A stretch of 64,000 bases of DNA from Marmoricola sp. (GTDB taxonomy: Bacteria; Actinomycetota; Actinomycetes; Propionibacteriales; Nocardioidaceae). Of this stretch, positions 1 to 64,000 are shown in pieces. How positions within the stretch are numbered: the first letter of the stretch is position 1; every line of letters begins with the position of its first letter. The notes beneath the pieces are model-generated. The model was not told where the DNA came from. It worked only from the letters and a program-made list of their open reading frames with translations, and made no database searches. The translations under genes were made by a program, and so were the position numbers. The stretch spans positions 1-64,000 of the forward strand of contig JAOPYC010000060.1 in the NCBI GenBank assembly GCA_025964795.1, read 5' to 3'.

Positions 1-128
1 CCGGCCTGCAGCAACGCCTCGATCAACACCGACGGGATCCCACACAACCCGAACCCACCCACCGACAACCGCGCGCCATCGCGAATGTCCCCGACCGCCT
101 CGGCCGCACTGCCCACAACCTTGTCCAC
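1..128 (-). CDS. scoA: 3-oxoacid CoA-transferase subunit A, N-terminal fragment
   Basis: Only the first 42 codons are inside the window; the gene runs off the left edge. The translated piece starts [12 protein letters not shown] and contains [16 protein letters not shown], the glycine-rich CoA-binding start typical of subunit A of succinyl-CoA:3-ketoacid (3-oxoacid) CoA-transferases. This enzyme moves CoA between succinyl-CoA and a 3-keto acid and normally works with a subunit B encoded next to it, here presumably beyond the edge. The GTG start at 128 is preceded by GGAGG at a 7-nt spacing. It is divergent from the ArsA-type gene. The call rests on one short but very characteristic motif; substrate specificity cannot be judged. 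Confidence 0.8.
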
Positions 129-201
129 GTCGACACCTCCGCCGCGATCCTGCCACGCCGGACGTGCCCGAGGTCACCCCGGACGGCGGCCAGGGCGCGG
201 C

Positions 202-207
202 TACGCT
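202..207 (+). promoter_or_regulatory. -10 box of a leaderless promoter (TACGCT)
   Basis: TACGCT lies 7 nt before the ATG at 215, and no Shine-Dalgarno sequence is visible. This is the spacing expected when transcription starts at or near the start codon. It supports the 215 start over the upstream GTG at 164. Confidence 0.5.
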
Positions 208-214
208 CGACGTC

Positions 215-1249
215 ATGCCCGCCCAGGAGAAGACCGCACCTGCGCCGAGGCCGGCCGACCGTACGCCGGACTGGCCGGAGGTGCAGCTGCACATCGTCAC
301 CGGCAAAGGCGGCACCGGCAAGACCACCGTGGCCGCCGCCCTCGCCCTGGCGCTGGCGGCCCGGGGCAAGAGCGTGCTGCTCTGCGAGGTCGAGGGCCGC
401 CAGGGCATCGCCCAGCTCTTCGACGTGCCGCCGCTGCCCTACGAGGAGCGCCTGCTCGCGCGCGGCACCACCGGGTCCGGCGACGTCTACGCCCTGTCCA
501 TCGACGCGGAGTCCGCGCTGCTGGAGTACCTCGACATGTACTACCGCCTCGGCCGCGCCGGCAAGGCGCTCGACCGCTTCGGCGTCGTCGAGTTCGCCAC
601 CACCATCGCCCCCGGCGTGCGCGACGTGCTGCTCACCGGCAAGGTCTATGAAGCCGCCAACCGCAACCGCCGCAACAAGGGCGCCCGCCACTACGACGCG
701 ATCGTGCTGGACGCACCCCCGACGGGTCGGATCGCGCAGTTCCTCACCGTCAACAACGAGCTGGCCGGCCTCGCCAAGGTGGGGCCGATCAAGGCCCAGG
801 CCGACACCGTCACCACCCTCCTGCGTTCACCGCGTACGGCGATCCACCTGGTCACGGTGCTCGAGGAGATGCCCGTCCAGGAGACCGGCGACGGGATCAA
901 GGAGCTCAGTGGCGGCGGCCTGCCGGTCGGCGGTGTCATCGTCAACATGGTGCGCCCGCAGGACCTCGACGCGGAGGAGCGCCAGGAGCTGCTCGACGAC
1001 ACGGTCGACCGGGGCGCGCTGGTGACCAGCCTGGACAAGATCGGGATCCCCGCCGAGGACGAGCTGGTGGACGCCCTGCTCGAGGAGGGCCGCCACCACG
1101 CCGAGCGGCGCCGGCTCGAGGACACCCAGCGGGCGCTGATCGACGCGCTCGAGGTGCCGTCCTACGAGCTGCCTCTGCTGCCCGGCGGCGTCGACCTGGG
1201 TGGCCTCTACGAGCTGGCCGCCGCGCTGACGGAAGGCGGCCTGGCATGA
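215..1249 (+). CDS. ArsA/Get3-type ATPase, first of a pair
   Basis: This 344-residue protein carries the deviant Walker A motif GKGGTGKTTVAAAL near residue 30 and a DAPPTGR switch further on, as in the ArsA/Get3 branch of the MinD-like ATPases. It is the first of two such genes followed by a WhiB gene and a class A PBP gene. That order matches Rv3679–Rv3680–whiB4–ponA2 of Mycobacterium tuberculosis and the wblA region of Streptomyces. In actinobacteria these ATPases are not established arsenite pumps; their client is uncertain. The start at 215 is preferred because of a TACGCT box 7 nt upstream; an in-frame GTG at 164 is the alternative. It overlaps the next gene by ATGA, so the two are probably translated together as a heterodimer. 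Confidence 0.85.
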   Translation: MPAQEKTAPAPRPADRTPDWPEVQLHIVTGKGGTGKTTVAAALALALAARGKSVLLCEVEGRQGIAQLFDVPPLPYEERLLARGTTGSGDVYALSIDAESALLEYLDMYYRLGRAGKALDRFGVVEFATTIAPGVRDVLLTGKVYEAANRNRRNKGARHYDAIVLDAPPTGRIAQFLTVNNELAGLAKVGPIKAQADTVTTLLRSPRTAIHLVTVLEEMPVQETGDGIKELSGGGLPVGGVIVNMVRPQDLDAEERQELLDDTVDRGALVTSLDKIGIPAEDELVDALLEEGRHHAERRRLEDTQRALIDALEVPSYELPLLPGGVDLGGLYELAAALTEGGLA

Positions 1250-2514
1250 GCCCAGGCAAGGCCGCCAAGGCCACCACCCACCAGAGCAGCCGGGCCAGCG
1301 CCCGCATCGGGCCGCTGGTCGCCGCCCACGACCCGGCCCTGGTGCTCGATGTGGACGCGCTGCTCGACGACCCGAACCGCAACGTCATCGTCTGCTGCGG
1401 CTCCGGCGGCGTCGGGAAGACCACCACCTCCGCCTCGCTGGCGCTGCGTGCGGCCGAGCGTGGCCGCAAGGTCGTCGTGCTGACCATCGACCCGGCCCGG
1501 CGGCTCGCGCAGTCGATGGGCATCGAGGCCCTCGACAACATCCCGCGGCCGGTGCCCGGGGTGGTCTCGACAGGCTCGACGGGCGGTCGGCCGGGCGGCT
1601 CGCTCGACGCGATGATGCTCGACATGAAGCGGACCTTCGACGAGGTCGTGCAGGGCCAGGCCAGCCCGGAGAAGGCCGCGCAGATCCTGGAGAACCCGTT
1701 CTACATCGCCGTCTCGAGCTCGTTCGCGGGGACGCAGGAGTACATGGCGATGGAGAAGCTGGGCCAGCTCGACAAGGACGCCCGCAAGACCGGCCGCTGG
1801 GACCTGATCATCGTGGACACCCCGCCCTCTCGCAGCGCCCTGGACTTCCTGGACGCACCCGAGCGGCTGTCCAGCTTCCTCGACGGGCGGTTCATGAAGC
1901 TGCTGCTGATGCCGGCCCGTGGTCCGGCCCGGCTGATGACGGCCGGCTTCGGGATGGTCACCAACGCGATCACCAAGATCATCGGCGCCCAGGTGCTGAC
2001 GGACATGAAGTCCTTCGTCGCCGCGTTCGACACGCTCTTCGGTGGCTTCCGCCAGCGGGCGCAGCGGACCTTCGAGCTGCTCCAGGACAGTCGTACGGCG
2101 TTCCTGGTGATCGCCGCCCCCGAACCGGACGCGCTGCGCGAGGCGGCGTACTTCGTCGAACGGCTCCGCCAGGAGCGGATGCCGCTCGCGGGACTCGTGG
2201 TCAACCGGGCGAGCAGCAACCCACCGGGTGACCTGTCGGCCAACGCGGCGATGACGGGGGTGGAGAAGCTGCGGACCTCCGGGGAGGACCACGGCCTGGC
2301 GGCCGGGCTGCTGCGACTGCACGCCGACCGGAAGATCGTCGTGGAGCGCGAGAAGCGGCTGACGCGACGGTTCGCGACCAGCCATCCCGACGTACCCACG
2401 GCCGTCTTGCCGGCCCTGTCGACCGACGTGCACGACCTCGAGGGCCTGCGCCGCATCGGCGACCTGCTCGGGGCCCAGGTGGACCACGGCAGTCGCCGCG
2501 CGAGCACGCCCTAG
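1246..2514 (+). CDS. ArsA/Get3-type ATPase, second of a pair
   Basis: The 422-residue product has CGSGGVGKTTTSASLAL (deviant Walker A) near residue 50, then TIDPARRLAQSMG and VDTPPSR, the expected ArsA switch motifs. It starts inside the stop codon of the preceding ArsA gene (ATGA), indicating translational coupling. It is the likely counterpart of Rv3680, next to the convergent whiB4-type gene, whose stop lies 2 nt away. Oddity: around residues 105–117 the reading frame crosses a GTGGTCTCGACAGGCTCGAC sequence that resembles a dispersed repeat seen elsewhere in the window, giving the low-complexity stretch VVSTGSTGG in what should be a surface loop. Function beyond ATP hydrolysis is inferred only. 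Confidence 0.85.
   Translation: MSPGKAAKATTHQSSRASARIGPLVAAHDPALVLDVDALLDDPNRNVIVCCGSGGVGKTTTSASLALRAAERGRKVVVLTIDPARRLAQSMGIEALDNIPRPVPGVVSTGSTGGRPGGSLDAMMLDMKRTFDEVVQGQASPEKAAQILENPFYIAVSSSFAGTQEYMAMEKLGQLDKDARKTGRWDLIIVDTPPSRSALDFLDAPERLSSFLDGRFMKLLLMPARGPARLMTAGFGMVTNAITKIIGAQVLTDMKSFVAAFDTLFGGFRQRAQRTFELLQDSRTAFLVIAAPEPDALREAAYFVERLRQERMPLAGLVVNRASSNPPGDLSANAAMTGVEKLRTSGEDHGLAAGLLRLHADRKIVVEREKRLTRRFATSHPDVPTAVLPALSTDVHDLEGLRRIGDLLGAQVDHGSRRASTP
1561..1581. repeat. dispersed short repeat (TCGACAGGCTCG type), copy inside ArsA gene
   Basis: The core TCGACAGGCTCGAC lies in frame inside the second ArsA gene and encodes STGST. The same core is found at 44531–44547 (other strand) and 49001–49019. 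It looks like one of the small repeated elements common in actinobacterial genomes. Confidence 0.45.
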
Positions 2515-2515
2515 A

Positions 2516-2818
2516 TCAGGCGGTCTCCACCGTGCTGGTCAGCTCCTCGTGCTCCGACTTGGCGGTCTCGAGCAGCTGGCGCCACGAGGTGACGTTCGGC
2601 CGCTTGCGCAGCAGAGCACGACGCTCACGCTCGGTGAGGCCGCCCCAGACTCCCCACTCGATCTCGTTGTCCAGAGCCTCGGCCAGGCATTCGGCGCGCA
2701 CGGGGCACGCCCCACACACCGCCTTCGCCTTGTGCTGCTCGGCTCCGCGGACGAACAGCTCGTCCGGTGATGACTTCTGGCACAGGGCCACGTTCGCCCA
2801 CATCTCGTTCCAGGACAT
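2516..2818 (-). CDS. whiB4: WhiB-family iron-sulfur regulator (WhiB4/WblA type)
   Basis: The 100-residue protein has four cysteines at 13, 35, 38 and 44 in the C-x21-C-x2-C-x5-C pattern that binds a [4Fe-4S] cluster, then the GVWGG turn (residues 56–60) and a basic C-terminal segment, as in all WhiB-like proteins. Position between the ArsA pair and a divergent PonA2-type PBP identifies it as the WhiB4 (M. tuberculosis) / WblA (Streptomyces) orthologue. Those proteins are redox-responsive regulators affecting oxidative stress response or development. The ATG at 2818 has GGAGGG just upstream; a longer reading frame to 3058 would cross the promoter region and is rejected. Confidence 0.9.
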   Translation of the reverse strand: MSWNEMWANVALCQKSSPDELFVRGAEQHKAKAVCGACPVRAECLAEALDNEIEWGVWGGLTERERRALLRKRPNVTSWRQLLETAKSEHEELTSTVETA

Positions 2819-2888
2819 GTTCCCTCCAAAGTTCAGGTCCTGGGTTTTTTTACGGCTCGTCCCAATACGTCCGCTTTCAACCCATCTA

Positions 2889-2912
2889 GAGACTAGGGAG
2901 AACAAGAGTCTC
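2889..2912. promoter_or_regulatory. inverted repeat in whiB4–ponA2 divergent promoter region
   Basis: GAGACT and AGTCTC face each other across 12 nt in the A+T-richer 192-bp space between the two divergent genes. This is a possible operator; the arms are short, so it may be chance. Confidence 0.25.
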
Positions 2913-2998
2913 GAAACAGACACATGCGCATCATTCTCGTATAGTCCGAAATGACTAGATCGCGCGGGCCGTGCGGCCGGAAATGCACCCCTCTCCCC

Positions 2999-3004
2999 TA
3001 GAGT
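2999..3004 (+). promoter_or_regulatory. -10 box of a leaderless promoter (TAGAGT)
   Basis: TAGAGT is 6 nt before the ATG of the PBP gene at 3011, with no ribosome-binding site between them. Confidence 0.5.
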
Positions 3005-3010
3005 TGTGAT

Positions 3011-5278
3011 ATGCCCCGACGCCGTCCTCACCTCTCCTTCGGCACCGTCGTCTCCCACCTCGGAGTCATCGTCGCCGTCTCAGCGGTCCTGGGCGTCCTC
3101 GCCGCCGCCCTCGCCGTCCCGTTCGTCGCCGCGGTCGGCTACGGCACCAAGGCCGCCGACACCTCGATGCACAATCTTCCCGCAGAGCTGAAGGCGGCGC
3201 CCCTGGCGCAGCGCACCCGGGTCCTGGACCGCAACGGCAAGCCGATCGCGACGTTCTACGACGAGAACCGGGTCAACGTCACCCTCGACAAGGTGGCGCC
3301 GATCATGCGCCAGGCGATCATCGCGATCGAGGACTACCGCTTCTACCAGCACGGTGCGCTGGACCTGAAGGGCACGCTGCGCGCGTTCGTGAGCAACCAG
3401 ACCTCCGCGAGCGGCACCCAGGGCGGGTCCTCCATCACCCAGCAGATGGCCAAGATGACCCTGCTCACCCAGGCGAAGACGGAGGCGGAGCGCAAGGCCG
3501 CCACCGAGAACACCTACCAGCGCAAGATCCAGGAGCTGCGGCACGCGATCGCCTTCGAGCAGAACTACTCCAAGGACTGGATCCTCGAGCGCTACCTCAA
3601 CCTGGCCTACTTCGGCGACGGCGCCTACGGCATCCAGGCCGCCTCCCGGCACTACTTCTCGGTCAACGCCAGCCAGCTCGACCTGCAGCAGGCGGCCACC
3701 CTGGCCGGCCTGGTGAAGAACCCGGTCGGCTTCGACCCCACGCGCTACAAGGACCGGGCGCTGGCCCGGCGCAACGTCGTGCTCAACCGGATGGCGGAGC
3801 TCAAGGTCGCCGACCCGGTCCAGGTCGCCAAGCTGACCGCCCAGCCGCTGGGCCTCAAGGTCAGCAGCAGCCGCAACGGCTGCCTGGGCACGGTGGCGCC
3901 CTTCTTCTGCGACTACGTACGCCGCTACCTGATGGCCGACCACTCCCTGGGCAAGACCGTCGCCGACCGGGCCCAGCTGATCACCGCGGGTGGCCTGACC
4001 ATCCGGACCACGGTGGACCTGCGGTTCCAGAAGGCCGCCGAGGACGCCGCCGCCAACCGGGTCAAGGCCACCGACCAGGCCATCGGCGCCGTGGCCATGG
4101 TCAAGCCGGGCACCGGCGAGGTCCTGGGCATCGGCCAGTCGCGGCCGATGGGGCGGGAGAAGAAGAAGGGGCAGACCTTCCTCAACTACGTCGTGGACAA
4201 GAAGTACGGCGACTCCAACGGCTTCCAGGGCGGGTCGACCTTCAAGATCTTCGTGCTGGCCGCCGCGCTGGAGCAGGGACTGTCCAGCCGCACCGCCTTC
4301 GTCAGCCCCGAGCAGATGACCATCCCCAACGGCAGCTACCCCGACTGCGAGGGCAACTACCCGGCCACCGACACCCACACCTGGCACAACTCGACCACCA
4401 CGGGCAGCCCCAAGTTCGACATGTACAAGGGCACCCAGCTCTCGGTGAACACCTACTTCGCCCAGCTCGAGCGCAAGACCGGCCTGTGCGAGCCCTACGC
4501 GCTGGCCCGGGCCATGGGCGTCGACCTCACCGACCCCGGCACCGAGCGCGTCCCCGTGTTCACCCTCGGGGTCGCCGACGTCAGCCCGCTGGAGATGGCC
4601 GGCGCCTACGCCACCCTGGCCGCCCGCGGCGAGTTCTGCGAGAACCGGCCGGTCACCCAGATCCTGAACAGCGACGGCAAGGTCTTCAAGGACTACCCGA
4701 AGAAGTGCAAGCAGGTGCTGCAGCAGAACACCGCCGACACCATCAACGACATCCTCCGCGGCCTGATGGCCCCGGGCGGCTTCGGCCAGGCCCTGGTGCT
4801 GGACAAGCCCTCGGCCGGCAAGACCGGCACCATCGACGGCAACATGGCGGTGTGGTTCGACGGCTACACCCCCACGGTCGCGACCGCCGCGATGGTGGCC
4901 GGCGCCAACTCGGTCGGCAGCCACATCACCTTGAACAACCAGATCGTCGGTGGCGCCAACGTCGGCACCGCCCACGGCTCGACCACCGCGGGACCGATGT
5001 GGGCCGAGGCCATGCGGGCGATCCAGGACGACATCCCCAACGAGAGCTTCGTCAAGCCCACGGGCGCCAGCAGCAGGATCGACCTGACGGTGCCCGACGT
5101 CACCGGGCAGTCCACGCGGCGGGCCGCCGAGACCCTCGCTAACGACGGCTTCTACGTGAGCATCGGCGAGCGCCGGAACTCCAGCGAGCCCCGGGGCAGC
5201 GTGGCCGAGACCAGTCCGGCTGGCGGGCAGACCACGACTCGCGGCGCGACGATCACCCTCTACCCCTCGGGAGGCTGA
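3011..5278 (+). CDS. ponA2: class A penicillin-binding protein with PASTA domain (PonA2 type)
   Basis: This 755-residue bifunctional enzyme polymerises and cross-links peptidoglycan. An N-terminal membrane anchor (about residues 15–40) is followed by a GT51 glycosyltransferase domain with the EDYRFYQHGALD motif (catalytic Glu near 107) and GGSSITQQ. The transpeptidase domain has GSTFK (Ser near 409), SVN and KTGT (near 603). The C-terminus, from about residue 690 (DVTGQSTRRAAETL), is one PASTA repeat. The order and the neighbouring whiB4 gene match PonA2, the stress-linked PBP of mycobacteria. The ATG at 3011 fits a leaderless start. Confidence 0.92.
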   Translation: MPRRRPHLSFGTVVSHLGVIVAVSAVLGVLAAALAVPFVAAVGYGTKAADTSMHNLPAELKAAPLAQRTRVLDRNGKPIATFYDENRVNVTLDKVAPIMRQAIIAIEDYRFYQHGALDLKGTLRAFVSNQTSASGTQGGSSITQQMAKMTLLTQAKTEAERKAATENTYQRKIQELRHAIAFEQNYSKDWILERYLNLAYFGDGAYGIQAASRHYFSVNASQLDLQQAATLAGLVKNPVGFDPTRYKDRALARRNVVLNRMAELKVADPVQVAKLTAQPLGLKVSSSRNGCLGTVAPFFCDYVRRYLMADHSLGKTVADRAQLITAGGLTIRTTVDLRFQKAAEDAAANRVKATDQAIGAVAMVKPGTGEVLGIGQSRPMGREKKKGQTFLNYVVDKKYGDSNGFQGGSTFKIFVLAAALEQGLSSRTAFVSPEQMTIPNGSYPDCEGNYPATDTHTWHNSTTTGSPKFDMYKGTQLSVNTYFAQLERKTGLCEPYALARAMGVDLTDPGTERVPVFTLGVADVSPLEMAGAYATLAARGEFCENRPVTQILNSDGKVFKDYPKKCKQVLQQNTADTINDILRGLMAPGGFGQALVLDKPSAGKTGTIDGNMAVWFDGYTPTVATAAMVAGANSVGSHITLNNQIVGGANVGTAHGSTTAGPMWAEAMRAIQDDIPNESFVKPTGASSRIDLTVPDVTGQSTRRAAETLANDGFYVSIGERRNSSEPRGSVAETSPAGGQTTTRGATITLYPSGG

Positions 5279-5284
5279 CCGGGC

Positions 5285-5752
5285 TCAGGAGCCGGCGGCC
5301 AGCTGGGACCGCACCTCCGCGGCGACGACGCCGCCGTCGGCGCGACCCTTCGTCCGCGGGGTCAGGGCGCCCATGACCCGGCCCATGGCCTTCATGCCGT
5401 CGGCGCGGACGCCGAGCTCGTCGATGGTGGCGGAGACCAGGGCGACGACCTCCTCCTCGCTGAGCTGCTCGGGCAGGTAGCCCGCGATCACCTCCGCCTC
5501 GGCCCGTTCCTTGGCCGCCTGCTCGGTGCGCCCGGCACCGTCGAAGGCCTCGGCGGCCTCGCGACGCTTCTTCGACTCGGTGGTGAGCACGCCGAGCACG
5601 TCCTCGTCGCTGAGCTCCCGGGCCTCCTTGCCCGCGACCTCGGCGTTGGTCACCGCGGAGAGCACCATCCGCAGGGTCGAGGAACGCAGGGCGTCGCGCG
5701 CCTTGATCGAGGTGGTGAGGTCGGTCCGCAGGCGGTCCTTGAGATCACTCAT
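5285..5752 (-). CDS. GatB/YqeY domain protein
   Basis: The 155-residue protein begins MSDLKDRLRTDL and ends in the helical YqeY domain (GYLPEQLSEEE, then MKAMGRVMGAL), the same fold as the C-terminal tail of the GatB amidotransferase subunit. Free-standing YqeY proteins are widespread. Their role is not settled; a link to tRNA-dependent amidation is inferred from the fold. An ATG at 5761 (MTRMSDL) is an equally possible start. It converges on ponA2 with 6 nt between the stops and is divergent from the phosphoesterase gene, whose start lies only about 26 nt away. Confidence 0.85.
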   Translation of the reverse strand: MSDLKDRLRTDLTTSIKARDALRSSTLRMVLSAVTNAEVAGKEARELSDEDVLGVLTTESKKRREAAEAFDGAGRTEQAAKERAEAEVIAGYLPEQLSEEEVVALVSATIDELGVRADGMKAMGRVMGALTPRTKGRADGGVVAAEVRSQLAAGS

Positions 5753-5778
5753 GCGGGTCATTGTGGCAGCCTTGCACC

Positions 5779-6753
5779 ATGGCACCCCACTCGGTTTCCG
5801 GAGCCGATTCCCGCTCGGTCCCCCAGCGGGTGCTGCGCACCGTGGGCGCCGGTGTCGGGCTGGGAGCGCTGGCCGGCCTGGGCACGCTGGCCTACTCCGC
5901 GGGATTCGAGGTCCGCAACTTCGTCGTACGCCGGGTCGAGGTGGCAGTGCTGCCGCCGGGCCGACGCCCGCTCAAGGTGCTGCACCTCAGCGACCTGCAC
6001 CTGACCCCCTCCCAGGGTACGAAGCGGCGGTGGCTGGCCTCGCTGGCCGAGCTCGAGCCCGACCTGGTCGTCGACACCGGCGACAACCTGGCCCACATGG
6101 ACGCGGTGGACCCGGTGGTGGAGGGCCTCGGCGCGCTGCTCGACGTGCCGGGCGTGTTCGTCTTCGGGTCCAACGACTACTTCGCACCGACGGTGCGCAA
6201 CCCGGTGTGGTACCTCCTCCCCGACGACGGCAACCGCAACGTGCACACCCCGAAGCTCCCGTGGAAGGACCTGCGCGCCGCCTTCGAGTCACGCGGGTGG
6301 CGGGACCTCACCAACACCTCCGCGCGTCTCGAGGTCGGGGGGACCTCGCTGGCCTTCGTCGGCGTGGACGACCCCCACCTGGAGTACGACGACCTCGCCG
6401 CCGTGGCCGGTCCGGCGCCCACCGACGTGGACCTGCGCATCGGGGTGGCGCACGCGCCGTACCTCCGGGTGCTCGACCAGTACGCCCGCGACGGCTACGA
6501 CCTCACCCTGGCCGGCCACACCCACGGTGGCCAGGTCTGCCTGCCGGTGAAGGGCGCGATCGTGACCAACTGCGACCTCGACACCGGGCGTGCCAAGGGC
6601 CTGCACCGGCACCCGGCCGACTCGCGACCGGGCGACCCGCAGAGCTCGTGGCTGCACGTCTCGGCGGGAGCCGGCACGTCGCCGTACGCCCCGGTCCGGC
6701 TGTGCTGCCGGCCGGAAGCGACCCTGCTGACCCTGCTCCCGTTGCCTTCCTAG
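5779..6753 (+). CDS. membrane-anchored metallophosphoesterase (YkuE-like)
   Basis: The 324-residue protein has the calcineurin-type metal-binding motifs in order: HLSDLHL (about residues 70–76), DTGDN, GSND and GHTHGGQV, spaced as in the YkuE/Cda1 family of two-metal phosphoesterases. A hydrophobic segment near residues 20–45 should anchor it to the membrane with the catalytic domain outside. Relatives are tied to envelope lipid or nucleotide phosphate chemistry, but the substrate cannot be read from sequence. The ATG at 5779 is chosen over an in-frame TTG at 5761. It ends about 60 nt before tRNA-Pro. Confidence 0.85.
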   Translation: MAPHSVSGADSRSVPQRVLRTVGAGVGLGALAGLGTLAYSAGFEVRNFVVRRVEVAVLPPGRRPLKVLHLSDLHLTPSQGTKRRWLASLAELEPDLVVDTGDNLAHMDAVDPVVEGLGALLDVPGVFVFGSNDYFAPTVRNPVWYLLPDDGNRNVHTPKLPWKDLRAAFESRGWRDLTNTSARLEVGGTSLAFVGVDDPHLEYDDLAAVAGPAPTDVDLRIGVAHAPYLRVLDQYARDGYDLTLAGHTHGGQVCLPVKGAIVTNCDLDTGRAKGLHRHPADSRPGDPQSSWLHVSAGAGTSPYAPVRLCCRPEATLLTLLPLPS

Positions 6754-6811
6754 GGTCCGTCCCCACCCCGGTCAGGCCACCCGGAACCCTCCGGTAGACT
6801 TCCCACGCCTT

Positions 6812-6885
6812 CGGGGTGTGGCGCAGCTTGGTAGCGCGCGTCGTTCGGGACGACGAGGCCGCAGGTTCAAATCCTGTCACCCCGA
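6812..6885 (+). tRNA. tRNA-Pro (anticodon CGG)
   Basis: A full cloverleaf folds: acceptor CGGGGTG/CACCCCG, D-loop AGCTTGGTAG, anticodon stem CGTCG/CGACG around the loop TTCGGGA (anticodon CGG), and T-arm GCAGGTTCAAATCCTGT. Discriminator A at 6885; CCA is not encoded. Confidence 0.95.
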
Positions 6886-6897
6886 CTCAGTGCCTTC

Positions 6898-6936
6898 GCA
6901 GCTCCCGGCCCCACCGATTGTGGGACCGGGAGCTGC
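6898..6936 (+). terminator. hairpin terminator downstream of tRNA-Pro
   Basis: GCAGCTCCCGG and CCGGGAGCTGC form an 11-bp stem, continued after one mismatch by CCCAC/GTGGG around a CGATT loop. It is very stable and there is no strong T-tract, as is usual in this group. Confidence 0.75.
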
Positions 6937-7066
6937 GTCGTTCCCGGCCTCGAGCGGGTGGCCCCGAGGCGGAAGTCCCCGTTCTGCCACGGGCACTCCC
7001 GGGAGGCTGCTAGCGTCCGCGAACAGCGTCTCCAGACATCAGGGGGCCTCGGGCCGAGGAGTGCGC

Positions 7067-7753
7067 ATGACAGCCGAAGGCACCGGGCTCAGCCGGCGCA
7101 CCGTGATGCGCGGCGCCGCGTGGAGCGTGCCGGTGATCAGCCTCGCGGCGGTGGCGCCGGCGTACGCCGCGAGCGGTGACGGCGACCTGCTGCTCGACTC
7201 CAGCACCTACGACCCGGCCAGCGGGCAGGGCAGCTTCGTCCTCCAGCTGGACCCGGCCCCCGGGCCGGGACTGGACACGGGCTACTTCGTGTTCTCCGAC
7301 CCGGACTTCGCCGTCCAGAACGCGTCGTACGCCGTCAACACGGGCGACTCCATCGTCTCGGTCGACTACGACTACGCCAACCCTCCTGGGCCGGACTCGT
7401 TCACCATCACGGTCAACATCCCGGGCTACACGATGCTGATCATCAACGAGCCGGCCGTCACGGGGACGCTCACCCTGACGCAGAGCTCCTACTCCTCCGA
7501 CAACGGGATCGGGCAGATCCGCGCGAACCTCACTCCCTCGCCGGGACCCGCACTCGACGAGAGCTACGTGACGTTCGCCGACCCCGGCACCAGGATGTCG
7601 CCGGAGGGGTACTTCGAGTACCTCGACAGCCCGACGAACAGCCAGATCAACCTCGTCTACTACGCCGCCGCCTTGCCGCGGCCGACCACCGTCGACGCCA
7701 CCATCACGATTCCTGGGTACGCACCGCTGCACGTGACCCAGATCGACCCCTGA
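7067..7753 (+). CDS. exported protein with Tat-type signal peptide, function unknown
   Basis: The 228-residue protein starts MTAEGTGLSRRTVMRGAAW, a twin-arginine signal (SRRTVMR) followed by a hydrophobic stretch and AYAAS for cleavage near residue 37. The mature part is about 190 residues, acidic, rich in Ser, Thr, Tyr and Pro, and predicted all-beta. It contains two related halves: SSTYDPASGQGSFVLQLDPAPGPGLD is echoed by SSYSSDNGIGQIRANLTPSPGPALD, and FSDPDFAVQNASY by FADPGTRMSPEGY. I do not recognise the family. GAGGAG stands 6 nt before the ATG, and TAGCGT near 7010 could be the -10 box. It points towards the BY-kinase gene and may be a surface protein of the same locus. Confidence 0.75.
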   Translation: MTAEGTGLSRRTVMRGAAWSVPVISLAAVAPAYAASGDGDLLLDSSTYDPASGQGSFVLQLDPAPGPGLDTGYFVFSDPDFAVQNASYAVNTGDSIVSVDYDYANPPGPDSFTITVNIPGYTMLIINEPAVTGTLTLTQSSYSSDNGIGQIRANLTPSPGPALDESYVTFADPGTRMSPEGYFEYLDSPTNSQINLVYYAAALPRPTTVDATITIPGYAPLHVTQIDP

Positions 7754-7789
7754 CGGGAAAGGGACGTCCTCCCGCGACGCAGGGGTGAC

Positions 7790-9229
7790 TCAGGTGCGCT
7801 GCGCCGGCTCGGACTCGGGCTCTGACTCCGGCTCGGCTGCCGGCTCGGCGCTCCCGGCCCGGTCCCGGCGAGCGTAGGACTCGTAGTAGCCCTGCTGCGC
7901 ACGCCGGCGCGAGGGCACCCGGTTGAAGACGACGCCCAGCACCCGGCCCTGCACGGCGGCCAGCTGGCTCAGCGACTCGCCCAGCTCGGTGTCGAGGGTC
8001 TTCCCGTGGGAGACCACGACGATGGCGCCGTCGCTGTGCCGGGTGAGCACCGCCGCATCGGTGACCGGCAGTAGCGGCGGCGCGTCGACGATGACCACTC
8101 CTCGTTGGCTGAGCTCGGTCAGCACCGCACGCATCGCCTTCGACCCGAGCAGCTCGCTGGGGTTCGGCGGGATGTTGCCCGAGGCCAGCACCGCCAGACC
8201 CGGGAAGTGCGCGGGGTGCTGCAGGAGGTCGTGGACACCGGCCTTGCCGATCAGCACGTGCGTGAGGCCGGCCCCGTCGACCAGGCCCATGATCCCGGCC
8301 ACGGAGGGACGGCGCAGGTCGGCGTCGACGAGGGTCACGGGTTCCCCGGCGAGAGCGATGGCCGCGGCGAGGTGGGTGGCGATGGTGGACTTGCCGTCGG
8401 ACCGTTGCGGGCTGGTGATCACGATGACGCGTGGCGGGTTGTCGACGTCGAGGTAGGCCAGGTTGGTGCGGAGCTTGCGCAGCGCCTCGGCCAGCCGCCA
8501 GTCGCGCTCGTCGAGGTGGTCCGACGACAACACTCCCGTGCCGTGCCGGGCCAGCTGGTCGGCCGCCGGCACGCTGCCCATCACGGCGACGCCGAAGGGC
8601 CTCTCGATGTCGGCGACCTGACGCAGGCGGCGGTCGACCTGGGAGCGCGCCACGGCGTAGCCCAGCCCGAGGATCAGCCCCAGGACCAGGCCGAGCCCCA
8701 GGTTGCGGTCGACCCGGGGCGAGACCGGCGACGTCGGCAGGGCGGCGGACTCGATCGGCACGATCGACAGCGGGCTGGACCCCTTGCCGCTCGGGTTCTC
8801 GACCTTGGCCACCTGTCCGGCCAGGGCGGTCACCCAGGCGTTGGCCAGCTCCTGGGCCTCGTGGGGCGAGGTCGAGCGAGCGGTGATCTTGATCAGCACG
8901 GTGTCCTCGGGCTGGACGACCGAGATCTGGCCGATCAGCCCGGCGGGCGTGGCCTTGAGGTCGAGCAGGTCGATCACCCGCTGGGCGGTGGCCCGGCTGG
9001 TGGCGAGGTCGACGTACGACTTGGCCCGCGACTTGGCCAGCGCGTCGTTGATGGAACCCACCCCGGGCTGGCTGGTCCCCTCCGCCGCGACGAAGCCGTT
9101 GGCGTTCGCGGAGTAGATCTTCGGCTGGGCCAGCGTGATCCCGACCGAGACCGCCAGCGAGGCCAGGGCCAGCACGACGACCCCGACCCAGTGGGCGCGC
9201 AGCACCCGGACGTAGTCACTCAGTTCCAT
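7790..9229 (-). CDS. polysaccharide co-polymerase / tyrosine autokinase (Wzz–BY-kinase fusion)
   Basis: The 479-residue protein has an N-terminal Wzz chain-length domain between two membrane segments (about residues 15–35 and 175–195). A cytoplasmic BY-kinase domain follows, with Walker A SPQRSDGKSTIATHL, Walker A' LVDADLRRPS and Walker B VIVDAPPLL. The tail has a small tyrosine cluster (GYYESYARR), the usual autophosphorylation target, then an acidic repeat of Ser-Glu-Pro. Such proteins control length and export of capsule or exopolysaccharide. No glycosyltransferase or Wzx/Wzy gene is in the window, so this is a detached piece of such a locus. It is divergent from the HprK-like gene across 41 nt. 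Confidence 0.88.
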   Translation of the reverse strand: MELSDYVRVLRAHWVGVVVLALASLAVSVGITLAQPKIYSANANGFVAAEGTSQPGVGSINDALAKSRAKSYVDLATSRATAQRVIDLLDLKATPAGLIGQISVVQPEDTVLIKITARSTSPHEAQELANAWVTALAGQVAKVENPSGKGSSPLSIVPIESAALPTSPVSPRVDRNLGLGLVLGLILGLGYAVARSQVDRRLRQVADIERPFGVAVMGSVPAADQLARHGTGVLSSDHLDERDWRLAEALRKLRTNLAYLDVDNPPRVIVITSPQRSDGKSTIATHLAAAIALAGEPVTLVDADLRRPSVAGIMGLVDGAGLTHVLIGKAGVHDLLQHPAHFPGLAVLASGNIPPNPSELLGSKAMRAVLTELSQRGVVIVDAPPLLPVTDAAVLTRHSDGAIVVVSHGKTLDTELGESLSQLAAVQGRVLGVVFNRVPSRRRAQQGYYESYARRDRAGSAEPAAEPESEPESEPAQRT

Positions 9230-9258
9230 GAACCCGCCCCACCTGTTCCCCAGCGCCC

Positions 9259-9264
9259 TAGGGT
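9259..9264 (+). promoter_or_regulatory. -10 box of a leaderless promoter (TAGGGT)
   Basis: TAGGGT sits 6 nt before the ATG at 9271 and would drive the four-gene cassette 9271–11589. Confidence 0.5.
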
Positions 9265-9270
9265 CGAGAC

Positions 9271-10092
9271 ATGGGCCATGTCACGACCGGCGGCGAGTCG
9301 GTCCACCTTACGGCTCTGGGGCGGCCCTTCGTGGTGGAGATCGCAGGAAGTGGCGCGGCGCGGCTCGCCGCCCGGGTGCGCGCCGCCTGGTCGCGCTGCC
9401 TGGACGAGGGGCCCGGGGCAGCGCGCGCCACCAGCATCCCGGTGTACGTCGACGACGACCCCGCCCTCGTCGCCGAGGCCCGCGCGGCCGGGTCGCTGGC
9501 CGGCAGCGACGACCGCGACCTGATGGATGCGCTGTCCCCCCGTGTCACCACCGCCGCCATCGTGGCGGGGGCCGGGACGCTCCTGATGTTCCACGCCGGG
9601 GCGGTGGCCGATCCCCGGACCGGCCGCGCGGTGGCGCTCGTCGGAGCCTCGGGCGCCGGGAAGACCACCGCCGTACGCCGGCTCGCGACCGACCTCGGCT
9701 ACGTCACGGACGAGACCGTCGCCATCGACGGCGACGACCAGGTGGTGGCCTACCCCAAGCCGCTGTCGGTGCTCGAGCCCCTGCAGGCGACGAAGTCCCA
9801 GCTGTCGCCGGACGACCTGGGCCTCCACGGCCTGGACGCGAGGTGCCACCTGGCCTCCATGGTCGTCCTGGCCCGCGATCCCGCGCGTCGCGGTGCACCG
9901 TCGCTGGAGCCGGTGGCGACGCTGGACGCCCTCGCCGCGCTGGCCCCGGAGACCTCCTCGCTCGCCCGGCTGTCGCGCCCGCTCCACCGGCTGGCCGGGC
10001 TCCTGGACGGCGTCGGCGGCCTGCAGCGGCTGCACTACCGCGACGCCGACGACCTGGCCCCCCTCGTCACCGAGCTCGTCGGTGCCCGATGA
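9271..10092 (+). CDS. HprK-related P-loop kinase/ATPase
   Basis: The 273-residue protein carries the Walker A motif GASGAGKTTAVRRLA at about residues 125–139, then YVTDETVAI (Walker-B-like). Between the two lies the FHAGAV strand typical of the HPr kinase/phosphorylase fold found in polysaccharide and RiPP gene clusters. It is far from canonical HprK and has no PTS partner here. Relatives in some lasso-peptide clusters phosphorylate the peptide; others sit in exopolysaccharide loci. It is the first gene of a four-gene cassette: its TGA overlaps the ATG of the next gene. The substrate is unknown. Confidence 0.7.
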   Translation: MGHVTTGGESVHLTALGRPFVVEIAGSGAARLAARVRAAWSRCLDEGPGAARATSIPVYVDDDPALVAEARAAGSLAGSDDRDLMDALSPRVTTAAIVAGAGTLLMFHAGAVADPRTGRAVALVGASGAGKTTAVRRLATDLGYVTDETVAIDGDDQVVAYPKPLSVLEPLQATKSQLSPDDLGLHGLDARCHLASMVVLARDPARRGAPSLEPVATLDALAALAPETSSLARLSRPLHRLAGLLDGVGGLQRLHYRDADDLAPLVTELVGAR

Positions 10093-10382
10093 CGACCCCG
10101 TTGACGGCCTCGGGACCCTGGGTGCGCCGCGGCGGGCTGGACGACTGGTACGTCGTCGGCGACCGGTCCGCCGTCCTGGTCGGGGGTCGGGTCCTGCTCC
10201 TCTCGGAGCTGGCCACGGTCGTCGTCGAGCTCGTCGGTGAGAGCGGCCTCGGCCTGGACTCGCTCGCCGACGCCCTCGGGAAGCACTTCGGCGCGCCACC
10301 GGCCGGCAGCCCGACCGAGGCCACGGCGGAGGCGGTACGCGTCCTCGTCCACGAGGGCGTGCTCGCGACCGGGGACCGATGA
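10089..10382 (+). CDS. PqqD-like winged-helix protein (first copy)
   Basis: The 97-residue protein reads as a small winged helix: VGGRVLLLSELATVVVELVG, then SLADALGKHFG, then AVRVLVHEGVLA. This is the layout of PqqD / RiPP-recognition-element proteins, which hold a leader peptide for a modifying enzyme. It is more divergent than the second copy at 11305. It overlaps both neighbours by ATGA, so it must be translated with the kinase and the nucleotidyltransferase. PqqD assignment is by pattern and context; no precursor peptide was found nearby. Confidence 0.6.
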   Translation: MTTPLTASGPWVRRGGLDDWYVVGDRSAVLVGGRVLLLSELATVVVELVGESGLGLDSLADALGKHFGAPPAGSPTEATAEAVRVLVHEGVLATGDR

Positions 10383-11308
10383 GCGCGCCGGAGCAGGCCC
10401 TGCGCCTCCGGGCCGGGGTCGAGCTCGGCTACGCCCTCGTCGACCGGTTGGCACGCGACCTGGGAATCCGGGTGCTGGCCATGAAGGGGCCGGTGCTGCA
10501 GCTCCAGGGGCTGCGCGGTCCGCACGTCTCGGCCGACGTCGACGCCCTCGTCGACCCCGAGGACCTCGCGCGGACCGTGGCCGCGCTCGAGGAGCTGGGC
10601 TGGGTCGCGGGTGGGCCCTACTTCTGGCCGCTGTCCATGCCGCACCACTCCGTGACGATGCACCATCCCCAGTGGCCGTGCGAGATCGACCTGCACCACT
10701 ACTTCCCGGGCTTCCTGGCGCCGGCCCAGGAGGTCTTCGAGCTGCTGTGGGACCGGCGGGCCAGCGTCGTGCTCGCCGGGCGCGACGTGACCTGCGTCGA
10801 CCGCATCGCCCACGCGGCCGTCGCGGGACTGCACTACCTGCGGCACGAGACCGACCCGCGGTCGGTCGCGAACCTGCACGGGCTCACCGACCACGTCCTG
10901 GGCACCTGGTCGGCGGCCGACCTGGCCGTGCTCTCCGAGCTGGCGGTGGCGACCGGGTCCAGCATCACCCTGGCACCCCTGCTCACCGGAGTGGGTGCCC
11001 CGGCGGGTGCTGCCGGCGATGCAGCGCGACAGGTCGGTCTGGAGGGCTGGCGGCTGCGCACCCGGCCCCACTCCTCGACGGTGGTCTGGCTGATCGCGCT
11101 CCGGCGTACGCCGTGGCGCCGGCGGCCGCTCTTCCTGCTCCACGCCGTCTTCCCACCCTTCGTCACGCCGGACCTGCGCCGGACCCGCCGCGGGCGACGT
11201 GCCCAGGTCGTGGACCGGCTCCGCCGACTGGGTCGCGCGGCCCGCGCGCTGCCGGCCCTGCCGCGGGACCTGCGCGAGCTCCGGCGACTGATCGGTGGCC
11301 GCCGATGA
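10379..11308 (+). CDS. nucleotidyltransferase-fold protein (NTP_transf_5 type)
   Basis: The 309-residue product contains MKGPVLQLQGLRGPHVSADVDALVDPED near residue 37. This is the KG...DxD signature of the large uncharacterised nucleotidyltransferase family found in capsule, exopolysaccharide and lasso-peptide loci. A histidine-rich strand (MPHHSVTMHHPQW) and EIDLHHYF follow, also typical. The C-terminal third is Arg-rich. It shares ATGA overlaps with both flanking PqqD-like genes. The transferred group and acceptor are unknown. Confidence 0.7.
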   Translation: MSAPEQALRLRAGVELGYALVDRLARDLGIRVLAMKGPVLQLQGLRGPHVSADVDALVDPEDLARTVAALEELGWVAGGPYFWPLSMPHHSVTMHHPQWPCEIDLHHYFPGFLAPAQEVFELLWDRRASVVLAGRDVTCVDRIAHAAVAGLHYLRHETDPRSVANLHGLTDHVLGTWSAADLAVLSELAVATGSSITLAPLLTGVGAPAGAAGDAARQVGLEGWRLRTRPHSSTVVWLIALRRTPWRRRPLFLLHAVFPPFVTPDLRRTRRGRRAQVVDRLRRLGRAARALPALPRDLRELRRLIGGRR

Positions 11309-11589
11309 GTCACGGGCCCCTCGTCCGGCACCCGGAGCTCGCCGTGGTCGACACCGAGGACCAGGTGGTGCTGCTGCGCCTGGAGACGCTGGCCGCCCCC
11401 CCGGTCGTGCTCGACGACTCGGGTGCGGACATCTGGCGGCTGATCGACGGGCAGCGCGACCTGGACGAGCTGGTGGGGGACGTGGCCGCCTGCTACGGGG
11501 TCGGCCCGACGCAGGTGCGGGAGGACGTCAGCTCGTTCGTCGCCGGTCTGCGGCGCAACGGCCTGCTCGCCCCGGAGCCGCAGGAGTAG
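11305..11589 (+). CDS. PqqD-family protein (second copy)
   Basis: The 94-residue protein matches the PqqD pattern well: DQVVLLRLETLAAPPVVLDDSGADIW, LIDGQRDLDELVGDVAACYG and VREDVSSFVAGLRRNGLL, that is, beta hairpin, three helices and a closing helix. PqqD proteins act as peptide chaperones in RiPP maturation. It ends the cassette and starts inside the stop codon of the nucleotidyltransferase gene. Two different PqqD-like genes in one four-gene unit is unusual and suggests two substrates or a two-part recognition system. Confidence 0.75.
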   Translation: MSHGPLVRHPELAVVDTEDQVVLLRLETLAAPPVVLDDSGADIWRLIDGQRDLDELVGDVAACYGVGPTQVREDVSSFVAGLRRNGLLAPEPQE

Positions 11590-11661
11590 CCGGGAGCGGG
11601 CTTTCCCGGATCAGGACCGATGCAGCCTCCGGGCGCGCCCATCCGTGGCACGATGCGGTCC

Positions 11662-12507
11662 ATGGCTGAGGAACCCGAGAACAGTGGTCAGGAACCCAAC
11701 CTGGAGCTGCCGCCGCTGCTGGGCTTCGGGCGCAAGCGGAAGTCGCGCAGGACGGACGTCGAGCAGGACACGACGCCGACCGAGGAGGTCGCTCCCCACG
11801 GAGGTCTGGCCCCCGCGGCGGGCGCGGCCAAGCGGCTGCCGCCGGTTCCCCCGCCCTCCCGTCGCCCCGAGGCGACCGAGCCCACGGTCGAGGAGCCGGT
11901 CGAGGAGCCGGTCGTCGAGGCACCCGTCGTCCACGAAGCACTGGTCGAGCAGACCGTCGCGATTCCCAGCGTGCCGACTGCGCCCGAGCTGATCCCCGAA
12001 CCGGCCCCCGTCCCCGAGCCAGCGCCCATCCCCGAACCGACTCCCGAACCGGCCCCTGTCCCCGGGCCCGTCCCCGAGCCGGCCCCCGTGCGCACCCGAC
12101 GCACGGTCGCGGAGCGGATGCCCGCCCTCACCGGGCGGGTCGCAGCGGTGTCCACGGGTGTCCTCGTCGGCCTCGTCGGCGTGGTGCTGGCCTTCCTGGC
12201 GGGCCGCGGCTGCGAGTCGGTCCGGGGCGTGGGCAGCTGTGGCGGGATCGGCCTGCTGGCCCTGCTGGTGATCGTGGCCGTGCAGGTCGTCCTGGGCGCC
12301 GTGCTGCTGCAGCTGTGGCGCATCTCGGACCCGACCAGCACCAGCTTCCTCGGCGTCGGGCTGGTGGCCGTTTTCGTGCTGCTGTTCCTGCTCGGCTCCC
12401 TCGAGTCGGGGTGGATGTTCGTGGTCGTCCCGGTGCTGTCGGCCCTGGCCTTCCTGCTCTCGCTGTGGATCACCACCTCGTTCGTGGAGCGCTCCGAGAG
12501 CTTCTGA
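11662..12507 (+). CDS. membrane protein with proline-rich N-terminus, unknown function
   Basis: The 281-residue protein has a charged, disordered N-terminal half with a basic patch (RKRKSRRTD) and a run of Pro-Glu-Ala/Val-Pro repeats (about residues 110–150). The C-terminal half has four predicted membrane helices (roughly 165–185, 195–220, 225–245 and 250–270). I do not recognise a family; in actinobacteria this layout is common for small membrane proteins of no known role. The ATG at 11662 (MAEEPENSG) is preferred to earlier in-frame ATGs at 11620 and 11653, because CACGAT lies 7 nt upstream. The ends of the repeat are encoded by near-identical DNA units, so the length may vary between strains. 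Confidence 0.65.
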   Translation: MAEEPENSGQEPNLELPPLLGFGRKRKSRRTDVEQDTTPTEEVAPHGGLAPAAGAAKRLPPVPPPSRRPEATEPTVEEPVEEPVVEAPVVHEALVEQTVAIPSVPTAPELIPEPAPVPEPAPIPEPTPEPAPVPGPVPEPAPVRTRRTVAERMPALTGRVAAVSTGVLVGLVGVVLAFLAGRGCESVRGVGSCGGIGLLALLVIVAVQVVLGAVLLQLWRISDPTSTSFLGVGLVAVFVLLFLLGSLESGWMFVVVPVLSALAFLLSLWITTSFVERSESF

Positions 12508-12626
12508 GCCTGCTGCTCGACGCCGTCGCTCGCGGGTGACGGCCGTTCCCGGCTGCGCCAACGCCGTACGCCCCTAGCAGCACCAGGGGTGTGCGCGCCA
12601 GTCGACACGGCTGGCATTACTGAGGT

Positions 12627-12687
12627 ATATGTCCCATTTTCCCGGAAACTGTTACAACACTCCCATCACGTGACAATATGGACATAT
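12627..12687. promoter_or_regulatory. promoter region with inverted repeat before the nuclease gene
   Basis: ATATGTCC (12627–12634) and GGACATAT (12680–12687) form a perfect 8-bp inverted repeat 45 nt apart in an A+T-rich pocket, with the palindrome TCACGTGA at 12666–12673 between them. This is a likely control region for the secreted nuclease gene; the binding factor is unknown. Confidence 0.4.
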
Positions 12688-12731
12688 CAGCAACCCCCGC
12701 TGCTGACTACGATCCACGGGAGTCACACACC

Positions 12732-14267
12732 ATGCGTACCCTTCGACTCGGCTTGTTCAGCCTGATGATGCTCGCCCTCACCTTCACCGGGATGGCGGTG
12801 ACCGGGTCCGCCGAAGCTGCCACGACCTCGGCACCTGCGGGCGCTCGCGTCTCCGCCGCCCAGGGCGGCCACGCCGTCTCGGCGCGCAAGCGGCACCACA
12901 AGAAGAAGCACCACAAGAAGCGGCGCAAGCACAGGAAGGCCGCTGTGCGCACCTCCAGCAGCCGCCCCCAGAACTTCTCCCGTCGTACGGTCCGCGCCGT
13001 CCGGGGCCGCGACTCGATCACCATCACCTGGCCGGCCCGAGCCAACGCCGACAGCTACACCGTCGCCTGGTCGCCGCTCATCCGCAACATCCCGAAGTCG
13101 CCGTCCACCTGCTACTACCCCTGCAAGTACCGTCACACGACGGCGACCTCGATGACGCTGCGGACCGCCGACCTCTCGACCTACGGCCGCCTGGTCAACT
13201 CCGCCTCGGGCAACGCCGTGCACTTCAAGGTCTTCTCCCGCCACGGTTCGACCCTGAACTGGACCGGCGTGACCTACCCGTGGGACAGCTGGATCGCCCC
13301 CTCGCCGACGACCACCACCGACTGGGTCCCGTCGATGAGCTCGCAGATGCCCGCTCCGCTCCCCCCGGCCGCCGGAACCCCCGTCGGGCTCACCTCGTTC
13401 AACGTGCTCGCCGCCAGCACCGGTGGCTGGGCCAGCCGCGGACCCAAGGTCGCCGCGCAGATCAACGGCACCGGTGCCACGATCGTGGCCACCCAGGAGA
13501 ACTCGAACGCCGGCACCGGCGTCCCCGGAGGTGTCGCCCAGTACAACGACCTCGCCTCGAGGCTCCGCCCGTCCGGCTGGGCCCTGGCCGACAACCGCAA
13601 CTGGGACTACACGCTGGGCGCGACCCGCTCCGCCTCGACCCAGGCCGCCCGCATCTACTACAAGACGGCCGTGTGGAGCCAGATGTCCAACGGGGCACTG
13701 ATGACCCACGCCAACATCAACGGCCAGACCACCGGCGTCAACGTCGACCGCTGGGTCTCCTGGAGCAAGCTCTCCCTGAAGTCCAACCCGAGCACCCAGA
13801 TCTGTGTGCTGGACGCTCACCTGCTGACCAACCTGGGCAACTACGACAAGGCGTCGGCGGACCACCGCAACGCCGAGGTCGCCCAGATCATGTCGGAGCT
13901 GAACAACTCCAACAGCACGGTCCGCCGGGTCGGGACCCGCGTCGGCGCCGCCTGCGCCGGGGTGCCCACGGTCATCGGGGGCGACTTCAACTCCGCCGAG
14001 GAGCACGCTCCCTACGGCAACATGCCGCAGGGGACGTTCGTCGGGAACGGCTTCGTCGACACGAAGAACGCCGGTCGTCGCTACAACACGCGGCTCAGTG
14101 GGCCCGGCACCGTCGGCGCCTGGCACCAGACCTGGGGCACCCAGATCGACTACCTGCTCGCCCGCGGTGTGGGTGGGGCCACCAGCTTCAAGGTCAACGC
14201 CATCACCCCCAGCAGCGCCGGCTCGGACCACTACCCGATCACCGCGGTCGTGAACGTCCCGAACTGA
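12732..14267 (+). CDS. secreted endonuclease/exonuclease/phosphatase-family protein
   Basis: The 511-residue protein has a signal peptide (MRTLRLGLFSLMMLALTF, cleavage near AEAAT). A remarkable Lys/His/Arg run of about 25 residues (RKRHHKKKHHKKRRKHRK) follows, then a fibronectin-like segment (about 100–210) and a C-terminal EEP nuclease fold. Visible active-site motifs are FNVLAAS, TQENS, DAHLL, GGDFNSAEEH, QIDYLLARG and GSDHYPI, the order of the DNase I/exonuclease III superfamily. It is probably an extracellular nuclease; phosphodiesterase action on other substrates is possible. GGGAG lies 9 nt before the ATG at 12732; an upstream in-frame ATG at 12678 would spoil the signal peptide. Confidence 0.82.
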   Translation: MRTLRLGLFSLMMLALTFTGMAVTGSAEAATTSAPAGARVSAAQGGHAVSARKRHHKKKHHKKRRKHRKAAVRTSSSRPQNFSRRTVRAVRGRDSITITWPARANADSYTVAWSPLIRNIPKSPSTCYYPCKYRHTTATSMTLRTADLSTYGRLVNSASGNAVHFKVFSRHGSTLNWTGVTYPWDSWIAPSPTTTTDWVPSMSSQMPAPLPPAAGTPVGLTSFNVLAASTGGWASRGPKVAAQINGTGATIVATQENSNAGTGVPGGVAQYNDLASRLRPSGWALADNRNWDYTLGATRSASTQAARIYYKTAVWSQMSNGALMTHANINGQTTGVNVDRWVSWSKLSLKSNPSTQICVLDAHLLTNLGNYDKASADHRNAEVAQIMSELNNSNSTVRRVGTRVGAACAGVPTVIGGDFNSAEEHAPYGNMPQGTFVGNGFVDTKNAGRRYNTRLSGPGTVGAWHQTWGTQIDYLLARGVGGATSFKVNAITPSSAGSDHYPITAVVNVPN

Positions 14268-14280
14268 CACAGCTTCCAGC

Positions 14281-14317
14281 CAGAACGGCCAGCGCGAACC
14301 TCGCGCTGGCCGTTCTG
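14281..14317. terminator. bidirectional terminator between nuclease gene and asd
   Basis: A perfect 17-bp stem (CAGAACGGCCAGCGCGA and its complement) with a 3-nt ACC loop lies between the convergent stops at 14267 and 14339. Confidence 0.85.
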
Positions 14318-14338
14318 CGTGTCCGGAGAAGGCGTGGG

Positions 14339-16653
<2,315 letters not shown>

Positions 16654-16730
16654 GGCGCTGCTCTCCCTCACTTGCTAGCTCGGCACATGCTTGCCGATCC
16701 GATCCTTGGCCCACCCGATTCTACGTGCGG

Positions 16731-17321
16731 TCAGGTGCCGATCACGCCGGTGTCCAGTACCGCCTCGGCCGCGGCGATCTGGTCGCTCTCGCTCTCGAAG
16801 TCGGTGTCCAGCCGGTCGTGGGCCACCACGGACTGCAGCGCCCGCAGCACCGCGCTCGCGTTGTTGCCCCAGGTCGCCACGTAGGAGAACTGCCACCACC
16901 ACAACGCCTCCGACACGTCACCGGCACGGAAGTGGCGCATCCCGTTGGCCAGGTCGCTGGCGATGCTGGTCAGGTCGTCGGAGAGCTGGGCGGTGGTGAT
17001 CTCCGGGACGTAGGGGTCGAAGTTGAAGGTGTAGGTGTCCACGCTGTCGAGGAGCCGCGCCAGCCGCAGCCGCATCGCGTCGAGGTCGGGTTCGGGACCG
17101 ACGTCGGGCTGGTACTCCAGGGTCGGCGCGAAGTCTCGCTGGGCGCCCAGCCTGGCGCCGGTGAAGAGGATCTGGCTGACCTCCACCAGCAGCAGGGGTA
17201 CGACGGTTCCGGCGTCCTCCTCCCGTGACAGCGCCTGCAGGCTGACGAGGAACGACTCCACCCCGTCGGCAATCTGCTGGGCGAACTCCTCGAGCTCGGG
17301 TCCCACGTCTGGTTCAGTCAC
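16731..17321 (-). CDS. DUF5063 domain protein
   Basis: The 196-residue protein starts [20 protein letters not shown]. It has a helical C-terminal part with a tryptophan-rich segment ([14 protein letters not shown]) that marks the DUF5063 family, found next to recR in many actinobacteria. No catalytic motif is visible and its role is unknown. The GTG start at 17321 overlaps the last 8 nt of recR, so it belongs to the ybaB–recR transcript. Confidence 0.75.
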
Positions 17322-17913
17322 CTGCGTTGCGCCTTCCTGCGAATGCTCGGCCGAGCGTGACCTCGTCGGCGTACTCGAGATCCCCGCCCACTGGCAGTCC
17401 ACTCGCCAGACGGGTGACGCGCAAGTCCAGCGCGGCCAAGTTCCTGCTGAGATATGCGGCGGTCGCATCTCCCTCGATGTTCGGGTCGGTCGCGAGGATC
17501 ACCTCGGTGACCACCCCGTCGGCCAGCCGGCCCATCAGCTCACGGATCCGGAGCTGCTCCGGTCCGATGCCCTCGAGGGGCGAGATCGCCCCACCGAGCA
17601 CGTGGTAGCGCCCCCGGAACTCACGCGTGCGCTCGATGGCGACCACGTCCTTGGGCTCCTCGACGACGCAGATCAACGCCGGGTCGCGACGCGGGTCGCG
17701 ACAGATGCGGCACAGCTCCTCCTCGGAGACGTTGCCGCAGACCTTGCAGAACTTCGCCTTGGCCTTCATCTCGATCAAGGTGTCCGCGAGGCGACGTACG
17801 TCGAGCGGGTCGGAGGCCAGCAGGTGGAACGCGATCCGCTGGGCGCCCTTGGGACCGACCCCGGGAAGCCGCGCCAGCTCGTCGATCAGGTCCTGGAGGA
17901 CGCCCTCATACAC
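17314..17913 (-). CDS. recR: recombination mediator RecR
   Basis: The 199-residue protein shows the RecR layout: helix-hairpin-helix ([20 protein letters not shown]), a zinc finger with cysteines 56, 59, 68 and 71, a Toprim domain ([30 protein letters not shown]) and the C-terminal [16 protein letters not shown] motif. RecR works with RecO and RecF to load RecA at gaps. The GTG at 17913 overlaps the end of the ybaB-type gene by 8 nt, which supports this start over the long upstream frame. Confidence 0.95.
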
Positions 17914-18301
17914 CGGGGCCCCCGAAGCCGAGTGGTCGGCCGGGCTCGCCGCCACCGAGCTCCTCGGGGCCGCCGCCGGCGAGGGGGCCCAGGGCCTGGG
18001 CCGCGAGGGCGTCGACCTGGGCCTTGCCGTCGCGGTAGGCCGCGACGACCAGGTCGCCGACGTCCGCCAGCGAGTCGGCGTCGTCACCGTCGAAGGTCCC
18101 GGGGGTGATGGTGACGCCGGTGAGCTCGCCGGTGCCGGTCACGGTGACCGTGACGCCGCCCGCGGACCCGTCGACCGTGGTCGCGGCGAGCTGCTCCTGG
18201 GCGGCGACCAGCTGGGCCTGCATCTGCTGGGCCTGCTCGAGCATGGCCTGCAGGTCGAAGCCGCCCTCGCTGGAGAGGTCGCCGAAGGGGTTGTTCGTCA
18301 T
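17906..18301 (-). CDS. YbaB/EbfC nucleoid-associated protein
   Basis: The 131-residue protein is rich in Gln and Ala in its first helix ([21 protein letters not shown]), followed by the small beta sheet and the [10 protein letters not shown] helix of the YbaB/EbfC family, which bind DNA as dimers. Its place between dnaX and recR is conserved across bacteria. The C-terminal 25 residues are Gly/Pro-rich and probably disordered. Its stop overlaps the recR start. Confidence 0.9.
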
Positions 18302-18346
18302 CGCGTGTGCTCCTGCGTTCGTCGGTCTCGGGCCGCGGGGATGCGG

Positions 18347-20365
18347 TCAGTCATGGGGGATCTCCTCGATCACGGTGGCGCCGAGCTCACGCTGGAGGAG
18401 CTCGGTGCCGTCCAGCCCGTTGTCCTCCGACGACGGGTCGTCGCGGTGGGCGTCGGCGTCGAGGTCGGGACCCTGCGCGTGGGCCGGGACGGGCTCGTCG
18501 CCGCGACGGGTGGCGGTGATGTTGGAGCGTGCGCTCGCGAGCCCCGACGGGCGCGCCTTCGGGGCCGCGTCATCGGTGGCCCAGCTCGGCGGCCCGGTGG
18601 GCGCCTGCTCGGAGGGATCGACCGGTGGCTCCGGGGACTGGGGCACGGCGGGCCGGATCACCCGCGGCGCCGTCTCGGCCCCCGGCTGCGCCGACGGGTC
18701 GACCGCGACCTCGATCTTCCAGTCGGTCCCGATCATGTCGATGGCGGCCTGCCGCAGGATCTCCTCGCTGCCGCCGCCCACGAACGAGTCCCGCGCACCC
18801 GCCGTCTTGAAGCCGACGGTCAGGCTGGTCGCGTCCACCCCGATCACCTGCGCGTTCTGGCTCAGCAGGATCCAGGTGAACCGCCGCATCTTCTTGACGG
18901 CCTCCAGCAGGTCCGGCCAGATCCGGCGTACGTCGGCCAGCGACAGCTGCCCCGCCGCTGCACCGGACGACTCCGCGGCCGGTGCCTCCGTCGCCGGTGC
19001 CTCCGTGGCAGGCGCGTCCGTGGCAGGCGCGGACGTGGGCGCGGAAGGCGAGGCGACCGCGGCAGCGGGAGCGGGAGCGGACTCGGTAGCTGACTCGGGG
19101 ACCGGGGAAGGAGCGGGACGTGCGGCAGCGGTGGGGACGGACTCAGGGCCCCCGCCGGCACCGCCGCTGACCCCAGCCACAGGGCCGTACGACGAGGACA
19201 CAGCAACCCGCCGCTCGAGACGATCGAGCCGAGCACCGAGACCCAGCGAGTCGGAGTCGACCGCCGGCAGCAGCAACCGCGCACAGATCAGCTCGAGCAG
19301 CAGCCGCGGCGTCGTCGCCCCGCGCATCTCGGTCAACCCCGAGGCCACGATGTCCGCCGCCCGCACCAGCTCGGTGCGGCCGAACCGAGCCGCCTGGGCG
19401 ACCAGCCGCTCCGCCTGGTCGGCGGGGGCGTCGATGAGGCCCGAGGCGGAGGCGTCGGGGACGGCCGCCACGATCACCAGGTCGCGCAGCCGGCGGAGCA
19501 CGTCCTCGGTGAACCGCCGCGGGTCCTGACCGGTCTCGATGACCTTGTCGACCACGCTGAAGACCCCGCCACCGTCGACCGCGGCGAAGGCGTCGATGAC
19601 CTCGTCGAGCAGGTTGTCCGGGGTGTAGCCGAGCAGGCTGGTCGCGACCTCGTAGGTCACCCCGTCGGGTCCCGCGCCGCCGAGCAGCTGGTCGAGCACG
19701 GAGAGCGAGTCACGGGCCGAGCCCGCACCGGCCCGGACGACCAGCGGCAGCGCCGCGGGGTCGATCTTGACGCCCTCCTTGGCGCACAGCTCGGCCAGAT
19801 AGTCCGAGAGGGTGCGCGGCGGGATCAGCCGGAACGGGTAGTGGTGGGTACGCGAGCGGATGGTCGGGATGACCTTCTCGGGCTCGGTGGTGGCGAAGAT
19901 GAACTTGAGGTGCTCCGGGGGCTCCTCGACCAGCTTGAGCAGGGCGTTGAAGCCCTGCGAGCTGACCATGTGGGCCTCGTCGATGATGTAGACCTTGAAC
20001 CGGCTGCTGACCGGGGCGAAGAACGCGCGCTCGCGCAGGTCGCGCGCGTCGTCGACACCGCCGTGGCTGGCGGCGTCGATCTCGATCACGTCGATCGACC
20101 CGGGGCCTCCGCGGGCGAGGTCGCGACACGACTGGCACTCGCCGCACGGGTCGGAGATCGGCGCCCGCTCGCAGTTCAGGGCGCGGGCCAGGATGCGGGC
20201 GCTGGTGGTCTTGCCGCAGCCGCGGGGACCGGAGAACAGGTAGGCATGGTTGACCCGGTTGTTCGCCAGGGCGGCGCGCAGGGGCTCGGTGACGTGGTCC
20301 TGACCGATGACCTCGGCGAACGTCTCCGGCCGGTAGCGGCGGTAGAGAGCGAGGGTGGGTTCCAC
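18347..20365 (-). CDS. dnaX: DNA polymerase III subunits gamma/tau
   Basis: The 672-residue clamp-loader ATPase has Walker A GPRGCGKTT (residues 46–54), a zinc module with cysteines 65, 74, 77 and 80, the DEAH Walker B (YIIDEAHMVS) and sensor motifs in the first 370 residues. A long Ala/Pro/Glu-rich linker (about 400–480) leads to a tau-like C-terminal part that should contact the polymerase and helicase. No slippery sequence for a shorter gamma product was recognised. The GTG at 20365 has TAGGGT 6 nt upstream, fitting a leaderless transcript. SRP RNA lies immediately upstream on the same strand, as in many actinobacteria. Confidence 0.94.
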   Translation of the reverse strand: MEPTLALYRRYRPETFAEVIGQDHVTEPLRAALANNRVNHAYLFSGPRGCGKTTSARILARALNCERAPISDPCGECQSCRDLARGGPGSIDVIEIDAASHGGVDDARDLRERAFFAPVSSRFKVYIIDEAHMVSSQGFNALLKLVEEPPEHLKFIFATTEPEKVIPTIRSRTHHYPFRLIPPRTLSDYLAELCAKEGVKIDPAALPLVVRAGAGSARDSLSVLDQLLGGAGPDGVTYEVATSLLGYTPDNLLDEVIDAFAAVDGGGVFSVVDKVIETGQDPRRFTEDVLRRLRDLVIVAAVPDASASGLIDAPADQAERLVAQAARFGRTELVRAADIVASGLTEMRGATTPRLLLELICARLLLPAVDSDSLGLGARLDRLERRVAVSSSYGPVAGVSGGAGGGPESVPTAAARPAPSPVPESATESAPAPAAAVASPSAPTSAPATDAPATEAPATEAPAAESSGAAAGQLSLADVRRIWPDLLEAVKKMRRFTWILLSQNAQVIGVDATSLTVGFKTAGARDSFVGGGSEEILRQAAIDMIGTDWKIEVAVDPSAQPGAETAPRVIRPAVPQSPEPPVDPSEQAPTGPPSWATDDAAPKARPSGLASARSNITATRRGDEPVPAHAQGPDLDADAHRDDPSSEDNGLDGTELLQRELGATVIEEIPHD

Positions 20366-20371
20366 ACGTGA

Positions 20372-20377
20372 ACCCTA
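20372..20377 (-). promoter_or_regulatory. -10 box of a leaderless dnaX promoter (TAGGGT)
   Basis: Read on the minus strand, TAGGGT is 6 nt before the GTG at 20365. Confidence 0.5.
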
Positions 20378-20395
20378 GATGACCGGGACGACAGA

Positions 20396-20490
20396 CAAAG
20401 GCCCCCCATGCACCCGGAAGAGCTTGCCTGCCCTTGCTGCCTTCCGGCCCTGGGGGATTCAGCTAGTTACCGCCGCATGGGGGGTTGGCG
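20396..20490 (-). ncRNA. ffs: signal recognition particle RNA, small bacterial type
   Basis: On the minus strand the sequence contains the SRP apical core GGCCGGAAGGCAGCAAGGG, the Ffh-binding asymmetric loop. The ends CCCCCCATGC and GCATGGGGGG (20402–20411 and 20475–20484) close the long hairpin. It works with Ffh and FtsY to target membrane proteins. Exact ends are estimated. Confidence 0.9.
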
Positions 20491-20592
20491 CAGAGATTAC
20501 CTGCAGCGCCCACCTCGGGCGAATCGGGCTCGGGCTGCCAGCGAGCGGAGGCGATTTCTCACCGGCTGATCCGGACGGGTAGCCTTCCCGGC

Positions 20593-20677
20593 GGAGGATT
20601 CGCCTAGTGGCCTATGGCGCTCGCTTGGAAAGCGGGTTGGGTTTACGCCCTCAGGGGTTCGAATCCCCTATCCTCCG
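20593..20677 (+). tRNA. tRNA-Ser (anticodon GGA)
   Basis: A class II cloverleaf: acceptor GGAGGAT/ATCCTCC, anticodon loop CTTGGAAAG region with anticodon GGA, a long variable arm (GGTTGGGTTTACGCCC) and T-arm AGGGGTTCGAATCCCCT. Discriminator G; CCA is not encoded. Confidence 0.95.
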
Positions 20678-20709
20678 CCGATGGAACTGCTGGGGCCACC
20701 AGCGCCGAG

Positions 20710-20755
20710 GCCGGTCCCGTCCTGATGGTCTGTCCACCAGGACGGGGCCGGCTTT
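20710..20755 (+). terminator. terminator downstream of tRNA-Ser
   Basis: GCCGGTCCCGTCCTG pairs with CAGGACGGGGCCGGC (15 bp, one G·T pair) and is followed by TTT. It also lies just beyond the stop of the convergent sigma-factor gene. Confidence 0.8.
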
Positions 20756-20758
20756 CGG

Positions 20759-21610
20759 CTAGGCGCTGCGGGGCAGCTCCTCGTCGTCACCCTCGACGAC
20801 CTCACGCAGCGAGGTCAGGATCCGGGCCAGGATCCGCGACACCTGCATCTGGCTGAGGCCGACCTCCTCGCCGATCTCCAGCTGGGTGCGGTTGTCCCAG
20901 AACCGCCGCTGCAGGATGAGCAGCTCGCGGGAGGAAAGGGAGGCCAGGGCCCGGCTGAGCACCAGCGCGTTCTCCACGTGGTCGTAGTCGCTGCGTGGGG
21001 AGGTGAGCAGGTCGCCCAGCGAGGACGACGAACCCGACTCCCCGAGCGGCGCGTCCAGCGACATCGGGGCGAAGGCGCCGCGGCAGGTCATCGCCTCGAC
21101 GACCTGGGCCTGGTCGACACCCAGCGCCTCCGCGATGTCGGCGGGACGCTCGACCGCTGCCTGCGACGGGGCCGAGTCGGCCACCAGGGAGTTGATCCGC
21201 GCCTGCAGGTCCTGGACGCGGCGGGGCGGGCGCACCATCCAGCCCAGGTCACGGAAGTGCCGCTTGACCTCGCCGCTGACGGTGGGGGAGGCATAGCTCA
21301 CGAAGTCCTTGCCGACCCCCGGGTCGAATCCGCGCACCGCCTTGACGAGGCCGAGGCAGGCCACCTGCTCGAGGTCCTCCAGCGAGATGCCGCGCGAGGC
21401 GTATCGGCGGGCGACCGCGTGGGCCAAGGACATGTTCACGAGCACGATCTGCTCGCGCAGACGTGCCCGCTCGTCCTCACGGGCGGAGCCGGAGACGCGC
21501 GCCCACAGCGCCGCGGTCTCCCGCTTGCGCCGGTCGTGCGCGGTTCCCCGGCCGCCCTCCAGCAGCCTGGGCACGTCGGTGCCGGTCGTGTCGGTGTGCG
21601 TGGTGACCAT
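20759..21610 (-). CDS. RNA polymerase sigma factor, SigB/SigF/SigG subfamily
   Basis: The 283-residue group 3 sigma factor has region 2 (LVNMSLAHAVARRYASRGISLEDLEQVACLGLVKAVRGFDPG), region 3 (VSGEVKRHFRDLGWMVRPPRRVQDLQ) and region 4 ending in the helix-turn-helix TQLEIGEEVGLSQMQVSRILARIL. These motifs place it with the general-stress SigB/SigF family. No RsbW-type anti-sigma or RsbV antagonist gene is adjacent, which is unusual. Instead it is divergent from two cobalamin-binding proteins. The ATG at 21610 (MVTTHTDTT) has GGAGA 5 nt upstream. Confidence 0.9.
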   Translation of the reverse strand: MVTTHTDTTGTDVPRLLEGGRGTAHDRRKRETAALWARVSGSAREDERARLREQIVLVNMSLAHAVARRYASRGISLEDLEQVACLGLVKAVRGFDPGVGKDFVSYASPTVSGEVKRHFRDLGWMVRPPRRVQDLQARINSLVADSAPSQAAVERPADIAEALGVDQAQVVEAMTCRGAFAPMSLDAPLGESGSSSSLGDLLTSPRSDYDHVENALVLSRALASLSSRELLILQRRFWDNRTQLEIGEEVGLSQMQVSRILARILTSLREVVEGDDEELPRSA

Positions 21611-21816
21611 GAGCTCTCCGAACCCCGGCGCAGGTCCCGGGCTCCGAGGCCGCATGCCGGTAGAAGGTGCTGGACGGCTCTGGTCTGAACCCTTCAAGGA
21701 TCGTGCCCCGACGTAGGGCTGAAGTCACCGCTGGAACCTATGCAAGATGGTGCCGACGATTGGCGGCCGGCGCCCGTGGGCACATCCTGGCCAGCAGCGG
21801 CAGCAGAGGGGTGGCC

Positions 21817-22479
21817 ATGGCAGCGCGTAGCCATCCCCCGGACCCCGCGGCCGCGTTCGTCCGCGAGATCCTGGGTGCGGCCTTGGCCCGCGACAGCGAC
21901 TGCGTCCGCGAGCAGCTGGACCTGGCCGTCGGAGTGCTCACGCTCGGCGCCTGCATGGACGAGGTGCTCTTCCCGGCGATGCGCCAGCTGGGGCGGTGGT
22001 GGCAGGCCGGACACCTCGACATCGAGGACGAGCGGCTGGCCACCGAAGCCGCCCGTGGCTGGTTGGAGCGGCTGGCGCTCCGCGCCCCGGAGCCCACCGA
22101 CGCGGCGCCCGTCCTGCTGGCCTGCGGCCCCGCCGACCAGCACTCGCTGGGTCTCGAGGCGCTGGCCGTGCTCCTGCGCAACCAGGAGCAGCGGTGCCGG
22201 GTCCTCGGCCCGCGGGTCTCGATCCTGACGCTCACCACCGCCGTCCGCGCCAACGTCCCGGGGGCGGTGGTGATCGTCTCCCACCTGCGGTCCAACCGGC
22301 TCACCGCGACCCAGTCGCTGCGGGCCGCCTCGGCACTGGGGGTCCAGGTGTTCTACGCCGGCGGGGCCTTCGGCTCCCCCCGGCTGCGCCGCCACGTGCC
22401 GGGGACCCACCTAGACACGTCGCTGCGCAGCGCCTGCAGTGCCCTCCTAGGATCTGGTGAGGGGCTCCTCCCGGGTTGA
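21817..22479 (+). CDS. stand-alone cobalamin-binding domain protein
   Basis: The 220-residue protein has the four-helix cap (MDEVLFPAMRQLGRWW, residues 48–62) followed by a Rossmann-like B12-binding domain with the DxHxxG base-off motif DQHSLG (residues 107–112, His109). It resembles the C-terminal part of CarH/LitR photoreceptors but has no DNA-binding domain. In the Wx9EH signature of that family Trp62 and Glu72 are kept, but the following His is Arg73; the residue after Trp62 is Gln63 where CarH has a second histidine. The start at 21817 has GAGGGG upstream. Its end overlaps the region just before the MerR paralogue. It probably arose by duplication of that gene and loss of the MerR part. 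The ligand is inferred, not shown. Confidence 0.75.
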   Translation: MAARSHPPDPAAAFVREILGAALARDSDCVREQLDLAVGVLTLGACMDEVLFPAMRQLGRWWQAGHLDIEDERLATEAARGWLERLALRAPEPTDAAPVLLACGPADQHSLGLEALAVLLRNQEQRCRVLGPRVSILTLTTAVRANVPGAVVIVSHLRSNRLTATQSLRAASALGVQVFYAGGAFGSPRLRRHVPGTHLDTSLRSACSALLGSGEGLLPG

Positions 22480-22541
22480 TCCTCCGTGATCACGACCGGG
22501 ACGGTCCAGCAACACCGCCGGCGTGGGAGGCTCACAGGGAC

Positions 22542-23405
22542 ATGGTCGACGTTGCCGGGCTGCCCATCGCGGAGGTGTCCCGTGAGCTGGGTGTCCCGAT
22601 CCCGACGCTGCGCTCCTGGGAGCTCCGGCACGGCATCCCGCCCCTCGAGCACGACCTCGGCAAGCACCGGCGCTACTCCCCGGCCGACCTGCACGCGCTG
22701 CGGCTGATGCGCGACGAGATCGCCCGCGGCAAGAGGGCCAGCATCGCGGCCGACGAGGTGCGCAGGATCCTCGGCCTCAGCGGGCCCGAGGCCGAGCACA
22801 TCGCCGCCGTCCTGGTCGCCTCGGAGAACTCGGATGCGGCCGCCGTGCAGGGTCGCCTGCGCGAGGCCCGGGCCGCCCTGGGACTCACCTCCTGCCTGGA
22901 CGACGTGCTGCTCCCCGCGATGCAGCAGATCGGGCTGTGGTGGCAGACCGGCCGCTGCACGATCGAGACCGAGAACCTCACCACCGAGGCGGCGCGCGCG
23001 TGGCTGGAGACGCTCACCTCCTCTGCTCCCGCACCGACGCGCTCGGCCTCGATCGTGCTGGCCTGCGGGCCGACCGACCTGCACACCATCGGGCTCGAGG
23101 CGCTCACCGTGCTGCTGCGGTACGACGGGTGGGGCTGCCGCCTCCTGGGCGCCCGGGTCCCCGTGCCGGCGGTGACCGCCGCCGTCCAGGCCACCGCGGC
23201 CGAGGCGGTCGTGATCGTGTCCCACATCAGCAGCGGCCGCGCCCGTGCCATCGAGTCCCTGCGCGCCGCCCACGCGCGGGGCGTCACGGTGTTCTACGCC
23301 GGGAACGCCTTCACCTCGCCGCGCAGCCGCCGGAACCTCCCGGGGACCTACCTGGGCAGCCGGCTGCAGGAGGCCTGCGAGCTGATCGGGGCCCAGCTGT
23401 CCTGA
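22542..23405 (+). CDS. MerR-type regulator with cobalamin-binding domain (CarH/LitR-like)
   Basis: The 287-residue protein has an N-terminal MerR winged helix (IAEVSRELGVPIPTLRSWELRHGI, then KHRRYSPADLHALR, residues 9–54), a helical linker, the four-helix cap (LDDVLLPAMQQIGLWW) and a B12 domain with DLHTIG (residues 179–184, His181). This is the CarH/LitR architecture of adenosylcobalamin-dependent, light-sensitive repressors. Signature residues differ: Trp134 and Glu144 are present, but Asn145 and Gln135 replace the two histidines known from CarH. The sensing may therefore not be photochemical. Likely targets are its own operon and the divergent sigma gene. It is about 40% similar by eye to the upstream paralogue throughout the B12 region. 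Confidence 0.8.
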   Translation: MVDVAGLPIAEVSRELGVPIPTLRSWELRHGIPPLEHDLGKHRRYSPADLHALRLMRDEIARGKRASIAADEVRRILGLSGPEAEHIAAVLVASENSDAAAVQGRLREARAALGLTSCLDDVLLPAMQQIGLWWQTGRCTIETENLTTEAARAWLETLTSSAPAPTRSASIVLACGPTDLHTIGLEALTVLLRYDGWGCRLLGARVPVPAVTAAVQATAAEAVVIVSHISSGRARAIESLRAAHARGVTVFYAGNAFTSPRSRRNLPGTYLGSRLQEACELIGAQLS

Positions 23406-23420
23406 GCGTCTCCCGCTCAG

Positions 23421-23438
23421 GCCGGGGCGTGCCCCGGC
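23421..23438. terminator. terminator between convergent genes
   Basis: GCCGGGGC and GCCCCGGC form a perfect 8-bp GC stem with a 2-nt loop between the MerR/B12 gene and the convergent MpaB-type gene. Confidence 0.55.
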
Positions 23439-23467
23439 TCAGGCGTTGCGCCGCGCGATCGCGGCGT

Positions 23468-24379
23468 TCAAGCCGTCGCCTCCCGCGGCTCCCGGTCACC
23501 GGGAGCGCGGTCGTCGAGACCGGCCATCCCCCACCGCACGAGAGCGGTGGACAACCCGCCCGCTCGCGCGGCGACGGCGACCCCGGGCCCGTAGACCGGG
23601 AGCCGCAGCGACCGGCGGGCCCAGGTGGGGAGCAGCGCCACCCCACCCGCCGCGATCAGGGCGTAGCCGGGCCGGGCGGCGATCGGGACCGGCGGGTTGA
23701 GCAGCATGAAGCGCGTGGCCTCGCGCGCGGCCGCAGTGCTGGCGAGCTCGGGCCGGTAGCCCTCGATGGCCTCGTCGAGCTCGCGGACGGTGGTCGGCAG
23801 GTCGGTGGCGCCGAGCAGGCCGGCGGCGCGGTTGGTCTGCTCGACGTAGAGGTCGGCCTCGGCGTCGGTCAGCGGCACCGCGGCGTAGCGCTGGTAGGCG
23901 GTGAGGAAGGACCAGATCTCGGCGACGTGCACCCACCGGAGCAGGTGCGGGTCGTCGGCCGCGTAGGGCCGGCCCCGCTCGTCGACGCCGCGCACGAACC
24001 GGTGCACCGAGCGGACGTGGGCGATGGACTCCTCGGCGTCGGCGATCGTGCCGAACGTGGTCACCGCGAGGTAGTGGCTGGTCCGCTGCAAGCGCCCCCA
24101 CGGGTCACCCTTGTAGCCGCTGTGCCCGGCGACCCCGGCCATCGCCGAGGGATGCAGGGACTGCAGCAGCAGGGCGGAGATGCCGCCGGGGAACATCGCG
24201 GCATCGGCGTTGACCCGCCAGATCGGGTCCTCGCTGGTGAACCAGCGCTCCCCCTCGGAGCCCCAGATGCGAGCGGCGCGCTCCGGGGCGTCGTCACCCG
24301 CGACCCGCGACCGCAGGGCCAGGCCCAGCCGCCGTTGTACGGCACGGGCAGCAGCGGCGGGGATCAGGCGGTTCGACAC
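23468..24379 (-). CDS. MpaB/latex-clearing-protein family oxygenase (DUF2236)
   Basis: The 303-residue protein matches the DUF2236 family: ADAAMFPGGISALLLQSLHPSAMAGVAGHSGYKGDPWGRLQRT, with the conserved HPSAMAGV and DPWGR segments, and a second His-rich patch (HLLRWVHVAEIWSF) typical of the b-type haem site in Lcp and MpaB proteins. Known members oxidise polymers such as rubber (Lcp) or peptides (MpaB), but most are uncharacterised; the substrate here is unknown. No export signal is evident. The GTG start at 24379 fits a leaderless transcript, and an 18-bp perfect palindrome covers the start codon and part of the -10 box. Confidence 0.8.
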   Translation of the reverse strand: MSNRLIPAAAARAVQRRLGLALRSRVAGDDAPERAARIWGSEGERWFTSEDPIWRVNADAAMFPGGISALLLQSLHPSAMAGVAGHSGYKGDPWGRLQRTSHYLAVTTFGTIADAEESIAHVRSVHRFVRGVDERGRPYAADDPHLLRWVHVAEIWSFLTAYQRYAAVPLTDAEADLYVEQTNRAAGLLGATDLPTTVRELDEAIEGYRPELASTAAAREATRFMLLNPPVPIAARPGYALIAAGGVALLPTWARRSLRLPVYGPGVAVAARAGGLSTALVRWGMAGLDDRAPGDREPREATA

Positions 24380-24388
24380 GTGTCGAAC
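24371..24388. promoter_or_regulatory. 18-bp perfect palindrome over start codon and -10 box
   Basis: GTTCGACACGTGTCGAAC is identical on both strands. It spans the first codons of the MpaB-type gene and reaches into its TAGGTT -10 box (24386–24391). This is a strong candidate operator. Confidence 0.55.
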
Positions 24389-24391
24389 CTA
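24386..24391 (-). promoter_or_regulatory. -10 box of a leaderless promoter (TAGGTT)
   Basis: On the minus strand TAGGTT is 6 nt before the GTG at 24379. Confidence 0.5.
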
Positions 24392-24411
24392 GCCCGCGAC
24401 GGGTAACCGGC

Positions 24412-24864
24412 TCAGCCGGCGTACGCCGTCCCGCGCTTCACCGTGTAGGACGTCAGGTCGGCGGTCGACATGCTCATCTCGTAGGTGCGCCGGTAGCCGG
24501 TGCGCGCGATCCGCCAGCCGTCCGGGGTCCGGACGTAGCGATCGGTGTAGAAGGCGGCCCCCTCGAGCACGAAGTCGAGCTCGGGGACGATGACCTTGTC
24601 CTCGAGGTACCACCGGCCGGTCGCCTCGTCGCCGTCGACGGTGATCTCGGGGTGGTGGGCGTGGTGCATCGAGATCAGGCCCTCGCCGAGGTTCGCGCGC
24701 ATGTAGGACACCAGCGCGTCCCGGTCCTCGAACCGCAGGCCCGCGTAGTCGCAGGTGACCTCCGGAAGGAAGCACTCGGTGTAGTCGTCCCACTGCTTGA
24801 GGTCGAGCGTGCGCAGGTACCGGTACTTCAGCTGCTTGATCTGCTCGATGTCTTCTTGGGTCAC
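24412..24864 (-). CDS. SnoaL-like / NTF2-family protein
   Basis: The 150-residue protein has the cone-shaped NTF2 fold pattern: an N-terminal helix (IEQIKQLKYRYLRTLDLKQWDDYTECF), then strands with CDYAG, MHHAHHPEITVDGDEATGRWYLED and DGWRIARTGYRRTYE. SnoaL-like domains include polyketide cyclases, ketosteroid isomerases and small dehydratases. The MHHAHHPEI strand is usual for the actinobacterial bile-acid 7-alpha-dehydratase-like group, but catalysis cannot be asserted. The GTG at 24864 has a weak TAGAAG box 6 nt upstream. It lies 32 nt before the MpaB-type gene on the same strand. Confidence 0.75.
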   Translation of the reverse strand: MTQEDIEQIKQLKYRYLRTLDLKQWDDYTECFLPEVTCDYAGLRFEDRDALVSYMRANLGEGLISMHHAHHPEITVDGDEATGRWYLEDKVIVPELDFVLEGAAFYTDRYVRTPDGWRIARTGYRRTYEMSMSTADLTSYTVKRGTAYAG

Positions 24865-24890
24865 ACCTTGCTTCTACCAGAGCGCAGCGG

Positions 24891-26492
24891 TCAGCGGCGC
24901 CGGCCCGTCCCGAACATCCCGCGGACGATCTCGCGGGCGGCGGTGCGGGCCACCTGGCGGAAGGTCGTGGAGGTGATGACCTCCTCGACGACGGACTTGT
25001 CCCGGCGGGTCGAGCGGCCGCTGGACTTCGGCCGCTTGGCGGCCCGGTCGGCCTCGTGGCGCAGCTTGTCCTCGGCCGTGGCTTGGGTGGCCTGGTCCTG
25101 GGTGGCCTGCTCCTCCTGGGCCCGCGCGGCGCCGGCCTCGAGCTTGGCGGCCAGCTTCTCCCGGGCCGACTCACGGTCGACGGCCTCGGCGTACTTCGCG
25201 AAGAGGGGTGAGGCCTTCACCGCCTGCTCCATCGCCGTGTTCTCCGCGGCACCCATCAGGGACTCGGGGGCGCGCAGCCGCGTCCAGGCCACCGGGGTCG
25301 GCGCCCCGCGCTCGTTCATCACCGTCACGATCGCCTCGCCGATGCCGAGCGAGAGGATCACCTGGCCGAGGTCGGCGTACGACGAGTGCGGGTAGGTGTT
25401 CACGGTCTGCTTGAGCGCCTTGGCGTCGTTGGGCGTCGCCGCGCGCAGCTGGTGCTGGACGCGGGAGCCGAGCTGGGCGAGCACGTTGTCGGGGACGTCG
25501 GTGGGCGACTGGGTCACGAAGAAGACGCCGATGCCCTTCGAGCGGATCAGCCGCACCGTCTGCGCGATCGCGTCCAGGAACGCCTTCGAGGCGTCGTTGA
25601 ACAGCAGGTGCGCCTCGTCGAAGAAGAACACCAGCTTGGGCTTGTCGACGTCGCCGACCTCGGGGAGGTCGTGGAACAGGTCGGCCAGCAGCCACATCAG
25701 GAACGTGGAGAACACCGCCGGCCGGTCGACCAGGTTGGGCAGCTCGACGAGCGAGATCAGGCCCTGGCCGTCGGCCGTCGTACGCAGGAAGTCGCTGGTC
25801 TCGAACTCGGGCTCGCCGAAGAACGCATCGGCACCCTGGTCGGAGAACGCGATCAGCTCACGCAGGATCACCCCGGCCGTCGCGCTGGAGAGGCCGCCGA
25901 GGTCCTTGAGGTCGGCCTTGCCCTCGTCGGAGGTCAGGTACTTGACCACCTCCCGCAGGTCGGCCAGGTCCAGCAGCGGCAGCCCGGCCTGGTCGGCGTA
26001 GTGGAAGACCAGGCCCAGCGAGGACTCCTGGGTGTCGTTGAGGCCGAGCACCTTGGAGAGCAGCGTCGGCCCGAAGGCGGTCATCGTGACGCGCAGAGGG
26101 ATGCCGGTGCCCTGCCCGCCGAGCGCGAAGAACTCCACCGGGAAGCCCTGGGCCTGCCACTGCTGGCCCACCGACGCGGCGCGGTCGACGATCTTGGGGT
26201 TCTGCGCGCCGGGCACGGACAGGCCGGACAGGTCGCCCTTGATGTCGGCGGCGAACACCGGCACCCCGGCGGCCGAGAGCTGCTCGGCGAGGAGCTGCAG
26301 GGTCTTGGTCTTGCCGGTGCCGGTGGCACCGGCCACGAGCCCGTGCCGGTTGAGCATCGCGAGCGGGATCCGGACGGGTACGCCGGACAGGGTCGTCGCG
26401 TCCAGCATCAGCCCGCCGAGCTCGAGGGCCGGACCCTCGAAGGCGTAGCCAGCAGCCACCTCGGCACTGATCGGGTCCTGGGTCTCGGTCAT
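24891..26492 (-). CDS. HerA-like/DUF853 helicase-type ATPase (YjgR family)
   Basis: The 533-residue protein begins with the DUF853 pattern. Walker A is GATGTGKTKTLQLLAEQLS (near residue 48), followed by FAADIKGDLSGL, the Walker B KLVFFFDEAHLLF and FVTQSPTDVPDNVLAQLGSRVQHQLRA, features of the HerA/FtsK-like pump ATPases. The C-terminal 100 residues are charged (coiled coil) and end in Arg-rich GMFGTGRRR. E. coli YjgR is the best-known relative, and its role is unsolved. The ATG at 26492 is supported by TACGCT 7 nt upstream; an upstream in-frame stretch would read through a repeat element. Confidence 0.88.
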   Translation of the reverse strand: MTETQDPISAEVAAGYAFEGPALELGGLMLDATTLSGVPVRIPLAMLNRHGLVAGATGTGKTKTLQLLAEQLSAAGVPVFAADIKGDLSGLSVPGAQNPKIVDRAASVGQQWQAQGFPVEFFALGGQGTGIPLRVTMTAFGPTLLSKVLGLNDTQESSLGLVFHYADQAGLPLLDLADLREVVKYLTSDEGKADLKDLGGLSSATAGVILRELIAFSDQGADAFFGEPEFETSDFLRTTADGQGLISLVELPNLVDRPAVFSTFLMWLLADLFHDLPEVGDVDKPKLVFFFDEAHLLFNDASKAFLDAIAQTVRLIRSKGIGVFFVTQSPTDVPDNVLAQLGSRVQHQLRAATPNDAKALKQTVNTYPHSSYADLGQVILSLGIGEAIVTVMNERGAPTPVAWTRLRAPESLMGAAENTAMEQAVKASPLFAKYAEAVDRESAREKLAAKLEAGAARAQEEQATQDQATQATAEDKLRHEADRAAKRPKSSGRSTRRDKSVVEEVITSTTFRQVARTAAREIVRGMFGTGRRR

Positions 26493-26499
26493 GGCGGTC

Positions 26500-26505
26500 A
26501 GCGTA
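26500..26505 (-). promoter_or_regulatory. -10 box of a leaderless promoter (TACGCT)
   Basis: On the minus strand TACGCT lies 7 nt before the ATG at 26492. Confidence 0.45.
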
Positions 26506-26508
26506 ACC

Positions 26509-26549
26509 GTGGTTTCGAGACGCTTGCTGCGCTTGCTCCTCGACCAGCG
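26509..26549. repeat. REP-like palindromic intergenic repeat
   Basis: The sequence starts GTGGTTTCGAGACGCTTG and ends GCTCCTCGACCAGCG; the ends (TGGT..CGAG / CTCG.ACCA) can pair. It is the kind of short palindrome scattered between genes in Nocardioidaceae, and here it separates two divergent promoters. Confidence 0.55.
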
Positions 26550-26553
26550 TCGA

Positions 26554-26559
26554 TAGGGT
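26554..26559 (+). promoter_or_regulatory. -10 box of a leaderless promoter (TAGGGT)
   Basis: TAGGGT lies 6 nt before the GTG at 26566. Confidence 0.5.
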
Positions 26560-26565
26560 GGCGCC

Positions 26566-26862
26566 GTGATCTTCAAGCGCGTGGGCGACGGGCGACCGTA
26601 TCCGGCCCACGACCTCGCTCCCCGGGACTGGGCGCAGCTGCCGCCGCGCCCGGTCCGGCTCGACGAGCTGGTCACCACCAAGGACACCCTGCAGCTGGCC
26701 GCCCTCCTCGACGAGGACTCGACGTTCTTCGGCGACCTGTTCGCGCACGTCGTGGAGTGGCACGGCGACCTCTACCTCGAGGACGGCCTGCACCGCGCGC
26801 TCCGGGCGGCGCTGCAGCAGCGCCACGTGCTGCACGCCCGTGTCTTCGTGGCCGAGGACTGA
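26566..26862 (+). CDS. conserved small actinobacterial protein (often labelled VapB-family antitoxin)
   Basis: The 98-residue protein starts MIFKRVGDGRPYPAHDL and includes VRLDELVTTKDTLQLAALLDEDSTFFGDLFAHVVEWHGDLYLEDGLHRALRAAL. The DGLHRALRA segment resembles the DGHHR-type motif of ParB/sulfiredoxin folds. Homologues next to LytR_C genes in other actinobacteria are often named VapB antitoxin, but no toxin gene is present here, so I treat that name as doubtful. A TAGGGT box 6 nt before the GTG start indicates a leaderless mRNA, probably shared with the LytR_C gene 15 nt downstream. Confidence 0.65.
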   Translation: MIFKRVGDGRPYPAHDLAPRDWAQLPPRPVRLDELVTTKDTLQLAALLDEDSTFFGDLFAHVVEWHGDLYLEDGLHRALRAALQQRHVLHARVFVAED

Positions 26863-26877
26863 CCCGGTGACTGGTCG

Positions 26878-27393
26878 ATGACGGGGCGGAGGGTGACCAC
26901 GGGCGTGACCCTGCTCGTGCTGCTCGCCGTGCTCGGTGGCATGGGGGTGTTCGGCTACCGAGCGCTGACCTCGCCGCTGCCCGGCGGCCAGGCGAAGGAC
27001 AAGACCTGCTCGTCGGTCGAGAAGGTGGTCAAGAAGGTCCTGAACCGCAGCGAGGTGCAGGTGAGCGTCTTCAACGCCGGCACCAAGGAGGGCCTCGCGA
27101 GCACCACGCTGGACAAGGTCGAGGCGGCCGGGTTCAAGGCGGGCAACGCCGGCAACGCCCCGAAGAGCGCGGAGATCCGGCGGGCGATCGTCTGGACGAC
27201 GAAGCCCGACGACCCGGCGGCGAAGCTCGTCGCGCAGGCCTTCGGCGCGCGCACCAGGGTGGAGGTCACCGACACCGATCTCGGCCCCGGCGTCGACGTG
27301 CTGGTCGGCAACCGGTTCCAGGGGCTGGACCCCAAGGCACCCCGGCGGATCAGGCTCGCCGCCCCCCTCGCGACCTGCGTCCCGGTCGGCTGA
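26878..27393 (+). CDS. membrane-anchored LytR C-terminal domain protein
   Basis: The 171-residue protein has one N-terminal membrane helix (about residues 8–30, LLVLLAVLGGMGVFGY). An external LytR_C domain follows, with the pattern VQVSVFNAGTKEGLASTTLDKVEAAGFKAG...IVWTTKPDDPAAKLVAQAFGARTRVEVTDTDLGPGVDVLVGNRF. This domain is found at the end of LytR-CpsA-Psr cell-wall ligases and in small stand-alone actinobacterial proteins like this one. A role in envelope assembly is inferred. It follows the preceding small gene after 15 nt, with no separate promoter seen. Confidence 0.8.
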   Translation: MTGRRVTTGVTLLVLLAVLGGMGVFGYRALTSPLPGGQAKDKTCSSVEKVVKKVLNRSEVQVSVFNAGTKEGLASTTLDKVEAAGFKAGNAGNAPKSAEIRRAIVWTTKPDDPAAKLVAQAFGARTRVEVTDTDLGPGVDVLVGNRFQGLDPKAPRRIRLAAPLATCVPVG

Positions 27394-27402
27394 CCCGCCG
27401 AC

Positions 27403-28902
27403 TCAGCTCGGCGCCTTCTTCCCCAGCCACTGGGCCAGGCGACCCCCGACGGAGACCGCGCGCAGCCGCTGCTCGGTGGCGACCCGGTCCTTGCGCGGCG
27501 TCACCACGAGGACGTCGTCACCCCGCCGCAGGACCGTACGCCGCTCCGGCACCAGCGTCTTGCCGTCGCGCACGATGAGCGCCACCGACGAGCCCGGGGG
27601 CAGCCGAAGCTCCCCCACCTCGACGCCGTGCATCAGCGACTTGGGCGAGATCGTCACCTGGAGCAGGTCGGCCGCGACCCGCTCGAGGGGCGCTGCCTCG
27701 ACCTCGAGGTCACGCGGCTCGCTGCGCCGGGCGACGCGCAGCACCTTGGCGACCAGCGGCAGCGTCGGGCCGGTCAGCAGGGTGTAGACGATCACGATCA
27801 CGAAGACGATGTTGAACAGCTCGGTCGCCCCGTCGATCGAGGCGGCCAGCGGGATGGTGGCGAGCACGATCGGGACCGCGCCACGGAGCCCTGCCCAGGA
27901 GACGAAGGCGAGCTCCCGCAGCGGCATCGGCTGCACGACGGACGCGACCGCCACCGAGATCGGCCGCGCCAGGAAGGTGAGGCCGAGGCCCGCCACGATC
28001 GCCGTCCCCACGGTCCGCGGGCCGATCTGGTCGGGGTTGACCAGCAGGCCGAGCATCACGAACAGGCCGATCTGCGCCAGCCAGGCGACCCCCTCGGAGA
28101 AGGAGCGGGTCGCTGCCCGGTGGGGCAGCTCCGCGTTGCCGAGGATCAGCGCGGCGACGTACACCGAGGCGAAGCCGGACCCGTGCAGGGCGGCCGAGCC
28201 GGCGTACGCCAGGACGGTGAAGGAGAGCACGGCCAACGGGTAGAGGCCAGAGCTGGGCAGGGCCGAGCGGCGCAGCAGCCAGGCGCCGCCGTACCCGACC
28301 ACCAGGCCACCGAGCAGCCCGACGCCGAGCTCCCAGGCGATCTCACCGGCGAACCCCAGCACGCCGTGGTCGCTGCTGGCGCTGACCAGCGTCACCAGCA
28401 CCACGGTGGGGGCGTCGTTGAGGCCGGACTCGGCCTCGAGGGAGCCGGTGAGCTTGCGTGGGAGCGGCACCCGGCGCAGGACCGAGAACACCGCCGCGGC
28501 GTCCGTCGGCGAGGTGATCGCGCCCAGCAGGACCGACAGCTCCCAGGTGAGGCCCAGGACGTAGTGGCTGAACACCGCCATCACCAGGACGCTGACCCCG
28601 ACCCCGATGGTGGCCAGCGAGACGCCCAGTCGCATCACCGGACGGATCTCGGGCCACGGCGTGGTGAGACCGCCCTCGGCGAGGATCAGGATCAGGGCCG
28701 CGAAGCCGAGGGCGTGCGCCAGCTCGGCGTCGTTGAAGCTGATCCCGAAGCCGGAGGACCCTAGGGCCACGCCCATCAGCAGGTAGAGCAGCAGGCTGGG
28801 CAGTCCCACGCCCACGCTGAGCCGCACCGCGAGGATTCCCAGCAGCAGCACACCGGCCCCGACCAGGAGGATCTGGTCGAGCGTGTGGACGTCGAGCGTC
28901 AT
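27403..28902 (-). CDS. potassium/proton antiporter, CPA1 family (NhaP2/CvrA type) with TrkA_C domain
   Basis: The 499-residue protein has about 12 membrane helices in the Na+/H+ exchanger fold, with the conserved ITSPTDAAAVFSVLR and ESGLNDAPTVVLV segments (ion-binding Asp residues), followed by a cytoplasmic TrkA_C domain (residues about 400–480, SLMHGVEVGELRLPPGSSVALIVRDG). The NhaP2 group exchanges K+ or Na+ for H+. The TrkA_C part usually binds nucleotides; in several phyla such antiporters are controlled by c-di-AMP, which is notable given the c-di-AMP riboswitch later in the window. The start ATG at 28902 has only weak ribosome-binding features. Confidence 0.88.
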   Translation of the reverse strand: MTLDVHTLDQILLVGAGVLLLGILAVRLSVGVGLPSLLLYLLMGVALGSSGFGISFNDAELAHALGFAALILILAEGGLTTPWPEIRPVMRLGVSLATIGVGVSVLVMAVFSHYVLGLTWELSVLLGAITSPTDAAAVFSVLRRVPLPRKLTGSLEAESGLNDAPTVVLVTLVSASSDHGVLGFAGEIAWELGVGLLGGLVVGYGGAWLLRRSALPSSGLYPLAVLSFTVLAYAGSAALHGSGFASVYVAALILGNAELPHRAATRSFSEGVAWLAQIGLFVMLGLLVNPDQIGPRTVGTAIVAGLGLTFLARPISVAVASVVQPMPLRELAFVSWAGLRGAVPIVLATIPLAASIDGATELFNIVFVIVIVYTLLTGPTLPLVAKVLRVARRSEPRDLEVEAAPLERVAADLLQVTISPKSLMHGVEVGELRLPPGSSVALIVRDGKTLVPERRTVLRRGDDVLVVTPRKDRVATEQRLRAVSVGGRLAQWLGKKAPS

Positions 28903-29051
28903 GACGGGCCCTCGGCGATCGGCGGCTGGGCCCTGAGTCTACGAGGCGGCTCGGCGGCACGCTGACCACGAAAGCCGTGGATCGGCAAGCCCCCTGACGA
29001 GGTCCACTAGTTCGCTTCGTCCCCAATGCGGCTTATACGACAATACATCCC

Positions 29052-29057
29052 TACTGT
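29052..29057 (+). promoter_or_regulatory. -10 box of a leaderless promoter (TACTGT)
   Basis: TACTGT lies 6 nt before the ATG at 29064, in an A+T-richer pocket. Confidence 0.5.
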
Positions 29058-29063
29058 CCAGTC

Positions 29064-29741
29064 ATGACCTCGACCACGCGAAGCCACCTCCAGCGCACGG
29101 CCCTGACGGTCCTCGCGCTGCTGGCCGGCCTGGTCGCCGTCGTCACCCTCCAGCCGGCCGCCACGGCCGCCACGGCCGCCACCTCGACGGTGGTCGTGGC
29201 CGGCTGCGCCACGGGCACGAAGACCCTCGGCGCCTACTACGCCGACGCCGCCGTCCGGGTCTACGCCTGCGGCGCGCGGCCCTCCTTCGACGGCGCCCGG
29301 ACCGGCGGCGGTGCGGTCGTGCGGCCCTACGCCGGGTCGGACATCTACTACCGCGGCTACCAGTGCGTGGAGCTGGTCGCCCGCTTCCTCGCGGTCCGCT
29401 TCCACGTCGCCGCCGTGGTGGCCAACGGCGCCCAGGCCGTCGACCGGTACGCCGCGGCCTACCCGTCGAGGTTCGTGCGGATCGCCAACGGCGCCAAGGG
29501 CAAGGCCCCCCGCATCGGCGACGTGCTCAGCCTCTCCACCAGCGCCTCCTTCAACGACGTGGGCCACACCGGCGTCGTCATCGGCTCCTCGGTCAACGCC
29601 GCGGGCAACGGCACGATCGGCTCGCTGGAGCAGAACTGGGGCGGGGCCGGAGGCACGACCGGCCACCACACCTACACGGTGAGGAGCTGGCGCGTGGGCT
29701 TCACCCAGATGCCCTACGTCAAGTGGCTCCGGACCCGCTAG
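29064..29741 (+). CDS. secreted CHAP-domain peptidoglycan hydrolase
   Basis: The 225-residue protein has a signal peptide (TALTVLALLAGLVAVVTL, cleavage near AATAA). Its CHAP domain has catalytic Cys101 in YQCVELVAR and His168 in VGHTGVVIG, followed by EQNWGG. CHAP enzymes cut peptide stems or cross-bridges of peptidoglycan. A short Cys-containing N-terminal segment (residues 50–75) may form a disulfide (Cys at GCATG and ACGAR). It is a monocistronic secreted gene with a leaderless promoter box. Confidence 0.85.
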   Translation: MTSTTRSHLQRTALTVLALLAGLVAVVTLQPAATAATAATSTVVVAGCATGTKTLGAYYADAAVRVYACGARPSFDGARTGGGAVVRPYAGSDIYYRGYQCVELVARFLAVRFHVAAVVANGAQAVDRYAAAYPSRFVRIANGAKGKAPRIGDVLSLSTSASFNDVGHTGVVIGSSVNAAGNGTIGSLEQNWGGAGGTTGHHTYTVRSWRVGFTQMPYVKWLRTR

Positions 29742-29761
29742 AACTTGTTCTAGTTTCCTCC

Positions 29762-29767
29762 TAGACT
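29762..29767 (+). promoter_or_regulatory. -10 box of a leaderless promoter (TAGACT)
   Basis: TAGACT lies 6 nt before the ATG at 29774. Confidence 0.5.
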
Positions 29768-29773
29768 CCGGGC

Positions 29774-31219
29774 ATGAGCCTGGACCTCCCCACCCCCGTC
29801 ACCGCGACCGACGTCGAGACCTGGAGCGACGAGGTCGACGTGGTGGTCGTGGGGTTCGGCATCGCCGGGGGGTGTGCCGCGCTGGAGGCGGCCCGGGCGG
29901 GCGCGAGCGTGATCCTGCTCGAGCGCGCCGCGGAGTACGGCGGCACCAGCGCGATGTCCGGCGGCCACTTCTATCTCGGCGGCGGCACCGCCGTGCAGCA
30001 GGCGACCGGCATCGAGGACTCCGCCGAGGAGATGTTCAAGTACCTGATGGCGGTCAGCCTCGACCCGGACGAGGAGAAGATCCGCGCCTTCTGCGAGGAC
30101 AGCGTCGAGCACTTCGACTGGATCGAGGCGCTCGGGATGGAGTTCGAGCGCTCGTTCTTCCCCGGCAAGGCCGTGATCCAGCCCGGCACCGAGGGGCTGA
30201 TGTACACCGGCAACGAGAAGGTGCACCCCTTCCGCGACCTCGCCGTCCCCGCGCCCCGGGGGCACAAGGTGCCGGTCGCCGGCGAGACCGGCGGCGCCAA
30301 GATGGTGATGGACCTGCTCGACCAGCGCCTGGCCGAGACCGACATCGAGGTCCGCTACGAGACGGGGGCGGCGACGCTGGTGGTCGAGGACGACGCGGTC
30401 GTCGGGCTCGGCTGGCGCAGGTTCGACGAGCGCGGCTTCATCCGGGCGGGGTCCGTGGTGATCGCCGCCGGCGGCTACGTCGGCAACGACACCATGGTCA
30501 AGGAGCTCACCCCCCAGCTCGGCTCGAAGCTGTTCCCCCTGGCCTCGACGTACGACGACGGGCTGGGCATCCGCCTCGGCGCCTCGGTCGGCGCGCAGCT
30601 GCGGTTCATGGAGCAGGCGTTCATCACCGCGCCGTTCTATCCGCCCTCGAAGATGGTCACCGGGATCGTGGTCAACCAGCAGGGGAAGCGGTTCGTCGCG
30701 GAGGACTCCTACCACTCGCGCACGTCCGGGTTCGTGATGGACCAGCCCGGCCAGGCGGCGTACCTGATCGTCGACTCGGTGCACATCGAGCACCCCGCGT
30801 TCCCGCTGTGCCCGTTCATCGACGGCTGGGAGACGCCGGAGGAGATGGAGCAGGGGCTCGGCATCCCCCAGGGCGCGCTCGTGGCCACGTTGGCGTCGTA
30901 CAACCAGAACGCGGAGCGCCGGGAGGACCCCGAGCTCCACAAGCACCCCGACTGGATCGAGGCGCAGGACACCGGTCCGTGGGGGGCCTACGACCTGACG
31001 CTGGGCAGGGCGATGTACGCCGGCTTCACCATGGGCGGGATGCGCGTCGACGTCGACGGGCGGGTGCAGCGCGAGGACGGCTCGGTGATCAGGGGGCTCT
31101 TCGCCGCCGGGGCGTGCGCGGTGAACATCGCCCAGGACGGCAAGGGCTACGCCTCCGGCACCCAGCTCGCGGAGGGCTCCTACTTCGGGCGCCGTGCGGG
31201 GCGTCGCGCGGCCGGCTGA
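29774..31219 (+). CDS. FAD-dependent dehydrogenase, fumarate reductase/3-ketosteroid dehydrogenase type
   Basis: The 481-residue flavoprotein has the dinucleotide motif VVVVGFGIAGGCAALEAARAG (residues about 20–40) and LERAAEYGGTSAMSGGH. The C-terminal FAD contact is GLFAAGACAVNIAQDGKGYASGTQLAEG. The fold is that of succinate dehydrogenase/fumarate reductase flavoproteins and KstD. Typical ligands for KstD (paired Tyr) could not be placed by eye, so I leave the substrate open; steroid or other hydrophobic enoate reduction is possible. The downstream Eis-like gene starts 48 nt later on the same strand. Confidence 0.82.
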   Translation: MSLDLPTPVTATDVETWSDEVDVVVVGFGIAGGCAALEAARAGASVILLERAAEYGGTSAMSGGHFYLGGGTAVQQATGIEDSAEEMFKYLMAVSLDPDEEKIRAFCEDSVEHFDWIEALGMEFERSFFPGKAVIQPGTEGLMYTGNEKVHPFRDLAVPAPRGHKVPVAGETGGAKMVMDLLDQRLAETDIEVRYETGAATLVVEDDAVVGLGWRRFDERGFIRAGSVVIAAGGYVGNDTMVKELTPQLGSKLFPLASTYDDGLGIRLGASVGAQLRFMEQAFITAPFYPPSKMVTGIVVNQQGKRFVAEDSYHSRTSGFVMDQPGQAAYLIVDSVHIEHPAFPLCPFIDGWETPEEMEQGLGIPQGALVATLASYNQNAERREDPELHKHPDWIEAQDTGPWGAYDLTLGRAMYAGFTMGGMRVDVDGRVQREDGSVIRGLFAAGACAVNIAQDGKGYASGTQLAEGSYFGRRAGRRAAG

Positions 31220-31266
31220 GGGCTTTTCCACTTGGCGCGCGCGGCCGCGTCCGGTGGAATGCAGGG

Positions 31267-32550
31267 ATGTCGCCAACCCGCTCGACGAAGAAGGTCAGCC
31301 CCGCGCCGCACCTCACCTCACCGGAGCTGAAGTACGTCACCGACGCGACCTTCAAGGAGTTCAACGCCGCGATCTCGCGCGGCTTCCAGGAGGCGTCGCA
31401 CCCGGAGACCTTCGACCTCGACCGTCGGGTCCTCGACAACGACCGGATGTTCGGCTTCAAGGTGGGGCGGCGCTGGGTCGCCACCTGCGGTGACCTGGCC
31501 CGGCGGCTGACCGTGCCGGGCGGCGCCGACGTGCCCACCGCCGCGGTGACCGCGGTGACCGTGCACCCGCCGTACCGCCGTCGGGGGCTGCTCTCCGCGA
31601 TGATGCGCCACCAGCTCGAGGCGATCGCGGAGCGCGGGGAGCCGCTCGCCGTGCTGTGGGCCTCGGAGTCGCTGATCTACGGGCGGTTCGGGTACGGCCC
31701 GGCGTCGTCCCGGGCGGTGCTGAAGGGCACCAGCCGGCGGCTCGCGTTCCTGCCCGGCGTCGCCACCTCGGGCTCGGTCGACGAGGTCACCCGCGAGGAG
31801 TTCCAGCGGATCGCGCCCGGGCTGCACGCCTCGATGCGCGCGGACCGGCCCGGGGCGTTCGTGCGCGACGACGCGGTGTGGGAGTTCGCGCTCTTCGACG
31901 TGGAGTTCGCCCGGGGCGGGGCCTCCGAGCTCCGCCACGTCGTGCACTACGACGAGGCCGGGGACGCGGACGGCTTCGCGACGTACCGGTTCAAGGAGAA
32001 CTTCAAGGAGGAGCCCGAGGGTGAGACCAGGATCAGGGAGGTGTGGGCCGAGGACCCCGCGGCCCACGCCGGCCTCTGGCGCTACCTCCTGGACCTCGAC
32101 CTGGCCCGCACCTTCGCCCTGTGGTGCGCCCCCGTCGACGAGCCGTTGCGCCACCTGGTCACCGACGCCCGCGCGGTCGGCACCACGATCACCGACAACC
32201 TCTACCTGCGCGTGATCGACGTCGAGAGCGCGCTCACGGCGCGGAAGTACGCCGCCGGCGTGGACCTCGTGATCGAGGTGGACGACCCCCTGCTGCCCGC
32301 CAACACCGGGCGCTACCGGCTCGTCACCGACGGGTCGCCCGACGGCTCGACGGCCCGGGTCACCCGCGTGACGACCGCGCCCGACCTCTCCCTGGGCGTC
32401 CTGGAGCTGGGCAGCGTCTACCTCGGCGGCGTGGGCCTCACGGACCTGCACCGGGTCCGCCGGGTCACCGAGCACACCCCCGGCGCCGTCGCGGCCGCCT
32501 CCACGGCGTTCGGCTGGCGCCGTGCCCCGTGGTGCCCGGACGTGTTCTAG
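31267..32550 (+). CDS. Eis-like GNAT N-acetyltransferase
   Basis: The 427-residue protein contains an N-terminal GNAT domain with the acetyl-CoA loop VTVHPPYRRRGLLSAMMRH and LYG.FGYGPASS, followed by a second, degenerate GNAT domain and an SCP2-like C-terminus, the three-part layout of the Eis family. Eis acetylates amino groups of aminoglycosides and some proteins. Like M. tuberculosis Eis, the chain ends in a phenylalanine (CPDVF), whose carboxylate takes part in catalysis there. It does not by itself show aminoglycoside resistance. The ATG at 31267 is the first methionine consistent with the family length. Confidence 0.85.
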   Translation: MSPTRSTKKVSPAPHLTSPELKYVTDATFKEFNAAISRGFQEASHPETFDLDRRVLDNDRMFGFKVGRRWVATCGDLARRLTVPGGADVPTAAVTAVTVHPPYRRRGLLSAMMRHQLEAIAERGEPLAVLWASESLIYGRFGYGPASSRAVLKGTSRRLAFLPGVATSGSVDEVTREEFQRIAPGLHASMRADRPGAFVRDDAVWEFALFDVEFARGGASELRHVVHYDEAGDADGFATYRFKENFKEEPEGETRIREVWAEDPAAHAGLWRYLLDLDLARTFALWCAPVDEPLRHLVTDARAVGTTITDNLYLRVIDVESALTARKYAAGVDLVIEVDDPLLPANTGRYRLVTDGSPDGSTARVTRVTTAPDLSLGVLELGSVYLGGVGLTDLHRVRRVTEHTPGAVAAASTAFGWRRAPWCPDVF

Positions 32551-32650
32551 CGGGGTTGGACAAACCCCTCCTTAACCCCTCATACCGGACTAAAGTTGTG
32601 GATTGGCGGGCGGAAGAGACCCCCTGCTCGGGCGTCGAGGGAGGTGTCGC

Positions 32651-34138
<1,488 letters not shown>

Positions 34139-34711
34139 TCAGCGCAGCAGGAAGTGCAGGGCCCGGGCCGCGCGCTCCGGGTCGGGCTCCTCGCCGGCGA
34201 TGTGCTCGACGTACACGAAGCTCTCCACCACCCGCACGACCAGGAACGCGAGGTCGTCCAGCGGGTAGTCGCCGTCGAGGTGGCCACGCCGCTGCTCGCG
34301 CACGAGGAGCGCCTGCACGGCGGCGATCAGGCGGGGCTGGAAGTCGTGGTCGCGCCGGGTGAGGATCCGCAGGGCGGTCTCGTGCTCCCGCTCGAGGAAG
34401 GACCGCATGCCGTGGTGCTCCACGGTGAGCCGGACGAACTGCGCCATCGCGTCCGCCACGTGGGCGCCGCCGCGACCACCTGCCGACCTGTCGCACAGGG
34501 CGAGGGTCGGCTCGGTGAGCGACCAGACGACCTCGGTGAGGACCGCCGTACGGTTGCCCAGCCAGCGGTGCAGCGTCACCCGGTTGACGCCCACGGTGGC
34601 CGCGACGTCGGCGAGCTCGACGCGCTGGCCCGCGACGAACGTACGACGGGCCACCCGGAAGGCCCGGACCTGCGGGCTGAGCCCCTCCGCGGCTAGCGGA
34701 TCCCGTCCCAC
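34139..34711 (-). CDS. TetR-family regulator with QsdR-type C-terminus
   Basis: The 190-residue protein has an N-terminal helix-turn-helix (VELADVAATVGVNRVTLHRWLGNRTAVLTEVVWSLTEPTL) and an all-helical ligand-binding part like the QsdR_C group. It starts (GTG 34711) inside the last 19 nt of the esterase gene on the same strand, so the two are co-translated and the regulator probably controls the esterase. The ligand is unknown. A longer upstream frame is a shadow of the esterase gene. Confidence 0.78.
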   Translation of the reverse strand: MGRDPLAAEGLSPQVRAFRVARRTFVAGQRVELADVAATVGVNRVTLHRWLGNRTAVLTEVVWSLTEPTLALCDRSAGGRGGAHVADAMAQFVRLTVEHHGMRSFLEREHETALRILTRRDHDFQPRLIAAVQALLVREQRRGHLDGDYPLDDLAFLVVRVVESFVYVEHIAGEEPDPERAARALHFLLR

Positions 34712-36192
34712 GTCGCTCTCTCGTCGCCGTCGGGGTCCTCGACGACGGTGACCTGCTCGGTGATCACGCCCGTGGTCCGGGTCACGGAGGTGTACGGCGC
34801 CCACCCCGGGTCGCCCGACGACACGAACGCGACCCACGCGCCGTGGGCGGCGTCGGCGACCTCCTGGGACGGGGTGTCGCCGATCAGGGGCTTGGTCTGG
34901 TCGAGGCCGATGTTGTCGAACACGAAGGGGATCTCCACCGCGTGGCAGGCACCGAACCGGTGGTTGTCCTCCGGCGAGGGCCGGTCGAAGCGGTAGGCCC
35001 ACGTGCGGCCGCCGCCGGTCTCGCGCGCCTCCGCGTGCCGGACGGCCGGCACCGCGAAGAACCAGTCGCTGACCACGGCCGCCATCACGTCGCCGGGTGA
35101 GGCGTCGGGCCTGTTCTTGCGGTAGAGCTCGAGGCCCTCGGGGGAGAGGCCGTAGGCCGCGGCCCCGCCCACCAGCGTCGGCTCGTCGACGAAGTCGATG
35201 GCGCCGGGCGCGACCAGGAACAGCCGCGACTCCTCCCGGTTGGAGCCGACCAGCACGTCGACGTCGGCGGAGGAGCCGGCGGCGAAGGCCTCGAGCGGGT
35301 GCTGGCTCAGCACGGTGCCGTCGATCACCGGCGCGAAGGGCAGCAGGCTGAGCGCCAGCATCCCCCACTTCTCCGGGTCCGGGACGGTCTGCACCTCGAT
35401 CACGAGATCGGAGGCGGCCCGGACCAGCCGGTCCAGCTCCACGCCGGCGATGGCCTCGCGAGTGGGTTCGACGCCGAGGGCCTCGGCCAGGGTGCGCGTC
35501 ACCGTCAGCGCGATCTCGGGTGTCAGGGTGTGCGCGGCCGCGCCGGACTGCGTGATCGCCTGGGCGAACAGCCCGCGCGCGGAATCCATGGCCAGCAGGG
35601 TGGTCACGCTCATCGCGCCGGCCGACTCACCGGCGACCGTCACCCGGGCCGGGTCGCCACCGAACGCGGCGATGTTCTCCTGCACCCACCGCAGCGCGGC
35701 TACCTGGTCCTGGAGGCCCAGGTTGGCGGTCCCGCCGGCCGCGTCGGCCTCCGTGTAGAGGAACCCCTCCGCCGCGAGCCGGTAGTTGATGGTCACGCAG
35801 ACCACGCCGTCGCGCGCGAAGCTCGTGCCGTCGTACTCCAGGACCGAGCCGGAGCCGTTCATGAAGGAGCCGCCGTGGATCCAGACCAGCACCGGCAGCC
35901 CGCCCTGGCCCGCGAGCGCGGTGCTCGGGGTCCAGACGTTGAGGTTCAGGCACTCCTCACCGGGGATCACCTGCTCGGGCAGGAGGGGCTGGTACTGCGG
36001 CGGGTAGTCGCCCTTCGGCGCGGTCGGCCCGTAGGCGGTGGCGTCGCGCACCCCCTCCCACGGCTCCACGGGTTGCGGCGGCGCCATCCGTCGTGCGCCG
36101 AACGGGGCTGCGGCGTACGGCACCCCCAGGAAGCGGCTGATCCCGCCCTCCTCGGCGCCCCGAACCTGACCGCCACTGACCTGTACGTCCAT
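34693..36192 (-). CDS. type B carboxylesterase/para-nitrobenzyl esterase-like
   Basis: The 499-residue alpha/beta hydrolase has the oxyanion motif HGGSF (residues 106–110), GEECLNLNVWTPS and the nucleophile elbow GESAGA (Ser190), with a catalytic His region near HAVEIPFVFDN. This is the carboxylesterase B family. No signal peptide is present, so it is intracellular. Physiological ester substrates are unknown. The ATG at 36192 has GGGAG upstream. Downstream, the TetR gene overlaps its end. Confidence 0.88.
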   Translation of the reverse strand: MDVQVSGGQVRGAEEGGISRFLGVPYAAAPFGARRMAPPQPVEPWEGVRDATAYGPTAPKGDYPPQYQPLLPEQVIPGEECLNLNVWTPSTALAGQGGLPVLVWIHGGSFMNGSGSVLEYDGTSFARDGVVCVTINYRLAAEGFLYTEADAAGGTANLGLQDQVAALRWVQENIAAFGGDPARVTVAGESAGAMSVTTLLAMDSARGLFAQAITQSGAAAHTLTPEIALTVTRTLAEALGVEPTREAIAGVELDRLVRAASDLVIEVQTVPDPEKWGMLALSLLPFAPVIDGTVLSQHPLEAFAAGSSADVDVLVGSNREESRLFLVAPGAIDFVDEPTLVGGAAAYGLSPEGLELYRKNRPDASPGDVMAAVVSDWFFAVPAVRHAEARETGGGRTWAYRFDRPSPEDNHRFGACHAVEIPFVFDNIGLDQTKPLIGDTPSQEVADAAHGAWVAFVSSGDPGWAPYTSVTRTTGVITEQVTVVEDPDGDERATWDGIR

Positions 36193-36361
36193 CGCTCCCA
36201 CTCCCTGCAACGTTTTTCCGATGTGTTGCATCCTGCTCCCGGGGGTGGGGCGGGTCAAGGGCAAGTCCTCCGCTGACTCGGCCACGGGGTCGAGCAGGGA
36301 GATGGCAGCTCGCGCCACAAGGACGATGAGCTCGAGGCGCGCGGCGCCTGCTTGAGCACGG

Positions 36362-36946
36362 TCAGCCCAACTCGGGTTCCTCGCGCAACCGCGGCGTGGT
36401 GAACCCCTCGGGCTTGATCCCCGTCTTGTCCGCGTAGAACTCCCGGACCAGGTCCATGTCGGCGCGGACGTTGCCGGTCGGGGTGAACGTGGGTCCCCAG
36501 CCGACCGTGCGCGAGGGGCCGTCGAGGAAGGCCAGGGTGATCGGCAGGCCGCTCTCCTGGGAGATGCGGTAGAAGCCCGACTTCCAGAACTCCCCCTTGC
36601 TGCGGGTTCCCTCGGCCGCCAGGCCCAGCACGAACGGCTGGTCCCCCACGGCCTCGCGCATCAGGTTGGCGATGGTGGCCCCCGGGTCCGCCCGGTCCAG
36701 CTCGACCGCGCCGGTCGCGCGCAGCAGCGGGGCGAGCGGCCCCCGGAAGAACTCCTTCTTCACCAGGAGCTTGATCTGGATGTCGTTGTCCCAGGCCAGC
36801 AGCATGGTCAGCACCCAGTCCCAGTTGGACGTGTGCGGCGCCCCGACGAGCACGGCCCGCTGCGGCACCGACCCGACCGTCTTCCAGCGCGCGGCCCGCA
36901 GGGCCAGCCGGGCCACGTTGCGGCGGAGGAGGAAGTGTCGGTTCAT
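36362..36946 (-). CDS. lysophospholipid acyltransferase (PlsC-type)
   Basis: The 194-residue protein has the HX4D acyltransferase motif (PHTSNWD), the AAEGTRS pocket and the FYRISQESGLPI strand of the PlsC family that adds the second acyl chain to lysophosphatidic acid or related lipids. It is shorter than PlsC of E. coli and lacks a clear membrane helix, as do several actinobacterial paralogues. The ATG at 36946 is preceded by TAGCGT at 7 nt on the minus strand. Confidence 0.85.
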   Translation of the reverse strand: MNRHFLLRRNVARLALRAARWKTVGSVPQRAVLVGAPHTSNWDWVLTMLLAWDNDIQIKLLVKKEFFRGPLAPLLRATGAVELDRADPGATIANLMREAVGDQPFVLGLAAEGTRSKGEFWKSGFYRISQESGLPITLAFLDGPSRTVGWGPTFTPTGNVRADMDLVREFYADKTGIKPEGFTTPRLREEPELG

Positions 36947-36953
36947 TTGCGTG

Positions 36954-36959
36954 ACGCTA
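36954..36959 (-). promoter_or_regulatory. -10 box of a leaderless promoter (TAGCGT)
   Basis: On the minus strand TAGCGT lies 7 nt before the ATG at 36946. Confidence 0.5.
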
Positions 36960-37077
36960 TCGTCCGCTACTCCCGGCGGGCCTGGGGCACCAGCCGCGCG
37001 TGCTCGACGTGCCCGCCCTGTCGAAGCCGGCCTTCCACCTGGCGGCGGGCGGGGGCCACACGGTCTGATCCGGGCGT

Positions 37078-37083
37078 TAGGGT
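37078..37083 (+). promoter_or_regulatory. -10 box of a leaderless promoter (TAGGGT)
   Basis: TAGGGT lies 6 nt before the GTG at 37090. Confidence 0.5.
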
Positions 37084-37089
37084 CGCGGC

Positions 37090-38253
37090 GTGAGCAACCG
37101 GATGCAGGTGGCAAAGCGGTCGAACGTGCCGCCCTTCCACGTGATGGACCTGCTCGCGGCGGCGCAGCGCCGCCAGCTCAGCCACGGTGACCTGGTCAAC
37201 TTCGTCGCCGGGCAGCCGTCGACCGGCGCCCCGAAGGCCGTCCGCGAGGAGGCCAAGCGGCTGCTCGACGAGGAGACACTGGGCTACACGGTGGCGACCG
37301 GTGTCCCCGGCCTCCGCGAGGCCGTCGCAGCACACCACCGGCGCACGACCGGGATCGACGTCAGCCTCGACGACGTCGTGATCACCACCGGCTCCTCGGG
37401 CGGCTTCCTGCTCGCGTTCCTGGCGGCGTTCGAGCCCGGCGACCGGGTGGTGATGGCCCGTCCCGGCTACCCCTGCTACCGCAACGTGCTCACCGCCCTG
37501 GGCTGCGAGGTCGTCGAGATCGACTGCGGTCCCGAGACCCGGTTCCAGCCGACCGTCGAGCAGCTCGCCGCCGTCGAGGGACCCGTCGCCGGCCTCGTGG
37601 TCGCCTCGCCCGCCAACCCCACCGGCACGATGCTGCTGCCTGACGACCTCGACGCGATCGCCCGCTGGTGCGAGGAGAGCGGCGTACGCCTGGTCAGCGA
37701 CGAGATCTACCACGGGATCACCTACGACGGCTCGCCGCGACGCAGCGCCTGGCACACCTCGCGCACCGGCGTGGTCTTCGGCTCGTTCTCGAAGTACTTC
37801 TCGATGACCGGCTGGCGGATCGGCTGGATGCTGGTCCCCGAGGACCTGCGGCGCCCGGTCGACGTGCTCACCGGCAACTTCACCATCTGCCCGCCCGTCC
37901 TCAGCCAGTACGCCGCCATCGCGGCCTTCACGCCCGAGTCCTACGCCGAGCTCGACGGGCACGTCGCCCGCTACGCCACCAACCGCCAGCTCCTGCTCGA
38001 CGGGCTGCCCAAGCTCGGCATCGACCGGCTCGCACCGGCGGACGGCGCCTTCTACGTGTACGCCGACATCGGCCACCTCACCGACGACTCCCACGCCTGG
38101 TGCCTGCGGCTGCTCGAGGAGACCGGGGTCGCCACCGCGCCCGGCATCGACTTCGACACCGTCCGGGGCAACGAGTTCGTGCGGATCTCCTTCGCCGGCA
38201 GCGAGGTCGAGATCACCGAGGGGCTGCGCCGGCTCGGTCGCTGGCTCGACTAG
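37090..38253 (+). CDS. class I/II PLP-dependent aminotransferase
   Basis: The 387-residue enzyme belongs to fold type I aminotransferases: ASPANPTGTMLLPDDLDAIARW (Asn/Asp cofactor contacts), SDEIYHGITYDG, and the PLP lysine K235 in FGSFSKYFSMTGWRIGW, then the C-terminal arginine region FVRISFAG. AspC/MalY-like members use aspartate, aromatic amino acids or similar. No neighbouring biosynthetic partner fixes the substrate. The start GTG is leaderless (TAGGGT at 6 nt). Confidence 0.9.
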   Translation: MSNRMQVAKRSNVPPFHVMDLLAAAQRRQLSHGDLVNFVAGQPSTGAPKAVREEAKRLLDEETLGYTVATGVPGLREAVAAHHRRTTGIDVSLDDVVITTGSSGGFLLAFLAAFEPGDRVVMARPGYPCYRNVLTALGCEVVEIDCGPETRFQPTVEQLAAVEGPVAGLVVASPANPTGTMLLPDDLDAIARWCEESGVRLVSDEIYHGITYDGSPRRSAWHTSRTGVVFGSFSKYFSMTGWRIGWMLVPEDLRRPVDVLTGNFTICPPVLSQYAAIAAFTPESYAELDGHVARYATNRQLLLDGLPKLGIDRLAPADGAFYVYADIGHLTDDSHAWCLRLLEETGVATAPGIDFDTVRGNEFVRISFAGSEVEITEGLRRLGRWLD

Positions 38254-38436
38254 GCGCGGACCTCGGGGTTACGCACTCTTCACTGCCAGGCAACAACGCG
38301 GAAACGCCCCGCGACAGCAACGACCGGACCGTGGCCCAGATCGTCCTCGGCGGGGCGAAGGCCAGCGCGGTGGACTACTTCCCAAGCCTGGTCGGCCCGG
38401 TCGCCACCGCTGCGTCGCCGCTGTCACATGCTCGAC

Positions 38437-38483
38437 GGCAGTCTCGTCACGCACGAGTACGCCGATCGGGCAGTCTCGTCACG
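38437..38483. repeat. short direct repeat before the TetR gene end
   Basis: GGCAGTCTCGTCACG occurs at 38437–38451 and 38469–38483 (32-nt period) at the end of a 225-bp gene-free stretch (38254–38478). The stretch has no other feature I can support. The second copy overlaps the TetR stop. Confidence 0.35.
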
Positions 38484-39096
38484 GGCCCTGGCGGGAAGTC
38501 GCCGTCAGCGCGCCGGTCAGCACATCCGCCAGGTGGTCCACGAAGCGAGCGTGGGCCATTCGTTGCCGCTCGCCGGACTCGACCGCCCGCGCCCGCGCCG
38601 CCAGCGCACCGGTCAGGAAGACGACCATGAGCGCGACCCGCTCGCGCGCCAGTGGCATCCCGATCCGATCACCGAGCCGACGGGTCAGCGCCTCGAGCTG
38701 GCTCCCGATCACCGTCGCGCGCAGCGGCGGGGCCGGGTGGCCTGACGACATGCCCGACCAGTCCGCCAGCTGCTCCATGATCCGCAGGAAGTCGCGCCCG
38801 TCCTCCGTGGCGAGCAGGTTCGCCGTCGGTCGCACGATGGCGTCGACCAGCGCCCTCGTGCCCGCCCCCCGGGACGGAACCTCCCGTTGCCCGTCCATCG
38901 CCTGGACGTGCTTGGCGACGATCGCCTCCAGCAGACCCCGTCGCGAACCGAAGTGGTAGCCGACGGCGGCGTCGTTCGCCTGGCCCGCGTCCCGGACGAC
39001 GTCGCTCATCCGGGCGCCGGTGACACCGTCCCGGGCGAAGCGCTGTTCGCCGGCTCGCAGGAGTCGGGATCGGGTGAGGGTTGCGTCACGGGCCAT
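38479..39096 (-). CDS. TetR-family repressor
   Basis: The 205-residue regulator has the helix-turn-helix ARDGVTGARMSDVVRDAGQANDAAVGYHFGSRRGLLEAIVAKH (residues about 20–60) and a helical ligand domain. It is divergent from a cytochrome P450 gene, and two near-identical 15-bp inverted repeats (39109–39139) lie between them, so it almost certainly represses the P450 and itself. The ATG at 39096 follows the HTH-family length; an ATG 6 codons earlier is in the operator region. Confidence 0.85.
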   Translation of the reverse strand: MARDATLTRSRLLRAGEQRFARDGVTGARMSDVVRDAGQANDAAVGYHFGSRRGLLEAIVAKHVQAMDGQREVPSRGAGTRALVDAIVRPTANLLATEDGRDFLRIMEQLADWSGMSSGHPAPPLRATVIGSQLEALTRRLGDRIGMPLARERVALMVVFLTGALAARARAVESGERQRMAHARFVDHLADVLTGALTATSRQGP

Positions 39097-39108
39097 CGCG
39101 ATCGATAC

Positions 39109-39139
39109 TAACAAGCAATGTTATTAACAAGCCTTGTTA
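39109..39139. promoter_or_regulatory. tandem TetR operator sites
   Basis: TAACAAGCAATGTTA (39109–39123) and TAACAAGCCTTGTTA (39125–39139) repeat with 16-bp spacing; the second is a perfect 7-bp inverted repeat about a central C, the first an imperfect one. They lie between the divergent TetR and P450 starts. Confidence 0.75.
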
Positions 39140-39147
39140 GCGATGGA

Positions 39148-40398
39148 ATGTCACACCCCGTCTACGACCCGTTCGACGCCGCGTTCCAGGAGAACCCCTA
39201 CCCGGCGTACTCCTGGCTGCGGGACCACGACCCGGTGCACCACCACCCGGCCGACAGTCGGGCACCTGCGTTCTGGGCGCTGAGCCGGTTCGCGGACGTC
39301 TGGGACGCCGTACGCCGACCCGAGGTGTTCTCCTCCGCGTCAGGCCTGACCTTCTTCCGCGACGAGATCGGGCAGCTCGGCCTGCCGCCGACGATCGTGA
39401 TGCTCGACCCTCCTGTGCAGACGCAGCTGCGGGCCCTGATCGGTCGCGGCTTCACCCCGAGACGGGTCGCGCTCCTCGAGGACCGCATCCGGGAGTTCGT
39501 GAGAGGCCGTCTCGCCGGCGTGGCCGTCCGGGCTGCCGACGGGCTCTCCGTCGACCTGCACCACGACTTCTCCGCCACCATCCCGACCTGGGTGCTGGCC
39601 GAGCTGTTCGGGCTCCCCGAGTCGGACCGGGAGCGGTTCGGCCCCTGGGTGCAGACGCTGACCCGGCTGCAGAACGACGGCTTCGACACGAGCGGCCTCC
39701 TGGGTGCCGGGGCCGGGGTCCAGGTCATCGGCGAGATGTTCGAGTACTTCACCGCCGCCATCGCCGCGGCTCGGAGCGACCCCGGGGACGACCTGCTCGG
39801 GGCGCTGGTGACGGCGGAGATCGACAGCGAGCGCCTCACGGACTGGGACATCCTCGGGTTCTGCTTCGTGGTGGTGGCCGGCGGCACCGACACCACCGCC
39901 AGCCTGATCTCGCACACCGTGCAGCTGACCGGCGCCGCCCCTGCCCAGCGGGCGCTGCTCGTGGACGACCCGTCGCTGGTCCCGGACGCGCTGTCCGAGT
40001 GCCTGCGGCTGGAGTCGAGCGTCCAGGGGCTCGCCCGGACCACCCTCGAGGACGTCGAGGTCGAGGGCGTACGGATCCCGGCCGGCGAGAAGGTGATGAT
40101 GCTCTACGGCGCTGCCAACCACGACCCGCGCGAGTTCGGCGAGACCGCGGACCGGCTCGACGTACGCCGCCAGGCCCCGCGCCACCTCGCCTTCAGCAGC
40201 GGCCCCCACTTCTGCATCGGCAGCCACCTGGCCCGGTTGCAGGCGCGGGTCGGGATCGAGGAGCTGCTCGCCGCCTTCCCCCAGGTGGACGTCGACGCTG
40301 CGGCCGGCGTACGTCATCACTCGGCGTTCGTGCGCGGCTGGGTGAGCCTTCCGGCCGAGCTCGGCCAACCCGCTGTGCCGCCCGGATCCAGCGGCTGA
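39148..40398 (+). CDS. cytochrome P450
   Basis: The 416-residue P450 has the oxygen-binding I-helix VVVAGGTDTTAS, the ExxR motif in ECLRLES and the haem ligand Cys356 in FSSGPHFCIGSHLARL. Soluble bacterial class I P450s need a ferredoxin and reductase, which are not adjacent. The substrate is unknown; control by the divergent TetR suggests a catabolic or detoxifying role. The ATG at 39148 follows the tandem operators; an upstream start lies within them. Confidence 0.92.
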   Translation: MSHPVYDPFDAAFQENPYPAYSWLRDHDPVHHHPADSRAPAFWALSRFADVWDAVRRPEVFSSASGLTFFRDEIGQLGLPPTIVMLDPPVQTQLRALIGRGFTPRRVALLEDRIREFVRGRLAGVAVRAADGLSVDLHHDFSATIPTWVLAELFGLPESDRERFGPWVQTLTRLQNDGFDTSGLLGAGAGVQVIGEMFEYFTAAIAAARSDPGDDLLGALVTAEIDSERLTDWDILGFCFVVVAGGTDTTASLISHTVQLTGAAPAQRALLVDDPSLVPDALSECLRLESSVQGLARTTLEDVEVEGVRIPAGEKVMMLYGAANHDPREFGETADRLDVRRQAPRHLAFSSGPHFCIGSHLARLQARVGIEELLAAFPQVDVDAAAGVRHHSAFVRGWVSLPAELGQPAVPPGSSG

Positions 40399-40559
40399 CC
40401 TCGCCGTCGCCGTCGGCACCTGCCCGCGCCGGGTGGTGGTCTCCATGCGGTGCACCGAGCTCCCGCAGGACATCGGCATCAGCGTGCACGGCGCCAGGAT
40501 CGGCACGGACAAGAGCCGACGACGTCACCTTCGGGCCCTGCGTCCGACGAGGCTGAGGG
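40399..40559. other. gene-free spacer between P450 and enoyl-CoA hydratase
   Basis: No start with coding quality, tRNA or terminator is supported here. One frame reads VVVSMRCTELPQDIGISVHGARIG, which may be debris of a former gene, but nothing recognisable. Confidence 0.3.
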
Positions 40560-41309
40560 TCACCTCTTCTTCGTGAGGAACGCCGTCATCGCCTCGCGGG
40601 CCTCGTCGGAGCCGAACAGGCGGGCGCTGAGGGCGGCCACCTCCTCGGCGTGGGCGTCGATGTTCTCGACCAGCGCGCGGGAGAGCAGCGCCTTGGTCTC
40701 GCGCAGCCCCTGTGGGTGGGCCTTGGCCAGCTCGGCGCAGGCCTCGGCGACGGCGTCGTCGAGGTCGGCGGCCGGGACACTGCGCGTGACCAGGCCCATG
40801 GCGGCAGCCTCGCTCGCGTCGAAGGTGCGACCGGTCAGGAAGGTGTCCGCCGCGGCCCGGCTGGTGAGCCTCGGCAGCACGGTCAGCGAGATCACCGCCG
40901 GGGCGAGGGCGAGCCGGCTCTCGGTGAAGGCGAAGGTGACGTCGTCGCTGCAGATCACGAGGTCGCTGGCCGCGACGATGCCGAGTCCGCCGGCCCTCAC
41001 CGGGCCGGCCAGCCGCGTCACGACCGGGCGCGGGTGCGTCACGATCCGGCGCTGCAGGGCGACCAGCGCCTTGGTCCCCTCGTCCATCCCGCCCCCGGCG
41101 GCCTCGCTCAGGTCAGCACCCGAGCAGAACACCCGGTCGGCGGAACGCACCAGCACCACCCGGGCGTCGGCATCCGCCTCGGCGCGGTCCAGCGCCTCGA
41201 ACAGCTCGGCGACGAGCCGACGGGACAGGGCGTTGCGGTTGGCCGGGGAGTCCAGCGTGATCGTCGCGATCCCCTCGGCCAGCTCGTAGTGCACCAGCTC
41301 GTCGGTCAT
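40560..41309 (-). CDS. enoyl-CoA hydratase/isomerase family protein
   Basis: The 249-residue crotonase-fold enzyme has the oxyanion-forming segment FCSGADLSEA and the second pocket PVRAGGLGIVAASDLVI. It is the last gene of the Atu/leucine-type operon (AtuE- or MenB/EchA-like position) and would hydrate the glutaconyl-type acyl-CoA product of the carboxylase. Catalytic Glu/Asp pairs seen in true hydratases are not clear by eye, so isomerase action is possible. The ATG at 41309 has GGAGA upstream. There are 61 nt to the acyl-CoA dehydrogenase gene. Confidence 0.82.
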   Translation of the reverse strand: MTDELVHYELAEGIATITLDSPANRNALSRRLVAELFEALDRAEADADARVVLVRSADRVFCSGADLSEAAGGGMDEGTKALVALQRRIVTHPRPVVTRLAGPVRAGGLGIVAASDLVICSDDVTFAFTESRLALAPAVISLTVLPRLTSRAAADTFLTGRTFDASEAAAMGLVTRSVPAADLDDAVAEACAELAKAHPQGLRETKALLSRALVENIDAHAEEVAALSARLFGSDEAREAMTAFLTKKR

Positions 41310-41370
41310 GTGGGTCTCCTTGCTCGGCGCGGCACGATCAGATCCGCTTGTAACGCGGAGAATTGGGGGC

Positions 41371-42531
41371 TCAGTAGGACTTCGGCAGGCCCAGGCTGTG
41401 CATGCCGACGAAGTTGAGGATCATCTCGCGGCTGACCGGGGCGATCCGGCCGGCGCGGGCGGCGACGAGGAGGCCGGCGACGCCGTACTCCTGGGTGATG
41501 CCGTTGCCCCCGTGGGACTGTACGGCGCGGTCGGCGGCGTCGCAGGCGGCCTCGGCCGCGGCGTACTTCGCCATGTTGGCGGCCTCCCCCGCGCCTGCGT
41601 CGTCGCCGGCCTCGTAGAGCGCCGACGCCTTCTGCGTCATCAGCCGGGCCAGCTCGATCTCGATCTTCGACTGCGCCAACGGGTGCGCAATGCCCTGGTG
41701 CGAGCCGATCGGGGACCCCCAGACCTCGCGGCCCTTGACGTACGCCGTGGCCCGGTCCAGCGCGTAGCGGGCCAGCCCGGTCGAGAACGACGCCGCCATG
41801 ATCCGCTCCGGGTTGAGGCCGGCGAAGAGCTGGACCAGGCCGCCGTCCTCGTCACCGACGAGCGCGTCGGCAGGCAGCCGGACGTCGTCGATGAACACCT
41901 GGAACTGCAGCTCGGGGCTGACGATCTCCATCGGGATCGAGGTGAAGCTCAGGCCCGGCGCATCCGTGGGTACGACGAACAGACACGGCTTGAGCCGGCC
42001 GGTCTTCGCGTCCTCGGTCCGCGACACGACCAGCACGTTCTTGGCCTCGTCCATGCCGGAGATGTAGATCTTCTGGCCGGTGAGCAGCCACTCGTCACCA
42101 TCGCGACGTGCCGTGGTGGTGATGTTGTGCGAGTTGGTGCCGGCGTCCGGCTCGGTGATCGCGAAGGCCATCGTCTCGGTGCCGTCGCAGATGCCGGGCA
42201 GCCACCTCTGCTTCTGCTCCTCGGTGCCGAAGCGGCTGATCACCGTCCCGCAGATCGCCGGGGAGACCACCATCATCAGCAGCGGGCAGCCCTGGGCGGC
42301 CAGCTCCTCGCAGACCGCGGCGACGTCACCGATGCCGCCGCCACCGCCGCCGTACTGCTCGGGGACGTTCACGCCGAGGTAGCCCGCCTTGCCGATCGCC
42401 AGCCACAGGTCGGTGGTCTTCTCGCCGTTGCGGGCGCAGCGGGTGAAGTACTCGCGGCCGTAGGTCTTGGCGAGCTTGGTGACCTCCTTGCGCAGGGTCT
42501 GGCGCTCCTCGGACTCGGTGAAGCTGCTCAT
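41371..42531 (-). CDS. acyl-CoA dehydrogenase (second in operon)
   Basis: The 386-residue flavoprotein has the family signatures: AITEPDAGTNSHNITTTARRDGDEW for substrate/FAD contact and the C-terminal motif AVQSHGGNGITQEYG. It ends in LGLPKSY. It overlaps the biotin carboxylase gene by ATGA (start 42531). Position in the operon suggests oxidation of a branched or terpenoid acyl-CoA (AtuD- or isovaleryl-CoA-dehydrogenase-like). Confidence 0.9.
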   Translation of the reverse strand: MSSFTESEERQTLRKEVTKLAKTYGREYFTRCARNGEKTTDLWLAIGKAGYLGVNVPEQYGGGGGGIGDVAAVCEELAAQGCPLLMMVVSPAICGTVISRFGTEEQKQRWLPGICDGTETMAFAITEPDAGTNSHNITTTARRDGDEWLLTGQKIYISGMDEAKNVLVVSRTEDAKTGRLKPCLFVVPTDAPGLSFTSIPMEIVSPELQFQVFIDDVRLPADALVGDEDGGLVQLFAGLNPERIMAASFSTGLARYALDRATAYVKGREVWGSPIGSHQGIAHPLAQSKIEIELARLMTQKASALYEAGDDAGAGEAANMAKYAAAEAACDAADRAVQSHGGNGITQEYGVAGLLVAARAGRIAPVSREMILNFVGMHSLGLPKSY

Positions 42532-44561
42532 GCGTTCTCTCCTTCTGCTGGTTCCGTGTCTGGCGGTGTCACGACGGCGAGGACCTCGCCGGAGGCGACC
42601 TGGCTGCCGACCGCGACCGCGAGCTCGGTGAGCACCCCGTCGGTCGGGGCGCTGATCGTGTGCTGCATCTTCATCGCCTCCAGGACGAGGACGGCCTGGC
42701 CGGTGCTCACGTCGTCCCCGCTCTCGAGGTGTACGGCGACCACGGTGCCCGGCATCGGCGCGAGCAGCGAGCCCTGCGCGACGACGTCGGCGGGATCGAC
42801 GAACCTCGGGAGCGCGCGCAGGTGCAGCGAGCCCAGCCGTGAGTCGACCTGCACGTCGCGGACCCCGGCGGCCGAGACCGGGCCGATCGCGACCAGGACC
42901 TCCGTGCTGATCCGGTCGACCTCGATCGTGACGCCGTCGGGAGAAGCGGCCAGCACCCGCGTCTCGTCCCGGACGGAGGCGTAGCCGTTGCGCCCGCCGT
43001 ACCACTCCACCGCGTGCTCGCCCTCGCGGCTGCCGACCGCGAACACCGTGCGCTGCGGCTGGGAGACGACGTTGCGCCAGGCGACCGGGATCCCGGCCTG
43101 GACCCGGCGGTCCGCACGGTCCCGCTCCGCCAGCGCCACCGCCGCTGCGAACAGCAGGTGCTCGTCGGGCGGCAGCTGCTCCTCGCTCGGCACGATGACC
43201 CGGCGGTCGAAGAAGTCGGTGCTGACGTCCCCGTCGAGGAACGCCTGGTCGCGCAGGCTCGCCACGAGCAGGTCGCGGTTGGTGACCACGCCGTGCAGCC
43301 GGGCCCGGGACAGCGCGTCGGCCAGCCGGCGCGCGGCCTCCGCGCGCGTGGGCGCCCAGGCGATCACCTTGGCCAGCATCGCGTCGTAGTGGGTCGAGAC
43401 CTCGCTGCCCGACTCGAACCCCGAGTCGAGCCGCAGGCCCGGGCGGTTGAGCAGGTCGAACTCGCCGGAGACGCCGGGCACCTCGAAGCGGGTGAGCACC
43501 CCGCTCTGCGGCTGCCAGTCGTGGGCCGGGTCCTCGGCGTAGAGGCGCACCTCGATGGCGTGGCCGTAGGTCTCCCCGATCACCCGCAGGTCGAGCGCGC
43601 GTCCCTCGGCGACGGCCAGCTGCTGCTCGACGAGGTCGACCCCGTGCACCAGCTCGGTGACCGGGTGCTCGACCTGGAGACGCGTGTTCATCTCCAGGAA
43701 GAAGAACCGCTCGGTCTCCGCGTCGTAGAGGAACTCCACGGTGCCGGCGCCGCGGTAGTCGATCGCCGCGGCGGCGGCGCGGGCCGCCTCGTGCAGGGCC
43801 TCGCGCACGGCGTCCGCGAGGTTGGGCGCCGGCGCCTCCTCGACCACCTTCTGGTGGCGGCGCTGGAGGGAGCAGTCCCGCTCGCCGAGGACGAGCACGC
43901 CGTCGCGGTGGCCGAGCACCTGCACCTCGACGTGGCGACCCCGCTCGACGTACGACTCCACGAAGACGGTGCCGTCGCCGAACGCGGACAGCGCCTCGGC
44001 CTCGGCGGCGGCGATCTCGCTGGGCAGGTCCTCGAGGCGGCGTACGACGCGCATGCCGCGGCCGCCACCGCCGGCCGAGGCCTTGACCAGCAGCGGCAGG
44101 TCCGTCTCGGTCGCGGAGCCGGCGGTGTGGTTGGCCAGCACGGGTACGCCGGCCACCTCCATCAGCCTCTTCGACTCGATCTTCGAGCCCATCTGCTCGA
44201 TCGACTCCGGCGCCGGGCCGACCCAGGTGAGGCCGGCGGCGATCACCGCCCGCGCGAAGTCGGCGTTCTCCGACAGGAACCCGTAGCCCGGGTGGACCGC
44301 GTCGGCCCCGGACCGCCGCGCCGCCTCGAGCACCAGGTCGGCGCGCAGGTAGGTCTCCGCCGGGCTGCTCCCGGGCAGCCGCACCGCCGCGTCGGCCTCG
44401 CGGACGAAGGGCAGGCCGGCGTCCGCGTCGGAGTGCACCGCGACCGTCTCGATGCCGAGCCGGCGGCAGGTGGCGAACACCCGGCGCGCGATCTCCCCCC
44501 GGTTGGCGACGAGGAGCCGGTTGATCACGGTGGTCGAGCCTGTCGAATCCATCCCACTCAC
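42528..44561 (-). CDS. acyl-CoA carboxylase alpha subunit (biotin carboxylase + BCCP)
   Basis: The 677-residue biotin enzyme has an ATP-grasp biotin carboxylase (LLVANRGEIARRVF; KASAGGGGRGMR; EMNTRLQVEHPVTE) and a C-terminal biotinyl carrier with the attachment lysine in EAMKMQH. It adds CO2 to biotin for the beta subunit just upstream. In this context the acceptor is probably 3-methylcrotonyl-CoA or geranyl-CoA; acetyl/propionyl-CoA is less likely. The GTG at 44561 overlaps the beta-gene stop; the ATG at 44552 is the alternative. Its first codons contain a copy of the TCGACAGGCTCG repeat (encodes DSTGST). Confidence 0.9.
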   Translation of the reverse strand: MSGMDSTGSTTVINRLLVANRGEIARRVFATCRRLGIETVAVHSDADAGLPFVREADAAVRLPGSSPAETYLRADLVLEAARRSGADAVHPGYGFLSENADFARAVIAAGLTWVGPAPESIEQMGSKIESKRLMEVAGVPVLANHTAGSATETDLPLLVKASAGGGGRGMRVVRRLEDLPSEIAAAEAEALSAFGDGTVFVESYVERGRHVEVQVLGHRDGVLVLGERDCSLQRRHQKVVEEAPAPNLADAVREALHEAARAAAAAIDYRGAGTVEFLYDAETERFFFLEMNTRLQVEHPVTELVHGVDLVEQQLAVAEGRALDLRVIGETYGHAIEVRLYAEDPAHDWQPQSGVLTRFEVPGVSGEFDLLNRPGLRLDSGFESGSEVSTHYDAMLAKVIAWAPTRAEAARRLADALSRARLHGVVTNRDLLVASLRDQAFLDGDVSTDFFDRRVIVPSEEQLPPDEHLLFAAAVALAERDRADRRVQAGIPVAWRNVVSQPQRTVFAVGSREGEHAVEWYGGRNGYASVRDETRVLAASPDGVTIEVDRISTEVLVAIGPVSAAGVRDVQVDSRLGSLHLRALPRFVDPADVVAQGSLLAPMPGTVVAVHLESGDDVSTGQAVLVLEAMKMQHTISAPTDGVLTELAVAVGSQVASGEVLAVVTPPDTEPAEGENA
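44531..44547. repeat. dispersed short repeat (TCGACAGGCTCG type), copy in biotin carboxylase 5' end
   Basis: Read on the minus strand, TTCGACAGGCTCGACCA lies at the very start of the coding region. It is the same core as at 1561 and 49001. Confidence 0.45.
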
Positions 44562-46153
44562 ATCCTGAAGACGCCGAAGCGGTCGGTGCCGACCACGGGC
44601 TGGTTGGCGGTGATCACGGACAGGCAGATGCCGAGGATGGTGCGGGTGTCGCGGGGGTCGATCACGCCGTCGTCGTACAACATCCCGGAGAGGAAGAACG
44701 GCAGGCTCTGCTCCTCCACGCTGGCCTCGATGAACTCGCGCATGCCGGCGTCGGCGTCCTCGTCGTACACCTTGCCCTTGGCCTCGGACGCCGCCCGCGC
44801 GACGATGCTGAGCACGCCGGCCAGCTGGGCCGGCCCCATCACCGCGGACTTGGCGCTCGGCCAGGTGAACAGGAAGCGCGGGTCGTAGGCGCGACCGTTC
44901 ATGCCGTAGTTCCCCGCGCCGTACGACGCCCCCATGATGATCGAGAGGTGCGGCACGGTGCTGTTGCTCACCGCGTTGATCATCTGGGCGCCGTGCTTGA
45001 TGATGCCGCCCTGCTCGTACTCCTTGCCGACCATGTAGCCGGTGGTGTTGTGCAGGAACAGCAGCGGGGTGTCGATCTGGTTGGCCAGCTGGATGAACTG
45101 GGTCGCCTTCTGGGCCTCCTCGCTGAACAGCACGCCCTGCGCGTTGGCGAGGATGCCGACCTGGTGACCGTGGATCCGCGCCCACCCGGTGACCAGCGAG
45201 CTGCCGTAGAGCGGCTTGAACTCGTCGAACACCGCCCCGTTGCCCGCCGAGACCCCGTCCGCGACCAGCGCGATCACCTCCCGGGGATCGAACGGCTCCT
45301 TCAGGTCGGTCGGGATCAGGTCGAGCAGGTCGTCAGGGTTGCCGGCGGGCTCCGCCCAGGGGACGTCATGCGAGCTGGTCGCCAGGACCGCCGGAGCGTA
45401 TGACCTCCGGTTGAGCCGCGCCACGATCCGGCGCCCGATCCGGATCGCGTCGCGCTCGTCGACCGCGAGGTAGTCGGCCAGCCCGGAGACGCGCGCGTGC
45501 ATCTCCGCACCGCCGAGCGACTCGTCGTCGGACTCCTCGCCGGTGGCCATCTTCACCAGGGGCGGACCGCCGAGGAAGACCTTGGCCTGCTCCTTGACCA
45601 TCACCGTGTAGTCGCTCACCCCGGGCACGTAGGCGCCGCCGGCGGTGGAGTTGCCGAACACCAGGGCGATGGTCGGGACCTTCGCCGCCGAGGACCGGGT
45701 GAGGTCGCGGAACAGCTTCCCGCCGGGGATGAAGATCTCCTTCTGGGTCGGCAGGTCCGCTCCCCCGGACTCGACGAGGGATACCGTGGGCAGCCGGTTC
45801 TCCTCGGCGATCTGCGCGGCCCGGAAGATCTTCTTCACCGTCCAGGGGTTGGAGGCGCCGCCCTTCACCGACGGGTCGTTCGCGGTGATCATGCACTCGA
45901 CTCCCTCGATCACCCCGATGCCGGTGACCACGCTGGCGCCGACCGTGAAGTCGGAGCCCCAGCCGGCCAGCGGGGACAGCTCCAGGAAGGCGCTGCCCGG
46001 GTCGATCAGCAGCTCGATGCGCTCGCGCGGCATCAGCCGGCCGCGGTCGTGGTGCCGGTTCACCGAGCGCTCACCACCGCCGGCGACCGCCACCGCGTGC
46101 TGCGCGTCCAGGTCGGCGATCTTGGCCAGCATCGACTCGCGCCGGGTCGTCAT
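44558..46153 (-). CDS. acyl-CoA carboxylase beta subunit (carboxyltransferase)
   Basis: The 531-residue carboxyltransferase has the GASVVTGIGVIEG and GGAYVPGVSDYTVMV segments, and the C-terminal GASYGAGNYGMNGRAYDPRFLFTWPSAK typical of MccB/AtuC-type subunits rather than acetyl-CoA carboxylase. It transfers carboxyl from biotin to a 3-methylcrotonyl- or geranyl-type acyl-CoA. ATGA overlap with the acyl-CoA dehydrogenase at 46150 and GTGA overlap with the alpha gene show tight coupling. Confidence 0.9.
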   Translation of the reverse strand: MTTRRESMLAKIADLDAQHAVAVAGGGERSVNRHHDRGRLMPRERIELLIDPGSAFLELSPLAGWGSDFTVGASVVTGIGVIEGVECMITANDPSVKGGASNPWTVKKIFRAAQIAEENRLPTVSLVESGGADLPTQKEIFIPGGKLFRDLTRSSAAKVPTIALVFGNSTAGGAYVPGVSDYTVMVKEQAKVFLGGPPLVKMATGEESDDESLGGAEMHARVSGLADYLAVDERDAIRIGRRIVARLNRRSYAPAVLATSSHDVPWAEPAGNPDDLLDLIPTDLKEPFDPREVIALVADGVSAGNGAVFDEFKPLYGSSLVTGWARIHGHQVGILANAQGVLFSEEAQKATQFIQLANQIDTPLLFLHNTTGYMVGKEYEQGGIIKHGAQMINAVSNSTVPHLSIIMGASYGAGNYGMNGRAYDPRFLFTWPSAKSAVMGPAQLAGVLSIVARAASEAKGKVYDEDADAGMREFIEASVEEQSLPFFLSGMLYDDGVIDPRDTRTILGICLSVITANQPVVGTDRFGVFRM

Positions 46154-47289
46154 GGCGTGTAGCCGAGCAGTCGGGCGGAGAGATCGGTCAGCACTTCGGT
46201 TGCTCCTCCTCCGATGCCGAGGATCCGGGAGTCGCGGTAGTGCCGCTCAACCTCGGTCCCGTGCATGTATCCGGTGCCGCCGTGCAGCTGCACGGCCTCG
46301 TCGACGACGTGGTCGCACGCCTCGACCGCGGTCTGCTTGGCCAGGCAGGCCTCGGCGATCACGCTGCCTCCGTTGACGTGCCGCTCGGCGACGTGGCGGG
46401 TGTAGACCCGCGCCGCCTCGACCTGGCGGTGCATCTCCACGAGCTTGTGCTGCACCACCTGGCGGGCGATCAGCGGCTTGCCGAAGGTCTGTCGCTGGCG
46501 GCAGTACGCCGTGGTCAGGGCCAGCGACCGGGCGGCGATCCCGTAGGCGTGGACGGCCAGCGCGATCCGCTCGACGACGAACTGCTCGGCGATCAGGTAG
46601 AAGCCGCTGTTCTCCTCGCCGACGAGGTTCGCGGCCGGGACCCGTACGTCGACGTACGACAGCTCCGCTGTGTCCGAGCAGTGCCAGCCCATCTTGGCCA
46701 GGCCGCGGTCGACGGTGAAGCCGGGCGTGCCCCGCTCGATGACGAGCAGGCTCACCCCGGCGTGCCCGGGGCCGCCCGTGCGGACAGCCGTGGTCACGAA
46801 GTCGGCGCGGACGCCGCTGGTGATGAAGGTCTTCGCGCCGTTGACGACGTAGCTGTCACCGTCCCGGAGGGCCGTGGTCGTGATCCCGGCGACGTCGGAG
46901 CCACCTCCCGGCTCGGTGACCGCGAGCGACCCGATCTTCTCCCCGGCCAGCGTCGGCCGGACGAACGCGTCGATCTGCTCGGGCGTCCCGTGGGCGGCCA
47001 TGTGCGGCAGCGCGATGCCGCCGGTGAACAGTCCCGCCGCCAGGCCTGAGGACCCACCGGCCTCGAAGAAGGCCTCCTGCAGGGCGACCGAGTCGAGGAG
47101 ATCCCCTCCTTGGCCGCCTACCTCCTCGGGGAAGGAGACGCCCAGCAGTCCGGCCTTGGCGGCCGACAGGTGCAGCGTCCGTGGGATGTCGCCGGTGTCC
47201 TCCCACTCCTGGAGGTGCGGCTCCACCTCCCGGCGTACGAACTCGCGGGTGGCGTCCTGCAGCGCCAGCTGCTCGGGGGTCCAGCTCAC
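46150..47289 (-). CDS. acyl-CoA dehydrogenase (first in operon)
   Basis: The 379-residue flavoprotein has AVTEPGGGSDVAGITTTALRDGDSYVVNGAKTFITSG and the C-terminal AVQLHGGTGYMHGTEVERHYRDSRI motif of the isovaleryl/citronellyl-CoA-type dehydrogenases. It would introduce the double bond carboxylated by the next two gene products. Its GTG at 47289 overlaps the stop of the AtuA-like gene, and its stop overlaps the beta-subunit start. Confidence 0.9.
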   Translation of the reverse strand: MSWTPEQLALQDATREFVRREVEPHLQEWEDTGDIPRTLHLSAAKAGLLGVSFPEEVGGQGGDLLDSVALQEAFFEAGGSSGLAAGLFTGGIALPHMAAHGTPEQIDAFVRPTLAGEKIGSLAVTEPGGGSDVAGITTTALRDGDSYVVNGAKTFITSGVRADFVTTAVRTGGPGHAGVSLLVIERGTPGFTVDRGLAKMGWHCSDTAELSYVDVRVPAANLVGEENSGFYLIAEQFVVERIALAVHAYGIAARSLALTTAYCRQRQTFGKPLIARQVVQHKLVEMHRQVEAARVYTRHVAERHVNGGSVIAEACLAKQTAVEACDHVVDEAVQLHGGTGYMHGTEVERHYRDSRILGIGGGATEVLTDLSARLLGYTP

Positions 47290-48989
47290 AACAGCTCCTC
47301 CGGGATGTCGACCAGTCGCGAGCGCAGCCACTCGCCGAGGCCCTTGGCCTGCGGGTCGAACCGGGTGCTGGCCGCGACACCCTCCCCGAGCAGGCCGTGG
47401 ACGAGGATGTTCACGCCACCCAGGTTGGGCAGCGCGAAGACCTCGATGTCGAGGTCCGCCGCCTCCGGCACGAGCCGGCGGACCCGGTCGGCGTCGACGA
47501 AGTGCGCCAGCCACTGCCGCTGCGCCGCCTGCCGCTCGCCCGCCCGGACCCACAGGCCGACGTTGGCGTCACCACCCTTGTCACCCGAGCGGGCGTGCAC
47601 GAAGGTGCCCAGGGCGATCCGCCGGGTGATCGCGTCGTCCGGCGGTCCGGTGACGCCGGGGTCGGCGGTCGGCACCGGCTGCGTCGCGACCGGCGGGTCG
47701 GGAATCACCTCGGTGCTGCCGTCCGGCAGGTGCACGGTGTGGGTGACGACGTCGCGGTCGACGTACGCCGGCCGGTAGACGCCGTACGGCGAGGCCGGCC
47801 CCGGCGGGGTCGTCATCGTGAACCCGGGATAGGACGCCAGCGCGAGCTCGACGACCGCGCTGGTGAACGCCTTGCCGGCCACGGCCGCGTCCGGGTCCTT
47901 GACGACGCACCGCAGCAGGCAGGAGGCCCCCTCCTCGGTCTCGGAGTCCGGAGCCGGCAGGCGGCCCAGCGACCAGGTGACCGACTCCGCGGCGATCCGC
48001 CCGTCGAGCTGGGCCCGCACCCAGGCCGCCTTGGCCTCGATGTCGAGGCCGGTCAGCACGAACTCCATCTGGTTGCGGAACCCACCGAGCTCGTTGACGC
48101 AGACCTTGAGCTGCGGCGGTGGGGCCTGGCCGCGCACGCCGGAGACCCGCACCCGGTCGGGTCCGTCGTCGGTGAGCTCGATGGTGGTCAGGTCGACGGT
48201 GACGTCGGGGCCGAGGTAGTGCTGGGACTGGACCTCGTACATCAGCTGCGCGGTCACGGTGTCGACCGAGACCAGGCCGCCGGTGCCGGCGTGCTTGGTG
48301 ATCACGCAGCTCCCGTCGACGCTGAGCTCCGCGATCGGGAAGCCGAGCGGCTGGCCGTCGCGGGGCAGGTCGAGGAAGCCGGAGAAGTTGCCGCCGGTCG
48401 CCTGGGTGCCGCACTCGATCACGTGGCCGGCCACGACGGCGCCGGCGAGCTCGTCGTACCGCTCGGGCGTCCAGCCGAACCGCCACACCGCCGGCCCGAC
48501 GACGACGGAGGCGTCGGTGACCCGTCCGGTCACCACGATGTCGGCGCCGGACTCGAGCGCCCGCGCGATGCCGAAGGCGCCGAGGTAGGCGTTGGCCGTG
48601 AGCGCGCGGTCGAGGCCGAGCTCGGCGGCGCGGGCGACGACGTTGTCGCCGTCGACCCAGGCGATCCGCGGGCTGAGGCCGAGACCGGCAGCCACCTCGG
48701 TGAGCTGGTCGACCAGCCCGGCCGGGTTGAGGCCACCGGCGTTGGCGACGATCTTCACGCCGCGCTCCAGCGCGAGCTCGAGGCAGTCCGCGACCTGCCG
48801 GACGAAGGTGCGCGCGTAGCCGAGCCTCGGTTCCTTGAGCTGGTCCTTGCCCAGGATCAGCATGGTCAGCTCGGCGAGGTAGTCGCCGGTGATGACGTCG
48901 ATCTCGCCGCCCTCCAGCAGCTCGCGCATGGCGGTCAGCCGATCGCCGTAGAAGCCGCTGCAGTTGCCGACGCGGAGAACGTCGCTCAC
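47286..48989 (-). CDS. AtuA-like / DUF1446 domain protein
   Basis: The 567-residue protein matches the acyclic terpene utilization AtuA family: [46 protein letters not shown] near the start, a central DUF1446 domain, and a C-terminal RtcB-like/AtuA tail domain beginning [25 protein letters not shown]. AtuA is needed for citronellol and geraniol use in Pseudomonas, but its chemistry is unknown; in actinobacteria it clusters with the same carboxylase genes. Both ends overlap neighbours by 4 nt. Confidence 0.82.
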
Positions 48990-49831
48990 CTGGGGTCCCT
49001 GGTGTCGACAGGCTCAGCCGACGGGGGTTCAGCACCCGTCGGGGGACGGCCTCCGCCGGGGGGCCCGGCGAAGGCCTGGGCGTGGTCCAGCCAGCGGTCG
49101 GCGTCGGGGCCGACCGCGACCAGGTCGAGCTCGTCGCGGTGCCGGCGCTGGGTCACGCGCAGGCAGAAGTCGTAGGCCGAGCCGGTCACCCGCTGCGCGG
49201 CGTCGGCCGGGCCCCACTCCCAGAGCTCGCCGGACGGGGAGCGCAGCTCGATCCGGAACTCCTCGGCCGGCGGAGGCAGGGCGTTGACGCCGAAGGAGAA
49301 GTTGCGGGTACGGACGCCGATGTGGGCGACGTGCCGGATCCGGTCCGTCGGCTCGGTCACCACACCGAGGGCGTCGGCGACGTCGAGCCCGTGCGCCCAG
49401 GTCTCCATGAACCGCGCGGTCCCCATCGAGGTGGCGCTCATCGGCGGGCCGAACCAGGGCATCTTCTGCCCGTCGGGATAGCCGCGCAGCGCCTCCTGGA
49501 GCGCCGGGCGCGCGACCCGCCACCGGGCCAGGAGCTCGGCCGGCGCCACCCGGCCGCCCTCGAGGGCCTGCCCGTCGACGAAGCCGGTCGGGTCGGCCAT
49601 CCCCTCGATGACGATCGCGTCCCAGGCTGCCTGGTCGGTGGCGGCCGCGACCGCGACCTCGTCGGTCCAGGCCAGGTGCGCGACCTGGGTGGCGATGTCC
49701 CAGCCGGCGGCCGGGGTCGGCGTACGCCAGCCGGCCTCGTCGAGCGCGGCGACGAGCGCCTCCAGGGCGGCGCCCTCGGTGTCGAGGTCCGCGAGGACTG
49801 CTTCGAGCCTGCTGTTCGTGGAAGGGGTCAT
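48986..49831 (-). CDS. TIGR03084-type protein (DinB-like mycothiol-dependent fold)
   Basis: The 281-residue protein starts with a DinB/MDMPI-like four-helix part ([42 protein letters not shown]) and matches the actinobacterial TIGR03084 family, which is repeatedly found with AtuA and acyl-CoA carboxylase genes. By fold it may be a mycothiol-dependent isomerase or hydrolase, but this is inference. It overlaps the TetR and AtuA-like genes by 4 nt each. A TCGACAGGCTCA repeat copy lies in its C-terminal coding end. Confidence 0.7.
49001..49019. repeat. dispersed short repeat (TCGACAGGCTC type), copy in TIGR03084 gene end
   Basis: GGTGTCGACAGGCTCAGCC is in the coding C-terminus (encodes EPVDT). 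It is the same core as at 1561 and 44531. Confidence 0.4.
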
Positions 49832-50445
49832 GGGTGTCCCAGCTCCGTGTCGAGGGTGTGCGCCCAGGCGTCGAGGATCCGGCTGCGCCGGGCGGTGTCG
49901 TCGGAGATCGTGTTGGCCAGCCCGAGGCCGCGGATCAGGTCGAGCGTGGCCTGCACGAGCTCGCGGGCGCGCGGGTCCTCCTCGCCGGCGCCGAGCGCCT
50001 CGACCGCGACCCGGTGGGCCTCGCGACCGACCCGCTGCTCGAGGGGTACGACGGCCTGGTGCAGCTGCTCGTCGGTGCGGGCGGCGACCCAGAGCTCGAG
50101 CGCGGCCGTGAACACCGGCGAGGTGAAGTGGTCGGCGAACATCTCGAGCACCGCACGCGTACGCCGCCGCCCGGTCGGCAGGGCCGCGGCCGCCGTGCGC
50201 AGCTCCTCACCGCGCAGCTCGCTGAGGTGCTCCACGGCCGCGACGACCAGGTCGTTCTTGGTCGGGAAGTGGTGCAGCTGGGCCCCGCGGCTGACGCCGG
50301 CGCGCTGGGAGACGAGCGTGGTCGAGGTGCCGCTCCACCCGTGCTCGACCAGGCACTCGATGGTGGCCTCGAGCAGGCGCTGCCGCATGGCGCGCGTCCG
50401 CTCCTCCTGCGGCACCCGCACGACGGACACCTTGGCGCTGGTCAC
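49828..50445 (-). CDS. TetR-family regulator of the acyl-CoA operon
   Basis: The 205-residue repressor has the [38 protein letters not shown] and a helical ligand domain, presumably binding an acyl-CoA of the pathway. It is the first gene of the minus-strand operon and overlaps the next by ATGA, so it would regulate its own operon. The GTG at 50445 is preceded by a clear -35/-10 pair; the upstream ATG at 50472 lies inside the promoter. Confidence 0.82.
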
Positions 50446-50451
50446 CGGAGC

Positions 50452-50480
50452 ATCGTGGACCCCCAGCAACAAACAGTCAA
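50452..50480 (-). promoter_or_regulatory. promoter of the acyl-CoA catabolic operon
   Basis: On the minus strand TTGACT (50480–50475) and CACGAT (50457–50452) are separated by exactly 17 nt. This is an unusually good -35/-10 pair for this genome. Confidence 0.6.
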
Positions 50481-50501
50481 GCCTGATTTTTACTCAGTCG
50501 C

Positions 50502-51971
50502 TCAGTTGGTGGCGTTCCGGTAGTGCGAGAGCGCCTCGGCGGGGGTGAGGACGTCGGTGTAGACGGCGAGCTCGTCGAGGGTGCCGTCGTAGTAGTTGTC
50601 GGTGGGGTTGCTGGCCCAGCCGGTCATCTGCTCGGCGCCGGCCCGCCAGTAGCCGTTGGCCGAGTAGGACTGCACGGTGGCGGTGGTCGAGCCCTGGAGC
50701 GCGCCGTCGACGTAGAGCTTCATGCCGCTGGCGCCCGCGACGAAGGTGCCGACCACGTGGTGCCAGGTGCCGTTGTTGACCACACCGGTGCTGGCCACGG
50801 TGGTCTTCGCGGAGCCGACGCCGAAGTAGACCTTGCCGTTCGCACCGAGGTAGAGCAGCCGGTCCTGCGTGGTCGCGGTGGTGGAGCCGCTGGCGTTGCC
50901 GAAGCCGATGATGCGGCCACCGGTGGTCGAGGTGCTCTTGACCCAGGCCTCCACGCTGAAGGTGCTCGGCGCCGCGACGGCGGCGTTGGCGGTGATCGAG
51001 GTGACGCTGAAGCCCATCGCCCGGTTCGGCGTCTCGGAGGTGAGCGCGCCCACCTGGTTGAACGCGGTGGTCTGCGCGAGCAGGGTGCCCGGGTGGTTGG
51101 TCCCGCTGGTGTCGGCGGTGGTGGTGCCGCTCGTGTCGTCCAGCTTCCAGTAGAGGTACGGCGAGTCCGCCACGACCTCGGACTGGTAGGGGTGGAAGCT
51201 CACGGCCGCGGCCAGGGTGCTGGTGGGGTTCACGGCGGACTTCTTGAAGGCCGCGTCGGCCGGGGCACCCACGGCGCCGACGGCGATGACGCCCACGGTG
51301 GCGGCCGCGGCGATGCGGCGGCGACGGCTGCCGCGGTCCGGGCGGGGACGCGAGCGGGGCTTCGGCAGGTCGGTGTCGTCGGAGGTGTCGTCGGACTCGT
51401 CGTTCTTCGGCTTGCCGGGGAAGGCGGAGACGACGCACCAGCCGAGCAGCAGGAAGGTGACGCCGAGGGCGGCGAAGTTGCGCTCGGCCATCCAGTACAC
51501 CGCACGCCCCACGAACGGGACCCGGATGACCCCGAGCCCGAGGACGGCGGCGTCGGTGACGTGGGAGGAGTCGGCCGTCGGGTTGGCGTCCCCCTTGGTG
51601 ACGATCGTGCCGTCGGCGGCTCGGCGTACGAACCGGTGCGTGCGGGTCTTCTCCGGGTGGTCCGGGTCCGAGACGGTGATGACGTTGCCCTTGACCAGGG
51701 TCGTGGCCGGCACCGCGCGGGTGACGATGATGTCGCCGACGTGGATCCGCGGCTCCATCGATCCGGACATGATCACGTGCGGCGCCATCCCGACCAGGGC
51801 GGGAAGGAGCGACCACGTCACCAGCGAGGCCACCATCGCGAGGGCGGCCCGGGCGACCGTCCTGCGCAGCAGAGCACGCCAGCCCAGCTCGACCGGAGCG
51901 GTCACGACGACAGCCGGGGCTGCGCTCGTGTCCGGCGCGGTGCGCTGGGCTGGTACGTGGATGGTGCTCAT
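50502..51971 (-). CDS. SipW-type signal peptidase fused to a LamG domain
   Basis: The 489-residue protein has three parts. First, a signal peptidase I of the S26B (SipW/ER) type: TM near 40–60, the catalytic serine S71 in MSGSMEPRIHVGD, the catalytic histidine H112 in RTHRFV, KGDAN near 128 and a second TM near 165–185. Second, a Ser/Asp and Arg/Pro linker leading to a new basic-hydrophobic signal (RRRRIAAAATVGVIAVG, 217–233) and AAFKKSAVNPTS (240–251). Third, a LamG/concanavalin-A-like domain (about 265–489, YLYWKLDDTSG to LDELAVYTDVLT). The middle part copies the export signal of the neighbouring TasA-like protein, suggesting the peptidase releases its own LamG tail. It lies downstream of that gene and is probably co-transcribed. 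Confidence 0.85.
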   Translation of the reverse strand: MSTIHVPAQRTAPDTSAAPAVVVTAPVELGWRALLRRTVARAALAMVASLVTWSLLPALVGMAPHVIMSGSMEPRIHVGDIIVTRAVPATTLVKGNVITVSDPDHPEKTRTHRFVRRAADGTIVTKGDANPTADSSHVTDAAVLGLGVIRVPFVGRAVYWMAERNFAALGVTFLLLGWCVVSAFPGKPKNDESDDTSDDTDLPKPRSRPRPDRGSRRRRIAAAATVGVIAVGAVGAPADAAFKKSAVNPTSTLAAAVSFHPYQSEVVADSPYLYWKLDDTSGTTTADTSGTNHPGTLLAQTTAFNQVGALTSETPNRAMGFSVTSITANAAVAAPSTFSVEAWVKSTSTTGGRIIGFGNASGSTTATTQDRLLYLGANGKVYFGVGSAKTTVASTGVVNNGTWHHVVGTFVAGASGMKLYVDGALQGSTTATVQSYSANGYWRAGAEQMTGWASNPTDNYYDGTLDELAVYTDVLTPAEALSHYRNATN

Positions 51972-52026
51972 GCGGATCTGGGTCTCTCCGAAGTGGTGGT
52001 GCGAGCTGGCCGGTGCCGATCAGGGA

Positions 52027-52617
52027 TCAGCTGTTCTGCGACTCCCAGGTGAAGCCGAGGGCCGCGGTGCCGCCCTGCGCGGAGTCAGGCGTGTTGGCGT
52101 TCACGGTGTAGGTGACGCGGAAGGACTTGACCTCGGACGCAGTGCCGGTCGGGGCCCAGGTGCCGACGCCGGTGGCGAAGGAGGTCTTGCTGGTGCCGAA
52201 GGAGCTCAGCGTGCTGTCGAAGATCGTCGAGGCGCCGGTGAAGCCCGCGCAGCTCGCGGTGGTGGCGCCGGTGCCCTGCTCGACCTTGAGCGCGATGTTG
52301 TCGGCGAGGCCGTTGGTGGTGGCGTAGGAGGTGCCGTAGAGCTTGACCGACGAGGCCAGCGAGCCGGTGGAGGTGACGGCGATGCACTTGACGCCGGTGG
52401 AGCCGGGCTTGAGGTTGGCGCCCGTGAACATCGCGGTGTTGCTGTCGTCGTCGCTCAGGGCGACGGTGCCCGAGGCCCAGTTGCTGGTCGGGTTGGCGGT
52501 GGTCGCGGAGAACGCGGAGTACGACGAGGCCCACACCATGCCGCCGCTGGCCAGGACGGCGGCCGGGATGGCGGCACCGGCGATGAGCTGCTTGCGGGAG
52601 ATGTTGAACAGTGACAT
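52027..52617 (-). CDS. SipW-dependent secreted protein (TasA/camelysin-like)
   Basis: The 196-residue protein has the SipW-type signal: MSLFNISRKQLIAGAAIPAAVLASGG, then AFSATTANPTSNWASG (35–50). The mature part is beta-rich with Ser/Thr-Gly stretches and two cysteines (CIAV, ASCAG), as in TasA/camelysin-type fibre subunits. In Bacillus these form matrix fibres processed by SipW; here the processing enzyme is the fusion protein encoded next door. Its exact function is unknown. AAGGA lies 7 nt before the ATG at 52617. Confidence 0.75.
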   Translation of the reverse strand: MSLFNISRKQLIAGAAIPAAVLASGGMVWASSYSAFSATTANPTSNWASGTVALSDDDSNTAMFTGANLKPGSTGVKCIAVTSTGSLASSVKLYGTSYATTNGLADNIALKVEQGTGATTASCAGFTGASTIFDSTLSSFGTSKTSFATGVGTWAPTGTASEVKSFRVTYTVNANTPDSAQGGTAALGFTWESQNS

Positions 52618-52902
52618 GGGAGTCCTTCAAGACGAGCGGCCAGACGAGTTCGGGCCGGTGATGAAAGATTCACACGGCGTCGTGACAGAGGCCAACAAAA
52701 CGGACTCCAACGGACTAAAGGTCCGAAATGGGACTAGACCACCTAGATAGTTCAGTGTTCAACTAAAACCCCCGCGGTCCAAATCATTCCTATTTGTGAG
52801 CTTTTGTGATACAAGCGGGTGCGCAGGGCGTCCTGACCGTCCAGCCCTACAAGGACGAGCTGCTCCCGCTGTGCAGGTGGAGGGCACGTATAGGTTTGAC
52901 CG
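52618..52902. other. A+T-rich promoter space between TasA-like and M13 peptidase genes
   Basis: This 285-bp region is noticeably A+T-richer than its surroundings (ACTAAAGGTCCG, ACTAGACCACCTAG, CAACTAAAACCCC). It should carry the divergent promoters. A weak IR CTAGACCACCTAG is visible; no gene is supported. Confidence 0.4.
52891..52896 (+). promoter_or_regulatory. -10 box of a leaderless promoter (TAGGTT)
   Basis: TAGGTT lies 6 nt before the GTG at 52903. Confidence 0.5.
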
Positions 52903-54873
52903 GTGACGATTCTCGACGACGCCCGCGAGGGCATGAATCCCGACATCCGCATCCAGGACGACCTGTTCGGCCACGTCAACGGCGCCTGGCTGGACACCGC
53001 CGAGATCCCGGCCGACCGGTCCTCGTGGGGTCCCTTCGTGATGCTGGCCGACACCGCCGAGGAGCACGTCCGCGAGATCATCGTGTCCGCGGCCGACGGC
53101 ATCCTCTCCGGCGAGACTGCCGAGAGCGCCGACGAGGCCCGCAAGATCGGCGACCTGTTCGCCAGCTTCATGGACGAGGAGCGTGTCGAGCAGCTCGGCC
53201 ACACCCCGATCCTCCCGCTGCTCGAGCGGATCGACGCGCTGACCGACGTCGCCGAGCTCGGGTCCTTCCTCGGCTTCTTCGAGCGTCGCGGTGGCGGCGG
53301 CCTGTTCGGCTCCTACGTGAACACCGACGACCGCAACTCCGACCGCTACGTGATGAACCTGCTCCAGGGCGGCATCGGCCTGCCCGACGAGAGCTACTAC
53401 CGCGAGGAGAAGTTCGCCGAGATCCGCGAGAAGTACCTTGCCTACCTCGCCCGCATCCTGACCCTCGCCGAGCGCCCGGACGCCGAGGCCACCGCTGACC
53501 GCGTGCTGGCGCTCGAGACGCGGCTGGCCAAGGGCCACTGGGAGCGCGCGGACACGCGCGACGCGATCAAGACCTACAACCTCACCACGCTGGAGGACCT
53601 GAAGACGACCGTCCCCAGCTTCGACTTCGACGCCTGGGTCGACGCCCTGGGCGGGTCCGAGGAGACGATCGCGGAGTCCGTCGTCCGGGAGCCGTCCTAC
53701 TTCGACCACCTCGAGACCGTCCTCGCCGACACCCCGATCGATGACTGGAAGGCGTTCTTGACGGTGCGCGCGATCCGCACCGCGGCGTCCTACCTCTCCA
53801 GCGGGTTCGTCGAGGCCAACTTCGACTTCTACGGCCGCACCCTGTCCGGGACGCCCGAGCTGCGCGCCCGCTGGAAGCGCGGCGTGGGCCTGGTCGAGGG
53901 CGCGCTGGGCGAGGCCGTCGGCCGGGAGTACGTCTCGCGCCACTTCCCCCCGCGGTCGAAGGAGATGATGGACGAGCTGGTCGCCAACCTCCTCGAGGCC
54001 TACCGCCGCTCCATCACCGACCTCGACTGGATGAGCGAGGAGACCAAGAAGCGGGCGTTCGAGAAGCTGGACACCTTCGTCCCCAAGATCGGCTACCCCG
54101 AGAAGTTCCGGGACTACTCCGACCTCCCGATCAGCGCCGACAGCCTGGTCGACAACGTGCTGGCTGCGACGGCCTTCGAGACCGACCGCGAGCTCAACAA
54201 GATCGGCTCGCCGGTCGACCGCGACGAGTGGTTCATGCTGCCGCAGACCGTGAACGCCTACTACAACCCCGGCACCAACGAGATCTGCTTCCCGGCGGGC
54301 ATCCTGCAGAAGCCGTTCTTCGACGCCGACGCCGACCCGGCCGAGAACTACGGTGGCATCGGCGCGGTGATCGGGCACGAGGTCGGCCACGGCTTCGACG
54401 ACCAGGGCGCGCAGTACGACGGTCTGGGCAACCTCAACGACTGGTGGACCGCCGAGGACAAGGCCGCCTTCGAGGTCAAGTCCAAGGCGCTGATCTCGCA
54501 GTACGACGGCTTTGAGCCCCGCGACCTCCCGGGCGAGCACGTCAACGGCGCGCTCACCGTCGGCGAGAACATCGGCGACCTGGGCGGGCTGACCATCGCC
54601 CACAAGGCCTACCTGATCTCGCTCGAGGGCCAGGAGATGCCGACCCGCGACGGGATCACCGGCGAGCAGCGGCTGTTCCTCAGCTGGGCCTACGTGTGGC
54701 GCACCAAGCGGAGGATCGAGCTGGCCCAGCAGTTCCTGACCACCGACCCGCACAGCCCGCCGGAGTTCCGCGCCAACATCGCGCGCAACCTCGAGGAGTT
54801 CCACCGGGCCTTCGACACCCGGCCCGGCGACGGCCTCTGGCTCGACCCGGAGGAGCGCGTCCGCATCTGGTAG
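52903..54873 (+). CDS. M13 family zinc metallopeptidase (neprilysin/PepO type)
   Basis: The 656-residue peptidase has the M13 zinc motif HEVGH (residues 492–496, in VIGHEVGHGFDDQGAQYDG) and the third ligand Glu555 in GENIGDLGG. The N-terminal M13_N domain contains the substrate strand VNAYYNPGTNEICFPAGILQ before the zinc site. No signal peptide is present, so it is a cytosolic oligopeptidase like PepO. The GTG start is leaderless. A perfect 7-bp hairpin starts at its stop codon. Confidence 0.93.
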   Translation: MTILDDAREGMNPDIRIQDDLFGHVNGAWLDTAEIPADRSSWGPFVMLADTAEEHVREIIVSAADGILSGETAESADEARKIGDLFASFMDEERVEQLGHTPILPLLERIDALTDVAELGSFLGFFERRGGGGLFGSYVNTDDRNSDRYVMNLLQGGIGLPDESYYREEKFAEIREKYLAYLARILTLAERPDAEATADRVLALETRLAKGHWERADTRDAIKTYNLTTLEDLKTTVPSFDFDAWVDALGGSEETIAESVVREPSYFDHLETVLADTPIDDWKAFLTVRAIRTAASYLSSGFVEANFDFYGRTLSGTPELRARWKRGVGLVEGALGEAVGREYVSRHFPPRSKEMMDELVANLLEAYRRSITDLDWMSEETKKRAFEKLDTFVPKIGYPEKFRDYSDLPISADSLVDNVLAATAFETDRELNKIGSPVDRDEWFMLPQTVNAYYNPGTNEICFPAGILQKPFFDADADPAENYGGIGAVIGHEVGHGFDDQGAQYDGLGNLNDWWTAEDKAAFEVKSKALISQYDGFEPRDLPGEHVNGALTVGENIGDLGGLTIAHKAYLISLEGQEMPTRDGITGEQRLFLSWAYVWRTKRRIELAQQFLTTDPHSPPEFRANIARNLEEFHRAFDTRPGDGLWLDPEERVRIW

Positions 54874-54886
54874 CCCGCACGGGCTA
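54871..54886 (+). terminator. short hairpin at the M13 gene stop
   Basis: TAGCCCG and CGGGCTA pair with a 2-nt loop directly at the stop codon. This is a compact terminator candidate. Confidence 0.45.
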
Positions 54887-54962
54887 GACCGCAGGGACAC
54901 AAAAGACCCGGGTATCGACACGCGTCATTGACAGGTCGACCCGATAAGGGTCCCAATGCTCC

Positions 54963-57575
54963 ATGGTCAAGAAGTCGCGCGTGGCAGCCGCACTGGTCTG
55001 CCTGGTCCTCGGGCTCGCGCTGCTCGGATCAGCCGCGTTCGCCGCGGACACGAAAGTGACGGTCGCCGACTCCGCGGACACCTACACCCAGTCGAACACC
55101 GCGAGCACCGACTACGGCACCAGCACCTCGCTCGGCGTCTACGGCACCCCGTCCGCCACCGCGGTGATCCGCTTCGTGCTGCCGGCCGCGCCGGCGGGCA
55201 AGTCCCTCACCGCAGCGACCCTGCGCGTGCGCACCACCACCCTCGGCTCCGCCGGGTCGGTGAACGCCGCCAACGTCCGGGTCGCGACCGACACCTGGAC
55301 CGAGACCGGCACCACCTACGCGAAGCGGCCGACGCCCAGCGGTGCCGTCCTCGGCTCCCTCCCGGGGGGCTCGGTCCCGGACAAGGCCTACTCCATCGCG
55401 CTCAGCACCGCCGCGCTCGCCGGCCTCACCGGGTCCACGACGCTGGCCATCGAGGGCACCGGCACCGACAGCCTGTTCCTCTCGTCGCGCCAGGTCTCCA
55501 CCGTGGCCAACCGACCGGCGCTCGACCTGACCTACACCGACACCGCCCCCGGCGACACCACACCGCCGAGCACGCCGGGCGACCCGGCCGCCACCGTCAA
55601 CGGGATCTCGGTGTCCCTGGCGTGGACGGCGTCGAGCGACGCCGTGGGCGTCACCGGCTACACCGTGCACCGTTCCACCACGACCGGCTTCACCCCCAGC
55701 GCGGCCACCGTCATCGGCACGGTGGGCACTCCCGGTTTCACCGACCAGGGCCGGCCCGCGGGCACGTGGTACTACCGGGTCGTCGCCACCGACGCGGCCA
55801 GCAACGCCAGTGACCCCTCCGCGACGGCCACAGCCGTCGTCGGGGGTGGGCCCCCCACGCAGACCACCGTCTCGCTGCTCCCGCAGGCCGACACCTACAC
55901 CCAGTCGAACACCCCGAGCACCGACTACGGCACCAGCACCTCGCTCGGTGTCTACGGCACCCCGGTGGTCACCTCGGTCGTGCGGTTCGTGCTGCCGTCG
56001 GCGCCGTCCGGCACGACGCTCACCGGGGCTGCCCTGCGGGTGCGCACCACGGCCATCACCTCCGCGGGGTCGGCGAACCCCGCCACCGTGCGGATCGCCA
56101 CCGACACCTGGACCGAGACCGGCACCACCTACGCCAACCGGCCGACGGCGAGCGGCGGCGTGCTCGGCACCCTGCCCGGCGGAACGACCCCGGACAAGGC
56201 CTACTCGATCCCGCTGAGTGCCTCCGCGCTGGCCGGGCTCACCGGGTCGACGACGCTGGCCCTCGAGGGCAGCGGCAGCGACAGCCTCTTCCTGTGGTCC
56301 CGCCAGACGGCCACCGCGACGAACCGGCCCGCGCTCGACCTGACCTACACGGCAGCGGCGACTCCCCCGGACAGCTCACCGCCCACGGCGCCGACCGACC
56401 TCGCGGCCACCGTCTCCGGGTCGGCGGTCACGCTCACCTGGACCGCGGCCGAGGACGACCAGGGCGTCACCGGATACGTGGTCCACCGCTCGGCGGACGC
56501 GGACTTCACGCCGTCGCCGGCGACCGCCGTCGGCGCCACGAGCGGGACGACGACGACGGACGCCGCGCGCCCGCCGGGAACGTGGTACTTCCGGGTGGTC
56601 GCCCAGGACGCCGCGGGCAACGCCGGTCCTCCGTCGGCGGCTGCGACGGCCACGGTCGTCGACGACCTGCCCCCCACCATGACGGTCGCGGCGGCCGGGG
56701 ACATCGTCTGCCCGCCGGGAGATCCGGTCACGCCCACGACCTGCAAGCACGTGGAGGTGCGCGCGCTGATCGACTCCCTGGCCCCGGACCGGTTCATCGC
56801 CGTCGGTGACCTCGCGCAGGGCAACGGCTCCTACGACGAGTTCGTGGCCCCCGGGCGCTTCGCCGACACCTTCGGCAGCCTCGGGTCGAAGATCCTCCCG
56901 GTGATGGGCAACCACGAGGGCTTCACCCCCCAGGCGGCCGGCTACTGGGACTACTTCTACGGGCCGGGGGTGACCACCGGTCCCTTCGGCGACCGTCCGA
57001 CCGGCTACTACACGACCATGATCGGCAGCTGGCGGTTCATCGGGCTGAACAGCGAGTGCGACCCCGGCGGCCTGTCCGGCGGCTGCGACGTGACCAGCCC
57101 GCAGTACCAGTGGCTCAAGTCGCTGCTCGAGCAGGACACCACCGCGTGCACCGTGGTGGCCTACCACCGGCCGCGATGGACGACGGGTTCCGGCCATCCG
57201 CCGTACGTCGAGATGGCGCCGCTGTGGGACCTGCTGGCCCAGCACCATGCCGACATCGTGCTGTCGGGCCACAACCACGTCGCGGAGGCGTTCAAGCCGA
57301 TCGGCGTCTCCGGCACCGCCGCCCAGCCCACCCTGTCACCGCAGGGCATCCGGTCCTTCACCGTCGGCATCGGCGGGGACAGCCAGTACACCTTCAGCGG
57401 GGTGGGCGCCGGCCAGTTCAGCGCCCTGGAGTCGCGGGCCAAGGGAACCTTCGGGGTCCTGAAGCTCAGCCTGAAGCCGGGCGGCTACGACTGGGGGTTC
57501 CTGCCGATCGCGGGGTCGACCTTCACCAACTCGGGCACGATCGGATCGTTCTCCGGAACCGACAGCTGCCACTAG
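54963..57575 (+). CDS. large secreted protein: two DNRLRE–FN3 units plus metallophosphoesterase
   Basis: The 870-residue protein has a signal peptide (VCLVLGLALLGSAAFAA). Two 271-residue units follow, each a DNRLRE beta domain (ADTYTQSNT.STDYGTSTSLGVYGTP) and an FN3 domain (PSTPGDPAATVNGISVSLAWTAS). A C-terminal calcineurin-type phosphoesterase (about 565–870) has AAGDIVC, VGDLAQGNG, GNHEG, and SGHNHV. DNRLRE domains are parts of secreted, often fibre-like, actinobacterial proteins. The two units are recent duplicates, since 75 of 78 bases match at their starts (55074 and 55887). Substrate unknown. Confidence 0.85.
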   Translation: MVKKSRVAAALVCLVLGLALLGSAAFAADTKVTVADSADTYTQSNTASTDYGTSTSLGVYGTPSATAVIRFVLPAAPAGKSLTAATLRVRTTTLGSAGSVNAANVRVATDTWTETGTTYAKRPTPSGAVLGSLPGGSVPDKAYSIALSTAALAGLTGSTTLAIEGTGTDSLFLSSRQVSTVANRPALDLTYTDTAPGDTTPPSTPGDPAATVNGISVSLAWTASSDAVGVTGYTVHRSTTTGFTPSAATVIGTVGTPGFTDQGRPAGTWYYRVVATDAASNASDPSATATAVVGGGPPTQTTVSLLPQADTYTQSNTPSTDYGTSTSLGVYGTPVVTSVVRFVLPSAPSGTTLTGAALRVRTTAITSAGSANPATVRIATDTWTETGTTYANRPTASGGVLGTLPGGTTPDKAYSIPLSASALAGLTGSTTLALEGSGSDSLFLWSRQTATATNRPALDLTYTAAATPPDSSPPTAPTDLAATVSGSAVTLTWTAAEDDQGVTGYVVHRSADADFTPSPATAVGATSGTTTTDAARPPGTWYFRVVAQDAAGNAGPPSAAATATVVDDLPPTMTVAAAGDIVCPPGDPVTPTTCKHVEVRALIDSLAPDRFIAVGDLAQGNGSYDEFVAPGRFADTFGSLGSKILPVMGNHEGFTPQAAGYWDYFYGPGVTTGPFGDRPTGYYTTMIGSWRFIGLNSECDPGGLSGGCDVTSPQYQWLKSLLEQDTTACTVVAYHRPRWTTGSGHPPYVEMAPLWDLLAQHHADIVLSGHNHVAEAFKPIGVSGTAAQPTLSPQGIRSFTVGIGGDSQYTFSGVGAGQFSALESRAKGTFGVLKLSLKPGGYDWGFLPIAGSTFTNSGTIGSFSGTDSCH
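55074..55151 (+). repeat. duplicated DNRLRE-encoding segment, copy 1
   Basis: It matches 55887–55964 at 75 of 78 bases; the copies are 813 bp (271 codons) apart, the length of the protein repeat unit. Confidence 0.7.
55887..55964 (+). repeat. duplicated DNRLRE-encoding segment, copy 2
   Basis: The second copy of the segment at 55074. Downstream sequences of the two units diverge more, so the conserved start may be under selection or gene conversion. Confidence 0.7.
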
Positions 57576-57665
57576 CGCGACGAGCCGCGCCCACGTCTTG
57601 TCGAGCAGGCGTGCGCCGCAGTAGCCTGTGGCATCAGCGGTGCGTATAACGAAACGAGTCTCATC

Positions 57666-58523
57666 ATGCGCAACAAGCTTCAGCGCGGGCGTCAGACCAG
57701 GGACCAGGCCATCAAGCGGCTGCTCGAGCACGCGCGCTACGAGGTGCTGCCCACCGCGACGACCGAGGAGAAGGTCCTCGCGGCGGTCCCCCGGGACATC
57801 GCCGTCACGGTGACGGCGTCGGCCTCCAAGGGCCTCGAGGCGACGCTGGCGCTGTCGGAGTCGCTGTCCCGGGCCGGCTACACCGTGGTCCCCCACCTGG
57901 CCGCGCGGATGATCCACGACTTCGCCGAGGTCGAGGAGATCCGCGCCCGGCTCGGGGAGGCCGGCATCACCGGCGTCTTCGTGCCCGGAGGCGACGCGGA
58001 CCCCGTCGGTGTCTACCCCGACTCGTTCAGCCTGCTCGAGGACCTGCACAGGCTCGAGCACCCGTTCACCCACGTCGGCATCACCGGCTACCCCGAGACC
58101 CATCCCAAGATCCACGACGACCTCACCGTGCAGGCGATGTGGGACAAGCGCCGGCACGCCACCCACATCGTCAGCAACCTCACCTTCGACGCGGGCGCCG
58201 TGAAGGCCTGGGTCGAGCGCATGCGCGCCCGCGGCATCACGCAGCCGCTGCTGCTGGGCCTCCCTGGCCCGATCGACCGGGCCAAGCTGCTGACCATGGC
58301 CGGCAAGATCGGCGTCGGCGAGTCCACCCGGTTCCTGACCAAGAACGCCGGCTTCTTCGCCAAGCTCGCCGCCCCCGGCGGCTGGACCGGCCAGAAGTTC
58401 CTCGAGGAGTGCGCCACCGTCGCGATGAAGCCCGAGTCCTTCGTCGAGGGCCTGCACGTCTTCACGTTCAACCAGGTCCAGCAGACCGAGGACTGGCGCC
58501 AGGAGCTCCTCACCCGGCTGTGA
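57666..58523 (+). CDS. methylenetetrahydrofolate reductase-like protein
   Basis: The 285-residue protein looks like an MTHFR-type TIM barrel (ITGVFVPGGDADPVGVYPDSFSLLEDL; THVGITGYPETHPKI; SNLTFDAGAVKAWVERM; LGLPGPIDRAKLL), the flavin enzyme reducing methylene- to methyl-tetrahydrofolate. The usual first-strand FEFFPP segment with the catalytic glutamate is replaced by IAVTVTAS, so it may use another acid or do a different folate reaction. Its location near a methyl-THF:corrinoid methyltransferase (63.5 kb) fits one-carbon metabolism. No ribosome-binding site is seen. Confidence 0.72.
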   Translation: MRNKLQRGRQTRDQAIKRLLEHARYEVLPTATTEEKVLAAVPRDIAVTVTASASKGLEATLALSESLSRAGYTVVPHLAARMIHDFAEVEEIRARLGEAGITGVFVPGGDADPVGVYPDSFSLLEDLHRLEHPFTHVGITGYPETHPKIHDDLTVQAMWDKRRHATHIVSNLTFDAGAVKAWVERMRARGITQPLLLGLPGPIDRAKLLTMAGKIGVGESTRFLTKNAGFFAKLAAPGGWTGQKFLEECATVAMKPESFVEGLHVFTFNQVQQTEDWRQELLTRL

Positions 58524-58531
58524 CCGAGGGG

Positions 58532-58563
58532 GGCGCGGGGTCCGGGTGACCGGGCCCCGCGCC
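58532..58563. terminator. bidirectional terminator between convergent genes
   Basis: A 14-bp GC-rich stem (GGCGCGGGGTCCGG and partner, one G·T pair) with a GTGA tetraloop lies between the stops at 58523 and 58570. Confidence 0.85.
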
Positions 58564-58569
58564 GTACCC

Positions 58570-60708
58570 TCAGCCGTAGGTGAGCACGAGCGCGGGCTGG
58601 TAGTCCGGGCCGAGACGGCTCCGGGACCAGAACCACAGGCTGTTCGTCCCGCTGCCCACGACCGCCAGCGTCGCGTTCGACCCGGCGCGCGAGGCCAGGC
58701 CGGCCGGGTCCAGCGTCGTCCGGACCACGGAGCCCGGCGCGGTGTTCGCCGCGACCGTGCCGAGGGTGGTCGTCGTGACCGCCGGACGGTTGTTCCAGGT
58801 GACCCCGGTCTCCGACCACGAGTCACTGGCGAGCCTGACCGGGTGCTGCTCGGTCGAGCCGGCCGTGCCCACGTCGGCCGTGTGGAACCGCAGGACCGCC
58901 GACTTGAGCGTCTTGCCGCTGGGCGGCTGGGGAACGGCGAAGCGCAGGTAGGACACCGCGCCGACGTCCCCCCGGGCCTCCAGCGTCGAGGTCGTCCCGT
59001 AGTTCTTCGCCGGAGCTCCCTCGTTGGCGTAGGAGTCCGCGGTCGGGGCGAGCGAGACCGTCGACGTCGCCGGGGTGGCGGCGGGAGCGGGAGCGGGCTC
59101 GGAGACCGCCGGGGCGGCCGCGTTGGAGCTGGTGCCCTCGCGTCGGCTGCTGGCGGCCACGTAGGCCAGGTTCTGGACGTACGGCGTGGCGACCACCTTG
59201 TTCGGCGAGGTCACCGAGGCGACCGCGGTCGAACCGCGGTTGACCGCGACGCTGACCGTTCCCGTGCGCAGCGGCGCGATGCAGGACGACACTCCCGCCG
59301 GGGCGTTGCACGTGGTCACGACGCCGCCGACGTTGACCTTCACCGTCGCCGGTGCCGTGAGGAACGACAGGGCCTCCACGGTGTTGCGTGCGGGGCTTCC
59401 CCCACGCCAGGACATCAGCTTGGTCTGGGCGTAGCTGGGCTTGGCCGAGTAGGTCTGGGTGCGGTGCGTCAGGTAGACCGTGTCCCGGACGATCTTCGGC
59501 GCCGTACCGGTCTTGAACCAGTCCAGGTAGTAGGCGTTGATGTCCAGGAGGGACCAGCCGTGCTTGACCGAGGGCGCGATCTCCGCGTTCTCGGTGTAGT
59601 CGTTCCACGTCGGGATCTGAACCCAGTCCGAGGCCGAGCTGCGGGCGATCTGCCAGGTGTTCCGGAGGTTCGTGGTGTTCTCGGCCTCGTCGTAGATCCC
59701 GGTGTTGGGGCGCGAGTCCTGTACCGAGACCGGCTGCATCCACTTCATCCCCATGGCCCGGACCGCCTTGGCGCGGCTGATCGGAGAGGTGGGGTACGTG
59801 CCCGTGGGATCGTTCCACTTCGGGTTGCGCGAGCCCCAGTTGCCCATCCCGTAGGAGATCGACTTGAACTTGGGCGCCCAGGTCTGCTCGGTCGCCACGA
59901 AGACCGGGACGAACGCGACCTTCATGTTGTGGGCGCTCTGCATCGTGTTCATGAAGCTCGTCCAGAACGCGGGGGTCTTCGCCTCGGCCTTGAACGAGGA
60001 GACGACGAGGCGACCGTCGGGCAGGTGGAACGCCGACTTCGAGGCACCGAGCTCGGCGATGAAGCTGGCGAGCTGGGCCGCACTCTTGTTGACGAGGCTT
60101 CCGCTCATGTCGATCTCCGGCATGATCTTGAAGCCGGGATCGACGCTGGCGGCGGCCTTCATCATGGTGCGCAGCGTGGTCACCTGGCGGTAGTCCGGGT
60201 CGCCGGGCAGCTGCATGATGTTCAGCGTGAAGCCGTCGATGCCGGCGGCGATCGCCTGACGCACCTCCGTCTGCAGGTCGGCGAGGCGCCACTGCGTCTC
60301 CGTGGCGCCGTTCATCGCCGCCCGGGGTATCGGGCGGTCGCGCAGCAGGCCGCCGTACGCCTTGTGCTTGCCCTTCTCACCCGTGGGGGTGAGGTAGTTG
60401 CGCGCGTAGTAGTCGGTGCTCGGGTTCTCGTTGTCCAGGGAGACGACCATCGGCGGCCAGTAGTGCGCGAACACCAGCTTCCCGGTCGAGCGCAGGGCGC
60501 TCGTGGACGGCAGGTCGAAGGGCAGCGCCGGGGTAGCGGAGGCCACGGTGGCGGTCTCGGCGTCGGTCACGCTCGCGGACCGGTGGGACTGGATCGCCAT
60601 CGGCACGGTCAACGCGAGACCCAGGACCAGGACCAGCATGCGAGCCCTGAACCAGGGTGACCGGATCAGCGGGCGGGGTTTCGGGGCGTGGGGGATTGCA
60701 GGGGGCAT
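58570..60708 (-). CDS. GH71 alpha-1,3-glucanase-like protein with DNRLRE tail
   Basis: The 712-residue protein has an N-terminal membrane anchor or signal (MLVLVLGLALTVPMAI, 24–39). A glycoside hydrolase family 71 (mutanase type) domain follows, with LVFAHYWPPMV, AAGIDGFTLNIMQ, KIMPEIDMSG and WVQIPTWNDYTENAEI in the order expected for GH71. A proline-alanine linker (about 530–560) leads to a C-terminal DNRLRE domain (from TADSYANEGAPAKNYG). GH71 enzymes cut alpha-1,3-glucan; its own or fungal glucan could be the target. GAAGG lies 7 nt before the ATG. A c-di-AMP-type riboswitch precedes it on the same strand. Confidence 0.8.
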   Translation of the reverse strand: MPPAIPHAPKPRPLIRSPWFRARMLVLVLGLALTVPMAIQSHRSASVTDAETATVASATPALPFDLPSTSALRSTGKLVFAHYWPPMVVSLDNENPSTDYYARNYLTPTGEKGKHKAYGGLLRDRPIPRAAMNGATETQWRLADLQTEVRQAIAAGIDGFTLNIMQLPGDPDYRQVTTLRTMMKAAASVDPGFKIMPEIDMSGSLVNKSAAQLASFIAELGASKSAFHLPDGRLVVSSFKAEAKTPAFWTSFMNTMQSAHNMKVAFVPVFVATEQTWAPKFKSISYGMGNWGSRNPKWNDPTGTYPTSPISRAKAVRAMGMKWMQPVSVQDSRPNTGIYDEAENTTNLRNTWQIARSSASDWVQIPTWNDYTENAEIAPSVKHGWSLLDINAYYLDWFKTGTAPKIVRDTVYLTHRTQTYSAKPSYAQTKLMSWRGGSPARNTVEALSFLTAPATVKVNVGGVVTTCNAPAGVSSCIAPLRTGTVSVAVNRGSTAVASVTSPNKVVATPYVQNLAYVAASSRREGTSSNAAAPAVSEPAPAPAATPATSTVSLAPTADSYANEGAPAKNYGTTSTLEARGDVGAVSYLRFAVPQPPSGKTLKSAVLRFHTADVGTAGSTEQHPVRLASDSWSETGVTWNNRPAVTTTTLGTVAANTAPGSVVRTTLDPAGLASRAGSNATLAVVGSGTNSLWFWSRSRLGPDYQPALVLTYG

Positions 60709-60723
60709 CGTTCAGCCTTCTCC

Positions 60724-60858
60724 GACTGCCTACGGGGTTAGCTGTCGGGTTCGGGCTGGAGTTCGCCCGGTCACCGTGGTGACTTCACCCCAAGACCGTC
60801 CCCCCGGAACGGTCTACGTGCGTGGTTCCCCCGCTCCTGCCGAGCGGTGTGGCTTGTC
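60724..60858 (-). promoter_or_regulatory. cyclic-di-AMP (ydaO-type) riboswitch upstream of GH71 gene
   Basis: Reading the minus strand toward the GH71 gene, the core ydaO elements appear in order: GAGCGGGGGAACC (GGGGGAACC at 60824–60832), TTGGGGTGAAGTC (60781–60793), CGGGCGAACTCC and CCCGAACCCGACAGCTAACC (60736–60755), then CGTAGGC. The same elements in the same order define the B. subtilis ydaO leader. The start codon is about 20 nt further. In actinobacteria this riboswitch typically shuts off cell-wall hydrolase genes when c-di-AMP is high. Ends are approximate. Confidence 0.85.
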
Positions 60859-60902
60859 GCTTCCCAAGCCATGTGGCAGGACTCGGCGTCCATGGCTTGA
60901 GG

Positions 60903-60947
60903 TGCCCACAGGGGCGTGGGCAGGCAAAGCGTAAGGGACGTTTGCCT
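60903..60947 (-). terminator. hairpins downstream of DUF1638 gene
   Basis: TGCCCAC...GTGGGCA (60903–60922) and AGGCAAA...TTTGCCT (60922–60947) form two 7-bp stems between the DUF1638 stop and the riboswitch. They likely end the one-carbon operon. Confidence 0.45.
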
Positions 60948-60959
60948 CGATACGCCAAT

Positions 60960-61658
60960 TTACGGTGTCGCGGCGTCCGGATTCGTTCCGTTTTGATCCC
61001 CGGCCCCCAGGAGGTCGGCCAAGGAGCGCTGGAGGCCACCGTGGCCCGTGGGGACGAGGGTGAGCGGCAGCCCGATGCGGGCGGCGGCCGCCTCGGCCGC
61101 GGCGCGCAGCTCCGGCGTCTCCTCCTGGGCCAGCCACACCATCCGCGTGTAGTGGCGGAAGTAGTCGTCGCGGAGCTCGGGGTAGCGGTCCAGGCCGAGT
61201 TCGACCTCCACCGACCGGGCGAACGACCTCACCAGGAAGTCGGTGAGCACGTAGGTGCCCGGCTGGTCGGCGAAGAAGGTCTCGATCCGGCTGGCCCCGG
61301 CGTACACGTCGTAGCAGTGCAGCCCCTCCAGCCGCCGCAGCCCGAGCCGCTCGCAGACGTCGTCGAGGGCGCCGTAGGTGCCGCAGTCGGCGTACCCGAT
61401 CGCCACCGTGTCGTACGACGACCGCAGCTCCAGCGCCAGCCGCTCGACCTCGCCGGCGATCCGCTGCGGCTGGTTGTGCAGCAGCGGCGGCAACGGGTGC
61501 ACGTCGACCGCCCACCCCTGCTGCTCGACGATCCGGGCCGCGGGCTGCGCGATGGCGCCGCAGGCGATGAGGGCGGTGGTCGCGTCAACCGACGACAGGG
61601 AAGGAGAGCTGGTCGACGAACTTGTCGTTGAAGTCAGGACGGTCGGAGAGCTCGACAT
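60960..61658 (-). CDS. DUF1638 domain protein
   Basis: The 232-residue protein contains ALIACGAIAQPAARIVEQQGW and YDTVAIGYADCGTYGALDDVCERLGL, marking DUF1638, often found beside corrinoid-dependent methyltransferase genes. Conserved Cys residues (IACGA, YADCGTYG) and HCYDVYAG may bind a metal or cofactor; the function is unknown. The only canonical start is the ATG at 61658, which overlaps the ASKHA gene by 74 nt in another frame; the first 20 residues are low-complexity Ser/Thr, so the true start may be later. It is the last gene of the one-carbon operon. Confidence 0.75.
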   Translation of the reverse strand: MSSSPTVLTSTTSSSTSSPSLSSVDATTALIACGAIAQPAARIVEQQGWAVDVHPLPPLLHNQPQRIAGEVERLALELRSSYDTVAIGYADCGTYGALDDVCERLGLRRLEGLHCYDVYAGASRIETFFADQPGTYVLTDFLVRSFARSVEVELGLDRYPELRDDYFRHYTRMVWLAQEETPELRAAAEAAAARIGLPLTLVPTGHGGLQRSLADLLGAGDQNGTNPDAATP

Positions 61659-63555
61659 ACTTCACCTCCTCCAGCAGAGCCTCGGCGCCGACGCGCTCGC
61701 GCAGCGACAACAGGGCCATCTTCGCCCCTTCACCGGCCACGTTGCCCGCGGAGACGATCCGCAGGACGGGCAGCTTGGGCACCAGGCCGATGCGGACGGC
61801 GGACGAGGGGGACAGGTAGGAGCCGAACGAGCCGGCCAGCAGCACCTGCTGGATGTCCGCGTGCTCCAGGCCGAGCTCCTCGAGCAGCAGGGTCCAGCCG
61901 GTCGCGATGGCGGCCTTCCCGAACTGGAGCTCGCGAACATCGCGCTGGGAGAGGTAGACGGTGTCGGCGGCGTCGGCCTCGGGCGTCGGCCGGTGCAGCA
62001 CGAACACCCGCTCCTCGCCGATCCTGGCGAACCGGCTGGCGAGCCCGGGCGCCTTCGCGGCGGCGTCCTGCTCGGGGAGGAACCGGCCGCTGCCGTCGAG
62101 CAGCCCGACCCGGACCATCTCGGCGACGGCGTCCACCAGGCCCGACCCGCACAGGCCCTTGGGGGCGACGTCACCGATCACCTGGAGGCTGACGCCGGTC
62201 TCCTCGTCGCCGTTCGCGTCGAGCTTGACCACCTCGATCGCGCCCTCGGCGGCGCGCATGCCACAGCGGATGGCACCGCCCTCGAAGGCCGGGCCGGCCG
62301 GAGCAGCGGTAGACAGGATCGTGTCGCCGTTGCTGAGCACGATCTCGCAGTTGGTGCCGACGTCGATGAACAGCCGGACCCGCTTGTCGCGGTCCATGCC
62401 GGTGGCGAGCATGCCGGCCACGATGTCGCCACCCACGTAGGCGCCCAGCGCCGGGAACATCACGGCCCGCGCCCGCGGGTGCAGGTGCAGGCCGAGCTCC
62501 TCGGCGAGCGCGACGGGGGGCTGCGCGGTGCTCATCACGAAGGGCGCCACGCCCAGCGGCTCGGGGTCGATGCCGAGCACGAGCGCGGTCATCGTGGCGT
62601 TGCCGGCGATGGCCACCTCGTAGACGTTGAGGGGGTCGACGCCGCCCTCGACACAGACCTCCTGGGCCAGCTCGTCGAGGGTCTCCGCGGCCAGCGACTG
62701 GAGCCGGCCCAGGGCGTCGGGGTCCATCATCGTGGCGCTGATCCGGGTGATCACGTCGCCACCGAAGGGCTGCTGCTTGTTCATCCGGGAGGCCACCGCG
62801 ACCGGCGTACCGGTGCCCAGGTCGAGCAGGGTGGCCACCACGGTGGTCGTGCCGAGGTCGAAGGCGATGGCGTAGCGCAGGGCGGTGGTGTCGCCCGGCT
62901 CGACGTCGATCAGCGCCTCGTCGACCACGACCGCGGTCACCTTGAAGTCGGCCTCACGGAGCACCTTCGGCAGTCGCCGGAGCACCGCCAGGTCGAGGGT
63001 CAGCTCGAGGTCCTCGATGGCGTCGGTCAGCCGGACCACGTCGCTGCGCTGGTCGGAGAGCGAGGGGTCGGCCAGCTCGACGTAGCGCTTCTGCACCGCG
63101 GGCCGCAGGATCACCTGGCGCCCGACGCCGACGGTCGCCGCCTTGGGCCGGGTGGTCAGCGGCGGCACCGTGATCTTCAGGTCCTGGGTGGCGGTGGCCA
63201 GGCAGGCCAGCCGCCAACCGGCGGCCAGCTCAGGCTCGGAGAAGGTACGCCGGTCGTGCCGCGAGATCGGCAGGGGCGTCTCCACCAGGACCTTGCACTT
63301 GTGGCAGGTCCCGTGGCCACCGCAGGTGGAGTCGATCGCGATCCCGTTCCAGGACCCCGAGTCGAACACGGTGACGCCTGGAGGCACCCGGACCTCGCGG
63401 TCCTGCCCGCCCTCCACGGTGAAGGACAGCTGCACCCGGCCGGTCCCGTCATGCGGCGTGGTCGAGGCGCCCGGCGGCGCGATCAAGCCCTCTCGACCCA
63501 TCTCCTCCAGGACCGGGGGTCTGGACTGCTCGACCGGCGGGGCGTGGTCGGTCAC
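61585..63555 (-). CDS. RACo-like corrinoid protein reactivase ([2Fe-2S] + ASKHA ATPase)
   Basis: The 656-residue protein has an N-terminal ferredoxin-like domain with the [2Fe-2S] cysteines C78, C84, C87 and C118 (CGGHGTCHKCK). A middle linker domain follows, then a C-terminal ASKHA ATPase (DUF4445) with AFDLGTTTVVATLLDL, IDVGTNCEIVLSNGD and LLAGSFGSYLSP. Proteins of this build reduce corrinoid Co(II) to Co(I) in ATP-dependent fashion (RACo, methyltransferase activators). It is therefore the repair partner for the methyltransferase encoded just upstream. The GTG at 63555 overlaps the stop of that gene. Confidence 0.9.
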   Translation of the reverse strand: MTDHAPPVEQSRPPVLEEMGREGLIAPPGASTTPHDGTGRVQLSFTVEGGQDREVRVPPGVTVFDSGSWNGIAIDSTCGGHGTCHKCKVLVETPLPISRHDRRTFSEPELAAGWRLACLATATQDLKITVPPLTTRPKAATVGVGRQVILRPAVQKRYVELADPSLSDQRSDVVRLTDAIEDLELTLDLAVLRRLPKVLREADFKVTAVVVDEALIDVEPGDTTALRYAIAFDLGTTTVVATLLDLGTGTPVAVASRMNKQQPFGGDVITRISATMMDPDALGRLQSLAAETLDELAQEVCVEGGVDPLNVYEVAIAGNATMTALVLGIDPEPLGVAPFVMSTAQPPVALAEELGLHLHPRARAVMFPALGAYVGGDIVAGMLATGMDRDKRVRLFIDVGTNCEIVLSNGDTILSTAAPAGPAFEGGAIRCGMRAAEGAIEVVKLDANGDEETGVSLQVIGDVAPKGLCGSGLVDAVAEMVRVGLLDGSGRFLPEQDAAAKAPGLASRFARIGEERVFVLHRPTPEADAADTVYLSQRDVRELQFGKAAIATGWTLLLEELGLEHADIQQVLLAGSFGSYLSPSSAVRIGLVPKLPVLRIVSAGNVAGEGAKMALLSLRERVGAEALLEEVKYVELSDRPDFNDKFVDQLSFPVVG

Positions 63556-64000
63556 GTCGTCGCGGAGGCGAGTGCCGCCTGGGCCGCCGCCTGGGCGGCG
63601 CGGTGGCGGGAGATCCAGGCCATGCCCCACTCGTCGTGGCCCATCAGCAGGTCGGTGGCCTTGACCATGGCGACGACCTCGGGCGTCCGGGTGTCCATGA
63701 TCGCGCTGGTCAGGCCGGCGGTCATCGCCATGCTCAGGAAGGTGCCGTTGAGCACGTGCCGTCCGGGCATCCCGAAGGACACGTTGGAGGAGCCGCAGGT
63801 CATGTTGAGCCCGTGCTTGTCGCGGATGCCGCGCATTGTCTCGAGGGCCGCGAGGCCGTTGGTGACGTCGGCACCGATGGGCATCGCCAGCGGGTCGATC
63901 ACGATGTCCTCGATGGCGATGCCGTACTCCTGCGTCGCCACGCGGACGATCTTGTCCACCAGCATCAGCCGCTTCTCGGGCTCCATCGGGATCTCGTCGA
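63552..64000 (-). CDS. methyltetrahydrofolate:corrinoid methyltransferase, C-terminal part
   Basis: The gene is cut by the window end; 149 codons are visible. The fragment DIVIDPLAMPIGADVTNGLAALETM and CGSSNVSFGMPGRHVLNGTFLSMAM matches the pterin-binding TIM barrel of AcsE/MtgA-type methyltransferases (DPLxxPIGAD and SNVSFG.PxR loops). It moves the methyl group between tetrahydrofolate and a corrinoid protein. The corrinoid protein and a substrate methyltransferase (such as an MttB/MtgB homologue) are presumably beyond the edge. It overlaps the reactivase gene by GTGA. Confidence 0.88.
   Translation of the reverse strand, partial: DEIPMEPEKRLMLVDKIVRVATQEYGIAIEDIVIDPLAMPIGADVTNGLAALETMRGIRDKHGLNMTCGSSNVSFGMPGRHVLNGTFLSMAMTAGLTSAIMDTRTPEVVAMVKATDLLMGHDEWGMAWISRHRAAQAAAQAALASATT

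Follow-up and report, generated by a model that had tools for sequence, protein, structure and literature searches.

The usual view of signal peptidases is that they are housekeeping enzymes distinct from their cargo. An aromatic residue at P2' is the hallmark of the SipW/TasA pair. SipW has been described as the dedicated enzyme for TasA, which is a poor substrate of Escherichia coli LepB owing to its aromatic P2' and neighbouring residues (PMC10269814). In Bacillus subtilis, the tapA stop overlaps the sipW start, and a strain secreting only residues 44-57 of TapA still forms biofilm (PMC10151520). In B. subtilis TasA, residues 28-38 form the donor strand, and F29, I32 and F39 make contact with the following subunits; the first donor strand may come from TapA (PMC9674648). 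In Bacillus cereus, CapP nucleates or stabilises camelysin filaments (PMC13082335).

The window analysed here, a stretch of 64,000 nucleotides of Marmoricola sp. DNA, contains a gene for an S26B signal peptidase fused to a LamG domain and, 55 nt upstream on the same strand, a gene for a TasA-like protein. We consider it fairly likely that this peptidase carries a second secreted protein as C-terminal cargo, cuts it off after A240 and also processes the TasA-like protein; less certainly, the LamG part may serve as a fibre end-piece. The features are as follows.

52027..52617, minus strand: TasA/camelysin-like protein, presumed substrate (196 aa; weak PF12389 and NF046066 matches; homologues upstream of 40/40 fusions)
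52516..52617, minus strand: putative signal peptide, residues 1-34 of the TasA-like protein (cut predicted ahead of A35-F36, from the register with homologues and with the junction)
50502..51971, minus strand: S26B signal peptidase-signal-LamG fusion (489 aa plus stop; open reading frame and profile matches)
51480..51842, minus strand: S26B domain, ER-type, SEC11/SipW-like, residues 44-164 (TIGR02228; SEC11C/SEC11A alignment)
51759-51761, 51636-51638 and 51570-51572, minus strand: catalytic codons Ser71, His112 and Asp134 of the fusion (invariant in 40/40)
51414..51470, minus strand: second membrane segment of the peptidase, about residues 168-186 (by hydrophobicity; approximate boundaries)
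51315..51413, minus strand: hydrophilic linker, residues 187-219, with RRRR at its end (presumed cytosolic)
51252..51314, minus strand: third hydrophobic segment, a putative internal SipW-type signal, residues 220-240 (predicted cut between A240 and A241)
51204..51251, minus strand: donor-strand-like passenger N-terminus, residues 241-256, AFKKSAVNPTSTLAAA (same position as the mature N-terminus of the TasA-like protein; putative function by analogy with PMC9674648 and PMC10151520)
50505..51188, minus strand: LamG (concanavalin-A-like) passenger, residues 262-489 (PF13385, 4.1e-24; Pfam core 326-479)

The S26B domain scored 65.3 bits against TIGR02228 (curated cut-off 51.85, residues 44-164), and the LamG domain scored 85.9 bits against Laminin_G_3 (gathering cut-off 27.6, residues 326-479). 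The surroundings of the locus encode a CBM96-FN3-metallophosphoesterase protein (54963-57575, plus strand) and a GH71 plus CBM96 protein (58570-60708, minus strand); a link to alpha-glucan is possible.

The preliminary description of this DNA had placed Ser71, His112, F242 and an NPTS motif (N248-S251) in the fusion protein, and F36 with a second NPTS motif (N42-S45) in the upstream protein; all of these residues lie where it put them. It had also held that the junction resembles the N-terminus of the TasA-like neighbour. The register it claimed is indeed the best ungapped 20-mer match between the two, GAVGAPADAAFKKSAVNPTS against GMVWASSYSAFSATTANPTS, with a score of 41. None of 300 shuffles reached this score (highest 38), and the best match of the TasA-like N-terminus elsewhere in the fusion protein scored 35. 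The AF-x5-NPTS motif itself holds for the window protein and its neighbour but not as a general motif, the literal string being local to close relatives. The family pattern at the junction is approximately A-x-A/[AGT]-[FYWL]-[TSK]-x-x-T-x-N-x-x-x-x-W-[TA]-[AV]-G, where the slash marks the cut. The window site reads ADA/AF and combines a basic stretch, a hydrophobic stretch, an A-x-A cut and an aromatic P2', as expected of a SipW-type signal. It has Leu at P13' and is among the weakest junctions by the family matrix. With a matrix built from the substrates of other loci it was not the top site of the window protein; the highest-scoring position (1.8 bits) lay where the second membrane segment ends. 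The profile made from substrate signals missed the window site as well. Support for the window junction therefore comes from its register with its own neighbour and with its nearest relatives, and it is a divergent copy of the family signal.

Searches from genus to phylum found at least 53 S26B-LamG fusions, distributed over four family codes of actinobacteria. In the genus (24 genomes), four further fusions were found in three genomes (L009, L010, L026 and L011); one of the three is Marmoricola sp. Leaf446, the sole relative returned by the related-loci scan. The family-wide search covered 341 genomes, 171 of which had some match at E<=1e-10, and 60 regions were taken. Together, the genus loci and family regions gave at least 40 distinct open reading frames with both domains from 38 genomes, which form the close set (32 clusters at 70% identity). 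A single fusion, used as query across the order (391 genomes) and the phylum (396 genomes), added 20 regions. Thirteen of these hold fusions. Under family code f2, eight have the main enzyme type and three a second type; the other two, from codes f32 and f24, lie outside the class. Single-contig genomes carrying a fusion include G258, G143, G135 and G208. The preliminary description reported a single oddity; the architecture in fact recurs, with several types of passenger and with counterparts in which the two parts are separate genes. The junction signal it had pointed to recurs as well: a hydrophobic segment and an A-x-A type site are present in 40/40 close fusions, and among these 40 we found no homologue that lacks the signal.

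The net charge of the 12 residues before the hydrophobic segment is positive in 36/40 fusions. P1 and P3 are small in every junction of the close set, and P2' is aromatic in 38/40, the exceptions being Leu in L038 and L044; by eye, Leu also occupies P2' in the fusions L136 and L137. P13' is aromatic in 34/40 junctions, compared with 7.1% aromatic residues overall, and the substrates in the fusion loci have W or F at P13' in 41/42 cases. The junction windows were picked by their top matrix score, or manually for L008 (the window), L063, L078 and L090. These residue counts therefore lean towards the motif, and comparison with shuffled sequences is the fairer test. We scored the interdomain stretches against shuffles with the matrix from other loci's substrates. 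Thirty-eight of 40 stretches gave p<0.01 and 36/40 did so in the expected register; the window and L090 passed with their best site in another register, and L063 and L078 failed to reach p<0.01. Scores of 12 bits or more were found in 29/40 junctions vs 0/5820 other six-frame open reading frames (TasA-like and S26 sets excluded). For the family as a whole, this matrix test ruled out the idea that the junction is an ordinary hydrophobic segment. The substrate-signal profile found 18/40 junctions, all between the two domains, and missed 22, the window included. The spacing between the site and the LamG domain hardly varies (median 22, range 19-32 aa), while the linker between the second and third membrane segments varies from 12 to 82 residues, which indicates that the signal belongs to the passenger. 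At the sequence level, the fusion, its junction signal and the kinship of that signal to the neighbour's export signal are strongly supported.

The LamG part also occurs as a free-standing protein. In L093, L095, L096 and L097, the S26B gene is followed by a separate LamG gene, and the S26B stop overlaps the LamG start by 4 nt in all four loci (starts chosen by eye). The four LamG proteins have SipW-type N-termini by eye; the signal profile finds two of them (L093 and L096), and 0/4 reach 12 bits with the fusion-locus matrix. In L136-L138 a related pair is fused. The enzymes of all these loci (L093, L095-L097 and L136-L138) form an S26B subtype of their own, in which an additional domain lies between two further membrane segments. 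We considered and rejected the LamG part as a TafC fimbrial protein: five of the six fusions scanned one by one match NF052521 over their LamG region, but at 13.4-21.1 bits where the cut-off is 410. In the close set, 12/40 fusions match this model at E<=0.01 (best E 5.4e-7).

Other S26B proteins carry other passengers behind a similar site. With 300 shuffles per protein, the junction site gave p<0.01 in 7/7 proteins with Ig-like repeats (Big_7 in the two scanned), in 13/16 with FN3-like tails (named by eye; no Pfam passenger match in the two scanned) and in 6/6 with RCC1 (one), Gly-rich (one) or unnamed (four) tails. In a tree of 119 S26 domains, which has few columns and long branches, the LamG label changes eight times, at least four of these being forced by well-supported branches, and Ig-bearing enzymes nest among LamG-bearing ones. 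A single LamG clade was rejected by the AU test (p = 6.7e-5; 8.2e-8 without L078; 6.0e-6 without L136-L138). These results indicate that passengers were repeatedly gained, lost or swapped, among which the AU test makes no choice.

We then weighed whether the third hydrophobic segment is a signal at all in the functional sense. It might be a permanent, uncut signal-anchor, in which case the LamG domain would remain tethered and act as a lectin on the cell surface, keeping wall polysaccharide or the TasA-like substrate close to the enzyme. Two S26-DUF proteins of the window genome (L139, G000:C199, and L140, G000:C11), a small natural control with a SipW-type site in 0/2, lend this some weight, as they have extracytoplasmic-looking tails without such a site. 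However, A-x-A, the aromatic P2' and positions to P16' are kept in most of the 40 junctions while linker length is unconstrained, and a like signal precedes unrelated passengers and free-standing LamG genes. This is more than a mere anchor needs, and we regard a permanent anchor as unlikely.

If the tail is cut, the fusion enzyme itself is a plausible agent. Ser71, His112 and Asp134 are invariant in 40/40 fusions, and the SGSM, HR and GD-N-D motifs align to the SEC11C (E = 2.4e-15) and SEC11A (5.4e-14) chains; the active site is Ser-His-Asp as in SEC11, not Ser-Lys. The enzyme thus looks active and of the ER type. All 40 close fusions match TIGR02228 at E<=0.01, some below the curated cut-off (e.g. 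L070, 49.6). Against the Bacillus SipW equivalog NF046067, the fusion scores 46.8 bits where at least 190 is needed. The fusion enzyme probably works like SipW, though it lies outside the Bacillus equivalog.

Another signal peptidase could cut the tail in trans, the fusion then being only a device for co-expression. A census with TIGR02228 at E<=1e-4 in 20 fusion genomes offers candidates, since 14 of them hold further matches, among them the window genome with three more. On the other hand, the fusion is the sole match in the remaining 6/20 (G144, G196, G202, G203, G208 and G253), and the additional enzymes of the window genome are the two S26-DUF proteins and L056, a 260-aa protein that branches with the FN3-like group. 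The P-type enzyme LepB handles an aromatic P2' poorly, which is documented for E. coli only (PMC10269814); if this aversion is valid here, then in the genomes where it is the sole match the fusion enzyme would have to cut its tail itself, either in cis or one copy acting on another. Cutting in trans seems to us less likely still than a permanent anchor, and the best inference is that, as the preliminary description had suggested, the enzyme itself likely releases the LamG tail. That the fusion is a functionless by-product of gene read-through or assembly error is hardly credible, for although the 4-nt overlap in the split counterparts makes fusion an easy accident and the window genome is a 204-contig draft, there are at least 53 fusions, the 40 of the close set fall into 32 clusters and have a conserved junction and triad, and the copies in single-contig genomes rule out an assembly error or missed stop. 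Read-through of peptidase and passenger genes overlapping by four bases is nevertheless the probable origin of the architecture.

The presumed substrate accompanies the enzyme closely, with a TasA-like gene directly upstream on the same strand in 40/40 close fusions. The window protein itself is below the cut-offs of the relevant models (PF12389, 21.1 of 22.5 bits; TasA NF046066, 17.8 of 450). Homologues from 41 of 51 stretches were aligned; of these 41, 17 match PF12389 at E<=0.01, and at E<=0.1 nine match NF046066 and four match the SipW-dependent signal model TIGR04088. A PDB profile search returned TasA (8aur, E = 0.023; 5of1, 0.027), with an unrelated antibody chain ranking higher (0.0072). 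These profiles suggest a weak kinship to TasA/camelysin. In L080, L119 and L129, the fusion is flanked on both sides by TasA-like genes, which suggests at least two fibre subunits per operon. One genome has four tandem TasA-like genes (L115, 1904-5319, plus strand) followed by an S26B gene (5323-6351). Operons L142, L144 and L145 hold a TasA-like gene, a tail-less S26B gene, a second TasA-like gene and an S26B gene with an FN3-like passenger; the two enzymes of such operons may serve separate substrates.

Under the preferred reading of the fusion as an enzyme with its own cargo, the N-terminus would be inside, the catalytic domain outside, and a hairpin would lead back so that the third segment crosses outwards again. 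The cut site would then emerge on the face of the active site. Cutting after A240 by the S26B active site of the same molecule or of a sister copy would leave a membrane peptidase and free a LamG protein with a TasA-type N-terminus, and the same enzyme would process the TasA-like protein encoded upstream. Less certainly, the freed LamG protein might, like TapA in B. subtilis, use its TasA-like N-terminal strand to begin, anchor or tip the fibre formed by the TasA-like protein; enzyme, fibre subunit and end-piece would be made together. The conserved first 16 residues of the passenger reach past the cut site and resemble the N-terminus of the TasA-like neighbour, although the spacing of the aromatic pair, 11 in this family, differs from the 10 of TasA. 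The likeness of the N-termini, together with what is described for TasA, TapA and CapP, leads us to favour, tentatively, a TapA-like fibre starter or end-piece as the role of the passenger.

A wider proposal is more tentative again. Actinobacteria may have repeatedly built self-cargo peptidases, in which cutting the passenger off, once per enzyme molecule, exposes a donor strand for starting or capping a TasA-type fibre, with swappable adhesion ends. If so, release of the passenger and birth of a fibre end would be one event, and fibre ends would be LamG, Ig-like, FN3-like, RCC1 or Gly-rich. The recurrent enzyme-signal-passenger arrangement would then represent a rare case of an export protease that cuts itself. 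Enzyme and fibre end-piece would be made in a fixed ratio, and the passengers would indicate which extracellular domains actinobacteria place at the ends of their TasA-like fibres. In genomes where no S26B enzyme besides the fusion was detected, one point mutation would put the idea directly to the test. Among the titles and starts of abstracts listed by open-literature searches, we found none on the fusion of a signal peptidase with a passenger of SipW type.

The nearest parallel within the window genome is provided by the S26-DUF proteins, which likewise join an S26B domain to a further membrane segment and a long tail. They differ in the missing SipW-type tail site, and a TasA-like neighbour was not found within 10-11 kb. 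CapP of the B. cereus CapP/CalY/TasA system is, like the passenger proposed here, a SipW-processed accessory protein, but it is encoded by a separate gene and transcribed separately (PMC13082335). The tapA-sipW-tasA operon of Bacillus shares with this locus an S26B enzyme beside a TasA-like gene, a substrate with an aromatic P2' and, coupled to the enzyme, a minor second substrate of SipW. Here, however, the gene order is tasA-like and then enzyme-passenger, and the presumed second substrate belongs to the same polypeptide chain as the enzyme, as a LamG, Ig-like, FN3-like, RCC1 or Gly-rich protein.
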